A stretch of 36,237 bases of DNA from a virus. Every line of letters starts with the position of its first letter. Within the stretch, counting starts at the first letter, position 1. The DNA lies in IMG/VR virus record IMGVR_UViG_3300047470_000200, positions 1 through 36,237 of that record; one strand, written 5' to 3'. The notes below the pieces were generated by a model. It saw nothing but the letters and a program-made list of their open reading frames with translations. It made no database searches and was not told where the DNA came from. The translations under genes and the position numbers were made by a program. Shown here piece after piece: positions 1 through 36,237 of the stretch.

Positions 1-741
1 CGCCCGGACCTGACTTTCGATGGTCTTCAGGTGCTCGTCGAGTTTGGCACGCTGCCCGTCGGTCATGTCGACGTCGATGACCTCCGGGCGTAGCTGCCCG
101 ACAATCCCGCCCGCTACCTCCGCGAGGCGGAGGTGATCCGCGGTCGCCTTCACCCTCGACCCGGGTGACCGCTGCTCGACGACCGTCTCCCGCACTTCGC
201 CCTTGGGGGTGCGCTTCTTCGTGGCCGTCTTCTTCGCCGACGCACTGACCTCCTGGACGGGTCCGGCGTCGACGGCCGCCGCTACCTTCGTTGCGTTGAT
301 GATGACTTGGTTGGTCGCCCGAGTGTCCTGCTGTCGTTCGAGAGCCGACTCAGGGATGAGTCCGAGCCGCTTCAGTTCCCGCGGTGTCAGGTGCCGGCGC
401 AGAGCGTTGTTGACGTGGTAGCGGACGGCCGTTTTGATGCGGTCTTCGTCGACGCCTGCACGTCGATACATCTCGTTCACGGCCTTGCGGTACTCGCCGT
501 CACGGCCTAGCCAGTCGTCGTGCTGACGTCGCAATGCCAGGACCACAGTTGCGATGTTCTTCAGGAGGATCGTCGGGTGATGCTCAATCCTCCCCCACTC
601 CCGGGCGTACGCCGCACCGCGGACGACTAGCATCTCCTCCGACTCGTCCTTGATGTCGTCGAGCTCCAGCTGACGCGGGTCACTGACGTTCACGCGCACA
701 GCTTCGCCCTTTGATTGCCGGGCAACTTCGCTGGAGCTCAT
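1..741 (-). CDS. Unknown phage protein, Lys-rich C-terminal half (3' end cut by window)
   Basis: The minus frame is open from an ATG at 741 to the left edge, giving 247 residues with no stop, so the C-terminus lies outside the window. I do not recognise a family. The N-terminal part is mixed-charge. The middle is rich in Arg and Leu (around residues 85-130, including RRHLTPRELKRLGL) and could be helical. Residues around 165-180 are a basic AKKTATKKRTPKG stretch typical of a flexible nucleic-acid-binding linker, followed by another charged segment. The gene has its own upstream region with an operator-like site between a -35 and a -10 (see 767-839), so it looks like the first gene of a regulated leftward transcript. 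A DNA-binding or regulatory role is only a guess. The reading frame itself is well supported. Confidence 0.7.
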   Translation of the reverse strand, partial: MSSSEVARQSKGEAVRVNVSDPRQLELDDIKDESEEMLVVRGAAYAREWGRIEHHPTILLKNIATVVLALRRQHDDWLGRDGEYRKAVNEMYRRAGVDEDRIKTAVRYHVNNALRRHLTPRELKRLGLIPESALERQQDTRATNQVIINATKVAAAVDAGPVQEVSASAKKTATKKRTPKGEVRETVVEQRSPGSRVKATADHLRLAEVAGGIVGQLRPEVIDVDMTDGQRAKLDEHLKTIESQVRA

Positions 742-766
742 CTGACCGTTCCCTCTCGAAGGACTA

Positions 767-839
767 TGCGCCGCTGGTTGACGGCAGAGTAGCGCAAAAC
801 GTTTGACGTTGACAGAACCCTACAGTAACCAGCGGCGCA
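767..839. promoter_or_regulatory. Operator/promoter region framed by a 13-bp inverted repeat
   Basis: A perfect 13-bp inverted repeat (TGCGCCGCTGGTT at 767-779, its complement at 827-839) frames a 47-bp AT-richer centre. Read on the minus strand, the centre holds TACTCT (786-791) as a -10 and CTGTCA about 18 bp upstream as a -35. The 13-mer CAAACGTTTTGCG (793-805 on the minus strand) sits between them. It would control the minus-strand gene starting at 741. The same 13-mer occurs at 18387 and 35748. This is a sequence-based prediction; no binding protein is identified. Confidence 0.55.
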
Positions 840-842
840 AGA

Positions 843-1460
843 TCACTCTTCTGTGAACGGCTTCCCGCACACACCACAGATGATCGGTCCCGCAGCAGCG
901 ACAGTCTGTGAGATGCGGAAGCTCCTCGACGGGGTGCACTTACACCGTAAGGTCAGGCGGTCAATGCGGGACTTTGTCGTCGGAAGCGTCAGGTACGGCA
1001 ACGTCGTTGGGATTGTCCGCTCCAGCTCCTCCAGGTCTGGGGCGTGCCGGCTCCGGGCTTCATCGCTCAGGACGAAGCTGTCGTACCCGCGGCTCCCTGA
1101 TCTCTCGGCGCCCTCCTCCCACTCCAGACCTACTTCTTCCGCAGTCGTGAGGAAGCTTTGGTTGTGGTACGAGCCCCGCGCGGTGAGATCCTTGACTCCT
1201 CTTCTCCAGTTGAGGATGTGGGCGGCGTCGTGAAGGACGGTGCCGATGAATGTCTCAGCGCCTTCCGCCAGGACATCGGCGTTGACGACGAGGCCCGTGA
1301 CGACGCCGTCGACGACTCCCCATCTCTCCGGGCCGTGGTCGTACATACGCGACGTCGGGGAGACGGTGGGCCGTATGGGGGGTAGCTCCGGTACCTCCGA
1401 GCGCAATCGCTCCCATAGAGCGTTGAGCGCGTCCAGTAGCGGGCCGGGTGAGGTCGGCAT
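843..1460 (-). CDS. SprT-like zinc metalloprotease family protein
   Basis: The protein has 205 residues from the ATG at 1460. The core VLHDAAHILNWRRGVKDLTARGSYHNQSF followed by AEEVGLEW matches the layout of actinobacterial SprT-like proteins, with a metal-binding HxxxH, a downstream YHN-F motif and an AEE-GL helix. The C-terminus carries a CKC ... CGVC zinc ribbon, also usual for the family. SprT-like proteins are zinc proteases related to SPRTN; the substrate in phages is unknown. Here the motif is HDAAH, so the expected catalytic Glu is Asp. I prefer the start at 1460 over 1517 because TATACT (1467-1472, minus) ends seven bases upstream, suggesting a leaderless mRNA, and neither ATG has a Shine-Dalgarno sequence. 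A terminator lies just upstream, so the gene is probably its own transcription unit. Confidence 0.75.
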   Translation of the reverse strand: MPTSPGPLLDALNALWERLRSEVPELPPIRPTVSPTSRMYDHGPERWGVVDGVVTGLVVNADVLAEGAETFIGTVLHDAAHILNWRRGVKDLTARGSYHNQSFLTTAEEVGLEWEEGAERSGSRGYDSFVLSDEARSRHAPDLEELERTIPTTLPYLTLPTTKSRIDRLTLRCKCTPSRSFRISQTVAAAGPIICGVCGKPFTEE

Positions 1461-1542
1461 GCGCGGAGTATAGGGGCTGCGTCGACCGCCACACCCGGCG
1501 TGAATCAGCCCATCCATACCGGTTTACGGGACCCGGAAACGC

Positions 1543-1580
1543 AAAAAGCCCCGCCTCCCGGAGAGGGAGACGGGGCTTTC
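1543..1580. terminator. Bidirectional rho-independent terminator
   Basis: AAAGCCCCG-C-CTCCC pairs with GGGAG-A-CGGGGCTTT around a four-base loop. The A run on one side and T run on the other allow termination in both directions. It separates the transcript of the 1673-1918 gene from the metalloprotease gene. The sequence leading into it (CGGAAACGCA, 1534-1543) is shared with the terminator near 31770. Confidence 0.85.
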
Positions 1581-1672
1581 TGTCGTGCAACGTCGGAGTC
1601 CTTGAGGTTTCAGTGACCAGAAGTAACCGGGCAGCGCAGTCTGTTTGTGTCCAGGGTCACACTTGATTTTTG

Positions 1673-1918
1673 CTACGCGGGCGTGACCCTCCGTCGCGCG
1701 CTCTCACCGACGAGTAGCGGCAGAGCGACGACGCCCACAGCGCCGATTGTCTCAGCCGTCCCGGCGTCGATGGCGGGGAAGACGACGGCCAGTGCGAGAG
1801 TCGCTGACGTCAGGAGGGCCCGCAGGCGGACAGGCTCCGTCGAGGCGAACTCCTGGAGAGCCGCCTTCGCGCGGAAGGTGAGGGCCTGGAGGTACAGGAT
1901 GATTGCGTCAATGTCCAT
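1673..1918 (-). CDS. Small membrane protein, holin-like
   Basis: This is an 81-residue protein. The first 30 residues are amphipathic. Two hydrophobic segments follow, about residues 33-52 (LLTSATLALAVVFPAI) and 57-72 (IGAVGVVALPLLVG), and the tail is short and basic (ESARRRVTPA). Small size, two membrane spans and a charged tail fit a class II holin, but there is no family motif to prove it and a second holin-like gene lies next to the endolysin (4981-5286). A GAAAGG Shine-Dalgarno precedes the ATG. It follows the dNMP kinase with a 19-bp gap and ends before the terminator at 1543, so it is the last gene of that unit. It could be a holin, an antiholin partner or an unrelated membrane protein. 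Confidence 0.7.
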   Translation of the reverse strand: MDIDAIILYLQALTFRAKAALQEFASTEPVRLRALLTSATLALAVVFPAIDAGTAETIGAVGVVALPLLVGESARRRVTPA

Positions 1919-1937
1919 GAGTGCCTTTCGTTGAAGG

Positions 1938-2573
1938 TCAGAACTTCATGGCGAACCGGGCGGACTCCAGGGCGTGAATCTCGTCCCAGATCCGTTCGAG
2001 CTGCTCGCCCAAGTAGGCAAGATCGCCGTCGTTACGGACGAGGTAATGGGCGTCCTCCGCCCCGACGGAGTTCTCTGACTCGTGGTTGAGCTGCGGGACA
2101 CCGGGACGCTCGATGTGGAGGAGCCGGAATCCCGCCCGCTTCAGGGCGGCGACCTCGTTCGGGTACCTGACGTCAGTGACGACGACCGGGACTCCCGCGT
2201 CGTTGGCTTCGATCGCCTTCGCCAGGACGGGGCGAATCCAGATGTCCGGATCCACTGCGCGCATGGCGGAGCCGAGTTCCTGGAGGATGCGGCGGACTTC
2301 AGGGACTACGTCCTTAGCCCGCTCCCACGGTGCCCGCCTGTCGACGTTCGAGACCGGGCGACGCCAGTCGACCACAGGGGGACGCTGGAGTGCGTCGGAC
2401 AGTGTGTCGATGCCGTCTCCGTAGTCGTAGACCTCGACGATCGGGTCTACCTTCAGCGCCGCTTCCTTCAGCGCGTCCGCGAACGCCACGCGCCGGTAGC
2501 CCCGCTCGTCGGTGAACCACTTGCCGGCGGTGTCCTTACCGACCCTCATGCGGCCGATGATCCCTACGTTCAC
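1938..2573 (-). CDS. Deoxynucleoside monophosphate kinase
   Basis: This is a 211-residue P-loop kinase. The Walker A motif GRMRVGKDT is at residues 7-15 of the GTG-start protein. Further conserved-looking segments are RVAFADALKEAAL (the ADALK lid region common in phage dNMP kinases) and VVVTDVRYPNEVAAL, the DVR-PNE motif typical of the family. The enzyme phosphorylates dNMPs to dNDPs with ATP and supplies nucleotides for phage replication. I chose GTG at 2573 over longer upstream starts because AGGGAGAGGGA precedes it and the extra residues are low-complexity Arg/Ser. A promoter-like repeat (2604-2632) lies directly upstream, so the gene can be transcribed independently of the tail genes. Confidence 0.85.
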   Translation of the reverse strand: MNVGIIGRMRVGKDTAGKWFTDERGYRRVAFADALKEAALKVDPIVEVYDYGDGIDTLSDALQRPPVVDWRRPVSNVDRRAPWERAKDVVPEVRRILQELGSAMRAVDPDIWIRPVLAKAIEANDAGVPVVVTDVRYPNEVAALKRAGFRLLHIERPGVPQLNHESENSVGAEDAHYLVRNDGDLAYLGEQLERIWDEIHALESARFAMKF

Positions 2574-2583
2574 TTCCCTCTCC

Positions 2584-2632
2584 CTACGTGTGGTGACACG
2601 TAGGTAATGGGGCGCAGAGGCGGAGATGTGAC
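2584..2632 (-). promoter_or_regulatory. Phage promoter copy 1 with a dyad at the transcript start
   Basis: On the minus strand GTCACA (2627-2632) and CATTAC (2604-2609) are separated by 17 bp, in a context (GTCACATCTC...GCGCCCCATTACC) that recurs at 29435-29463. Immediately downstream is a perfect 8-bp dyad, CTACGTGT-GGTG-ACACGTAG (2584-2603), which overlaps the expected start of the RNA. It could be an operator or a 5' hairpin. The next gene is the dNMP kinase at 2573. Confidence 0.6.
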
Positions 2633-2637
2633 GCGGC

Positions 2638-4980
2638 CTAGCCGACTGCGGCCCAAAACGTGAGGTTCGTGAGGGCGTTGCTTGCAGGCGTGATCGTGGC
2701 CGGCAACGCTGCCTGTCCCGTACCGTTCGTCGCGAAGCGGGCCGTGGCACCCGAAGTGTTCGCGCCGTGCAGGCCCCCGCTCAGCGTCCCTCCGCGGTAG
2801 ATCTGCGGCATGGTCGTTGCGGTCGCCAGGAACGCAACCCAGTACAGGCCCGGGGACACGTCGACGCTGATCGTCTCCGTGAAGGGGCCAGTGGCAGTGA
2901 CTCGCGCATCGACGCCGACGGAGGCAAGCCTCGCCCCCGCTGCGCTGTAAAGCCCGACGAAGTTCTGACCTGCCGTCGGCGTGACGCCCGCCGTGTTGAT
3001 GCCCCACATGATCTTCGTCAAGGTCGTGTACTTCGGGACGTAGACCGCGGACAGGTACAGCGTTCCCGACACTCCGGCACTTCCGTTGCCGATGGTGGCG
3101 GGGTCCTGCGTCCAGGCGACGAGGCCATGGTCAGACGGCTTCGGTACGCCGAGAGCGCGACCAGCCACCGAAAGACTGTTCGTGATCCCGTCGAGCGTCG
3201 CTCCACCGTCGACGGCGCTCGTCGGGGACGCAGGATCGCCGACGAGTTCGCGGATGTTGAGGCCCCGCTGAAGACGGGTGTTGCCGCCTCCGTCCCTCCA
3301 TCCGGCCGTCATGCCGTTAAGGACGCCGCTATGTACCGCGACATAGGTACTGCCGGTGACCGACACGCCGTACTGAGGAGACCGCGTCCCGGAGCTGTCG
3401 TCGTCGATACCCGTCAGGACGCTGACGTCACTCGCCTCGACGATGCCGGGGCACGTATCCACCATGAGGCCGGCGTAGTTGCCTCCGCCTGTCCCTCCGT
3501 TGCGCCCGTCTCGGTTCAACCGCGCGTTCGTGATCACCACAGTTGCGCCGGCGGATCCTCCCGTGACGAGGATTCCGCCCTGTGCGTTGCGGTCCGTCGA
3601 GCAGCCGATGAGCGACAGCTGTGCGTTCCCGGGGACGAGGTGGAAGCCCTTCAGGTTCCACTCGCTTCGGCACCCGATAAGCGTGGTGTTCCCGCACCCG
3701 CTCAGGTAGAAGCCGTAACCCGCGGAGCCGATGGCCTCGACGTCGATGAGCGTCGAGTCCGTCGTGTTGTTGAGGCTGAACGCGTTTCCTCCACAGTCAG
3801 ATGAGATGACGCGGCGGAGGCGACTGGAGTACGGGGCCTGCGGGAGTCCGGCGGGAGCGGAGAAGTTGTAGGTGAAGAACACCGCATGTCCGCCGAATTT
3901 CTTGATCGACAGGTTCTCGAAGACGAGACCGCGGATGGTGCCCTGCGCCTGAACGCCGTCGACCGCGTTACCGGCCGGAAGTGCGGTGCCGTCTAGCGTC
4001 AGGTCGTAGAGCCGCTGCTCACACGACTTCGCCGCGTATCCACCGAGCGGGGCGTCCAGGATCAGGATCACTGCGGCCCCGGTGAACGTCGACAGTGCCT
4101 TGATGCGGGCACTGACCTGCGTCCACCCGCTCAGGTTGTCGAAGTGATCGCCGTGGGACCCCCTCAGCGTCACCCCGGGCGGGATGACGAGCGGAGCCGA
4201 CGTGCGGTAGGTGCCGGCGGGAAGGTAGACGACGCCACCTGTCCCCGCTGCGTTGAGGGCGTTCTGAATCGCGGCTGTGTCGTCCGACGTTCCGTTGCCC
4301 GTTGCGCTGTACGGCGCCTTCCTCACATTGATCCAGTCGGTCACGCCGACTGCTGTGAGCCCCGCTGCTGTGCCCGCCGGGTCCGCCCCGACATCCGCGG
4401 CCGTCAGGGAAACGACGCCAGTCTCTCCGTTGACTGAAGCGACACCGTTCAGTGCGACGCCGGACGTCGGCCAGGAGCCGGCGGACTTCGGGCCGTAGAG
4501 GGAGACGGCGCCGGGAGTGGTGTCTATGTAGTAGTCGCCATTGACGCCCAGGACGTCGGAGGGGGCGCCGGATCCGTTGTAGATCTGCGTCCCGTCCTTG
4601 CCCTTCGGGCCGGTGATGACGACATAGTCACCCTCGCTCGGGTCAGTCGGAGCGATGTCCGCCAGGTCCACGGTGGGCGTCGCCGACGGAAGCGCGATGG
4701 GGAACGTCCGCCCATGCACCTGATGGAGACGCTCGACGACCGTGTAAGTCCAGTCCGACGGATCTCCGCCTGCTGCGTCCGTCGCGATCAGAGAGACGGA
4801 GAAGGCGCCCGTCGAGTCCAGCGCCACCGTGGCAGCGCCGAAGCTGATGACGTCGGCGTCCGGGAACGTCAGGTGCGCCGGGGGCTCGAAAGTGAGCGTG
4901 CCCGTCAGCGGCGTACCATCGGGCCGGATGTAGCGGCCCGTGAGGTTCACGGACGCGATGCTGATGGGTACCTCTGGCAT
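2638..4980 (-). CDS. Tail fibre / receptor-binding protein with pectate-lyase fold
   Basis: This is a 780-residue protein. Residues 1-110 (SIASVNLTGRYIRPDGTPLTGTLTF...) form a beta-rich attachment domain of the kind seen in actinophage minor tail proteins. ITGPKGKDG near residue 122 and SLYGPKSAGSW near 160 are short collagen-like or fibre-linker segments. From about residue 225 the NGTSDDTAAIQNALNAA...GGVVYLPAGTYRT signature of pectate lyase superfamily 3 begins, followed by about 350 residues of short repeating beta turns (parallel beta-helix). The last 150 residues form a beta-rich cap ending in NALTNLTFWAAVG. Such proteins bind or degrade cell-surface polysaccharide. It is followed downstream by the dNMP kinase promoter and preceded by the holin-like gene with no gap. 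Whether it has enzymatic activity cannot be read from the sequence. Confidence 0.85.
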   Translation of the reverse strand: MPEVPISIASVNLTGRYIRPDGTPLTGTLTFEPPAHLTFPDADVISFGAATVALDSTGAFSVSLIATDAAGGDPSDWTYTVVERLHQVHGRTFPIALPSATPTVDLADIAPTDPSEGDYVVITGPKGKDGTQIYNGSGAPSDVLGVNGDYYIDTTPGAVSLYGPKSAGSWPTSGVALNGVASVNGETGVVSLTAADVGADPAGTAAGLTAVGVTDWINVRKAPYSATGNGTSDDTAAIQNALNAAGTGGVVYLPAGTYRTSAPLVIPPGVTLRGSHGDHFDNLSGWTQVSARIKALSTFTGAAVILILDAPLGGYAAKSCEQRLYDLTLDGTALPAGNAVDGVQAQGTIRGLVFENLSIKKFGGHAVFFTYNFSAPAGLPQAPYSSRLRRVISSDCGGNAFSLNNTTDSTLIDVEAIGSAGYGFYLSGCGNTTLIGCRSEWNLKGFHLVPGNAQLSLIGCSTDRNAQGGILVTGGSAGATVVITNARLNRDGRNGGTGGGNYAGLMVDTCPGIVEASDVSVLTGIDDDSSGTRSPQYGVSVTGSTYVAVHSGVLNGMTAGWRDGGGNTRLQRGLNIRELVGDPASPTSAVDGGATLDGITNSLSVAGRALGVPKPSDHGLVAWTQDPATIGNGSAGVSGTLYLSAVYVPKYTTLTKIMWGINTAGVTPTAGQNFVGLYSAAGARLASVGVDARVTATGPFTETISVDVSPGLYWVAFLATATTMPQIYRGGTLSGGLHGANTSGATARFATNGTGQAALPATITPASNALTNLTFWAAVG

Positions 4981-5286
4981 TTACGTGTCTCCTCGCGGCG
5001 GGGCCTGACGGCCGATCAAGAGGTGCTCCGCGTCGTGGCCTGCCTGCCACTCGCGTACGCGGGCGACGTCCTCACGGACGCCGTCGATGTCGTCACGCAC
5101 GTCGTTGATGCGCGTGTTGAGGAGGTCGCCCAGCGCCTCCAAGTGCTCCCGAGTTGCGGTCCCTTGCTCCTCCACGGCCCCCGCTGTGTGCCGCTGGAGG
5201 GCACGAAGGGCGGGAACGGCCGCGATCACGGCCGCGCCAATGACTGACACGGCCGTGATGAGGGAGACGAGGACTTCGGTACTCAC
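4981..5286 (-). CDS. Holin-like protein: one membrane span plus coiled coil
   Basis: This is a 101-residue protein from a GTG at 5286, which overlaps the endolysin stop as GTGA. A longer ATG start at 5421 would overlap the endolysin by 139 bp in another frame and is rejected. Residues 5-27 (VLVSLITAVSVIGAAVIAAVPAL) form a membrane span. The rest is a charged helix (LEALGDLLNTRINDVRDDIDGVREDVARVREW) predicted to form a coiled coil. This layout is common in actinophage proteins coded beside the lysin and annotated as holins (DUF2746-like). Translational coupling to the endolysin supports a lysis role. The family assignment is from recalled layout, not from a search. Confidence 0.75.
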   Translation of the reverse strand: MSTEVLVSLITAVSVIGAAVIAAVPALRALQRHTAGAVEEQGTATREHLEALGDLLNTRINDVRDDIDGVREDVARVREWQAGHDAEHLLIGRQAPPRGDT

Positions 5287-6188
5287 GCCTTCGCCGTGAA
5301 GCTGTGGCGGGCAGCGAGCTTGCGCAGGGACTCCAGGCCGACGGCACCCGTCGCGGACGAACCCTTGTAACCGACCTTCCGGCGGAAGGCGTCGTATGCG
5401 GCCTGCGTCAGCGTCCCCCACGAGCCGTCGGCATACCGCTTTTCGAGGAGACGCTCAGCGACGAGGGCCTCCTCCACGATGTCGACCTCCGTCTTGTAGG
5501 TCGTGTGACCGGTCGGAGCCGGGATGTCCTTCGCGCGAGCGGCGTTGAGGTGCGCGACGGAGACGACGGGCTTCGCCGGGGTCGACGGCTTCGGCGTCGA
5601 GGGGGTCGCAGGGGCCTTTGGAGCCGCAGCGAACAGGATGGCCGGCGAGATGTTCCCCGGGTCCCAGTGGTCGTTGCCCGGGACGTTGCAGTGCCCGTAG
5701 TGGCCACCCTTCGTCAGCCACGTCGAGCGCGTGCGCTTCGCGGAGCTGTCGCCGTACTGCGTGGCCAGGGCGCCCATGGGGAAGACGTCGGGGACGCCCC
5801 AGGAGCGGATGGCGCGCATGAGGGCCTTGAAGTTCGGTCCGGGCTTCCAGGTCCGCGTGAACGGGGAGCCCGCTCGCCCGAGAACTTCGATCTGGATACA
5901 GACCTTCCCCGTGCGGTTCGTCCTCGTCGACCCGTCGTTCTTCAGCGCACGGGCCGACTCGTTGAGCGGCCCGTACTGCGCCAGGCGGTCAGTGCTCGGG
6001 TCGTACAGGATGTGTGGCTCAGCTCCGATGGTGATCAGATACCGGCCGACGGCGACGAACGAGGCGTCCCCCTGCCCGCTCTCCGTGGTGTGCCAGACGA
6101 CGCGTCCCGGGTTCGACGGCGTGTCCATCGCACCACCGATGGTGCCGTCGCCGAGCCGCTCAGCTTCCTTGATCCAGATCTCACCCAT
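5283..6188 (-). CDS. Endolysin: N-acetylmuramoyl-L-alanine amidase
   Basis: The protein has 301 residues from the ATG at 6188, preceded by GGAGGGG. Residues 25-185 look like an amidase_2/PGRP domain. RVVWHTTESG places the first zinc-ligand His at 33. CIQIEVLG is a core strand. HYGHCNVPGNDHWDPGNIS carries the later His and the DPG motif. A Pro/Thr/Lys linker (PKAPATPSTPKPSTPAKP) follows. The C-terminal 75 residues (VDIVEEALVAERLL...YADGSWGTLTQAAYDAFRR) resemble a peptidoglycan-binding domain. The enzyme cuts the amide bond between MurNAc and the stem peptide at lysis. No signal peptide is visible, so export would depend on the holin. A terminator lies just upstream of the ribosome binding site, so the gene may have its own promoter or depend on read-through. 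Confidence 0.9.
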   Translation of the reverse strand: MGEIWIKEAERLGDGTIGGAMDTPSNPGRVVWHTTESGQGDASFVAVGRYLITIGAEPHILYDPSTDRLAQYGPLNESARALKNDGSTRTNRTGKVCIQIEVLGRAGSPFTRTWKPGPNFKALMRAIRSWGVPDVFPMGALATQYGDSSAKRTRSTWLTKGGHYGHCNVPGNDHWDPGNISPAILFAAAPKAPATPSTPKPSTPAKPVVSVAHLNAARAKDIPAPTGHTTYKTEVDIVEEALVAERLLEKRYADGSWGTLTQAAYDAFRRKVGYKGSSATGAVGLESLRKLAARHSFTAKA

Positions 6189-6210
6189 ACGGGATCCCCT
6201 CCAGGGCATG

Positions 6211-6233
6211 AAAAAGCCCCGTCACTGCGGGGC
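6211..6233 (-). terminator. Terminator between minor tail gene and endolysin
   Basis: On the minus strand GCCCCG-CAGTGA-CGGGGC is followed by TTTTT. It ends or attenuates the transcript coming from the gene at 6259-6891. The next 14 bases (6197-6210) are identical to a stretch ahead of the major tail protein. Confidence 0.85.
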
Positions 6234-6258
6234 GTGAATGTCTTTCGGTATGTGTGGG

Positions 6259-6891
6259 TCAGTCGCCGGCGGGGCTGAACATGACTCCGTCGAGGCCGAA
6301 CCATGGCGGGTTGGCTGTCGTCCCCTGGCCCCCGCCGGCCTCGACCATCGCCGAGAGCGTTCCGTCAGTTCCTACTTCGAGGCGTCCCGTCCAGCGGGTC
6401 ACACCGCTAATCGTTTGGCGGTTGGTCGGGACGATGAAGCATCGGAGACTGCCAGGCGCCATGGACGACGGAATGGACGCAAACGGAATGGCGTCTCCGC
6501 CGTCATCGAAGTTGCCGTTGTTGGAGCGCTTGATACGCCCGCGGAGTTCGATCCCTCCGCCCGCCTTCTTTCGCCAACCCGGAGATCCGGCGATAGCGTT
6601 GTAGCCCGTTTTGAATGTCAACGGCTGCCACGGACCGTCAGACAACAGGAGCCAGGTTCCGTCAGCCTGACGTCCTTCCCATCGGTCTTCGGCGATGAGA
6701 TACGTCAGCATCCCGGGAACGGGCTTAGTGCTGCCGGTCAACGCCGCAGCACGGGCGTTGGCGTCGGCGAAACGCATGACCAGCCTTGGAACGAAGCCGT
6801 TTACAAGCGTTTGCAGCTGAACTTCGATGTCCGGCACATCTCCCAGTACCGGATACTGAACTGCCTGACTGTACGCGTCACTGCGGGGCAT
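6259..6891 (-). CDS. Minor tail protein (probable)
   Basis: This is a 210-residue protein. Residues 1-85 (LGDVPDIEVQLQTLVNGFVPRLVMRFADANARAAAL...GMLTYLIAEDRWEGRQADGTWLLL) resemble the N-terminal part of many actinophage minor tail proteins, in which a short trimerising segment is followed by a test for zero-length or parameter-like repeats. Residues 90-210 are beta-rich and look like a small carbohydrate-binding or fibre-head domain (ELRGRIKRSNNG...TGRLEVGTDGTLSAMV). I recognise the layout, not a named family. It lies between the baseplate-like 84-residue protein and the endolysin, as expected for a tail-tip component. The ATG at 6891 gives a compact N-terminus. Confidence 0.65.
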   Translation of the reverse strand: MPRSDAYSQAVQYPVLGDVPDIEVQLQTLVNGFVPRLVMRFADANARAAALTGSTKPVPGMLTYLIAEDRWEGRQADGTWLLLSDGPWQPLTFKTGYNAIAGSPGWRKKAGGGIELRGRIKRSNNGNFDDGGDAIPFASIPSSMAPGSLRCFIVPTNRQTISGVTRWTGRLEVGTDGTLSAMVEAGGGQGTTANPPWFGLDGVMFSPAGD

Positions 6892-6926
6892 GGTTAAGGC
6901 GCCTCCTGCGCATCAAGAATTGAGGG

Positions 6927-7181
6927 TTATGCAAGTGCGCCGTCGACAACCCAATTGCCGTCCGCGTTACGCGATACCTTGACGACGTCATTGACGGCCG
7001 GAGACGAATACGACTTCAGCCGGCGGACACCCGCGACAGGGCCGCGGGTCGTCGAGATGTCGACCGTCCCGTCACCGTTGACGGCCGTCACAGAGGCCAG
7101 GCCCCACGAGGCCGCGCGCTGTGTGACGGTTTCCACCACAAGCCGCTGAACTGCGTCTCTGAGCTGCTTCGAGAGCCTCAC
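6927..7181 (-). CDS. Small tail/baseplate protein, OB-fold-like
   Basis: This is an 84-residue protein. An N-terminal helix (LRDAVQRLVVETVTQRAASWGL) is followed by beta strands (ASVTAVNGDGTVDISTTRGPVAGVRRLKSYSSPAVNDVVKVSRNADGNWVVDGALA). The pattern of a short beta barrel with a conserved GDGTVD turn and a VNDVV-V strand resembles tail-spike hub or baseplate assembly proteins with an OB fold. The ATG overlaps the stop of the preceding DUF5047-like gene as ATGA, so it is translationally coupled. The function is inferred from fold resemblance and position. Confidence 0.7.
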   Translation of the reverse strand: MRLSKQLRDAVQRLVVETVTQRAASWGLASVTAVNGDGTVDISTTRGPVAGVRRLKSYSSPAVNDVVKVSRNADGNWVVDGALA

Positions 7182-8287
7182 GAGGCGTCCTCCTTCCCGC
7201 CGCGGAGCGCGATAGAGAACGCCCCGTCAGACGTCAGGGGGACGGACAGGGACTGCACGAGGTAGCGCTCCTTTCGCCCGACGTAGGAGAGGCGGATAAT
7301 GTCGTTCCCCTCCAGGGCGGGGTTCGGGAGTGAGTCCAATGAGGTCTGCACGTTCGGCGCGATGGCGTCGAATAGAGCGTATTCCGCGGCAGCCTGGCAA
7401 TCTCCGGTGGAAAGCCAGAGAGCCGACGAAATGAACTTCGTCGTCTTGCCGAATGGGCCGCCCCACCGAGTGGGACTCGTCGGGTCCAGATCCTTCGCGT
7501 AGCCACTCACAGGCGTGGAGCCTGACGAGGCGTTCTCCCCCGATGCCGCAACGGCGTTGTAAACGCCCGTTCTTGGCATGGAACGCGCGGAGGATATGAG
7601 GTTGCCTCCCTCTCCCTCCGCGATGTCCCACGCAACGGTGCCGTTTACGACGTCCGGAAGATCGGTGATGACGAAGCGATTCTGAGCGTCGACGAATATC
7701 TCCGCTCGCATCGCCAGAGCGATTTGAGAAACGGCGTCCCAACGGTCTCCGCCCGCGTCCCACGTCGCAACCGCGCACGCTGGATTCCGGGCTCCTGCCG
7801 TGAGATTCACGATCGTCGCCGTTGGAAGTGTCTGACGGATGAGCGCTTCCATGACGTCGACGCACCCGCCATAGCCCCGAGTGGTGAAGGGGGATATGAA
7901 CTTGTCGTCGATGACTGCGCACTCCATGGAGGCCCCGGTGACGCTCACCGGTCCGAAATGGACGTCGCCGGAAGGCTCGTTGATTCGGAAGGTCCCGAGC
8001 GGGACCCACTCCTCCGCGCCATTGGAGAAGCGGATCCCGCGCGATACGACGAGCTGCTGACCGTAGGGCGCGAGGGGGTCTAGCTCCGCCCACGGCAGGA
8101 GCTTCGGATCCGACACCGTCAGCGACAGTGCCCGCCTCGTCTTGCTCCCCCGGTCGACGGTCACAGAGCCGTCGGAGAAGGGGAGGCCGGCAGCGACCAA
8201 TGATCCGTTGTAGTAGGCGTCAACCTTCGCGACCATGACGTGTGACGTCGAGAGGGTTTTGAGGAACGTCGAGCTGACTGGGTACAT
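7178..8287 (-). CDS. DUF5047-like tail protein (baseplate)
   Basis: This is a 369-residue protein starting MYPVSSTFLKTLSTSHVMVAKVDAYYNG, the characteristic start of the DUF5047 family found in Streptomyces phage tails. It continues with a region (DGSVTVDRGSKTRRALSLTVSDPKLLPW) typical of a baseplate hub domain, then a domain with MEALIRQTLP and MRAEIFVDAQNRFVI, as in tail-hub or gp27-like proteins. I chose the ATG at 8287 over the earlier start at 8371 because the longer version overlaps the neighbouring gene and its extra residues are non-conserved-looking. AGGAGC lies about 11 bases upstream. It probably forms part of the tail tip with its neighbours. Confidence 0.8.
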   Translation of the reverse strand: MYPVSSTFLKTLSTSHVMVAKVDAYYNGSLVAAGLPFSDGSVTVDRGSKTRRALSLTVSDPKLLPWAELDPLAPYGQQLVVSRGIRFSNGAEEWVPLGTFRINEPSGDVHFGPVSVTGASMECAVIDDKFISPFTTRGYGGCVDVMEALIRQTLPTATIVNLTAGARNPACAVATWDAGGDRWDAVSQIALAMRAEIFVDAQNRFVITDLPDVVNGTVAWDIAEGEGGNLISSARSMPRTGVYNAVAASGENASSGSTPVSGYAKDLDPTSPTRWGGPFGKTTKFISSALWLSTGDCQAAAEYALFDAIAPNVQTSLDSLPNPALEGNDIIRLSYVGRKERYLVQSLSVPLTSDGAFSIALRGGKEDAS

Positions 8288-8294
8288 CAGTGCT

Positions 8295-10481
8295 TCACGC
8301 TCCTGTGTAGACGTCGAGCCAGGTACTTGCGCCGGCCAGGGCGTCGGCCCATGTGTCGTCCGAGTCGGCAACGGTCTGCCACGTGCGGTCAGCGCTGCCT
8401 GTAACGCCGCCGATTGGACGGCCTACTTGGGTCAGCGGCAGAACCCACATGCGGTCGTGGAACTCCGCATAGTCGACGACCGGTGCGGCGCTGACGTCGC
8501 CGACGGACACGTACATGTCCTCCTCGCCCCAGCCTGGAGGCCACTGCAGGAGCAGCGGTCCGCCAGAGTCGAGCACCCACCACAGCGAGTCGCGGTCGGC
8601 GTCCGTCTCCGTGACGACGGTGAGGTCCCCCGCTTTCCCTCCGCGGACGTCAGAGATGACGATCGGGAGTGAGGCGCCCCTGACTTGGTTCATCCCCTGG
8701 CGTGCAGGGCGAGACCACGTCGGCATGGGCGTTGCGACGGTGAGCTTGACGTTCCTCTGCGGGAGTCCTGGATCCTTCAGCCACACGTCGGTGATTTCGG
8801 CGTCCAGGGTGACCGGGTCGGAGACGAAGCTGAGCGAGCCAAACCCGCTAGGGTTCTTAACCGTCACTCGCCACTGCACAGGCACGCCTAGCGGGGCCTC
8901 GTAGTCAGTGGCCACGGCCACATCTCCCGTGATCGGCTGCGACGACAGGTCGCCGCTCCAGCCGCGCACAGGTTGGGCTGCCTGGCCCGAGATGATTCGT
9001 TCGAGCGTCCACAGGTACGTCGGTCCGCCGCTCGTCAGGCCACGCACGGTGATGGCTGCTCCGCCACCTCCCGCGGCTACAGCCTTCGCTGTCAGCCCGC
9101 CTAGGCGCCACTCGACTCGGTCCAGATACCAGACTTCGCCGGTAGGAACGTCCGGGACGACGAAGCTCAGGCGGACAGCGACGGCTCCGTCGGGAGTCAG
9201 GTCACCCATGCTGCCCGCGAGCCATCCCGTCGTCCGCCCCGTCCAGGACTGCCAACGGGTTCGAACGGGAGTCCCCGACGAGTCAAGCCACTCGATGCGC
9301 GTCTGATAAGTGCGCGCCACCGTCTGAAAGCTGCACGGAAGGAACTGATAGCCGAGACCAGCCGTCACACCGATCGGGTTCGTGATCGTCGCCACGATGT
9401 CCCCGCCCGCCGCGACGAGCTTCATCGAGTAGGAGCCGGCTAGGACTTGCTCCGTCGTCTGGGACGCTGTGGCTCCTGAGACTGACCAGCCGGAGACGTC
9501 CTGCTCCATGTCGCTCGTGTTGTAGGGCAAGAGATTGCCCGTCGTCATGAGCGCACTTGACGGTGCCAGGACTGCTCTGTCGTAGACCCACTGCTGACCC
9601 GATGCCGTGGACTGTGGGGCAAGGCCCATCTTTGCCGTCACGGCGCCCGCCGGAGCGGTGCCGACGACAACACATCTCGTCCACTGTCCCGATGTCGGGG
9701 TCCAGTCGGCCGAAGAGACGCTGATCTGTGCCCCAGTGCCGTCGAGCCACTGTATTTGGATCTTCTGCGTCAGCCCCGCGGCTCCTGGAGTCACGTAGGC
9801 GTAGGCCACGTACTCAGTACCCGTCGAGACGCTCACCGACTGCGCAGTGAGCGCGAGACACGAGCCGGAGCCCGTCGACGTCAGACGGAGCGACTGGTAC
9901 CACGTGAACGCACTCGTTGAGATCCCCAGCGAGCACAGGGAGGACGCTGTCCAGCCGCTCGCGTCGGCCTCCGCCGACTCCGTGTTGAAGGAGAGGAGGT
10001 TTCCCGTCGAGGGCGTCGTCAGCCCCAGGAACATGCGATCCGCGAACCACGCTTGCGCGGCGGCCGTTGCCGTCGGCCTGATGACTACGTCGGCCGTCGC
10101 AGCGTTCGAGGGAGCGGTCCCTACAACGCCCACCTGATGCCAGGTCGCGGACGGAGCCGACGTCAGCGGGCCCTGCGCCGTACTGATCAGCGTCCCGCCG
10201 GACGTGTACCACCGGATCTCTATGCGGGACTGAGCACCCACAGCCGGCGGGAAGACCGACGCGCACGCCCAGTGCTCCGCGTTCGGAGTGACAGCCACTC
10301 GCGACGCTAGGCCGACCTGGACATCACCCGCGGCGACGGACGTGAACCTGAGACACTTCGATCCGAGCGTCCCTCCGGTCGACTGCGTGGGATTCGTGGA
10401 GTTGATGAGCGCCTGCCACGCGGAGGCGTCAGTCTCGACGCTCTCCGCGTTGGCGGACAGGAGATTGCCCGTGATGGCCAC
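8295..10481 (-). CDS. Minor tail protein with three CBM-like repeats
   Basis: This is a 728-residue protein from a GTG. Three tandem units of about 155 residues begin TGNLLSANAESVETDASAW, TGNLLSFNTESAEADASGW and TGNLLPYNTSDMEQDVSGW. Each has a beta-rich body and a W-DR-type ending (AWFADRMFL, QWVYDRAVL, VWYLDRVEW), the pattern of carbohydrate-binding jelly-roll (CBM_4_9-like) domains. Residues 460-728 contain a fibronectin-like segment (QWRVTVKNPSGFG) and a tail-attachment part ending in TWADALAGASTWLDVYTGA. It likely binds cell-surface glycans at the tail tip. The GTG overlaps the stop of the small upstream ORF as TAGTG, indicating coupling. The CBM assignment rests on visible repeats, not on a search. 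Confidence 0.8.
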   Translation of the reverse strand: MAITGNLLSANAESVETDASAWQALINSTNPTQSTGGTLGSKCLRFTSVAAGDVQVGLASRVAVTPNAEHWACASVFPPAVGAQSRIEIRWYTSGGTLISTAQGPLTSAPSATWHQVGVVGTAPSNAATADVVIRPTATAAAQAWFADRMFLGLTTPSTGNLLSFNTESAEADASGWTASSLCSLGISTSAFTWYQSLRLTSTGSGSCLALTAQSVSVSTGTEYVAYAYVTPGAAGLTQKIQIQWLDGTGAQISVSSADWTPTSGQWTRCVVVGTAPAGAVTAKMGLAPQSTASGQQWVYDRAVLAPSSALMTTGNLLPYNTSDMEQDVSGWSVSGATASQTTEQVLAGSYSMKLVAAGGDIVATITNPIGVTAGLGYQFLPCSFQTVARTYQTRIEWLDSSGTPVRTRWQSWTGRTTGWLAGSMGDLTPDGAVAVRLSFVVPDVPTGEVWYLDRVEWRLGGLTAKAVAAGGGGAAITVRGLTSGGPTYLWTLERIISGQAAQPVRGWSGDLSSQPITGDVAVATDYEAPLGVPVQWRVTVKNPSGFGSLSFVSDPVTLDAEITDVWLKDPGLPQRNVKLTVATPMPTWSRPARQGMNQVRGASLPIVISDVRGGKAGDLTVVTETDADRDSLWWVLDSGGPLLLQWPPGWGEEDMYVSVGDVSAAPVVDYAEFHDRMWVLPLTQVGRPIGGVTGSADRTWQTVADSDDTWADALAGASTWLDVYTGA

Positions 10482-10651
10482 TACTCAGCAACCTCCCCCG
10501 GAGCGGGGTACGTCGGCCCGGTGATGATCGGGCTTCCGTCCTCCGACGGAGGCGTAGCCGGCCCCGGTTCGGGATCCGGCTCAACGACCTCCGGCGTGTA
10601 GTCCACGATTGGCGGGACCACTTCGCCCTCTGCCGGCGTCTCGTCGGGCAT
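10481..10651 (-). CDS. 56-residue Pro/Glu-rich protein between tape measure and minor tail gene
   Basis: The protein begins MPDETPAEGEVVPPIVDYTP and ends in YPAPGEVAE. It is acidic and rich in Pro, Glu, Asp and Thr, with no hydrophobic core, so it is likely disordered. Its ATG overlaps the tape-measure stop as TGATG, and its stop overlaps the GTG of the next gene as TAGTG. Coupling on both sides and the absence of any gap make it a real reading frame despite its size. I know no family. It may be a tail-tip linker or simply maintain translational coupling between the two large genes. Confidence 0.75.
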   Translation of the reverse strand: MPDETPAEGEVVPPIVDYTPEVVEPDPEPGPATPPSEDGSPIITGPTYPAPGEVAE

Positions 10652-13600
10652 CAGATCCACCTTCCGTTGTTGAGGTCAGTAGCGGTTTCGGAGTCGTATG
10701 TGTTGATCTCCGTTCGGACGATGTCCGTGATCTCGCGGTCGCCCACGAAGACGCGGACGTCAGCCTGAACATGCGTCGTCCCGCCGCTCTTCGCCGAGCG
10801 GATGTCGGACCACTGGGACCCGGTAAATACCGGCTCGGGCTTGCCCGTTCCGTTGGCCACGACCGACAGACCCGGCGGGAGGTAACCGCCGTCGTCGTAC
10901 CAATGCGGGGAGCGTCCGAGCCACTTCGCATACGCGGCCGACGGGGAGCCGTAGTCGGGACGGTGCTTGATGTAGTCCAGTCCCCAACGGATCTGCGTCG
11001 CAGCGTTGGACTTCCAGTCGGAGCCGGCAGACGCCATCTTCGAGCCCGGAAGAGCCTGCGGGATCCCGTAGGCGCCTGAGCTGCGGTTTTCCGCATTCCA
11101 GCGCCAACCGGACTCGCCCTGCCACAGCTTCTCCAGGGCGGGGAACTGATCCGGCCCCCATCCGAACTGTCCGAGGAGGCCCTTCGCATACGACTTCGCC
11201 GAAGAGATGCTCTTCGACGTCGACGTCCCCGATCCACCACCCGTCAGGTACGGCATGGGGTCTACCGACTTGCCGTTGAGCCGCGCCTCCAGGTGGAGGT
11301 GAGGGCCAGTGACGTTGCCGGTTGCGCCTACCTTGCCGATCTGCTGACCCTGCGCCACGTGCTGATTGAGCCCGACGAGGATCTTCGAGAGGTGCGCGTA
11401 CAGGGAGGAGAGGCCGCCACCATGGTTGATCTCCAGGTGGTTGCCGTACGGTCCCGCGGTGCCGACGCTCGACACCGTTCCGCCGGCGACCGACTTCACG
11501 GCTGTGCCGATGGCTGCCGGGAAGTCGAGGCCCGTGTGATGTCCGGAGCTCCACATCGAGCCGGCCACGCCGAAGCGCGTGCCGTACGGAACGTTGACGG
11601 GCTTCGCCCACTGGCCTACTCCGCCACCCGCGGTGAACATGTCGGCGACGGAATTCAGGATCTTGTCCCGCAGTCCGTCAGCCATGCGCCCCGGGTACTT
11701 CGCGAGCGCCTTGCCCATGGGAGCGGAGCCGACTCCAGCGTTGACCTTCCCCAGGATCGGCTTCATCAGCCGAGACCAGATCTTCGAGGGGTCCGTCAGG
11801 AGGTCAGCACCGGTCTTCGCCCAGTTGATGCCCTTGCCGATGACGTCCCCGACGCTGTCCTTCGTCCAGTCCCACGCGTTGGAGAGACCACCGAGGACGC
11901 CGCCGGATTCGAGGAGCTGAGTCCCCGCCTGGCGGTGAAGGGAAAGGGCACGTCCCCGGTACTTCGGATCGGTCGGGATGACGTATTCCGGGTACCGCGG
12001 GTTTCCCTCGCCGACGATTGCCGTCGGACGGTTCGTCTTCATCGGGCGTGCGACTGACCATCCGTCGCCCACCGTTCCGCCCGCTTCGAGGAGCTTAGGG
12101 CCGTCAGGCAGCTTGGAAAGTCCGACGTACTTAGCTACACGATCCCAGACGGCTTTCACGCCATTCGTGTAAACCCACTTGATCAGGAAGTTGACGGGGG
12201 CCTTCGTGATGTTCCGGAGTTGGTCCCACTGCTTCCCGATCGCCTCACGGGCAATTCGGAATGCGTCGGCGAGTACGTCGAGGGCACTTCGCATCGCCTT
12301 GAACTGGGGCTTGATTCCCTTGTCGTACAGCCAGGACGCCTTACCGGCGATGAAGTCCATCGAAGGCTTTACGGCGTTGCTGTACAGCCACAGGAACTTA
12401 TCGCCGAGCCACTTCAGGTGATCCCAGATCGCCTTGACGACAGGCTGTAGTGCCTTCTCCCACAGCCATTTGGCAATCTGTGCAATCAGGTCGAACTGTG
12501 GCTTGATGGCTTTCTGGTAGAGCCATACAGCGATAGCGCCTATCTGCTCGAAAGCAGGCTTGAACGCATGCTTCCACAGCCACTCGGCAACCAAGCCGAG
12601 ACCCTGAAGCGCTATCCAGATGGGCGTGATCACTAGCGTGATCAGCACAGCTAGGAAGATCTTCGAGGCGAGCCAGATCCCTTGGAACGCAGGCCAGATG
12701 GCGTTCTTCCACAGCCACATAGCGATTTCACCGAGCTGCTTCAGACCCTCCCAGAAGTACTTGAGGACAGGGCCGAGCACCTTATCCCAGAGGAACAGCG
12801 TTGCAACCTTTATCCCCGTCCAGGCCGCGTCAACTGCGGTGTGGAACCACCCGACGTTCTTGTAAGCCCAGATGATGCCGAGAACGAGAGCGGCCACGGC
12901 GACGACGACCAGCTCAATGAGCGGGATAATTCCCGTCGCCTGAATTGCAGCGGCCCAACTCCAGGTGCCAGTAGCGGCACCCGCTACCGCGAAGTTGTAC
13001 CCAACGAGTGCAAGTGCCCAAAGGGGAGCCGCAAGCTTGATCGCCTGGTTTACCGCGTAGATCGCCCACAACGCCTGTACGGCCCACGGGGCGTTCTGCG
13101 AAATCCAGGAGATCCCGTCGAGGAGCGGCGACAAGACAGCCATTGCAACCTGGCTCATGGGCTCCAGGGCCTGAGTCACGTCGATGGTTGCGTCAATCAG
13201 GTCACCGAGGAATTCAGCGACACCGGGAGACGTGTCCTTGACGTACTGAAGGAACCGCTCGAATTCCGGGCTCCCCTTCAGTCCCGTCCCCCACTTGGCG
13301 AACCGTCCCGTGATCCGCTGCATGGTGTCGGAGATGCCGTCCATGTGCGGAAGGAAGGCGTCGATGATTCCGGCCATGCCCTTCAGCACGTTGCCGAATG
13401 CGACTCCGAGTCCGACGATCGCCGGCTTAGCGTTCGCCGCTATGTCGGCCTTGAAGCCCTGCCAGAACGGCTTCTTCAGGTCGGCACTCGCGCGGTCCAT
13501 GAGCTCGCCGATTGCATCGGCAGCCGCCTGGACGAGCGGCGTGAGCGTCGGAAGCGTGGCCTTCGCTCCGTTGACGCCCCGCGTGAAGATCGGGAGGGTG

Positions 13601-15348
13601 TCCGGCTGCATCTCCTTCGACCACGCCTTGAAGGCGGCCGTCAGCCCCTTCGGGCCGGCGATGGAGTCGAATAGGTCGCGCTGCTCTGGCGTCAGCTTCG
13701 CGAGTGCCTTTCGGTACTCGTCCGCCTTCGTCACGGCATTCGTCGTCGTGTTGATGCTCGACAGGCGAGCCGACTCGATGCCTCGCTCCGCGGATGCGAT
13801 GGACTCCGCGGCCTGGACTTGGGTCGTTGCGACGTTCGTTACGGCGTCGGCGAGGTTGCGCTGAGCGTCGGCAACGGCCTGTGCAGACTGCACCTGCGAC
13901 TGAGCTGCCGCTCTTTGGGCGTCGGCTACGGCCTCCGTCTGGTCCTGGACGTTGCGCTGAGCGTCGGAGAGCTGCTCCGCTGCACGCTTGACGGCGTCGT
14001 TGCCGTTGACGCCCGCCTTCTTCGCGTCGTCGGCCGACTTGACGAGCTCCGCGTAATCCTTCTTCTGCTGCTTGGCAGCCTGGACCGACTGATCGTAGGC
14101 AAGCTGAGCACGCTCTAGCTGGAGGTCCGTCGCCTTGCCGGCGTCGTATTCCAGCTGTGTGCGGTTCAGCTCCTCCTGTGCCTCCTGGACGCGGAGGGTG
14201 GCGTCACGCTCGTCAAGCTTGCCGCGCTCCAACTGGTCGTTGAGGTCCCGGAGTTGCTGAGCGGCGTCGACGCGGGCCTGAGTGAGAGCCTCCTCAGCCT
14301 GTCGAGCCTGACGCTTGGCGTCGGAGAGGGAGTGCTCTGCGCGCTCGACGTTCTCCGCTGCCTGGCGTCGCTGCTCCATGGCACGTGCGGCAGCCTGCCC
14401 GAGAGCGCGCTCCGCATCCTCTACCTGGCGGTTGGCCTGAGCGATGGAGCGAGCCGCGTTGCGGTGTGCGGACGTCAGCGACTGCTGTGCAGAGGCCATC
14501 TGGAGGGCGCGCTGTGCGGCCTGGACGCTCGCTGCTGCTGTGTTGGTCGTCGCAGTCGCGGACTCCTTCTCCGCGGCCGTCTTCGCCTGAATCGCCGTCG
14601 TCACGCCCTTGATGGCGGGGACAGCCGCCAGGCCGAAGGCTCCGACACTGGCTCCAGCCGCGACAGCAGCCGACGCGATGGCGCCGATCCCCGCGGCGAC
14701 AATGGGTACGAGCGGAATCGCTACGACGGCTCCCAGCGCGACCGCAAGTCGCAGGACGGCACCGGTTGCGGCCGTCGTGTCGATGTCAATCGTCTTGTCG
14801 TCGACGGCAGCAATCTCCGCGCGGAGCTCCGCGAGTGCGGCCCGTGCGGTTGCCGTGTCGGCTCGGACGGCGACGTTCGCGTGGCTCGCTCCGAGCCGCT
14901 TCAGCTCAGCGTCGATCGCCTTGACCTCCGCCTCCGCTGCAGCCGCGGAGACGTCGATACCGATGCGCTTGTTGCTGAGCGTCTCCATGCGAGCGCGAAG
15001 GCGGGCAAGCTCCGCGTCGACGCCCGTGTCAGAGAGCCGGATGTCCAGCTTCGGCATCGCCTTGAAGGCAACTTCGAGCTTCCGACGCAGGGACGAGGCG
15101 AAGGCGCCACCCGTGTTGTCACCCTGACGCCGGGCTGCCCGCTGTGCGGCCTGTCCGCCCTGCAAAACGGCGTTGGGGATCGCGATCTGGATATGGTCCG
15201 AGATCGCGTCGCCCATGCGTCGCCCTGCCTCCTCGCCCACACGGTCAGCGGCAGGCAAGACGATCGCCTGAAGCTTCGCGTGCAGGGTCGGAGCGATCGG
15301 GACTACGTCGACTGCGACTGTCCCGACGATGTCCATGTCGCCGGCCAC
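10651..15348 (-). CDS. Tape measure protein with M23 peptidase and lytic transglycosylase domains
   Basis: The protein has 1565 residues from a GTG that overlaps the upstream T-frame stop as TAGTG. After a short N-terminal region there is a hydrophobic stretch (about residues 205-250) and a long coiled coil (about 255-560). A second hydrophobic region lies around 775-835. Residues about 875-1010 carry six Trp-rich repeats, WL[WY]-x2-[AG]-x2-P. An M23 metallopeptidase domain follows near 1260-1350, with GHHTGLDFP and HLHLEARL as metal-binding motifs. An SLT-like transglycosylase domain lies near 1395-1500, with LWQGESGW and the AYGIPQALPG motif. The protein sets tail length and its C-terminal enzymes probably open the peptidoglycan during DNA entry. 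It follows the tail chaperones, the standard siphovirus order. Confidence 0.93.
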   Translation of the reverse strand: MAGDMDIVGTVAVDVVPIAPTLHAKLQAIVLPAADRVGEEAGRRMGDAISDHIQIAIPNAVLQGGQAAQRAARRQGDNTGGAFASSLRRKLEVAFKAMPKLDIRLSDTGVDAELARLRARMETLSNKRIGIDVSAAAAEAEVKAIDAELKRLGASHANVAVRADTATARAALAELRAEIAAVDDKTIDIDTTAATGAVLRLAVALGAVVAIPLVPIVAAGIGAIASAAVAAGASVGAFGLAAVPAIKGVTTAIQAKTAAEKESATATTNTAAASVQAAQRALQMASAQQSLTSAHRNAARSIAQANRQVEDAERALGQAAARAMEQRRQAAENVERAEHSLSDAKRQARQAEEALTQARVDAAQQLRDLNDQLERGKLDERDATLRVQEAQEELNRTQLEYDAGKATDLQLERAQLAYDQSVQAAKQQKKDYAELVKSADDAKKAGVNGNDAVKRAAEQLSDAQRNVQDQTEAVADAQRAAAQSQVQSAQAVADAQRNLADAVTNVATTQVQAAESIASAERGIESARLSSINTTTNAVTKADEYRKALAKLTPEQRDLFDSIAGPKGLTAAFKAWSKEMQPDTLPIFTRGVNGAKATLPTLTPLVQAAADAIGELMDRASADLKKPFWQGFKADIAANAKPAIVGLGVAFGNVLKGMAGIIDAFLPHMDGISDTMQRITGRFAKWGTGLKGSPEFERFLQYVKDTSPGVAEFLGDLIDATIDVTQALEPMSQVAMAVLSPLLDGISWISQNAPWAVQALWAIYAVNQAIKLAAPLWALALVGYNFAVAGAATGTWSWAAAIQATGIIPLIELVVVAVAALVLGIIWAYKNVGWFHTAVDAAWTGIKVATLFLWDKVLGPVLKYFWEGLKQLGEIAMWLWKNAIWPAFQGIWLASKIFLAVLITLVITPIWIALQGLGLVAEWLWKHAFKPAFEQIGAIAVWLYQKAIKPQFDLIAQIAKWLWEKALQPVVKAIWDHLKWLGDKFLWLYSNAVKPSMDFIAGKASWLYDKGIKPQFKAMRSALDVLADAFRIAREAIGKQWDQLRNITKAPVNFLIKWVYTNGVKAVWDRVAKYVGLSKLPDGPKLLEAGGTVGDGWSVARPMKTNRPTAIVGEGNPRYPEYVIPTDPKYRGRALSLHRQAGTQLLESGGVLGGLSNAWDWTKDSVGDVIGKGINWAKTGADLLTDPSKIWSRLMKPILGKVNAGVGSAPMGKALAKYPGRMADGLRDKILNSVADMFTAGGGVGQWAKPVNVPYGTRFGVAGSMWSSGHHTGLDFPAAIGTAVKSVAGGTVSSVGTAGPYGNHLEINHGGGLSSLYAHLSKILVGLNQHVAQGQQIGKVGATGNVTGPHLHLEARLNGKSVDPMPYLTGGGSGTSTSKSISSAKSYAKGLLGQFGWGPDQFPALEKLWQGESGWRWNAENRSSGAYGIPQALPGSKMASAGSDWKSNAATQIRWGLDYIKHRPDYGSPSAAYAKWLGRSPHWYDDGGYLPPGLSVVANGTGKPEPVFTGSQWSDIRSAKSGGTTHVQADVRVFVGDREITDIVRTEINTYDSETATDLNNGRWI

Positions 15349-16090
15349 TACGCCTCCTTCGGCTGGTTTCTCAGCCGCGGGTCAAGCGCCGCGCGCTGGT
15401 CGTCTGTCAGCCCCCTCCGCGCTGTGGCGGACTTCGGGGGAATGCCGGGTCGCGGCGTGGGTTCGAACTCACCGGGCTTGCCGCCGTTCGCGGCGACCAT
15501 GACCATGCGGAGGAGTCGCACCTCGTCCTTCACGGAGGCGAGGAGGATCTCTGTTCCACTCCACGGCGCCAGGTCGGGGCGGCTCTCCCCCGTCGCACGA
15601 TCCAGCTCCTCCACGGGAACGGAGTTGCGGAGTGCTGTCTTCGTCGCGCTCTCCGGCGGGAGGTGCTCAATCAGCACGCGGAGCCTGCGGAGGGACATCC
15701 GGCCCCGGTAGACGTCGAGGAAGTCGGTACCGGGGTAGTAGCGGCAGAAGTCGGCCTCTAGCGCTTCCGCGTGGTCTTCGCACGTGCGGAGCGTGCGCCA
15801 GACTTTCCCGGGGCCTCCCCGGAGTCCTCCATGAGCTGCTTCGTGAACTCACCGATCTCGTCGAACGTGGCGTCAGCCTCGACGAACTTCACGGCGTCGT
15901 CCTCGTGAAGGGCGCCCGCGGCCCACCCTTCGAAGTCCGCGGTGCGGAGTGCACGGAGGTACGAGGGCCTCCACTGGCCCATGGGCTTCACCCGGAGGGC
16001 GACGCCGGCGAGCTCGAAAGTGTTGTACTCCTCGGAGGTCGCCTCGTTCTCCTGCGCCTCAGCGGGGGTCGTGGTGGTGGTCTCAGACAT
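15348..16090 (-). CDS. Tail assembly chaperone G-T, made by -1 frameshift
   Basis: The G frame (start 16090) is read to codon 96. At the heptamer G GGA AAG (15803-15809, minus) the ribosome can slip one base back and continue in the T frame, VWRTLRTCEDHAEALEADFCRYYPGTDFLDVYRGRMSLRRLRV..., to the stop at 15348. This gives a fusion of about 247 residues. The T frame is open without a stop across the whole junction, and its sequence (EALEADFCRYYPGTDFLDVYRGRMSLRRL) resembles T domains of other actinophage G-T proteins. The in-frame ATG at 15698 gives only a 116-residue internal fragment and is probably not used. The fusion helps to assemble tail tube protein on the tape measure. Confidence 0.85.
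15758..16090 (-). CDS. Tail assembly chaperone G
   Basis: This 110-residue protein starts MSETTTTTPAEAQENE, an unstructured acidic lead, followed by NTFELAGVALRVKPMGQWRPSYLRALRTADFEGWAAGALHEDDAVKFVEADATFDEIGEFTKQLMEDSG, a compact helical domain typical of gpG-like chaperones in actinophages (VKP-GQWRPS and a conserved F-E-WA helix). Its last codons (SARAKTTRKR) are encoded beyond the slip site and are replaced by the T frame in the shifted product. It lies between the major tail protein and the tape measure, the expected position. Confidence 0.85.
   Translation of the reverse strand: MSETTTTTPAEAQENEATSEEYNTFELAGVALRVKPMGQWRPSYLRALRTADFEGWAAGALHEDDAVKFVEADATFDEIGEFTKQLMEDSGEAPGKSGARSARAKTTRKR
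15803..15809 (-). other. -1 ribosomal frameshift heptamer GGGAAAG
   Basis: The G frame reads CCG GGA AAG TCT here, giving X XXY YYZ with X=G, Y=A, Z=G, a canonical slippery heptamer. The overlapping -1 frame is the T coding frame and is open from here to 15348. Conserved frameshifting between G and T is established for tailed phages; I see the motif and frames, not the shifted protein. Confidence 0.85.
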
Positions 16091-16150
16091 GCGCGGGTCT
16101 GCCTCTCAGGCTGTGGTTCTGGGGTTCTGCGCGGGTCGTTGTGGAGCTGG

Positions 16151-16186
16151 AGCGGGGCCCGGACCCGCGCAGATACGGGCCCCGCT
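16151..16186. terminator. Strong hairpin after major tail protein gene
   Basis: AGCGGGGCCCG (16151-16161) and its complement (16176-16186) form an 11-bp stem with a 14-base loop. There is no T run on either side, so it may act as an attenuator or mRNA-stabilising structure rather than a classic terminator. Its place between the abundant major tail protein and the tail chaperone suggests it lowers expression of the downstream genes. Confidence 0.5.
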
Positions 16187-16197
16187 AGTCATGCGCG

Positions 16198-16791
16198 TCA
16201 GGGGGTCGGGAAGAAGCCGCTGACGTCGACGGCGCCGTAGTCGATGGACCGGTTCACGGCCTTCGCCGTGGAGCCCTTGTAGAACCGGAAGGTGAGCTGC
16301 ACTGGCATGACGTCAGCCGTCTGCGGCTGCTCGTCGCCACGTTCGACAACCTTCCCGTTGGGCATGTACAGCCGCATCCGCTTGTCGCCGTCGAGGGTGT
16401 CGAAGACGTACGCGAACCGAAGGTCATCGGGCTTGTCGGGGAGGTCGTACGAGGCGATGCCGGTCGTCCCGGACGGCTCCAGGCTCGCAATGGGCACGTT
16501 GTCGTACAGAGCGCGCACGAGGGGGTTCAGGCCCTCCAGGAACGTGACCTGAAGGCTCTTCGTGCTCTTGGTCGACAGCGTCCGAATCGGCTCCAGGGAG
16601 CCGGCGGCGTCGATGTCCTTCGTCTCCTCTTCGATCTTGAAGAGACCGCCCTCCGTCGTCACCCAGCCGAGCATCCTCCATGCGGTCGCCGGGTCGGCGA
16701 AGCCGGTCGGAGCAACAGTGTTGAGCGGCGCTTGATAGACGAGGTAGTCCGTTGCGCCGAAAGTCAGATCCGCATTGCGGGTGTCTGCCAT
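16198..16791 (-). CDS. Major tail protein (tail tube)
   Basis: This is a 197-residue protein. It starts MADTRNADLTFGATDYLVYQAPLNTVAPTGFADPATAWRMLGWVTTEGGLFKIEEETKDIDAAGSLEPIRT, which fits the actinophage tail tube family: an early G-x-L-Y-A segment and a WVTTEGG turn. The last third (KRMRLYMPNGKVVERGDEQPQTADVMPVQLTFRFYKGSTAKAVNRSIDYG) forms beta strands of the tube fold. It lies between the tail terminator and the G chaperone, the normal order. GGAGGG stands just upstream of the ATG, inside a 14-base stretch also found ahead of the endolysin, consistent with high expression. Confidence 0.85.
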   Translation of the reverse strand: MADTRNADLTFGATDYLVYQAPLNTVAPTGFADPATAWRMLGWVTTEGGLFKIEEETKDIDAAGSLEPIRTLSTKSTKSLQVTFLEGLNPLVRALYDNVPIASLEPSGTTGIASYDLPDKPDDLRFAYVFDTLDGDKRMRLYMPNGKVVERGDEQPQTADVMPVQLTFRFYKGSTAKAVNRSIDYGAVDVSGFFPTP

Positions 16792-16810
16792 GAGCCCTCC
16801 AGGGCATGCG

Positions 16811-16845
16811 AGAGACCCGCACGCCTAGGAGACGAGCGGGTCAGA
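16811..16845. terminator. Hairpin ahead of the major tail protein gene
   Basis: GACCCGC and GCGGGTC form a 7-bp stem around a 15-base loop between the tail terminator and major tail genes. The downstream U-rich tail is weak (TCTC), so it is more likely an attenuator than a strong terminator. It is followed by the CATGCCCTGGAGGG leader shared with the endolysin (16795-16808). Confidence 0.4.
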
Positions 16846-16856
16846 GTGTCAGTGGT

Positions 16857-17222
16857 TTACGCGGCCCGAAAGCTCACGGTGTACGTGGCGCCTCGTCGGT
16901 GAACCGCGGGGTTCGCCCACGGCTGCCGAGATGGGCCGGAGTCACAGCGGACGTCCCGGATCACTGCGCCGTTCACAGGGCCGCGGAGGGCGATCAGCGC
17001 GTCACGTACGGAGTTCGCCAGAGTGCGCGACTCGTCGGCCGTGGCGGCGAAGACGTCGACGAACACCCGGGGATGCTCGCTGAAGCGCTCGTCCGCTCCC
17101 CCGCCCCGCTCGATGCGGATGACGGGGAGGACCTCCTCCAGGTCTTCGGGGGTCTCAGCGGCGCTAAAGGCTCCGGTCACCGACTCCGCCCATGGGGCTA
17201 GCACAGATTCGATGTCAGGCAC
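16857..17222 (-). CDS. Tail terminator protein
   Basis: The protein is 121 residues. It starts MPDIESVLAPWAESVTGAFSAAETPEDLEEVLPVIRIERGGGADERFSEHPRVFVDVFAATADESRTLANSVRDALIALRG, then has a beta strand pattern ending HRRGATYTVSFRAA. A VIRIERGGG turn followed by PRVFVDVFA and a helix with DALIAL is the layout of actinophage tail terminator proteins (gpU-like), which cap the tail tube during assembly. It overlaps the upstream gene by 8 bp and precedes the major tail protein, the usual order. Confidence 0.75.
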   Translation of the reverse strand: MPDIESVLAPWAESVTGAFSAAETPEDLEEVLPVIRIERGGGADERFSEHPRVFVDVFAATADESRTLANSVRDALIALRGPVNGAVIRDVRCDSGPSRQPWANPAVHRRGATYTVSFRAA

Positions 17223-17580
17223 GGTTCGCCGCCTTCATCGCGTCGATGGACCGCTGCATGACGGCGTAACGCGGGACTCGTCCGTCACCCCGCTCCACGC
17301 GCCAGGCGTGGGGGGCAGTGTTGACGAGTCGAGCGCTTGCGCGCCATCTGGTCTGGCCCTTCCATTTGATGTTGCGCCAGACCGGGACGACGTCGAACGA
17401 CTCCTTATAGAGCCCGGGGTGATTGTCGCCGTCCGCCAGGTCACCAACGGGGGCGAACCCCTCCGCAATGCCCTTCATCTCGACTGCCGCCTTACGGCAG
17501 GCAAGTTGGATGCTCGGGCGCTGGAAGAGCTTGCCGATACCGGTGTACCGGCCCGTGTACTTGGAGCGGAACGTCGTCAT
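17215..17580 (-). CDS. HK97 gp10-like neck/tail completion protein
   Basis: The protein is 121 residues and basic. It starts MTTFRSKYTGRYTGIGKLFQRPSIQLACRKAAVEMKGIAEGFAPVG and goes on to SARLVNTAPHAWRVERGDGRVPRYAVMQRSIDAMKAA. A helix with KAAVEMKGIAEG, a central strand ending in a VNTAPHA-x-VE turn and a C-terminal helix are characteristic of the HK97 gp10 family of neck-tail joining proteins. ATGA couples it to the preceding head-closure gene (17577-17580). Assignment rests on pattern and location. Confidence 0.75.
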   Translation of the reverse strand: MTTFRSKYTGRYTGIGKLFQRPSIQLACRKAAVEMKGIAEGFAPVGDLADGDNHPGLYKESFDVVPVWRNIKWKGQTRWRASARLVNTAPHAWRVERGDGRVPRYAVMQRSIDAMKAANRA

Positions 17581-17930
17581 CCCGTCACCCGCTTCACGGC
17601 CGCTTCAACGCGAGCGAGGGAGGTGAGCGGGAACTCCAGCGGGTCGCCGACGACCTCCCACTTTTCGTTGCCCCTCAGGATGCGGTCCGTCTTGCGGACG
17701 TCGGTCCCCAGTGGGGCGGCGAACACGCGCCGTGTCTCAACGGTCATGGACGCTTCCTGCGTCTCCGTCGAGCTGCCGACGAGAACGCCGTACGGGCTCA
17801 TGAGCGCGCTGTTCTTGACCTCGATGTGCACCGGAGGCCCGGGAACCTTGGTCCCCGTGGAGTCCCGCACGGGAGGTCCGGGACGCTCGATGGTGAGCGT
17901 CTCCGACATCAGTGACGCGATGAGGCTCAT
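17577..17930 (-). CDS. Head closure / head-tail joining protein
   Basis: This is a 117-residue protein from the ATG at 17930, which overlaps the upstream stop as ATGA; a further ATG four codons upstream (17942) is less likely. MSLIASLMSETLTIERPGPPVRDSTGTKVPGPPVHIEVKNSALMSPYGVLVG is followed by RRVFAAPLGTDVRKTDRILRGNEKWEVVGDPLEF. The early ETLTI-RP, the central R-VFAP-GTDV and the D-ILR-NE-WEVVGDP pattern match the head-closure proteins that seal the connector after packaging. It lies between the adaptor and the gp10-like protein. Confidence 0.75.
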   Translation of the reverse strand: MSLIASLMSETLTIERPGPPVRDSTGTKVPGPPVHIEVKNSALMSPYGVLVGSSTETQEASMTVETRRVFAAPLGTDVRKTDRILRGNEKWEVVGDPLEFPLTSLARVEAAVKRVTG

Positions 17931-18307
17931 CGCACCACCCACGTTGACGTGCAGGGGGCCGCGTCCTCTGGTGAGATGTCGAGGGACGAGGCGCCCGACG
18001 ACATCCCCACGGCACGTCGAAGCCGCTTGCGCTCGTCCTCCGAGAGGATGACGCCAGTCTCCGAGTCGGCGTAGCTGACCAGCATTCCGCCGGCCTGCTC
18101 CGACCGGACGCCTGAGGGGTTCGTCAGGATCCTCGACGCCACCATGAGCGCAACCGACTTCACGCCTCGCTGAGCGGGGTCGGTCAGCCGCTCGCCCACC
18201 TCACCGTAGAACGCGTCTTCGGTGAGTTCGTGGGCGAGAGAGCACTCATCGTCGGTGAGCGGTCGCTTCAGGAGGATCCGAAGCTCACTCGCTTCGAACA
18301 GTGCCAC
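17927..18307 (-). CDS. Head-tail connector / adaptor protein
   Basis: This is a 126-residue, mostly helical protein. MALFEASELRILLKRPLTDDECSLAHELTEDAFYGEVGERLTDPAQRGVKSVALMVASRILTNPSGVRSEQAGG is followed by VSYADSETGVILSEDERKRLRRA. The ELRILLKRPLTDDE start, the helical body and the SVALMVASRILTNP segment are typical of adaptor proteins (gp15/gp6-like) that bind below the portal. The next gene is coupled by ATGA. The upstream 82-residue gene overlaps it by 23 bp. Confidence 0.8.
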   Translation of the reverse strand: MALFEASELRILLKRPLTDDECSLAHELTEDAFYGEVGERLTDPAQRGVKSVALMVASRILTNPSGVRSEQAGGMLVSYADSETGVILSEDERKRLRRAVGMSSGASSLDISPEDAAPCTSTWVVR

Positions 18308-18533
18308 CGGTCGCCGCCTTCCGCCGTGGCGCAGCCCGCTTCGTCGCAGGCTTAGGCGCAGGTACTGGCGTGGGCTCAGGCTCCGACAAACGTTTTGCGG
18401 TAGGTGCTACCGCCCACGCCTTCGGGTTCGTGATGCGCTCCTGAGCCCACTCGGGGACCTCGTCCGCGGGGCCGAACACGTGGGTCACGCCCTCGCCGTC
18501 CGTCACGTGGACGTAGCCGTTAAGGGTTGCCAT
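18285..18533 (-). CDS. Unknown 82-residue protein between capsid and adaptor
   Basis: The protein starts MATLNGYVHVTDGEGVTHVFGPADEVPEWAQERITNPKAWAVAP and ends with a Pro/Lys/Arg-rich tail (EPTPVPAPKPATKRAAPRRK). The first 45 residues look like a small beta domain (GYVHVTDGEG-THVFGP) with a PEWA helix, a layout often seen directly after the actinophage capsid gene. I chose the ATG at 18533 because the longer start at 18632 would overlap the capsid gene. The reading frame overlaps the adaptor start by 23 bp. The 13-mer CAAACGTTTTGCG occurs inside it (18387-18399). Function is unknown; a role in head completion is inferred from position. Confidence 0.7.
   Translation of the reverse strand: MATLNGYVHVTDGEGVTHVFGPADEVPEWAQERITNPKAWAVAPTAKRLSEPEPTPVPAPKPATKRAAPRRKAATGGTVRSE
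18387..18399 (+). promoter_or_regulatory. Copy B of the CAAACGTTTTGCG site, inside a coding region
   Basis: It is identical over 13 bases to copies at 793-805 (opposite strand) and 35748-35760. Here it lies within the 82-residue gene, on a strand that codes A-K-R-L-S, and no promoter is evident nearby. It could be a remote operator or DNA-looping site, or a chance match enforced by coding; three exact copies of an AT-rich 13-mer in a GC-rich window argue against chance. Confidence 0.4.
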
Positions 18534-18556
18534 ACGTGAATGCCTCGCGTTTCGAG

Positions 18557-19573
18557 TTAGAGAACGTCGGCCTGGAAGGTCAGGTCCGGAGCCGCCACGA
18601 CAGGAAGCGCGATGGCCACGGCGCGGGTCCACACGGTCTGCGGGTCCTCGCTCTTGTAGCCACCGACCGCCACGCCGGCAGCGTCGCCGGCCAGACCGTA
18701 ACGGGGGTCGTCCGCCTCGACGGGGACGCCCCAGAGGGTCTGACCCACAGCGTCACCGATCTCGGGGAGGAACAAGATCTTGTCGACGGGAGTGACTCGC
18801 GTCGCCACGCCGCCAACGGAGACCTGAGCGTCGTAGATGAGAACCGGCGGGATGTCGTAGTCACCCAGGACGGTGTTCAGACCGTCGCGCGTCAGAACCG
18901 TAGGCGGGTTCTGCGTGTTGGCGAGCTTCGTCAGACCCACGTTCCGGCGGAGCCAGTTGTAGATGGTCCGCGACATGAGGGTGTACGCGGGGAGCCGGCC
19001 GTTCGTGGTGTTGTAGACGTCGAGCCACGACGACAGATCGCCGTACGCGTCCGCCGTGGCGACGGTGCTCCACGGGGTCGACGCCGTGACGTTGTGCGCG
19101 GCGTTGCGACCGAAGTCGACCGACGCCTGAACGCCGTTCTCGTTCAGGTTCACAGCGCCGGAGAACAGAGCCTCACCGCGAGCAAGCTCCAGTCGGGCTT
19201 CGATCTGGCGGGCCAGGCGGACGCCGTCGTCGAGCATGGCGTCACGGATCTCCGCGGACTGAGTGTCCACGTTCCGGCGCCGGATGCGCTCGTACTCACC
19301 GACCGGGATCTTCCGCGAGATGGGCGGCAGCTCGCCGCTCACACGCGCGCCACCGGGCCGCACGCCGACGTCAGACGACGCGTCGTACGCACGGAACACA
19401 GCCGCCTCGGTGAGGCCGCCTCCGCCCCGGGTGAACCGATAGCTCAGGTCGTTGATGGTCCGGTTCGGGAGCCACCGGTCAAGGTTCTGCTCGTTCTCCG
19501 GGCGGTCGGCGAGAGCCGCACGCGCGTATCCGGTGAGTTCCGCGGGAGTCGCGAACTCGTCAATGAGCTGCAT
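18557..19573 (-). CDS. Major capsid protein, gpE-type
   Basis: The protein has 338 residues. The start (MQLIDEFATPAELTGYARAALADRPENEQNLDRWLPNRTINDLSYRF) matches the conserved beginning of lambda gpE-type capsid proteins of actinophages, followed by a glycine loop (TRGGGGLTEAAVFRAYDASSDVGVRPGGARVSGELPPISRKIPVGEYERIRR), an extended arm and spine helix (LDDGVRLARQIEARLELARGEALFSGAV). The C-terminal part forms an HK97-like A domain (TLMSRTIYNWLRRN, DYDIPPVLIYDAQV). It assembles the icosahedral head together with the decoration protein coded just upstream. No protease is visible in this cluster, in line with gpE-type heads that mature without a delta-domain cleavage; this is inference. Confidence 0.9.
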   Translation of the reverse strand: MQLIDEFATPAELTGYARAALADRPENEQNLDRWLPNRTINDLSYRFTRGGGGLTEAAVFRAYDASSDVGVRPGGARVSGELPPISRKIPVGEYERIRRRNVDTQSAEIRDAMLDDGVRLARQIEARLELARGEALFSGAVNLNENGVQASVDFGRNAAHNVTASTPWSTVATADAYGDLSSWLDVYNTTNGRLPAYTLMSRTIYNWLRRNVGLTKLANTQNPPTVLTRDGLNTVLGDYDIPPVLIYDAQVSVGGVATRVTPVDKILFLPEIGDAVGQTLWGVPVEADDPRYGLAGDAAGVAVGGYKSEDPQTVWTRAVAIALPVVAAPDLTFQADVL

Positions 19574-19589
19574 AGTTGCTGGTTACCTC

Positions 19590-19988
19590 TCAGACGAAGA
19601 TGACGCGGGAGGCCAGATCGACCTTGCCGGCGGCGTCGACAGCGACGGGGAGCTTGGCCTCCCGGATCGCGCAGTGGACGAGCATGGAGCCGACCGCGGA
19701 CGAGAGCGTTACGCCCCGTCGCGTGACGACCTCGACGCCCGTGAAGAGGAAGCCGACGCAGACCTGACGACCGTCGGCCGCCGTGTCGTCGTACGGGCCG
19801 TACTTGCCGCCCGCCGTGATCTTCCCGAGCGGGATACCGCTCTTGATGTAGCCGTCCGGGTAGTGGGTGCCGGCGGTGAACTTGCTGACGTCGAGGGTCA
19901 CCGACGGAGCGATGTCCGTGCCGTGTTCGCCCTGGAGCCAGTCCCGACGGTCCTGGGAAAACGTCTCGGTGATCTGACCGAGGTTCAT
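19590..19988 (-). CDS. Head decoration protein (gpD-like)
   Basis: This is a 132-residue protein. The body TLDVSKFTAGTHYPDGYIKSGIPLGKITAGGKYGPYDDTAADGRQVCVGFLFTGVEV follows the gpD/SHP pattern: an Y-GYIKSGIPLGK turn, then K-GPYDD and a beta strand preceding the FTGVEV turn. The last 40 residues (LVHCAIREAKLPVAVDAAGKVDL) end in a short helix and strand. Decoration proteins trimerise on the capsid surface and stabilise it after expansion. It lies 16 bp upstream of the capsid gene. Confidence 0.85.
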   Translation of the reverse strand: MNLGQITETFSQDRRDWLQGEHGTDIAPSVTLDVSKFTAGTHYPDGYIKSGIPLGKITAGGKYGPYDDTAADGRQVCVGFLFTGVEVVTRRGVTLSSAVGSMLVHCAIREAKLPVAVDAAGKVDLASRVIFV

Positions 19989-20012
19989 GGGTCCTCCGTT
20001 GAGGGGTGGTCG

Positions 20013-20651
20013 TTAGTTCTTCGCGTGACGCTGGCGGTAGAGGTCCGCGCCCGCGTTCACGTCCTTCGTGGAGCCGCCCGCGTCGCCTCCGCGGGGACCC
20101 CCAGAACGGGGCGGGGTCGTCGAAGTACCTGCGGGAGCGGTGAGCGCCTTCAGCGCGTCGGCACTGACCTCCAGCTCCTCCCGGGTGGTTCCGGTCAGGA
20201 ACGCGGCGTGTGCCGGGGTCAGTTGCTTCTCACTGATGACCTGGAGCTTCAGGAGCTCCGCAGTCGCAGCCGCAGCCGTCGCGGCGTTGGTCGCCGCGAG
20301 AGCCGCAGCGTCGTCGCGCTCCTTCTGGAGTCGCTGCGTCTCCGTGAGCTCCGACGCCTGGCGGGTCTTCAGCTCCGCGTCAGCCGCGCGCAGTCGCTCC
20401 AGCTCCGCGGCATCAGGAGCGGCGTTGGCGCGCTGCTCGTGCTTGCGGGCGTGGTGCTTCCAGTAGGCGACCTGATGAGCGGGGTCCATCTCCGCGACGG
20501 GCTTACCGTCGGGGTAGCCGTGCTCGTTGACCTGCGGGGTGCCGTTGCCGGCCCCACCACCTCCGTCCCCGCCCTCACCGTTGAAGAGGGTCCAGGGCTC
20601 GTGAGCCAGCGTCAGAAGGGCGTTGCGACGTGCGAGGGTGCGTCGAGGCAT
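20013..20651 (-). CDS. Scaffolding protein
   Basis: The protein has 212 residues. A Gly-rich lead (FNGEGGDGGGGAGNG) is followed by a long charged Ala/Glu/Leu/Lys helix (AELERLRAADAELKTRQASELTETQRLQKERDDAAALAATNAATAAAATAELL) predicted to form a coiled coil, then a small conserved-looking domain (KQLTPAHAAFLTGTTREELEVSADALKALTA) and a flexible Gly/Thr/Pro tail. This is the standard layout of actinophage scaffolds, placed just before the decoration and capsid genes. The scaffold guides capsid assembly and then leaves the head. AGGGG precedes the ATG. Confidence 0.85.
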   Translation of the reverse strand: MPRRTLARRNALLTLAHEPWTLFNGEGGDGGGGAGNGTPQVNEHGYPDGKPVAEMDPAHQVAYWKHHARKHEQRANAAPDAAELERLRAADAELKTRQASELTETQRLQKERDDAAALAATNAATAAAATAELLKLQVISEKQLTPAHAAFLTGTTREELEVSADALKALTAPAGTSTTPPRSGGPRGGDAGGSTKDVNAGADLYRQRHAKN

Positions 20652-20693
20652 GCTGGATTTCCCCTGTCGGGAGTCGTCAGCCCATGGCGGGCG

Positions 20694-21503
20694 TCAGGTC
20701 GGAAGGTGAATGTCGTCAGGGCCCGTGAAACGCTGGCCCCGGTAACCGAGCACGGGACCGATCTCGCCGTGCTCGCGGGAAATGATGATCTTGCGGTAGT
20801 CGACTGCGCGTCCTCCGCGGTCGAAAGTCCCTAGCGCCGCTTCTACGGCGTCGTGGACGTCGGAGAGGAACGCGTCGTCGATGACCTGGCCCGGGTCGTA
20901 ATCCGCGGTGACCGTCTTGACGAGGCAGTCGCATCCGGGGTGGATCGGAGCCAGATCCTTCTTTCGGTATCGCTGCGTCGACGCGATCATGCAGAGTCCA
21001 CAGTCGTACTCGCCCTGGAGCTCCCGGACGGTGTACTCGAACTTCGGCATGTCGGCCGACACTTCGCGGACCGTGTGCGTACGGGCTAGCTGAAGATCGG
21101 TCTTCGCGATCGTCTCCAGGCGGTGTGAGCCGCGCTGGACGGCAGCGTCGAGAGACTCGCCCTTCGAGAGCGCCGTGTAGATCTCCGTGAAGGGCCGTTC
21201 GTAGACGTCGGCAGGGTTGACGCCACGGAGGGACTCCCCCGTGACGGCGTCGAGGTCGAGGGAGATCCTGCGGGCCTTCGCGTCCACGTCCTTGTAGAGC
21301 TGCTCCAGGTAGGACGCTGTCAGCGTCGCAATCTGCCGCTCTCCGGCCAGGATGATGGGGAGCGTCGAGCGCCGGAACTTCACGCTGTCCGCGTCACGCC
21401 AGGAGCCGAGACCGGTGAAGGAGCGGTTAGCCCGCCCCAGCACGTTCGTCCAGACGCTCCGGACTGCCGACCCGTACCGCTGGTCAAGCCGCGTTAGCGT
21501 CAT
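20694..21503 (-). CDS. MuF-like minor head protein
   Basis: The protein has 269 residues. Its core VQRGSHRLETIAKTDLQLARTHTVREV...FEYTVRELQGEYDCGLCMIASTQRYRKKDLAPIHPGCDCLVKTV contains the C-G-L-C and H-P-GCDC motifs typical of MuF-like/VG15-like proteins, where the Cys and His probably bind metal. It lies directly downstream of the portal and overlaps its end by 20 bp, the typical MuF position. MuF proteins are carried in the head and take part in capsid assembly. No extra toxin domain is visible at the C-terminus. Confidence 0.8.
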   Translation of the reverse strand: MTLTRLDQRYGSAVRSVWTNVLGRANRSFTGLGSWRDADSVKFRRSTLPIILAGERQIATLTASYLEQLYKDVDAKARRISLDLDAVTGESLRGVNPADVYERPFTEIYTALSKGESLDAAVQRGSHRLETIAKTDLQLARTHTVREVSADMPKFEYTVRELQGEYDCGLCMIASTQRYRKKDLAPIHPGCDCLVKTVTADYDPGQVIDDAFLSDVHDAVEAALGTFDRGGRAVDYRKIIISREHGEIGPVLGYRGQRFTGPDDIHLPT

Positions 21504-23004
21504 CCGCGCTCCGTCCGATCACGGTCCGCTGGTCACGAGCCGATCGGGCGTCGGCGATGCTCGTCGGTTGCGGAGCCGCGGGGTCAACAGCCGTCTGCGC
21601 GTTCATCGCGTCGGCAGCACGGTCGATCTCCATGCGGGAAATCTCCGCGGGCGTGTAGCCCATGTCCTCCATGCGCTGACGCCACGGGACGCCGGCTGTC
21701 GCCTTCTTCACAGCAGCGTCGGCCAGTTCGGCGATGCTCCGGGACTCCGGATCACGCCAGACCGTCTCAGCGGTGTACGCGTTGGCCTTTGTCTCGTCGC
21801 CCAGGACCCGGAACGCAATCCGCATCGTGGCTTCCCACGATTCGCCGAAGTTGCGCTGCCGGTCTCGGACCTTCGAGACGAGGCCGGTCTCCGCAGCCTT
21901 CAGGGCGTCGCCGCTGACGTTGACCACGGCACCGATCAGGTAGTGCGGAGGAGTCCGGCTGATCGCCGCGAGATCCTGCACCGCAGCCTCGACGGCCCGG
22001 ACGTACGGAACGAGGTCAGTTGCGGAGAACTCTCCGAACTTGACGTCGGGATCCTCCGTTGTCCAGAGGCGCCGAATGTCGAGCTGGAAGGGCTGGATCT
22101 TCTTCCCGGTGACGGGGTCCTCGTCGACCTCCAGGCCCGCGGCCCAACGCTGACGGAAGGCGCCGTACTTCATGGCGGCAATCGTCATGATGAGCGAGAG
22201 CGTGATGCGGTTCTGGACCGTGAGAACGTCCTCGTGCTCAGCGAATCCCCCAAGCCTGCGGTTTCGCCGGTTGATGAAGGGGACGAGGGGGACGATCCCC
22301 AGATCGTTGGGCCGGTGACTCTCCGACTGGTTCGGCAGCGCGAAGGCGTCCCAGCTCGTGAGGCGAGCCGCACGGCCGGAGAAGACGGGCGCGTTGGTCT
22401 TCGTGACGAACTCGTGGATCGTCTCCGGAGTCCACAGCGTCGCCCGGGTGTCGCCCGTCCAGTCGTCCCGCCACAGCTTCAGGCCCGCAGCGAGCTTTCG
22501 CCGGCTCCCCTGCATGTGCTCGACGGCGACCTGCCGCGGAGTCTCGTGCGTGATGACCGGTCGACCGTCGTCGCCACGCTCGACGAGGGTGAACGCCCTT
22601 CGCTGTGACAGGGCGCCGTAGTGGACGAGGTCCGCGTCCGCGTCGAGGCTGTTCTCCTGCCAGACGCGGTTCGCTTCCTTGTCCGACGTCTTCGCACCGT
22701 CGCTGTCGTCGTCCGGCTCACCGAAGCGGAAGCCGTCGACGTGCATGCGCTCAACGGGAGAGTCGATGACGAGGCTCGTCCAGTTGGTACGGGCGTCCTT
22801 CATCCACTCTGAGACCTCCGCGGGGTCCAGGCCAGGCACACGAGGGAGCGGCGCACGGTTCTCCGCGTACCGCCTCAGCGTGTCGAGGCCAGGCTCCACT
22901 TCGCCGTCAGCGTCCTTGGAGTCGTCACGCTCGTCGAGCAGCTTCTTACCGAGCCGCTGAAGCCACCACCCGGGAGACTCCACCTTCGAAGCATCGATAG
23001 GCAC
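21484..23004 (-). CDS. Portal protein
   Basis: The protein has 506 residues. It begins MPIDASKVESPGWWLQRLGKKLLDERDDSKDADGEVEPGLDTLRRYAENRAPLPRVPG and continues with WTSLVIDSPVERMHVDGFRF and NSLDADADLVHYGALSQRRAFTLVE, a pattern found in SPP1 gp6-like portal proteins. The central part contains FINRRNRRLGGFAEHEDVLTVQNRITLSLIMTIAAMKYGAFRQRW, the stem helices. The C-terminal part (PPHYLIGAVVNVSGDALKAAETGLVSKVRDRQRNFGESWEATMRI) is typical for the crown side. The portal forms the ring through which DNA is packaged. It lies between TerL and the MuF-like gene. Confidence 0.9.
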   Translation of the reverse strand: MPIDASKVESPGWWLQRLGKKLLDERDDSKDADGEVEPGLDTLRRYAENRAPLPRVPGLDPAEVSEWMKDARTNWTSLVIDSPVERMHVDGFRFGEPDDDSDGAKTSDKEANRVWQENSLDADADLVHYGALSQRRAFTLVERGDDGRPVITHETPRQVAVEHMQGSRRKLAAGLKLWRDDWTGDTRATLWTPETIHEFVTKTNAPVFSGRAARLTSWDAFALPNQSESHRPNDLGIVPLVPFINRRNRRLGGFAEHEDVLTVQNRITLSLIMTIAAMKYGAFRQRWAAGLEVDEDPVTGKKIQPFQLDIRRLWTTEDPDVKFGEFSATDLVPYVRAVEAAVQDLAAISRTPPHYLIGAVVNVSGDALKAAETGLVSKVRDRQRNFGESWEATMRIAFRVLGDETKANAYTAETVWRDPESRSIAELADAAVKKATAGVPWRQRMEDMGYTPAEISRMEIDRAADAMNAQTAVDPAAPQPTSIADARSARDQRTVIGRSADDANAA

Positions 23005-23016
23005 TAGCGGACCTCC

Positions 23017-24729
23017 CTAAAAGGCGTTGAGCTTGGACGAGCGCTTTTTGCGCTTCGTGATTCCGGCAGCCACAGCGTCAGCGCGGCATTCGTAAGCGAG
23101 AACTGCCGCCATCGCGGCGTCGATTTTCTTGGGCGACTTCGGGTGTTCCTTGCCGATGCCCATGTGATTCCGGCCCATCGGGCGTCGCTTCGCGTTCACG
23201 ATGTGGCGCGAGAGCGTGGCACCGAGCTTCGACCATTCCGACTCGTCGTCGTCGGCCTTTTCGGTGCCGGCGAACGAGAGAGCCTTGTCGTCGACAGCCT
23301 CGACGAAGCGGTCTAGCGCGTGCTCCATGGCAGTTGGACGGTTGGTCCACCATTCCAGGGGGCGGGACGTTACGGCGCTTATCTGGAGCCCCTCGGAGTA
23401 AAGCGATGTCCAGGAGTCGACGTAGTCTTGCCAGTGCGGAGGGTCGCAGTAGAAACCGCAGACCTCGTACCGGTCGAATGCGCGAGCAACCGCAGCGTCG
23501 ACGGATTCGCGGTCAACTTGCCACCCCTCGCCCTCGTGCCCTTCAGGCTTCTCCCAGACTCCGAGGAGCTGGAGGTGACCGTCGAGGACGCGGCAGGCGA
23601 CGAGCGCCGTAGCGTCGTCACGGATGGAGCCGTCGAAGCCGAGAGTGACGAGGTCACCGGGCTGGAGCTGCTCCGGTCGGCGGCAGACCTCCCACATGTC
23701 CGGGTCCATCCATGAGTCGCTGGAGGAGGTCCGGGAGTTGAGGAAGTAGCGTTTACCGTCCGCGGAGTCGTTCCGCAGGTCGTAGAAGTCATCGACGAGC
23801 GTTTCGAGGTCCATCCACTCCATGGCGTCGCCGTAGGAGTCGATGAGTGCCGCGCGGAGCTCGTCCTCGTCCTTCAGGTTCTTGCAGATGCCGTACCGGT
23901 GGTCGTAGAGGAGTCGCGCTCGACCGCGCTTCTTCTTCCCCTCACGGATCGCTTCGGCCTCTTCGTACGTGCGCTCAGCGACGGAATCCTGACCCGGGGC
24001 GAACATGGTCGTGGTTTCGAGATACCACGTGCCGGCACCCTTTTTCCGCTTGCGGAGGTTACGGGTCATCGTCGCGTACATACGGCGGAGTTCAGGGGTG
24101 TTGTAAAGGTGAGTCTCGTCGAAGCAGACCCACGTTTCGCGCCCACCGTCCTTGGATGCTGCGGAAGCCGTAGACGGCGTGATCTCTCCGCCATCGGGGA
24201 GGATGATTCTGGTGAGTCCGGTATCTACGCCCGGAACTTGCGATAGAAGCGACGCCTCGTCGGTCAGATTGAAATGGATGGTGTCGAAGACATTTCCGGT
24301 CTGGCCCTCTTCAGTGGCCATGATCCGGATGTTCGGGACCGTCACCCTGCGGCCCATCGGCTCACCGGGCTCGTAGACGTACTCGAAGCCGAGCCCCCAC
24401 GGGTCGCGGTAGACCTCCCCGCCTTCAGCCCAACCGTCGAAGCGACAGGGGCCGAACGCTTCGAAGAGGCCGATGCGAGCGCCTAGACCAGACTTGTCAC
24501 AGCCCTTCGGGCGGGAGAAGAACGCCGAGTCGTACAGCAACTTCCCGGCGTGGTCGTCGACCGCGTAGCAGTCCACGACGAAGCCTGTGTACTCGTCTCC
24601 GTGCCGCACAGGCTCGCCCTGGACGTCGCCAGGACCGTGCACGACGAAGTACTCCATCCATGCGACCGCCATCCACCCGAGAGAGCGGGAACGGTCGTGA
24701 CCGGGGGCGCGCACTGTTACGTGCGGCAC
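23017..24729 (-). CDS. Terminase large subunit (ATPase and nuclease)
   Basis: The protein has 570 residues from a GTG with TAGGAG just upstream. Walker A lies at residues 72-81 (SRPKGCDKSG) in a variant form typical of actinophage TerL, Walker B near 205 (WVCFDETHLY) and the coupling motif at ETTTMF. The nuclease domain starts with GFDGSIRDDATALVA (first catalytic Asp) near 365, followed by FYCDPPHWQ and DAAMAAVLAYE near the C-terminus. The enzyme cuts the concatemer and drives DNA into the head, working with TerS and the portal coded next to it. Confidence 0.93.
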   Translation of the reverse strand: MPHVTVRAPGHDRSRSLGWMAVAWMEYFVVHGPGDVQGEPVRHGDEYTGFVVDCYAVDDHAGKLLYDSAFFSRPKGCDKSGLGARIGLFEAFGPCRFDGWAEGGEVYRDPWGLGFEYVYEPGEPMGRRVTVPNIRIMATEEGQTGNVFDTIHFNLTDEASLLSQVPGVDTGLTRIILPDGGEITPSTASAASKDGGRETWVCFDETHLYNTPELRRMYATMTRNLRKRKKGAGTWYLETTTMFAPGQDSVAERTYEEAEAIREGKKKRGRARLLYDHRYGICKNLKDEDELRAALIDSYGDAMEWMDLETLVDDFYDLRNDSADGKRYFLNSRTSSSDSWMDPDMWEVCRRPEQLQPGDLVTLGFDGSIRDDATALVACRVLDGHLQLLGVWEKPEGHEGEGWQVDRESVDAAVARAFDRYEVCGFYCDPPHWQDYVDSWTSLYSEGLQISAVTSRPLEWWTNRPTAMEHALDRFVEAVDDKALSFAGTEKADDDESEWSKLGATLSRHIVNAKRRPMGRNHMGIGKEHPKSPKKIDAAMAAVLAYECRADAVAAGITKRKKRSSKLNAF

Positions 24730-24737
24730 GCGGTCTC

Positions 24738-25184
24738 CTAGCCTGTGAGACGCGCTCTGCGCGAGTTGATGTCGGTTACCCCGTCGGCACGGCTGACAGG
24801 CGCTCTGACGGCCGCTGAGGGGTCGTCAACCTTGAGCTTCAGGCGCGCGCGGTCCTCTGGCGTGGCGCCGAACTTCGCGGAGCGCATGCGCACTTCGGAG
24901 AGGTGCTCCCACTTACCCTTCGTCCACGCCGTGTGGTGCATAAGCGCGGCGTCGAGGAGGAACGCCCAGTCCGTACCGAGGAAGTTCGCTGCCATCGGGC
25001 TTACGCGCCACTCGTGCCACCAGGCAACAGTCAGGGGATGCCACTCTTCGCCGCCCGGGAGAACGCCCTCCGGCAGCTCAGGCCCACGAAGTTCGCCGTC
25101 GTTGGCGATGACGGTCTCCGGGTCAGTGGCGTTGCGCCGACGTCGCTTCGCCGGGTCCTTCGGAGCTGGTCCGCGGCCGGCCAT
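24738..25184 (-). CDS. Terminase small subunit
   Basis: The protein has 148 residues. It starts MAGRGPAPKDPAKRRRRNATDPETVIANDGELRGPELP, the GRGP-PK-x-RRRN lead typical of actinophage small terminase (P27-like). A helical centre (WHPLTVAWWHEWRVSPMAANFLGTDWAFLLDAALMHHTAWTKGKWEHLSEVRMRSAKFGATPEDRARLKLKV) follows. TerS recognises the packaging site on phage DNA. Its ATG overlaps the stop of the 53-residue gene as TGATG, so both are coupled. TerL begins 9 bp downstream. Confidence 0.85.
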   Translation of the reverse strand: MAGRGPAPKDPAKRRRRNATDPETVIANDGELRGPELPEGVLPGGEEWHPLTVAWWHEWRVSPMAANFLGTDWAFLLDAALMHHTAWTKGKWEHLSEVRMRSAKFGATPEDRARLKLKVDDPSAAVRAPVSRADGVTDINSRRARLTG

Positions 25185-25345
25185 CAGGAGACCTCGTTGG
25201 CGTTCGTGGAGGTGGTCACGTAGCCCGCGGCGTACAGGCGGGCGAAGACGACGTTCACAGCGTCCGAGAGCCGCTCCAGGTCTTCAGGCGTGAACTCGCG
25301 TACGGTGCCGTCCTCCATGATGAAGTTCGGCATGGGCTGAGCCAT
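25184..25345 (-). CDS. Unknown 53-residue protein upstream of TerS
   Basis: The protein starts MAQPMPNFIMEDGTVREFTPEDLERLSDAVNVVFARLYAAGYVTTSTNANEVS. Residues 18-40 form a likely amphipathic helix. A GGGAGG Shine-Dalgarno seven bases upstream favours the ATG at 25345 over the longer start at 25384. The stop overlaps the TerS start as TGATG. I know no family. Its position between the Prim-Pol and TerS suggests a packaging or regulatory accessory, without further evidence. Confidence 0.7.
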   Translation of the reverse strand: MAQPMPNFIMEDGTVREFTPEDLERLSDAVNVVFARLYAAGYVTTSTNANEVS

Positions 25346-25392
25346 GGGGGTACCTCCCGGGTATGAACGGCAGACGCCGCCCATGTCGGGAG

Positions 25393-25998
25393 CTACGCCG
25401 TCAGCTTGGAAACCACCGCGGAGAGGTCCGCGAGGATAGACGGGGAAGAGCCATGTCGGCGACCCGTCACGGTGATGTAGCGGCCGGTCCCGTAGATCTC
25501 TACGGCCGTACCGTCGGGGCGCCGGATCTTCCGTCCCTGGCGGACGTCAGCGCGACCCCAGATGTGCAGTCCATCGCCGGACGGGGACACCTCTACGTAG
25601 GTGGCGCCCGCGTCGCGAAGGATGGATGCGGCCCACGGAGCCAGACGGCCCGTGAGCGGATTCAAGCAGTGGTCCAGGTCGATACAGACCACGTCGTCGA
25701 CGTCGGAGAGGACGAAGCCCAGACCGACGCCCGCCACGGACTCCGCGGCGTTCTTGTAGGTGCTCCAGGTGCGAGCGTCAGTGCTTGACGCGGCTCTGCC
25801 AGTCGTCGTCAGCGGACGCTTATCGCCGGCTCGACGGACCCATCTGTCACGGGTCGTCAGCTCCAGCGGGAGCACGCGCTTCTTCTCTGCGCGGTGCAGT
25901 GCCACGCGGCAACGCACGGAGCACGTCCGAGCGTCAGCGCGAGCGGCTAGGGGCATGTCGCCTCCGCAGTGCGCGCACAGTCGCTCGGCTCTCATCAT
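25393..25998 (-). CDS. Prim-Pol (archaeo-eukaryotic primase) domain protein
   Basis: The protein has 201 residues. An N-terminal Cys4 segment (C8, C11, C26, C30) looks like a zinc finger. From about residue 43 the bifunctional primase/polymerase (PF09250-type) core follows. The catalytic pair VCIDLDHCL is at 104-112, SPSGDGLHIW at 138-147 carries the third acidic/His motif, and EIYGTGRYITVTG completes the core. No helicase or further domain follows, so it is a stand-alone AEP module. It probably synthesises primers or short DNA. Its ATGATG start lies seven bases from the -10 box TACAAT, so the mRNA is likely leaderless. It is the first gene of the packaging/head operon. Confidence 0.8.
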   Translation of the reverse strand: MMRAERLCAHCGGDMPLAARADARTCSVRCRVALHRAEKKRVLPLELTTRDRWVRRAGDKRPLTTTGRAASSTDARTWSTYKNAAESVAGVGLGFVLSDVDDVVCIDLDHCLNPLTGRLAPWAASILRDAGATYVEVSPSGDGLHIWGRADVRQGRKIRRPDGTAVEIYGTGRYITVTGRRHGSSPSILADLSAVVSKLTA

Positions 25999-26004
25999 GG
26001 CTCC

Positions 26005-26087
26005 ATTGTAGGTGCGGCGTGTAACACTTACAAGCCTCTGACCTGCATGGTTCGAACTCGTCGAAGGTCACGGCGAGTAACACTTAC
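26005..26087 (-). promoter_or_regulatory. Promoter of packaging/head operon with two dyad operators
   Basis: On the minus strand TTGTAA (26028-26033) and TACAAT (26005-26010) are spaced by 17 bp, a strong sigma-70-type promoter. Two identical 11-mers GTAAGTGTTAC (26021-26031 and 26077-26087 on the minus strand) are dyads (GTAA-GTG-TTAC). One overlaps the -35 and the other lies 56 bp upstream. The predicted start of RNA is at or next to the first ATG of the Prim-Pol gene. A repressor or activator binding both sites is inferred. Confidence 0.65.
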
Positions 26088-26264
26088 GGCCTAGGTCGGG
26101 GCTCAGATGCCCCTAGGAAGCCCTGTGTGGGCGCCTGCGGGCCTGCCGGCTCCGAGGGTCTAGCCGTTACATTTTGGATCCCCAGACCCGTATGGACCGC
26201 GAGGTCCAGCACCTTAACGGTCTTCCAATACCAAGATCGGGGGTCACCCCCCCCTGGGGTCGGG
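26088..26264. other. Non-coding stretch with a G/C-run segment, possible cos region
   Basis: Between the promoter and the small gene at 26265 there is no convincing ORF. A stretch at 26235-26265 has opposing G and C runs (CGGGGGTCACCCCCCCC then TGGGGTCGGG), unusual for the window and close to the terminase and HNH genes. Cos sites of actinophages often lie here and have GC-rich ends. No cleavage evidence can be read from the sequence, so this is only a candidate. Confidence 0.3.
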
Positions 26265-26516
26265 CTAGTCGATCTTCGCGGCGAAGCCGGCTCGCGGCTC
26301 TCGACGGTCACCGTCAGCGATCTCACCTCTGATCTCCAGGCGGCTCGGGACGAGCGTCAGGGTCACCGTCGTACAGCGTCGCTCAGTGCCAACGCTGATC
26401 TTCGGTGCTCTCGCAAGGCGACCAACGTCGACACCATTGACAGTCACTCGCGTCACGCTCACGCCGCTCTCGCCCGTGTCGTCTGCCTCCTCCAGCACCA
26501 CATGGGCACCGCTCAT
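26265..26516 (-). CDS. Unknown 83-residue protein after HNH gene
   Basis: The protein starts MSGAHVVLEEADDTGESGVSVTRVTVNGVDVGRLARAPKISVGTERRCTTVTLTLVPSRLEIRGEIADG. It is largely beta, with a V-VNGVDVGRL-strand and a TVTLTLVPSRLEIRGE strand pair. The gene starts 3 bp after the HNH stop, so both share one transcript. Small beta-rich proteins of this kind are common beside actinophage HNH genes, but I know no function for them. It may be a minor structural or packaging accessory. Confidence 0.6.
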   Translation of the reverse strand: MSGAHVVLEEADDTGESGVSVTRVTVNGVDVGRLARAPKISVGTERRCTTVTLTLVPSRLEIRGEIADGDRREPRAGFAAKID

Positions 26517-26519
26517 GGG

Positions 26520-26825
26520 CTAGTCCTCCAGTGCCGGGTGTGTGGGCTTGGGCCTGTCCGTACGCACGCGCGTGAGAGCAGCTGCTCTGCCTCCCTCACT
26601 CGCGCTCTTCCTAGCGTGGCACCACCCACACAGTGCCCTCAGGTTGGCCATGCCGTGGTCGTCACCAGGCTCTATGTGGTCCACATCGGTTGCCTCTGCA
26701 CCACACAGGCTGCCGTCAGAGAAGGGCATCTGACACGCGTACTCGTCCCTGCGCAGCACACGGCGACGCAGTGAAGGCCAGTTCTTCGGGAGGCGTGATC
26801 TACGCGTGCTGCCTTGCCACGCCAT
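26520..26825 (-). CDS. HNH endonuclease
   Basis: This is a 101-residue protein. The N-terminal RRRVLRRDEYACQMPFSDGSLCGAEATDVDHIEPGDDHGMANLRALCGWCHARKSASEGG carries two CxxC-like pairs around DVDHIEPGDDHGMANL, the betabetaalpha-metal HNH nuclease core with catalytic His in VDHI and Asn in ANLRALC. Phages with HK97-type packaging often carry such a nuclease next to the terminase, where it helps cos cleavage. GGGAGG precedes the ATG. It lies between the lipoprotein gene (divergent) and the TerS cluster. Confidence 0.9.
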   Translation of the reverse strand: MAWQGSTRRSRLPKNWPSLRRRVLRRDEYACQMPFSDGSLCGAEATDVDHIEPGDDHGMANLRALCGWCHARKSASEGGRAAALTRVRTDRPKPTHPALED

Positions 26826-26909
26826 TGCGCCTCCCGCTCCTGCGTCTATGCCTTACGCTGATTGCTCCGTGTGGCCAGGGGAGGCCACCGAGTCATGGGG
26901 GGAAGCGCT

Positions 26910-27536
26910 ATGCGCACCTACGTTCGCCGTGCCTGCGTGCCGGCAGTCCTGATATCCGCCGTACTCCTGTCGGGGTGTTCGTCGGGGGGATCTGACGACA
27001 AGGCCACTCCGAAGGGGTCTGCATCAGCAGCTCCCGTGGTCGACGAGCAGCCGTCACAGGAGCCGTCGGAAACGGCGTCCTCGTCCGCGGCCCCGGTTCT
27101 GAAGGTGGGTCAGTCGGGAACGTGGGGCTACGGCAAGACGGATGATGTCGGCGAGAACTTCAAGGTGACGACGCAGATGAAGACGACTGTCGTCAGTGCG
27201 AAGTACGTGACGCCGGCAGAGATCGACACGAGCAACAAGCCGGAACACGGACAGTTCGTCGAGCTCACGCTGAAGCTGGAGAACGTCGGCAACGCCCCCG
27301 CGGAAGTCATGACGTACGGGATGATGAAGTGGGAGGACGACCAGACGGCCGCGCAGGACGCGTCCACGCTGGAAGGCGTCGGGGAGGGCGACAGCCTCGA
27401 CACGACATACAAGCCGGGTCAGTCCGTCACAGCGAAGCTCATCCTCGACGTCGGCCGACGAGGTGGTGTCGTCAGCTACGCCGGCACTGAGGATCCCGAC
27501 GCGGACGCCGCCTTCAAGGTCGAGCTTCCTGCGTAG
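26910..27536 (+). CDS. Lipoprotein with DUF4352-like domain (possible moron)
   Basis: The protein has 208 residues from the ATG at 26910, with GGGGGGAAG upstream. A signal peptide (MRTYVRRACVPAVLISAVLLSGC) ends in the lipobox LLSGC. A Ser/Pro/Thr linker to about residue 65 is followed by a beta-rich domain (KVGQSGTWGY...GQFVELTLKLENVGNAPAEVMTYGMMKWEDDQTAAQ...YKPGQSVTAKLILDVG) of the DUF4352/Ig-like type found on many actinobacterial cell-surface lipoproteins. Orientation opposite to its neighbours and a terminator directly after it suggest an independently transcribed moron that changes the host surface. Superinfection exclusion is a plausible role but not shown. Confidence 0.85.
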   Translation: MRTYVRRACVPAVLISAVLLSGCSSGGSDDKATPKGSASAAPVVDEQPSQEPSETASSSAAPVLKVGQSGTWGYGKTDDVGENFKVTTQMKTTVVSAKYVTPAEIDTSNKPEHGQFVELTLKLENVGNAPAEVMTYGMMKWEDDQTAAQDASTLEGVGEGDSLDTTYKPGQSVTAKLILDVGRRGGVVSYAGTEDPDADAAFKVELPA

Positions 27537-27545
27537 AACGTAGCC

Positions 27546-27582
27546 AGCCCCGCTCCCGGGAACTCTCCTCCGGGGCGGGGCT
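27546..27582 (+). terminator. Terminator of the lipoprotein gene
   Basis: AGCCCCGC (27546-27553) and GCGGGGCT (27575-27582) form a stem with TCCCGG/CCGGGG inside, eleven bases after the lipoprotein stop. The T-rich tail is modest (CTCGTCTGTG), which is common for actinobacterial terminators. Confidence 0.75.
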
Positions 27583-27714
27583 CGTCTGTGTCTCTGCCTC
27601 TGCTACCGAACCGCAGGAACGCCGCTCGCGAATCCCTCAATTCCTGCCCGGTTGATGGGTATTCACCCTCACGTGGCCTGAGATGTCCGAGTTGCCATAC
27701 GTCACGATGCCTTC

Positions 27715-27870
27715 ATGCCTCGCACACGTAGCGGTCAGGACGCCGCGCATCCGTACTTCGAACTCCGCATAGGCTCTTTCCGAGTCACCGCGGACCGGAT
27801 CCCCGCCCGACTCCTCACCCTCGCGTCAGCTGCTGCAACCGCTGTCGTCACGTGGCACTGGGGGCGTTGA
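27715..27870 (+). CDS. 51-residue small protein with C-terminal hydrophobic segment
   Basis: It starts MPRTRSGQDAAHPYFELRIGSFRVTADRIPARLLTLASAAATAVVTWHWGR. The HPYFELRIGSFRVTADRIPARLL-part followed by a short hydrophobic stretch (LLTLASAAATAVVTW) is a layout I recall from small Streptomyces mobile-element proteins. It ends one base before the 3' CCA of the tRNA-Pro on the opposite strand. There is no Shine-Dalgarno, and an earlier in-frame TGA at 27679 limits the start to this ATG. Missing RBS lowers confidence; a leaderless mRNA is possible. Function unknown. Confidence 0.6.
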   Translation: MPRTRSGQDAAHPYFELRIGSFRVTADRIPARLLTLASAAATAVVTWHWGR

Positions 27871-27871
27871 G

Positions 27872-27946
27872 TGGTCGGGACGGCAGGGATCGAACCTGCG
27901 ACGTCCGGCTCCCAAAGCCGGCGCTCTACCCCTGAGCTACGTCCCG
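27872..27946 (-). tRNA. tRNA-Pro (anticodon UGG)
   Basis: Minus strand. The acceptor CGGGACG pairs with CGTCCCG, discriminator A, and CCA is encoded. The D arm is GCTC-AGGGGTA-GAGC, the anticodon arm CCGGC-TTTGGGA-GCCGG, and the T arm GCAGG-TTCGATC-CCTGC. All arms are canonical and intact, so the tRNA is probably functional. UGG reads CCA and, through wobble, other Pro codons. Confidence 0.95.
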
Positions 27947-27958
27947 CGATATCGGCTC

Positions 27959-27988
27959 TTTACATTTACGCCCCGGGAGTTACGCTAG
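27959..27988 (+). promoter_or_regulatory. Putative promoter of the small plus-strand gene at 28120
   Basis: TTTACA followed by TACGCT with a 16-base gap is a reasonable actinobacterial -35/-10 pair on the plus strand. It would start a transcript of about 120 bases leading to the GTG at 28120. The leader could be a separate regulatory RNA. Weak evidence. Confidence 0.35.
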
Positions 27989-28119
27989 AAGTGCTAGGAA
28001 CATAGGTAGGGCAAAGCCTCCGAGCGTGTCCCGGTGTTGGCAACGCCGATACGGGAGACAGTCGAGAAGCTATCTCGCCGTGTGCGCGAGGTTCTTTACC
28101 CTACCGAAAGGGGCGGCCC

Positions 28120-28278
28120 GTGGGCACGCTACTGGAGTTGTTTACCCTCACCATATTCGGGTGCTTCGTCTTGAAGGTGACCTTGAACGTCAAGATCCCG
28201 GTCAGTATCAAGATTAGGATTTATGCGCCTGGCAGGCGAAGGAGCGGCGGAGACAGCGGCCCCTGCGTAGTTTGGTGA
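28120..28278 (+). CDS. 52-residue small protein, N-terminal hydrophobic
   Basis: A GTG at 28120 with GAAAGGGG six bases upstream opens MGTLLELFTLTIFGCFVLKVTLNVKIPVSIKIRIYAPGRRRSGGDSGPCVVW. Residues 3-21 are hydrophobic (membrane span or amphipathic strand), followed by an alternating beta pattern and a basic tail. A competing plus frame starting at 28026 is longer but has no ribosome binding site and an unlikely composition. The gene lies between the tRNA-Pro and tRNA-Thr on the opposite strand. I know no family. Confidence 0.45.
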   Translation: MGTLLELFTLTIFGCFVLKVTLNVKIPVSIKIRIYAPGRRRSGGDSGPCVVW

Positions 28279-28339
28279 CTTACCTAGCGCACACCGTGGG
28301 GCACGCGGACCAGCAATCTGCGTGCCTCGCTCATGCGTC

Positions 28340-28416
28340 TGGAGCCTCCGGCGCGAGTCGAACGCGCGACCTCTGCTTTACGAGAGCAGCGCTCTGGCCA
28401 ACTGAGCTACGGAGGC
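28340..28416 (-). tRNA. tRNA-Thr (anticodon CGU)
   Basis: Minus strand. The acceptor GCCTCCG pairs with CGGAGGC, discriminator T, CCA encoded. The anticodon loop CTCGTAA on a CTGCT/AGCAG stem gives CGU, reading ACG. The T arm is CGCGC-GTTCGACT-C region with TTCGACT in the loop, and the D arm is GCTC-AGTTGGCCA-GAGC. It looks functional. Confidence 0.95.
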
Positions 28417-28569
28417 TAGCCACCCACCGTCAGTGCCGACCTGACGTCGCGTGGGTGCGCGCCGATTCTTGCGGGCCTCGTTGTCCCGCCCACCTCCCAT
28501 AGGCGCCAGGGTGGGTGTCGCCGTGCCGTGCCGCCGATCGGCGTTGCGGCAGAGGGGAGGGCGACTCTG

Positions 28570-28643
28570 TGGTCCTGGGAGGATTCGAACCTCCAGCCTC
28601 CGGGTTCGTAGCCCGACGCGCTATCCAACTGCGCCACAAGACC
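28570..28643 (-). tRNA. tRNA-Arg (anticodon ACG)
   Basis: Minus strand. The acceptor GGTCTTG pairs with CAGGACC with one G-U pair; discriminator A, no encoded CCA. The anticodon loop CTACGAA gives ACG (inosine at 34 reads CGU, CGC and CGA). The T arm is GGAGG-TTCGAAT-CCTCC. All arms fit the consensus, so it is likely functional. Confidence 0.93.
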
Positions 28644-28732
28644 AATCCCCCGGGCGCCGGCGTGTGGCTAGCACGTCTCGACGTCACGGGTTAAGCACGC
28701 TGGTCACTCCGGCCGGAGCCCTGGCGTGCGTC

Positions 28733-28844
28733 GTAGTCGCAACCGGATTTGAACCGGTGTTTCTCCAGACGTGGCCACTTGCCCCGAAGGGCGGGACTCG
28801 ATCCCTACTGTGTGGAGCGTGCTCGGCCTCTACACCATGCGACC
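28733..28844 (-). tRNA. tRNA-like element with an enlarged anticodon region
   Basis: A canonical T arm (ACCGG-TTCAAAT-CCGGT, 28742-28758) is followed by TGCGACT A. This pairs with GGTCGCA at 28838-28844, and a D-like arm GTG-CAC follows. The segment that should be a 17-base anticodon arm is instead CTCCA - 45 bases - TGGAG. The insert contains GGGA-TCGAG-TCCC and the very stable GCCC-TTCG-GGGC. No 7-base loop with U33 can be rebuilt by deleting a simple block, so it is probably not a working tRNA. It could be a degraded tRNA or a structured RNA derived from one. Confidence 0.5.
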
Positions 28845-28848
28845 TACC

Positions 28849-28871
28849 GGGAGTGCTGTGCGAGCACTCCC
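28849..28871. terminator. Perfect 9-bp hairpin next to the tRNA-like element
   Basis: GGGAGTGCT and AGCACTCCC flank a five-base loop. No T run follows, so it is either a terminator without a tail or an RNA-processing structure between tRNA units. Confidence 0.4.
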
Positions 28872-28942
28872 ACGAGACGCAGCCACCCACGATTCAGGGC
28901 TGCCGGAGCCTGCCGCACGCTAGGCATCGGGCTGCGTCTCGT
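28872..28942. ncRNA. Structured element closed by a perfect 13-bp stem
   Basis: ACGAGACGCAGCC (28872-28884) and its exact complement (28930-28942) enclose a 45-base interior with its own pairings (GCCT...AGGC). It lies in the tRNA array but has no T or D arm, so it is not a tRNA by sequence. It may be a remnant of one or an independent small RNA. Low confidence. Confidence 0.35.
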
Positions 28943-28945
28943 CAG

Positions 28946-29011
28946 TGAATGGGGCCGGAGTCGAACCGACCTGCGCGGGCACGGCACGTACGCCGCGATC
29001 CCTCTTCGCCA
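28946..29011 (-). pseudogene. tRNA fragment: T arm and anticodon-like stem only
   Basis: A good T arm (GTCGG-TTCGACT-CCGGC, 28954-28970) is followed by CCCATTC A. Upstream there is a CGCGG...CCGCG stem with a 14-base loop, but no D arm and no acceptor partner GAATGGG within reach. It looks like the 3' part of a decayed tRNA. Its extent to the right is approximate. Confidence 0.45.
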
Positions 29012-29097
29012 CCGTGGTCAAGGGGAATCGAACCCCACACCGTCGCCAGACGGACGCCCCGAATCGAACGGGACTACGCTCACCACTCCATCCACGG
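29012..29097 (-). tRNA. Class II tRNA-Ser-like gene (anticodon CGA), irregular
   Basis: Minus strand. It has a D loop AGTGGTGA on a weak ATG/CGT stem, an anticodon arm TCCCG-TTCGATT-CGGGG with CGA at 34-36, a long variable arm CCGTC-TGGC-GACGG typical of class II tRNA, and a T arm TGGGG-TTCGATT-CCCCT. CCGTGG/CCACGG would form a six-base acceptor, but bases 8-9 are missing and TGA intrudes before the 3' acceptor strand. T at position 37 is atypical. Function is doubtful. Confidence 0.5.
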
Positions 29098-29098
29098 A

Positions 29099-29181
29099 CG
29101 TCAGCGGCAGGGTTCGAACCTGCGATTCCACCGCCGGATGAACATCCCCGGCGCGCGTGTACTGCCTCACACCGCGCTGAC
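29099..29181 (-). tRNA. tRNA-like gene, anticodon undetermined
   Basis: Minus strand. Acceptor GTCAGCG pairs perfectly with CGCTGAC, discriminator G, no CCA. D arm GTGT-GAGGCAGT-ACAC and T arm GCAGG-TTCGAAC-CCTGC are good. The anticodon arm cannot be folded with a 7-base loop: CGCCGG/CCGGCG encloses a 10-base loop (GGATGTTCAT), or an 8-base loop if a G-U pair is allowed. It is either a tRNA with an expanded loop or a decayed gene. Confidence 0.55.
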
Positions 29182-29218
29182 GTCCTCGTCCACCAGGCTC
29201 GCCCGGTGGGAAGTCTCG

Positions 29219-29392
29219 TTACTCTTCGCGCTCCAACGCCCGCCGCGTACGCCCGCTCAGATACCGCACGGGTGTCGGACGGACCGCGTCCCTGCGGTAC
29301 CTAGCGATGACGTGCCCGGGGCACCAGCCGGCGACGATGCCGGGCTCAGCGCACTCCGGATCCTTGCACGAGGGTCGTATGACGTCGTCCAT
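29219..29392 (-). CDS. Small zinc-binding protein (57 residues)
   Basis: From the ATG at 29392, with GGGGAGG upstream, the protein MDDVIRPSCKDPECAEPGIVAGWCPGHVIARYRR carries a C-x4-C-x8-C-x2-H pattern (CKDPEC...GWCPGH) typical of the short zinc fingers common in actinophages. A basic tail (RPTPVRYLSGRTRRALEREE) may bind nucleic acid. Longer ORFs on the same strand begin in unconvincing low-complexity sequence. A phage promoter-like copy (29435-29463) lies 43 bp upstream of the start. It probably acts as a small regulator; this is an inference. Confidence 0.75.
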   Translation of the reverse strand: MDDVIRPSCKDPECAEPGIVAGWCPGHVIARYRRDAVRPTPVRYLSGRTRRALEREE

Positions 29393-29434
29393 GCAGCCTC
29401 CCCAGGTTCGGGGCGACTGTTGCCCCACACAGTG

Positions 29435-29463
29435 GTTATGGGGCGCAGGACGTGAGATGTGAC
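29435..29463 (-). promoter_or_regulatory. Phage promoter copy 2, upstream of the zinc-finger gene
   Basis: On the minus strand GTCACA (29458-29463) and CATAAC (29435-29440) are spaced by 17 bp, with the same flanks (GTCACATCTC ... GCGCCCCATAACC) as the copy at 2604-2632. The downstream gene starts at 29392. Confidence 0.6.
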
Positions 29464-29607
29464 GTTGAGGACGGCCGGACCGCTGCAACCACGCTTCAAC
29501 CCGGAGGAGAGTGCGGGGAACGTCGGGAGCGGTGCCGGCCGTCGAGGGAGGGGAGCGGGACGCCGCGCCATTCGCCGGCGCCGCCTCGTCCTCCTCTCCC
29601 TACATTG

Positions 29608-29636
29608 GTAATGGGGCGCGGGGGACGCGGTAATGA
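29608..29636 (-). promoter_or_regulatory. Phage promoter copy 3 (partial), next to the candidate origin
   Basis: The -10 side GCGCCCCATTACC is identical to copy 1, and both are followed by GTAGGGAGAG-type sequence. The -35 position (29631-29636 minus TCATTA) does not match GTCACA, so this copy may be weaker or activator-dependent. It would produce RNA running away from the origin region towards copy 2. Confidence 0.45.
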
Positions 29637-29923
29637 TCTTGAGCCGTCCTCAGGCAGGCTGCGCCAAAATGCCAAACTAACCCCTATTTTCACTTCCTCT
29701 CTAACGCGTGTTAAGAGAGTTAGAAATAAGGGGTTAGTTTGGCCAGTTGGACCGCAGAACGACCCTGACGGTTACGGTTGGCGACGAACGGGGCGTCACT
29801 CGTCACCCTATGGAGTTATCCACAGGCTCCTGTGGATAACGTGGACGGTGGGCGGCGTCGACGAGGAGGGCGAGGAGGGCCGGCGGGGACGCCTGAACCC
29901 TCCACGGAGCCTCATGAGTGCGC
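29637..29923. other. Non-coding region holding the candidate replication origin
   Basis: No convincing gene. An AT-rich imperfect inverted repeat occupies 29671-29743. The outer arms are GCCAAACTAACCCCTATTT and its complement, differing by one inserted A. The inner arms are CTCTCTAAC and GTTAAGAGAG, again with one extra A. At 29815-29840 two exact DnaA boxes, TTATCCACA and TGTGGATAA, face each other in a perfect palindrome with a two-base centre. Such an AT-rich patch plus DnaA boxes in a GC-rich genome is what an origin looks like. The region ends at the integrase stop. Confidence 0.55.
29816..29839. promoter_or_regulatory. Inverted pair of DnaA boxes
   Basis: TTATCCACA (29816-29824) and TGTGGATAA (29831-29839) are exact matches to the E. 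coli DnaA box consensus in both directions, and close to the Streptomyces form TTGTCCACA. They form a palindrome with a 6-bp spacer. This suggests host DnaA helps replication start here. Confidence 0.65.
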
Positions 29924-31699
29924 CTACGACGTTACAGACTCGTTATCTTCTTCGACCGCGGAAGGCTTCGCCCAGTCGATCTCAACGCGGCCGTCAGCGC
30001 GCTCCCACGCCGTTCCGCGCTTCGTTGTGGCGGGGTTGACGACGACAGCGTCCACGAACAGCGACAGGAACGAGCGTTTAGCTTCGACGTCCCACCGATC
30101 CCAGAGCCCTCCGGGTTCAAACGGGTTGCCGTCGTCGGCGTTTGCGAGCCACTCGTCAATGGGCAGACGCGTTGCCGTCGTCGCAACGGCCCTCAACTCG
30201 TCGATGCGTGCCGCGCAACGTGCCTCGTGCTGCTGGTATCGCTTGACGGTGTCCTTGAACGCCTGACGGCCCGTGGGACCCTCGTAGAGGCCCTCGTCAC
30301 GGTCCTCGTAGAGGGTCTTCATGCTCTGCTGGACGTGGAGGAGCTGCGCCTCTTGCTCCGCCAACTCCGCAGCTGCCTCCGGGTCTGTCCCCTGCACCGC
30401 GAACCGTTCCGCGGCAGCTGCCAGTAGAACGACGTCGTCATCGTCTTCCGGGTCAAGTGACGCCACCTTGCCCCACAGCCGGCTAGCAACAACGCCGTCA
30501 GCCGCATCCATGGCAACGCGAAGAACGTGCTTCGGGTTGTCGCCAACGCTCCGCCGGAGGTTGCAAACGTACGTTGCGTCGACGTTGGACACGGTCAACC
30601 CTGACTCACAGATCCCGCAACGCAGGACGCCCCACGACCCGAGGAAGGTCATCGTTCCCGCACGGTCCATGGTCCGCTCGCGCTTCCGCCCGTCGAGGAG
30701 CGCTTGCAGGTCGTACCACCGCTTCGGGTCGATGAAGCCTTCATGCGGCCTCACGGGCTGCCCCTCCTCGTCGCGGAGGATCTCGCGTCGCTTCGTCTTG
30801 GGGTCGACGGGCCCGATAGCGAATCCGGCAAGCCGCGGGTCCCGGAGAATGCGCCGGATCACGGTGGACGACCACTCGTAGCCGGCGGCGTCTTTGTCCC
30901 CGCTCTTGCGCCGCTTCTGCGCCGCTTCCTTCCTCGCCTTTGACGCCTCGTCATCGAGACTGGCGAGCGGTGTGCGTGCGCCCTTCTCCGTCAAGCTCGT
31001 CGCAATGGCGTTCTCTTTGACGCCGGATTCGGCCTGAGTGACGGCGTGCATGACGATGTCAGCCGGCGTCGACTTGGGCCCGATCTCAGCGTCGCTCGTC
31101 TCCCCTGGCTTCAGGATCCGAATCGTCAGTCCGTCGACGTGCACGGCCTCCACGTCGAATCCGTAGGGCACGGGGCCGGAGGAGTGGGACCCCTTCGCCT
31201 TCAGTGCGGCGAATGCGTCGCGGATGAACTTGGATTTGTTCTTCGATTCCTGATGAGCGAGCCCCGCGATAAGCGCGAAGAATGCGACGCCAAAGGGGTT
31301 GTCATCCGACGTGTTGATGAACGGCTCTTGCGTCGAGACGAGCGCTACACCGTAGTTCGCCAACTCCTGCTGAATCCTCATTGCCTCCGCGGCCCCCTGG
31401 CGCGTGAGACGGGAGAGCATGTAGATCACTACGACGTCGAACTTGCGCGCCCGAGCGTCTTCCATGAGCCGCTCAAAATCGGGCCGGTAGACGTTAGGGT
31501 CGTACCCTGACAACCCGACGTCCTCGTAGTGCCCGACGTGCGTCCAGTGATCTTGAGAGTTGATGTAGGCAATCCCCTTGTCCTTCTGCATCTTTGGGGA
31601 TGCCTGACTGTCCGTCTCGCTCTTATGACTCTGCCGGCCGTACGTGACTGCCCTGACCATGTCGGCGTGGTCCCTGTCCCCCAGGGCGATGAGCTCCAT
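29924..31699 (-). CDS. int: Large serine integrase (phiC31/phiBT1 type)
   Basis: The protein has 591 residues from the ATG at 31699; a start 33 codons upstream or one at 31660 remains possible because no clear RBS is seen. The catalytic serine is S24 in TYGRQS. The resolvase core continues through VVIYMLSRLTRQGA and the recombinase domain (RILRDPRLAGFAIG). A zinc ribbon (LRCGICESG...TYVCN) and a coiled-coil segment (LAEQEAQLLHVQQSMKTLYEDRDEGLYEG) precede a C-terminus (LPIDEWL...WDRWDVEAKRSFLSLFVDAVVVNPATT) like that of the phiC31 integrase. It inserts phage DNA at attB; excision would need a directionality factor, which I could not identify here. Confidence 0.95.
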   Translation of the reverse strand: MELIALGDRDHADMVRAVTYGRQSHKSETDSQASPKMQKDKGIAYINSQDHWTHVGHYEDVGLSGYDPNVYRPDFERLMEDARARKFDVVVIYMLSRLTRQGAAEAMRIQQELANYGVALVSTQEPFINTSDDNPFGVAFFALIAGLAHQESKNKSKFIRDAFAALKAKGSHSSGPVPYGFDVEAVHVDGLTIRILKPGETSDAEIGPKSTPADIVMHAVTQAESGVKENAIATSLTEKGARTPLASLDDEASKARKEAAQKRRKSGDKDAAGYEWSSTVIRRILRDPRLAGFAIGPVDPKTKRREILRDEEGQPVRPHEGFIDPKRWYDLQALLDGRKRERTMDRAGTMTFLGSWGVLRCGICESGLTVSNVDATYVCNLRRSVGDNPKHVLRVAMDAADGVVASRLWGKVASLDPEDDDDVVLLAAAAERFAVQGTDPEAAAELAEQEAQLLHVQQSMKTLYEDRDEGLYEGPTGRQAFKDTVKRYQQHEARCAARIDELRAVATTATRLPIDEWLANADDGNPFEPGGLWDRWDVEAKRSFLSLFVDAVVVNPATTKRGTAWERADGRVEIDWAKPSAVEEDNESVTS

Positions 31700-31780
31700 G
31701 GGTAGATACGGTACCGGTTCTGAAGATCCGGTCTGTTTGCTACCTAAGTGTACAACACGCTCTGACCTGCGGAAACGCAG
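31700..31780. other. Candidate attP region upstream of the integrase
   Basis: In phiC31-type phages attP lies immediately upstream of int. Here 31700-31765 contains ACCGG...CCGGT and a short GTTTG...CAAC symmetry around CTACCTAAGTGTA, the AT-richer spot of the neighbourhood. No host half-site is available to confirm it. Confidence 0.35.
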
Positions 31781-31822
31781 AAGCCCCGCCCACCCCACGG
31801 GGACGAGAGGCAGGCGGGGCTT
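31781..31822. terminator. Terminator between int/attP and right-arm genes
   Basis: AAGCCCCGCC (31781-31790) and GGCGGGGCTT (31813-31822) form a 10-bp stem. Preceding CGGAAACGCA matches the terminator at 1534. It isolates int from transcripts of the divergent module on its right. Confidence 0.7.
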
Positions 31823-32135
31823 CGTCCGCCCGGTCCTCCCGTGCGGATTCGGGGGGCTCGCTAGACCAGGCAGACCCTCATCCCTGGAAAGGCAGTCAGG
31901 GATGAGGAGTTGGAGACCCCGCCCGGCGTCAACCGGACAGGGCCCGTACCGCCCCGGGCAATCTCAGGTGCCGAGAGACTCCTCCGACGGGCGGTGCCCC
32001 GTCCGCACTGAATGATGAGCACTGCGGACGGGAAGATCAGGACGCGAGCAGGAGCCGGGAGGGCCGACCTCACCAGCTGGCCGACTCCTGCCGCGCCCTC
32101 CGCGAGCCGACGCCACGGGGCGCCAGCAAGCGGGT
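31823..32135. other. Gap with no supported gene
   Basis: The stretch holds a perfect 10-bp hairpin (CTCATCCCTG at 31877-31886 with its complement at 31897-31906). A minus-strand ORF (31861 to about 32021) could encode a 53-residue basic protein but has no RBS or recognisable pattern, so I do not call it. Confidence 0.4.
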
Positions 32136-32372
32136 TCAGGGGGGCGGAAGTCGCGACGGCTCCAGTCGCCAGTACGTCTGATTCACGATTCGGAAGCGCT
32201 CGTGGCCAGGGTGCAGCTGCATGTGGTGGTTCGCCCACGCGTGGACGCTGCTCTCATCCCGGCTGGCATCCTTGCAGCGCTCGCATTCCACCCACTGTTG
32301 GACGGGTATCCCGGCGGGTCGGAGCACAAGATTAGAGACGGCGGACACGTCAGACACGGCTCGCAAGGTCAT
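32136..32372 (-). CDS. DUF7848-like small zinc-binding protein
   Basis: This is a 78-residue protein. Its second half VQQWVECERCKDASRDESSVHAWANHHMQLHPGHERFRIVNQTYWRLEP has a W-EC-x2-C pair, a W-x2-HH-x3-HPGHERFR run and the Y-x-R-EP ending seen in DUF7848, a Streptomyces family often coded next to HTH/DUF397 pairs. The Cys and His probably bind a metal. Its start overlaps the preceding stop as ATGA, so it is coupled to the 79-residue gene. Function is not known. Confidence 0.7.
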   Translation of the reverse strand: MTLRAVSDVSAVSNLVLRPAGIPVQQWVECERCKDASRDESSVHAWANHHMQLHPGHERFRIVNQTYWRLEPSRLPPP

Positions 32373-32608
32373 CGTCCACTCCCCCGCAAGGACAGTGCAT
32401 TACGTGCGGCGACGCCGGCACTTAAGCGCTCCTCGTCCGTCGCCTCCCGTGCGTAATCCGGAGAGACCTCCCACTCACGCCCTCCGCCAACGGGACGCAA
32501 GCAGAGACTTCCGCCCACCGTGCCGCGGAACTCGCCGATGCGATGTCGCACCGTGTCCACCATGACTGTTCCGACGTCCGGAAGTTCTCTCGGCTCAGGG
32601 CGCGACAT
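32369..32608 (-). CDS. 79-residue conserved Streptomyces protein, partner of DUF7848
   Basis: The protein starts at 32608 with TTAGGAGG in front. The sequence VGTVMVDTVRHRIGEFRGTVGGSLCLRPVGGGREWEVSPDYAREATDEERLSAGVAARNALSLRG resembles small Streptomyces proteins with a L-RPVGGGREW core that accompany HTH/DUF397 modules. I recall the layout but no function. It is coupled to the DUF7848 gene and divergent from the HTH gene, so the two transcripts share the 32609-32809 control region. Confidence 0.65.
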   Translation of the reverse strand: MSRPEPRELPDVGTVMVDTVRHRIGEFRGTVGGSLCLRPVGGGREWEVSPDYAREATDEERLSAGVAARNALSLRGSGR

Positions 32609-32809
32609 GACGCCTCCTAATCCCTGCATGTGATCACCCACTGTGCGCGGAATGGCACGTCCAGTGTGACCAAAGGCGGCCCCGGATTGCAACCCGCATG
32701 GCCAATCCTGCAAAATTGCATTCATGGTGATCCGTCGAGCGGCCTACTGTGGAAAGCTGTAGCCACACGGCGCCACGGCACGAAGAATGGTCACGCTGAA
32801 GGGGGTGTG
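32609..32809. promoter_or_regulatory. Divergent control region of the HTH/DUF397 and DUF7848 modules
   Basis: This 200-bp gap is AT-richer than its surroundings and contains two copies of ATTGCA and a TTTTGCAGG/CCTGCAAAA run near 32700-32740. A plus-strand TACTGT near 32755 may be a -10. The HTH protein probably binds here to regulate both directions, as WhiJ-type regulators do, but no clear operator is visible. Confidence 0.4.
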
Positions 32810-33664
32810 ATGGCCGAACCCACGGTTCGAACGCGTCGACTCGGCTCAGAGTTGCTGCGCCTGCGGGAGGCCGCGGGCCTGAAGCTGGACGACGTCACGT
32901 CGCGTACAGGCATGCCTGCGTCGAAGGTCAGCCGTATCGAAAAGGCTCGCCTCGGGGTTCGACCCAACGACCTGACGAGCCTCCTGGACCTCTACGGCGT
33001 CGACGACGCTGCCAAGCGGGACGTCCTCCAGGAGCTTGCGCGCGACGGCCGCAAGCGCGGATGGTGGCAGACGTACCGCGACGTCATCTCGCCGGCGTAC
33101 GCGGACCTGATCAGCCTCGAAGCCGACGCCGTGACCATGCAGACCTTTCAGACCACACTCATTCCGGGCCTCCTCCAGACGGCCGCGTACGCACGCGCGA
33201 CGATTGAGGCCATCAGGATGGACTCTCAGCCCGAAGAGGTCGACGCCCTTGTCGACGTCCGCATGGCGCGACAGTCCGTCCTCTCCCGCCGGGATCCCCT
33301 GGAGCTGTGGGCCATCATCCACGAGTCGGCGCTCCACCCCAGAGTGAGCAGCCACCCGCTGTTGATGAAGGAGCAACTTCAGATGTTGCTCGACAAGCAA
33401 AGACTTCCGCACGTCTCGATACAGGTACTGCCGCTCAGCGCTCCTCCGCACGTCGGGATGAGCGGGAGCTTCGCGGTCGTCGGGTTCCCGGAGGCGGCAT
33501 CGCTGGACGTTGTCCTCGTCGAGAGTCTGACGAGCGCGCTGTACGTCGAGGACGCTGCGGAAGTGAGTCGGTACGGGAGTGCCTTCGAGCGGCTACGTGC
33601 GGCAGCTCTCCCGTTCGACGAATCGGCCGACCTCATCGCACGACTGAAGGACATCATCCAATGA
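32810..33664 (+). CDS. WhiJ-like XRE HTH regulator with DUF5753
   Basis: This is a 284-residue protein; AAGGGGG lies eight bases upstream of the ATG. Residues 10-65 are an XRE helix-turn-helix (LGSELLRLREAAGLKLDDVTSRTGMPASKVSRIEKARLGVRPNDLTSLL). Residues about 85-280 form DUF5753 (FQTTLIPGLLQTAAYARATIEAI...LWAIIHESALHPRVSSHPLLMKEQLQMLLDKQRLPHVSIQVLPLSAPPHVGMSGSFAVVGFPE). This pairing is typical of Streptomyces regulators such as WhiJ, encoded with a DUF397 partner. The next gene overlaps as ATGA. Its phage location suggests a lysogeny, immunity or host-interference role; a DUF397 toxin/antitoxin-like function has been proposed for this pairing, which I recall but cannot verify here. Confidence 0.9.
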   Translation: MAEPTVRTRRLGSELLRLREAAGLKLDDVTSRTGMPASKVSRIEKARLGVRPNDLTSLLDLYGVDDAAKRDVLQELARDGRKRGWWQTYRDVISPAYADLISLEADAVTMQTFQTTLIPGLLQTAAYARATIEAIRMDSQPEEVDALVDVRMARQSVLSRRDPLELWAIIHESALHPRVSSHPLLMKEQLQMLLDKQRLPHVSIQVLPLSAPPHVGMSGSFAVVGFPEAASLDVVLVESLTSALYVEDAAEVSRYGSAFERLRAAALPFDESADLIARLKDIIQ

Positions 33665-33876
33665 CCATCATCCATGACACCTCAGCTACCAACTTCACCT
33701 GGACGAAGTCGTCGTTCAGCGGGGGTAGTAACGACTGCGTGGAGGTCGCTCACGGCGCCCTCACCGCTGCTCTCCCCGTGCGTGACAGCAAGCGTCCCGC
33801 CGGCCCCGCGGTTGTCTTCGCCGACACCACGTGGGGCCAGTTCGTCGACGCCGTGAAGCGTGGCGACATGGCGTAG
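33661..33876 (+). CDS. DUF397 protein, partner of the HTH regulator
   Basis: This is a 71-residue protein. It starts MTIIHDTSATNFTWTKSSFSGGSNDCVEVAHGALTAALPVRDSKRPAGPAVVFADTTWGQFVDAVKRGD. W-KSSFSGG-ND-CVEVA and VRDSK-P-GP-x-F-x3-W-F are the DUF397 hallmarks. Its start overlaps the HTH stop as ATGA, so the two proteins are made together. DUF397 proteins are thought to bind the C-terminal part of the HTH partner and may be toxic or anti-regulatory. It ends in a region of several terminator-like hairpins. Confidence 0.9.
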   Translation: MTIIHDTSATNFTWTKSSFSGGSNDCVEVAHGALTAALPVRDSKRPAGPAVVFADTTWGQFVDAVKRGDMA

Positions 33877-34069
33877 TACGCATCTAGACCGCGCTCACCC
33901 TGTGAGGCCCCCGGCTTTCTGTGTTCGGGGTGAGCCCCGCTCCAACCCGGTGAGCGCCTGCTCGGGGCCCGTGTGGTTGCTCCTCCCGTTGGCGCGGGAA
34001 GCCGCACGGGCCCCGACGCACAACGCAAAGAGCCCCCGCCGCGTGATGCGACGGGGGCTCTGTCGTGCT
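33877..34069. terminator. Terminator zone between DUF397 and the minus-strand genes
   Basis: The best is AGAGCCCCCG (34029-34038) with CGGGGGCTCT (34052-34061), a bidirectional stem. Two weaker pairs (GCTCACCC...GGGTGAGC around 33893-33935 and GCCCGTG...CACGGGC around 33969-34012) precede it. Together they insulate convergent transcription. Confidence 0.7.
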
Positions 34070-34315
34070 CTACATGTGTCCGGGCCCTGCGGGCGGCGTA
34101 GGACGTTGAATGCGCCCCGTGACCGTGAGATGCGGGTAGCTTTTCCGGAATGCCTCGACGGCTTCCCGCACCCGTGCGCGATCCGCGGTGTCGGGTCGGA
34201 CGGCCGGTAGGTCGCAGCTGGACGTTCCATAGACGCGAAGGAACCTCGTCCACCACTCCAGGGATCCGTACGGGGGCTTCGTGCCGTCGGCGTCTCGCAT
34301 GGACGGGTAGGTCAT
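34070..34315 (-). CDS. Unknown 81-residue protein
   Basis: The protein starts MTYPSMRDADGTKPPYGSLEWWTRFLRVYGTSSCDLPAVRPDTADRARVREAVEAFRKSYPHLTVTGRIQRPTPPAGPGHM. A helical centre (DRARVREAVEAFRKSYP) is flanked by Pro/Gly-rich ends. GGAGGAGGAG lies just ahead of the ATG, which overlaps the upstream stop as ATGA. No family recognised. It is the last gene of the right-arm minus operon. Confidence 0.7.
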   Translation of the reverse strand: MTYPSMRDADGTKPPYGSLEWWTRFLRVYGTSSCDLPAVRPDTADRARVREAVEAFRKSYPHLTVTGRIQRPTPPAGPGHM

Positions 34316-34560
34316 CGCTCCTCCTCCACTCCACAGTCACAGTCGCTCCAGTACGCCCCGTCGTTGCGCCGGAGCGTGCACGCCGGGGTGTGACGGAGTA
34401 GGTCGGCCGTCCGCTCCGCGACGCGCTCCAGCATCCGCGCTGCTTTGTCCTCGATGGTGTCGGAGTCGTAGTCGGGGTACCGGTCCGCCTGCGTCTGCAA
34501 CACCTTCAGGGCGGTCTGAAGCTCCTCGCGCACGATGGCGCGGACTTCGTCGGGGGTCAT
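34312..34560 (-). CDS. Unknown 82-residue protein with Cys-rich tail
   Basis: The protein is MTPDEVRAIVREELQTALKVLQTQADRYPDYDSDTIEDKAARMLERVAERTADLLRHTPACTLRRNDGAYWSDCDCGVEEER. The first 55 residues are helical. The tail carries a Cys set (CTLRRNDGAYWSDCDCG) that could bind a metal. GAGGAGAAG precedes the ATG. It is coupled to the next gene and lies 9 bp after the DUF2637 gene. Function unknown. Confidence 0.7.
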   Translation of the reverse strand: MTPDEVRAIVREELQTALKVLQTQADRYPDYDSDTIEDKAARMLERVAERTADLLRHTPACTLRRNDGAYWSDCDCGVEEER

Positions 34561-34569
34561 GACTTCTCC

Positions 34570-35211
34570 TCACGCCCCCACCGGGCGACGGTTGCCGATG
34601 ACCTTACGAGCCTGGACCAGGTCGACGCGGACGAGCCGCGGGTTCTCGGGGGCCTCGTACTTCCTCAGCCGCGGGTTGTCTCCGTTCGCCGCTCCACGGA
34701 TCGTCTCGACGGCAACCCCGAGAGCGTCAGCGCACTCCCGGTACGACACCAGGGAGAGCGACTGAGCGGCTTTCTGAGGCTCCTCGACCTCTTCCTCCAT
34801 CTCGTCCCCCGCAGGCTCTCCAGCGGCCTCCTGCGGCTCCTCCGTGTGTGGCTTGCGGCTGTGCACAAGCAGCGAGCCCCCGAAGAACGCGAGCACGGGC
34901 CAACCGGCGACGAGTACACGGAGGAGCGTCGGAGGGTGCTCCAGGTCAAGAACGCCGGCCGTGGCGATGTTGGCGCCCATGGACGCTGCCAGGGACAGGA
35001 AGAACCACACCCGCGGGGCGTTCTTCGCGTCGTCGTCCGCCTCCCGGACCTGCTTCCAGGCCATGACGAGCAGCACGTCAACGCTGACGGGGTACGCCCA
35101 CGCCTTCCAGCCACCCTGTCCCGCAGCCTCCGCAATGTCGTGGATGTGGGCGAAGGACAGAGCAGCGGCGATGATCGCCTGGATAAGGAGGGGGTCCCTC
35201 AGGTTCTTCAT
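34570..35211 (-). CDS. DUF2637 membrane protein with C-terminal HTH-like segment
   Basis: The protein has 213 residues from the ATG at 35211, with GAGGAGCC upstream. Residues 5-115 carry about four hydrophobic segments (LLIQAIIAAALSFAHIHDIAE, AYPVSVDVLLVMAWKQV, VWFFLSLAASMGANIATAGVL, LLRVLVAGWPVLAFFGGSLLV), the DUF2637 layout of Streptomyces transfer and phage proteins. An acidic linker leads to SLVSYRECADALGVAVETIRGAANGDNPRLRKYEAPENPRLVRVDLVQARKVIGN, which looks like a winged or excisionase-like HTH. Membrane protein and DNA-binding tail in one polypeptide is unusual. The function in phage is unknown. Confidence 0.8.
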   Translation of the reverse strand: MKNLRDPLLIQAIIAAALSFAHIHDIAEAAGQGGWKAWAYPVSVDVLLVMAWKQVREADDDAKNAPRVWFFLSLAASMGANIATAGVLDLEHPPTLLRVLVAGWPVLAFFGGSLLVHSRKPHTEEPQEAAGEPAGDEMEEEVEEPQKAAQSLSLVSYRECADALGVAVETIRGAANGDNPRLRKYEAPENPRLVRVDLVQARKVIGNRRPVGA

Positions 35212-35248
35212 GGCTCCTCGGTTCGTGTGCATGGTTCGTGAGTGATGA

Positions 35249-35288
35249 GCGGAGCCCCCGTCACCGCAATTGACAGGGGCTCCAAGAG
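35249..35288. terminator. Terminator, first copy of a 40-bp identical repeat
   Basis: GGAGCCCCCGTCA and TGACAGGGGCTCC form a stem with a 7-base loop, one mismatched pair. The whole 40 bp are repeated exactly at 35770-35809. It follows the small gene at 35296 and precedes the DUF2637 operon. Confidence 0.75.
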
Positions 35289-35295
35289 GTCTGAG

Positions 35296-35670
35296 TCAGG
35301 CAGGGAGCGGGGCCCACTTGAGACCCATCGCCTGAGTGCTAGTGATCCACGCGTCGAGCTTGACGCCTACCGTCTCCCACTCCTCTACCTCCAGGTCGTA
35401 GCCGTAGCCCGCGCGGCCGTAGTCCCGCACGTAGTCCGCCAGGGCCGCTATGCAGTTGTCACGGTTGCGCGGGGAGGTGACGACGCACTCCTGACCGGGC
35501 TTGCCGTAGTCGGTGACAACCGACCAGCCAAAGTGCGACACCTCAGCAATCCACACCGTGTAGCGGCCGTAGTGAGCCCAGTTGTACGCAACACGGGTAG
35601 CGCGGGCGCGGGGGATGGTCATCAGGTCGTCGACGGTGAGGGGGAGCATCGTCTCAGTCGTGGTGGTCAT
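35296..35670 (-). CDS. Unknown 124-residue protein
   Basis: The protein is MTTTTETMLPLTVDDLMTIPRARATRVAYNWAHYGRYTVWIAEVSHFGWSVVTDYGKPGQECVVTSPRNRDNCIAALADYVRDYGRAGYGYDLEVEEWETVGVKLDAWITSTQAMGLKWAPLPA. It is an alpha/beta mixture with a central WSVVTDYG-strand and a CIAALADYVRDYG helix. GGAGGAG precedes the ATG. Upstream lies operator copy C, and the gene is bracketed by two identical terminators, so it is a single-gene unit under that operator. No family is recognised. Confidence 0.7.
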   Translation of the reverse strand: MTTTTETMLPLTVDDLMTIPRARATRVAYNWAHYGRYTVWIAEVSHFGWSVVTDYGKPGQECVVTSPRNRDNCIAALADYVRDYGRAGYGYDLEVEEWETVGVKLDAWITSTQAMGLKWAPLPA

Positions 35671-35747
35671 GTCGCTCTCCTCCGTTAGTGCCTCTCGCTG
35701 TGGCTCCATCATGGCATGGATGAGTCGACCACCACAACGCCTAGCGA

Positions 35748-35760
35748 CAAACGTTTTGCG
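35748..35760 (+). promoter_or_regulatory. Copy C of the CAAACGTTTTGCG site, upstream of a small gene
   Basis: The 13-mer is identical to copies at 793-805 and 18387-18399. It lies in the gap upstream of the 35296-35670 gene, right after the terminator at 35770. On the minus strand it is framed by CAACGC and GCGTTG. A promoter is likely here, though the -10 and -35 are not clear. Confidence 0.5.
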
Positions 35761-35769
35761 TTGCACCTG

Positions 35770-35809
35770 GCGGAGCCCCCGTCACCGCAATTGACAGGGG
35801 CTCCAAGAG
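35770..35809. terminator. Terminator, second copy of the 40-bp identical repeat
   Basis: Same sequence as 35249-35288. It closes the transcript of the gene at 35815 and insulates the operator region to its left. Confidence 0.75.
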
Positions 35810-35814
35810 CGTTG

Positions 35815-36237
35815 CTACGGCCGGCGCAGTCTCGGAAGGACCCCGTCGGGGCCGTAGTCGACGAACCCCTCCCGATCGCCGTCGACCATGCGGCACCGCA
35901 GGCGCTTTATGGGGCGCCCGAAGTAGTCCTCCCCGGCTTCAGCCGGGCGGATCACCTTCGCCTGCGGACGCTCGGGGTAGGCCACAACGTCGCCGACCTC
36001 GAAGGAATCACCCGACACGTAGTCGACTTCGGCAGGCTGCTCGACCGTCTTCGCCGCCTCGATCTCGAGCAGCTTGCGCGCGCACTGCTCGTGCAGCTTC
36101 ACCATGTCCCGCGCCATGGCGAGCGTGGTCCGGAACGGGCTGCTGGGGCGGATGGTCGTGCGGCACATGGCGCGGTGCTCGCTGTCGAACGCGTGGGAGA
36201 GCTCCGGGTTGCTCTTCGTCGTCGCCCATATCTTGTC
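35815..36237 (-). CDS. Unknown protein, 5' end cut by window
   Basis: The minus frame is open from the right edge to the stop at 35815, 140 residues, and the start lies outside. An in-frame ATG at 36168 gives 117 residues but the upstream sequence (DKIWATTKSNPELSHAFDSEHRA) reads like coding sequence, so the real protein is longer. A helical part (MARDMVKLHEQCARKLLEIEAAK) leads to a small beta domain (EVGDVVAYPERPQAKVIRP...RLRCRMVDGDREGFVDYGPD), similar to SH3-like modules. Function is unknown. Confidence 0.65.
   Translation of the reverse strand, partial: DKIWATTKSNPELSHAFDSEHRAMCRTTIRPSSPFRTTLAMARDMVKLHEQCARKLLEIEAAKTVEQPAEVDYVSGDSFEVGDVVAYPERPQAKVIRPAEAGEDYFGRPIKRLRCRMVDGDREGFVDYGPDGVLPRLRRP

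Follow-up and report, generated by a model that had tools for sequence, protein, structure and literature searches.

Palindromic operator sites across a Samy-like Streptomyces phage genome and their probable recognition by the phage's own repressor

The window, i.e. the whole stretch of 36,237 nucleotides analysed here (IMG/VR record IMGVR_UViG_3300047470_000200), is a 36-kb piece of a Samy-like, phiC31-related Streptomyces phage. Samy (OR263580, 61 kb), a temperate relative of phiC31 (PMC11302927), was the sole similar record found by megablast of the phage collection, with 77–79% identity over parts. Mapping of Samy proteins onto the window indicates that it begins in the repressor gene, contains the late genes, passes the Samy genome end and reaches the right end of the early region, and that Samy 26.4–52.8 kb, which comprises most of the early region, is absent. 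The repressor gene (741->1) encodes a product that shares 52% identity over its full length with SAMYPH_32 of Samy, annotated as "putative immunity repressor" and highly expressed in all conditions (PMC11302927); homologues have a length of ca. 254–258 residues. The corresponding slot in the relatives and in Samy contains the genes for deoxynucleoside monophosphate kinase (DNK), SprT, repressor and exonuclease in this order, and the exonuclease gene of the studied phage would fall beyond the window end. The closest relatives of the studied phage are the near-complete IMG/VR contigs G001 (55.7 kb) and G002 (55.8 kb), whose repressors are 87% identical to that of the window. Five more contigs with ca. 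52% identical repressors were added to the comparison of positions. Position counts refer to eight phages. Between 29924 and 31798, a minus-strand ORF of 624 residues overlaps a region of weak similarity (23%) to the Samy integrase, and the integration module appears to be exchanged relative to Samy.

Table 1. Features of the window discussed in the text
Feature	Position	Strand	Remarks
Repressor gene	1..741	-	reading frame interrupted by the window end after 247 codons
13-bp inverted repeat	767..839	-	arms 767-779 and 827-839, exact; encloses repressor promoter and operator A
Repressor promoter	786..815	-	-35 CTGTCA (815-810); 18-nt spacer with operator core; -10 TACTCT (791-786)
Operator A	789..812	-	imperfect palindrome TCAACGTCAAACGTTTTGCGCTAC; PWM 32.1; between -35 and -10 of the repressor promoter
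Weak candidate site	6401..6424	-	ACACCGCTAATCGTTTGGCGGTTG, centre 6412, within a tail gene; PWM 15.1
Head-tail connector gene	18294-18533	-	late gene; houses operator B
Operator B	18380..18403	+	PWM 27.6; within the head-tail connector gene
124-aa gene downstream of C	35296..35670	-	phrog_26751, unknown function; putatively controlled by C, judging from its position
Conserved module adjoining C	35690..35740	-	GTTGTGGTGGTCGACTCAT..GCCATGAT; putative early promoter
Operator C	35741..35764	+	PWM 33.2, top score of the window

The 13-mer CAAACGTTTTGCG is present in exactly three copies, termed A, B and C, at 793-805 (minus), 18387-18399 (plus) and 35748-35760 (plus). The original prediction considered three exact copies as improbable by chance, and this is borne out by 100 dinucleotide-preserving shuffles of the window, none of which contained even one copy, and by a reversed-pattern control with 0 matches. 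It had also described a palindromic core inside the 13-mer. The palindromy is real, but the 13-mer is not the unit: B and C have the 16 bp of CGACAAACGTTTTGCG in common, 15 of which are found in A, and the flanks belong to the site, the half-sites composing an imperfect palindrome of ca. 24 bp with the consensus GTAGCGCAAAACGTTTTGCGCTAC. In G001 and G002 the site consensus is the perfect palindrome GTAGCGCAAAACGTTTTGCGCTAC, and a near-perfect site in the relatives, CTAGCGCAAAACGTTTTGCGCTAC, is perfectly palindromic over its inner 22 bp. In our reading, the 13-mer represents the conserved central part of a putative palindromic operator of 24 bp. A position weight matrix (PWM) trained on G001 and G002 sites chosen by 13-mer similarity, in which the core positions are not independent and the independent information resides in the outer bases, ranks C, A and B first in the window (scores in Table 1); the highest value reached in any of 100 Markov shuffles was 13.4. 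The weak palindrome centred at 6412 lies slightly above this maximum; a counterpart in G001 or G002 was not found.

Operator A is located 58–59 nt before the repressor start (59 nt in the window), and its core and promoter context are identical in G001 and G002. Direct reading of the minus strand confirmed its placement between CTGTCA and TACTCT; the -10 element is identical in all three phages, and the -35 element is either CTGTCA or CTGCCA. A repressor bound here, between its own -35 and -10 elements, would limit its own synthesis by steric autoregulation. The inverted repeat around A, likewise noted originally, is exact, and G001 keeps the arms by compensatory changes at two pairs. In both clades the repressor promoter lies within a strong predicted RNA hairpin whose sequence is unrelated between the two (767-839 in the window; 9915-9975 in locus L158). 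The z-scores within the window clade are -4.7 (the window itself), -3.5 and -4.0, and that of one Samy-clade phage is -3.0. The arms, previously thought to suggest a second binding or looping element, are no less compatible with a hairpin in read-through RNA, and such a hairpin may influence transcripts that read through into the repressor gene. One might go further and regard the inverted repeat as the main element, late read-through RNA forming an extended hairpin across the repressor leader, in line with the compensatory changes and the z-scores. We hold this for very improbable, because the hairpin leaves B, C and the sites of the relatives, which are mostly devoid of such arms, unexplained; moreover, a hairpin over the repressor leader can coexist with an operator. 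The idea that operators are generally embedded in longer inverted repeats was considered and rejected (mean of 6.5 in the window clade versus 5.3 in the null; Samy and phiC31 not different); such embedding is seen at the repressor promoter and in front of the tail chaperone.

Operator C lies 82 nt upstream of the minus-strand gene starting at 35670. The original prediction placed A and C upstream of small minus-strand genes, which is correct with respect to position and, with 124 residues, fits the gene at 35670, but the gene at 741 with at least 247 codons is not small. The conserved module adjoining C recurs beside four sites in G001, three in G002 and, in diverged form, five in Samy; in the form GTTGTGG.GGTCGAC....YCATAGT it accompanies operators in both the Samy and the window clade. 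We infer that it represents an early promoter and a candidate for an early-promoter class; the module beside C was not recognised in a scan for the sigma-70 consensus. A repressor attached to C would sit against the -35 side of this putative promoter and block lytic transcription. The mid-operon sites of G001 at 47988 and 48565 are situated close before start codons and, like B, have no evident promoter. At B and at the mid-operon sites of the relatives, the likeliest role of the repressor would be to halt elongation in the manner of a roadblock, a mechanism proposed for the L5 stoperators (PMC9283540).

The near matches in related phages, whose counting had been suggested originally as a check, are numerous. 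At up to one mismatch, the 13-mer has 12 matches in G001 and 10 in G002 (0 for the reversed control), a perfect palindrome being counted once per strand; when matches are merged by place and two mismatches are permitted, the numbers are 13 and 10 sites, respectively. Only three operators are found in the window because most would fall within the absent early region. In Samy, the ten best PWM matches all represent its own diverged motif CGTGAGTCGTTTTACGCG, which was also recovered independently by k-mer counting. A survey of positions, based on cores of the type (AAA/AGT)CG(TTT/ACT) flanked by CG, revealed a site within the connector gene, 72–84 nt before the Ad1 start, in seven of the eight phages including the window (operator B), G004 being the exception, and a site 28–32 nt before the tail chaperone in six of eight, the window and G004 being without it. 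At 16090-16197, where relatives carry the operator preceding the tail assembly chaperone, the window has a degenerate remnant, GCGCAGAACCCC, and the site has apparently been lost. Further homologous sites are located 110–176 nt before RDF and 146–151 nt before sigma, and the primase gene is also preceded by sites at homologous positions in relatives including Samy. Apart from the repressor's own site, the 13-mer is almost always oriented opposite to transcription. The Samy clade carries its copy in front of the adjacent SprT gene and none at the repressor promoter. No description of operators, conserved inverted repeats (CIRs) or other inverted repeats of this kind was found in the Samy paper (PMC11302927).

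These data also bear on the trivial explanation of chance or coding repeats. Copy B does lie within a coding gene, and a collection-wide 15-mer scan returned single matches in more than 100 viral contigs, which are mostly due to chance. Nevertheless, the shuffles, the PWM scores, the 10–12 matches per close relative and the conserved positions leave this explanation virtually no room, and we consider it ruled out.

The identity of the binding protein can be approached via the core sequence, which is AAACGTTT in the window, G001 and G002 and AGTCGTTT in Samy, G003, G004 and G005; G007 contains both types. The repressors are 85–87% identical within the window clade and 51–55% identical to all others. 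Among the genes compared, the operator type tracks only the repressor gene and its linked SprT-like neighbour, which presumably co-segregates through linkage. Since the core type splits the phages as the repressor does, the repressor is taken as the binder, and this constitutes our main argument. Two candidate regulators had been named originally, of which the gene 741->1 is upheld and the HTH gene near 32.8 kb is not, as the latter does not co-segregate with the operator type. Binding by this HTH protein (32825-33658, a homologue of Samy gp91) or by a gp86-like DNA-binding protein is improbable in our judgement. Both proteins are annotated as DNA-binding in Samy and gp86 is encoded downstream of operator C, but their similarity does not follow the operator type: gp91 identities amount to 78% between the window and G003/G004, 73% between the window and G001 and 77% between G002 and Samy, and the gp86 identity between G001 and Samy is 79%. 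Still less credible, indeed very hard to reconcile with the distribution of cores, is a recruitment of a host LacI/PurR-type regulator that would wire the phage to host metabolism. LacI/PurR operators have a AAACGTTT core, and the phage core with its central CG dyad resembles such boxes; a fixed host protein, however, would not explain the clade-wide swap to AGTCGTTT at the same positions and in step with the phage repressor.

The repressor itself has no recognisable DNA-binding domain and no HTH match in Pfam and PHROGs, and its structural model (pLDDT 66) produced no PDB fold match; matches to apolipoproteins with an E value of about 0.01 were taken as helix-composition noise. A scan of GTDB genomes for the repressor found none. 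On the basis of sequence comparison we consider it highly probable that the phage's own repressor binds the operators, which recur in a small group of Streptomyces phages, and so maintains dormancy in an autoregulated operator/roadblock network, similar to that of phiC31 with its CIRs and endowed with a new specificity. The repressor, probably as a dimer or higher oligomer, would bind copies across the genome. The earlier interpretation as the operator set of a phage repressor is thereby supported by 10–12 matches per relative at homologous places and by a core that changes as a block with the repressor, and with it the claim that the repeats tie the two arms of a single genome together. To this, the present analysis adds the assignment of the repressor, the actual palindrome, the extent of the network and the conservation of its positions.

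The repressor family extends beyond Streptomyces phages. Arthrobacter phage Emotion contains six exact copies of GTTTCACGTGAAAC (at 2784, 4941, 16337, 18016, 18378 and 23450) and Arthrobacter phage VroomVroom five (at 3558, 4079, 16483, 18226 and 24436). This sequence is identical to the consensus of the bacterial centromere parS. In both phages, one copy is positioned ca. 114–116 nt before RDF, the same place as an operator of the window clade. BaileyBlu, with a repressor of the same family, has a palindrome like GTAAGGCGTCTTAC at 22822, 31667, 31739, 33013, 33414 and 33497, mostly intergenic, and one such copy ca. 119 nt before gp30, at the RDF position of the relatives; these palindromes are likely an operator set of its own. 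G007 with its two core types is a possible intermediate in operator re-specification. A bolder scenario combines these observations: the network would have been re-specified as a block with its positions kept, including the site in a structural gene, G007 would be a living intermediate, and the operator of the Arthrobacter phages would now be parS (GTTTCACGTGAAAC), its sites being shared by the repressor and host ParB. We consider this combination rather unlikely, albeit worth formulating. With AAACGTTT, AGTCGTTT or mixed cores occupying equivalent positions, these phages offer a handle on a joint change of specificity in a repressor and a dozen operators, and operator types could predict superinfection immunity groups. 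For a group of temperate Streptomyces phages, the analysis further names the repressor and predicts its operators; it also proposes a function, open to testing, for a family that is labelled "hypothetical protein" in numerous phages of Arthrobacter and Microbacterium.

Compared to established systems, the network shares with the regulation of mycobacteriophages L5/TipsytheTRex the location of repressor sites at promoters and short intergenic places genome-wide (PMC9283540). The L5 sites are asymmetric 13-mers bound by an HTH monomer, whereas the operator described here is a 24-bp palindrome and the repressor has no HTH family match. Alignment and tblastn assign Ald of Arthrobacter phage phiAAU2 and the "hypothetical proteins" gp24–gp27 of Arthrobacter and Microbacterium phages to the same family; in phiAAU2, the region homologous to the repressor overlaps ald ("Aborting Lytic Development"), with weaker similarity than that of Samy. 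These homologues occupy the same DNK–exonuclease slot in the full genomes read, but they are shorter, belong to phages of other hosts and are accompanied in some cases by palindromes of their own. Samy agrees with the studied phage in genome plan, in its 52% identical repressor and in operators at homologous places, and differs in the core AGTCGTTT and in a repressor promoter without a copy.

The closest functional parallel is phiC31. Its repressor binds CIRs, and the phiC31 genome itself contains at least 16 comparable palindromes CCTACTCACGTGAGTAGG. Both systems comprise many near-identical palindromes with a central CG in early and late regions, one of them upstream of the repressor gene, which in both cases resides in the slot between DNK and exonuclease. 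Of the features of a CIR-type system, a multi-site network is seen, with three strong sites in the window, 13 in G001 and 10 in G002, as is a site at the repressor's own promoter in three phages. In contrast, the operator is GTAGCGCAAAACGTTTTGCGCTAC here and CCTACTCACGTGAGTAGG in phiC31, where neither the 13-mer at up to one mismatch nor a CIR by means of the window PWM was detected, and phiC31 c has 683 residues versus ca. 255 of the repressor described here. A homology between the 247-residue repressor and phiC31 c is weakly suggested: BLASTP revealed no similarity and the PHROGs of phiC31 c are not matched, but a profile comparison with hhalign gave a weak relationship (probability 31%, E 5e-4), and the authors of the Samy study report a relation of the repressor to phiC31 c. 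The best reading of these likenesses and differences is that the network would work like the CIR system of phiC31 with a new sequence specificity.

Follow-up and report, generated by a model that had tools for sequence, protein, structure and literature searches.

A paired inverted-repeat element as a candidate two-site replication origin in Samy-type and phiC31-type actinobacteriophages

Results

Anatomy and setting of the dyad

The window analyzed here, a 36,237-bp IMG/VR virus contig, carries a large inverted repeat outside recognizable genes, flanked by the stop codon of a serine integrase gene (int) on one side and by a promoter-like sequence and tRNA genes on the other (Table 1). The arms GCCAAACTAACCCC (29671-29684) and GGGGTTAGTTTGGC (29730-29743) form an exact inverted repeat with a total span of 73 bp, and an inner repeat, CTCTCTAAC/GTTAAGAGAG, is present with one indel. 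Among inverted repeats with arms of at least 14 bp and a spacing of at most 100 bp, this dyad is the only one in the 36,237-bp window (shuffle mean, 0.05). Its AT content over 73 bp is 57.5%, compared to a window average of 34.4%, and the most AT-rich 30-bp stretch of the window lies inside it. The half-site consensus of the extended dyad reads GCCAAAnT-GCCAAACT-AACCCC, with an 8-bp spacing. A first-pass annotation of this DNA had described a nested inverted repeat of about 75 bp, noncoding and among the most AT-rich parts of the window, followed about 75 bp on by facing DnaA boxes in a perfect palindrome; the sequence bears out each of these points, the palindrome lying 71 bp from the nearer arm. 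The same annotation had placed the element between a promoter and int, which is right as to position, but int is transcribed toward the element, which is therefore downstream of the gene. The window integrase has a 68% identical homologue in Streptomyces sp. DH12, where the dyad lies approximately 206 bp downstream.

Table 1. Features of the window discussed in the text
Feature	Coordinates	Strand	Remarks
Immunity-repressor homologue	4..741	-	At contig edge; 53% to SAMYPH_32; in every relative, copy B lies immediately past the gene
Small stand-alone Prim-Pol domain protein	25393..25998	-	Near inferred cos end; homologue of Samy SAMYPH_1 (82%); absent from phiC31
Second phage-promoter-like motif, CGTCACATC...CCCCATAAC	29435..29464	-	Ahead of tRNA array; recurs in relatives
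Structured leader RNA, conserved	29469..29603	-	Promoter to tRNA array; 36 pairs, 15 with compensatory double changes
Phage-promoter-like sequence, weak	29608..29640	-	After dyad, reads toward tRNA/late genes; in relatives GCGTCACA...CATAAC (by comparison)
Extended dyad	29664..29750	.	Profile match (nhmmer); flanks contribute an additional outer repeat unit
Core dyad (copy A)	29671..29743	.	14-bp perfect arms; inner part AT-rich, pyrimidine/purine-biased; centre TAACACGCGTTA (minus strand)
Facing DnaA boxes, TTATCCACA-N6-TGTGGATAA	29815..29840	.	Perfect palindrome; 71 bp from 14-bp arm, 74 bp from 69-bp core
Large serine integrase gene	29924..31798	-	PF00239 and PF07508; end 84 bp from DnaA palindrome

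The leader RNA ahead of the tRNA array is approximately 130 nucleotides long, and its stem-loops show compensatory changes across 15 relatives; it had no significant match in Rfam. Its function is probably separate from that of the dyad, and it may be a cis-acting antitermination or processing RNA. phiC31-type phages have a similar CTCTCC...GGGTTGAGC hairpin ahead of their first tRNA. A phage-promoter-like motif, CGTCACATC-N(15-18)-CCATAAC, recurs at several positions in the window and its relatives and is perhaps read by the phage sigma factor.

Two loci in Samy-type genomes

The only annotated phage matching this region was Streptomyces phage Samy (75% identity over approximately 420 bp). 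Besides Samy, over 20 viral contigs or prophages have the same 69-bp dyad, many of them recovered by pattern scans of viral contigs and one of them a prophage of Streptomyces sp. DH12, always at two loci. Locus A, represented by the window copy, lies between int and the tRNA array, HNH, cos and late genes, while locus B, approximately half a genome away, lies between the immunity repressor gene and the exonuclease gene that heads the early genes. Both copies were found in nine of nine genomes covering both loci (Samy, G001, G003 to G006, G016, G017, and G019), and the remaining contigs were without a copy only where that locus lies off the contig. Absence of the dyad in close relatives, which had been named in advance as a finding that would speak against the first-pass annotation, did not occur, as every relative covering the locus has it. 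Because the dyad is conserved among relatives, comparison of their sequences excludes a chance origin.

We further examined a blind set of seven contigs, chosen solely by possession of a relative of the Samy primase and not by the dyad. Six of them, with primases 65 to 90% identical to that of Samy, gave a dyad profile match in 11 of 11 covered gaps. The seventh, which is phiC31-like with a primase only 45% identical, was without the Samy-type dyad and carried a matched pair of its own (score of 69 versus a shuffle maximum of 19). No match to the element was obtained in the plasmid collection searched, and an integrase-based search for related loci in viral contigs found none.

The window contig breaks at the repressor stop codon, approximately 60 to 80 bp short of the expected start of copy B. 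From the layout of its relatives, the window's own copy B is thus expected just outside the contig; a repeat-caused assembly break at window positions 1 to 4 is plausible. In one relative, G005 (L050-L052), a single base distinguishes the 69-bp dyad at 22386 from that at 50668, and the two have approximately 20 bp of flank in common, suggesting gene conversion between A and B in that genome.

Bidirectional transcription termination, or an RNA hairpin, could account for a large inverted repeat located directly past a stop codon at both loci. However, conservation of the arms appears to lie in their sequence rather than in covariation: double changes affect 4 of 21 pairs, which is near the value for shuffles, and 10 never vary, whereas 15 of 36 pairs in the neighboring leader RNA are compensatory. 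Moreover, an intrinsic terminator consists of a G+C-rich hairpin and a T run, while the stem of the dyad is AT-rich and a T tract is absent. Rfam matches of the dyad remained under the gathering scores, and candidate terminators are present separately, as a terminator-like hairpin after int in Samy and G001 and as an annotated putative terminator after phiC31 int. We hold a terminator or RNA hairpin to be a very unlikely explanation of the dyad.

A position beside int also raises the question of whether the dyad is the attP of the serine integrase, since attP sites are imperfect dyads adjoining int (PMC5311408). The Samy attP, however, maps 5' of int, and a fragment bearing it integrates in six Streptomyces strains (PMC12924846). 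The dyad lies 3' of int, it is found whole next to int in the chromosome contig of DH12 and hence not split at the prophage ends, it is duplicated at B, and it is common to phages with very different integrases. We regard an attP as effectively excluded because the mapped attP of Samy sits on the other side of int. Integrase was likewise considered as a protein that binds the dyad and was judged unlikely, given that the integrases differ widely and the dyad does not. The dyad centre, TAACGCG(CG)TTA, is reminiscent of telomere-resolution sites of linear plasmid prophages; such a site was rejected for Samy, which has cos ends and is chromosomally integrated.

DnaA boxes beside copy A

The palindrome GTTATCCACAGG-CT-CCTGTGGATAAC (29815-29840) is perfect, with 12-bp arms, and holds TTATCCACA at 29816 and TGTGGATAA at 29831; no further strict TTATCCACA, TTGTCCACA, or reverse complement of either was found elsewhere in the window. 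Copy A has a DnaA pair at a distance of 66 to 75 bp, usually 73 to 75 bp, in 15 of 17 genomes. G005 and G022 have no boxes at A, and those of Samy are degenerate. By comparison, 0 of 15 B loci scanned have a DnaA pair, and a check for strict boxes found none near the six B loci of the later contigs. In the 18 contigs of the first set, strict TTATCCACA is confined to A loci; in G022, a later contig, A is without a box and one isolated box lies at another position. The dyad-proximal box is TGTGGATAA in all genomes but Samy (TGTGGGTAA), while the distal box is variable, and most of its variants still conform to the Streptomyces consensus in the literature, [TC][TC][GA]TCCAC[AC] (PMC3583192). Changes in one half of the palindrome have no counterpart in the other half, a pattern indicating two sites for protein binding rather than a hairpin. 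No DnaA box was found in the A gaps of the seven phiC31-type phages examined. Thus, of the features of a DnaA-dependent origin, host-consensus boxes are present as one facing pair at A, but the cluster of several boxes beside an unwinding element is not seen: there is a single pair, and none at B or in phiC31-type phages. The exact DnaA-box palindrome TTATCCACAGGNNCCTGTGGATAA also occurs in 13 other viral contigs (L018-L030), from which the dyad is absent.

Matched pairs across the phiC31 family

The gene order of Samy and phiC31 is syntenic at both loci. In phiC31, BT1, TG1, Shawty, RemusLoopin, and AbbeyMikolon, matched pairs of elements occupy the same two gaps, with a sequence specific to each lineage. 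phiSASD1 also has a matched pair, with no repressor gene annotated in its B gap, and pairs occupy the same two gaps in Arthrobacter phage Tallboi and in G025. In all nine of these phages, the best match of B was A; for most of them, the search covered the right-hand half to two thirds of the genome. In Shady, the A/B similarity was at background and judged not significant (20, versus a shuffle maximum of 19 and a value of 21 elsewhere in the segment). Typically, a series of short repeats spaced by approximately 8 bp borders an AT-rich core on one side and recurs inverted on the other; at its centre the core has a palindrome or the remnant of one. We assigned this spacing by eye, and the half-site autocorrelation peaks only weakly at lag 8 (0.362, versus 0.351 at lag 12). 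The elements are not annotated in the Samy and phiC31 records; no replication origin is annotated in the phage records examined, nor did the open-access literature searched yield a paper describing one.

A candidate initiator

All phages compared here that have the paired element encode a P4-alpha-type primase-helicase (SAMYPH_63 in Samy and gp9a in phiC31). The proteins common to these phages also include the exonuclease, the recombination directionality factor, gp4, gp5, and DNA polymerase. The primase-helicase gene lies beyond the truncated window, and its domains were read in relatives: gp9a-type primases combine TOPRIM with D5_N/DUF5906 (Pfam) and have a D5/SF3 helicase. They align with P4 alpha at 98% in hhalign over 312 columns, extending into the origin-binding region, although the C-terminal domain alone gave no convincing alignment with that of P4 (hhalign, 2 to 5%). 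The C-terminal region was modeled as an RFX-like winged helix (Z score of 9.3; 2.1 Å over 70 residues; pLDDT of approximately 92 there). This predicted fold is shared with the RFX DNA-binding domain, which is no proof of function; the origin-binding domain of P4 (1KA8) was not among the structural matches, a result that neither supports nor excludes a likeness. Between phages with different element types, the C-terminal region is more variable than the helicase.

The position of the dyads fits a transcriptional role equally well, and the main rival to a replication function is that they are transcription-control sites, either operators or upstream activating sites, for the early (B) and tRNA/late (A) lytic promoters, bound by a phage repressor or activator. 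Promoter-like motifs follow both copies at a distance of 60 to 121 bp; the two copies have the same orientation relative to transcription and stand where the two gene blocks begin. Nonetheless, the dyad-promoter spacing at A varies over approximately that range while the spacing to the DnaA boxes is nearly fixed, and the profile found no additional copies before other early genes or elsewhere in the genomes. The repressor is also a doubtful binder: within the Samy group, primase identity is 64 to 90%, whereas the repressor drops to 29% in G005 with the dyad arms there unchanged, which argues against it, and phiSASD1 has the pair with no repressor gene annotated in the B gap. Overall, we consider a transcriptional role rather unlikely.

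Discussion

We favor, with a probability of roughly 0.6, a two-site phage origin of replication of which the dyad forms copy A; the phage primase-helicase would recognize it, with host DnaA as an addition at A. In this model, the primase-helicase, with its TOPRIM and SF3 domains and predicted C-terminal winged helix, would bind the short repeats approximately 8 bp apart, which form inverted arrays flanking the AT-rich core; it would assemble at the dyad and then melt the core. Site B, located approximately half a genome from A where the early genes begin, may cooperate with A as crr does with ori in P4; alternatively, A and B could be primary and secondary origins, like oriL and oriR of SPP1. 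In the Samy-type group only, DnaA bound to the box pair, approximately seven helical turns from dyad A, might assist or gate initiation. We infer binding, melting, and origin activity from the anatomy of the element, its two conserved loci, the matching within genomes, the placement of the DnaA boxes, and the homology and modeled fold of the initiator.

The first-pass annotation had proposed a bidirectional or plasmid-like origin using host DnaA together with the phage Prim-Pol. The dyad is real and an origin is still its best reading, but it is one of two copies per genome, the other falling beyond the contig end. DnaA would be an accessory and not the general initiator, because its boxes occur at copy A only and in the Samy group only, while the paired dyads of phiC31-type phages have none. 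The small Prim-Pol, which lies next to cos in the Samy group and is absent from phiC31, is probably not the initiator; the likely one is the P4-alpha-type TOPRIM primase/SF3 helicase of the early region. The GC-skew check that had been proposed gave a mixed answer: the detrended skew does turn, but at B rather than at A. In all nine Samy-type genomes, the cumulative minimum falls at B or no more than 3 kb from it; the maximum lies near A in only about six, and phiC31 has no such pattern. GC skew is suggestive but confounded by gene content and the early/late boundary.

Two further readings were weighed. Sites of ribbon-helix-helix proteins, too, can have short repeats spaced 7 to 8 bp apart; together with two directly repeated copies, nearly identical in G005, this might indicate DNA partition (centromere-like), packaging, or recombination sites. 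On the other hand, no partition gene was among those recognized, the Samy cos is annotated elsewhere, and there are exactly two copies at conserved loci, so we hold such a role to be improbable. A broader and decidedly speculative proposal would make sites A and B a switch serving replication as well as transcription throughout the phiC31 superfamily. The primase-helicase would bridge both sites and start replication and, by occupying or leaving them, would control the adjoining early and late promoters, while DnaA at A would tie the start of replication to the state of the host in the Samy group.

phiC31 and its relatives are the source of standard Streptomyces genetic tools. With a conserved matched pair at two fixed loci across Streptomyces and Arthrobacter phages and a candidate initiator identified by name, the question of the origin can be put to a direct test.

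Among known systems, the oriC of Streptomyces has DnaA boxes of the same consensus (PMC3583192, PMC4285127), but 17 to 25 of them over approximately 1 kb compared to the single facing pair here. Phage SPP1 offers two origins of similar layout in one siphovirus genome, oriL and oriR, each with repeats plus AT-rich DNA and one of them intergenic (PMC6316719); unlike the phages studied here, it uses gp38, gp39, and gp40 (a DnaB-type helicase) and direct repeats, without a primase-helicase fusion. The closest parallel is ori/crr of P4 (NC_001609), which likewise has two separated cis sites with short common repeats, and an alpha-type primase-helicase homologous to gp9a; its approximately 8-bp repeats in inverted arrangement around AT-rich DNA have an apparent counterpart here. 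In the P4 record, crr (4291-4590) and rep_origin (9086-9809) each contain 8-bp type 1 repeats in inverted arrays, approximately 5 kb apart in 11.6 kb, and when our pair-search procedure was seeded with P4 crr, the annotated P4 ori was the top match. Of the P4-type features, two separated cis regions with the same short repeats are present as A and B in all genomes covering both, and an alpha-type primase-helicase with a predicted C-terminal DNA-binding domain is encoded by relatives of the window phage. Unlike in P4, each candidate site here is a near-symmetric dyad of 70 to 120 bp, the sequence type changes in step at both loci between lineages, DnaA boxes occur at one site in one lineage, and the hosts are actinobacteria. 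If the proposed reading is true, the ori/crr plan of P4 would extend to a large family of tailed actinobacteriophages, one lineage of which would have added host DnaA boxes to a phage-encoded origin.
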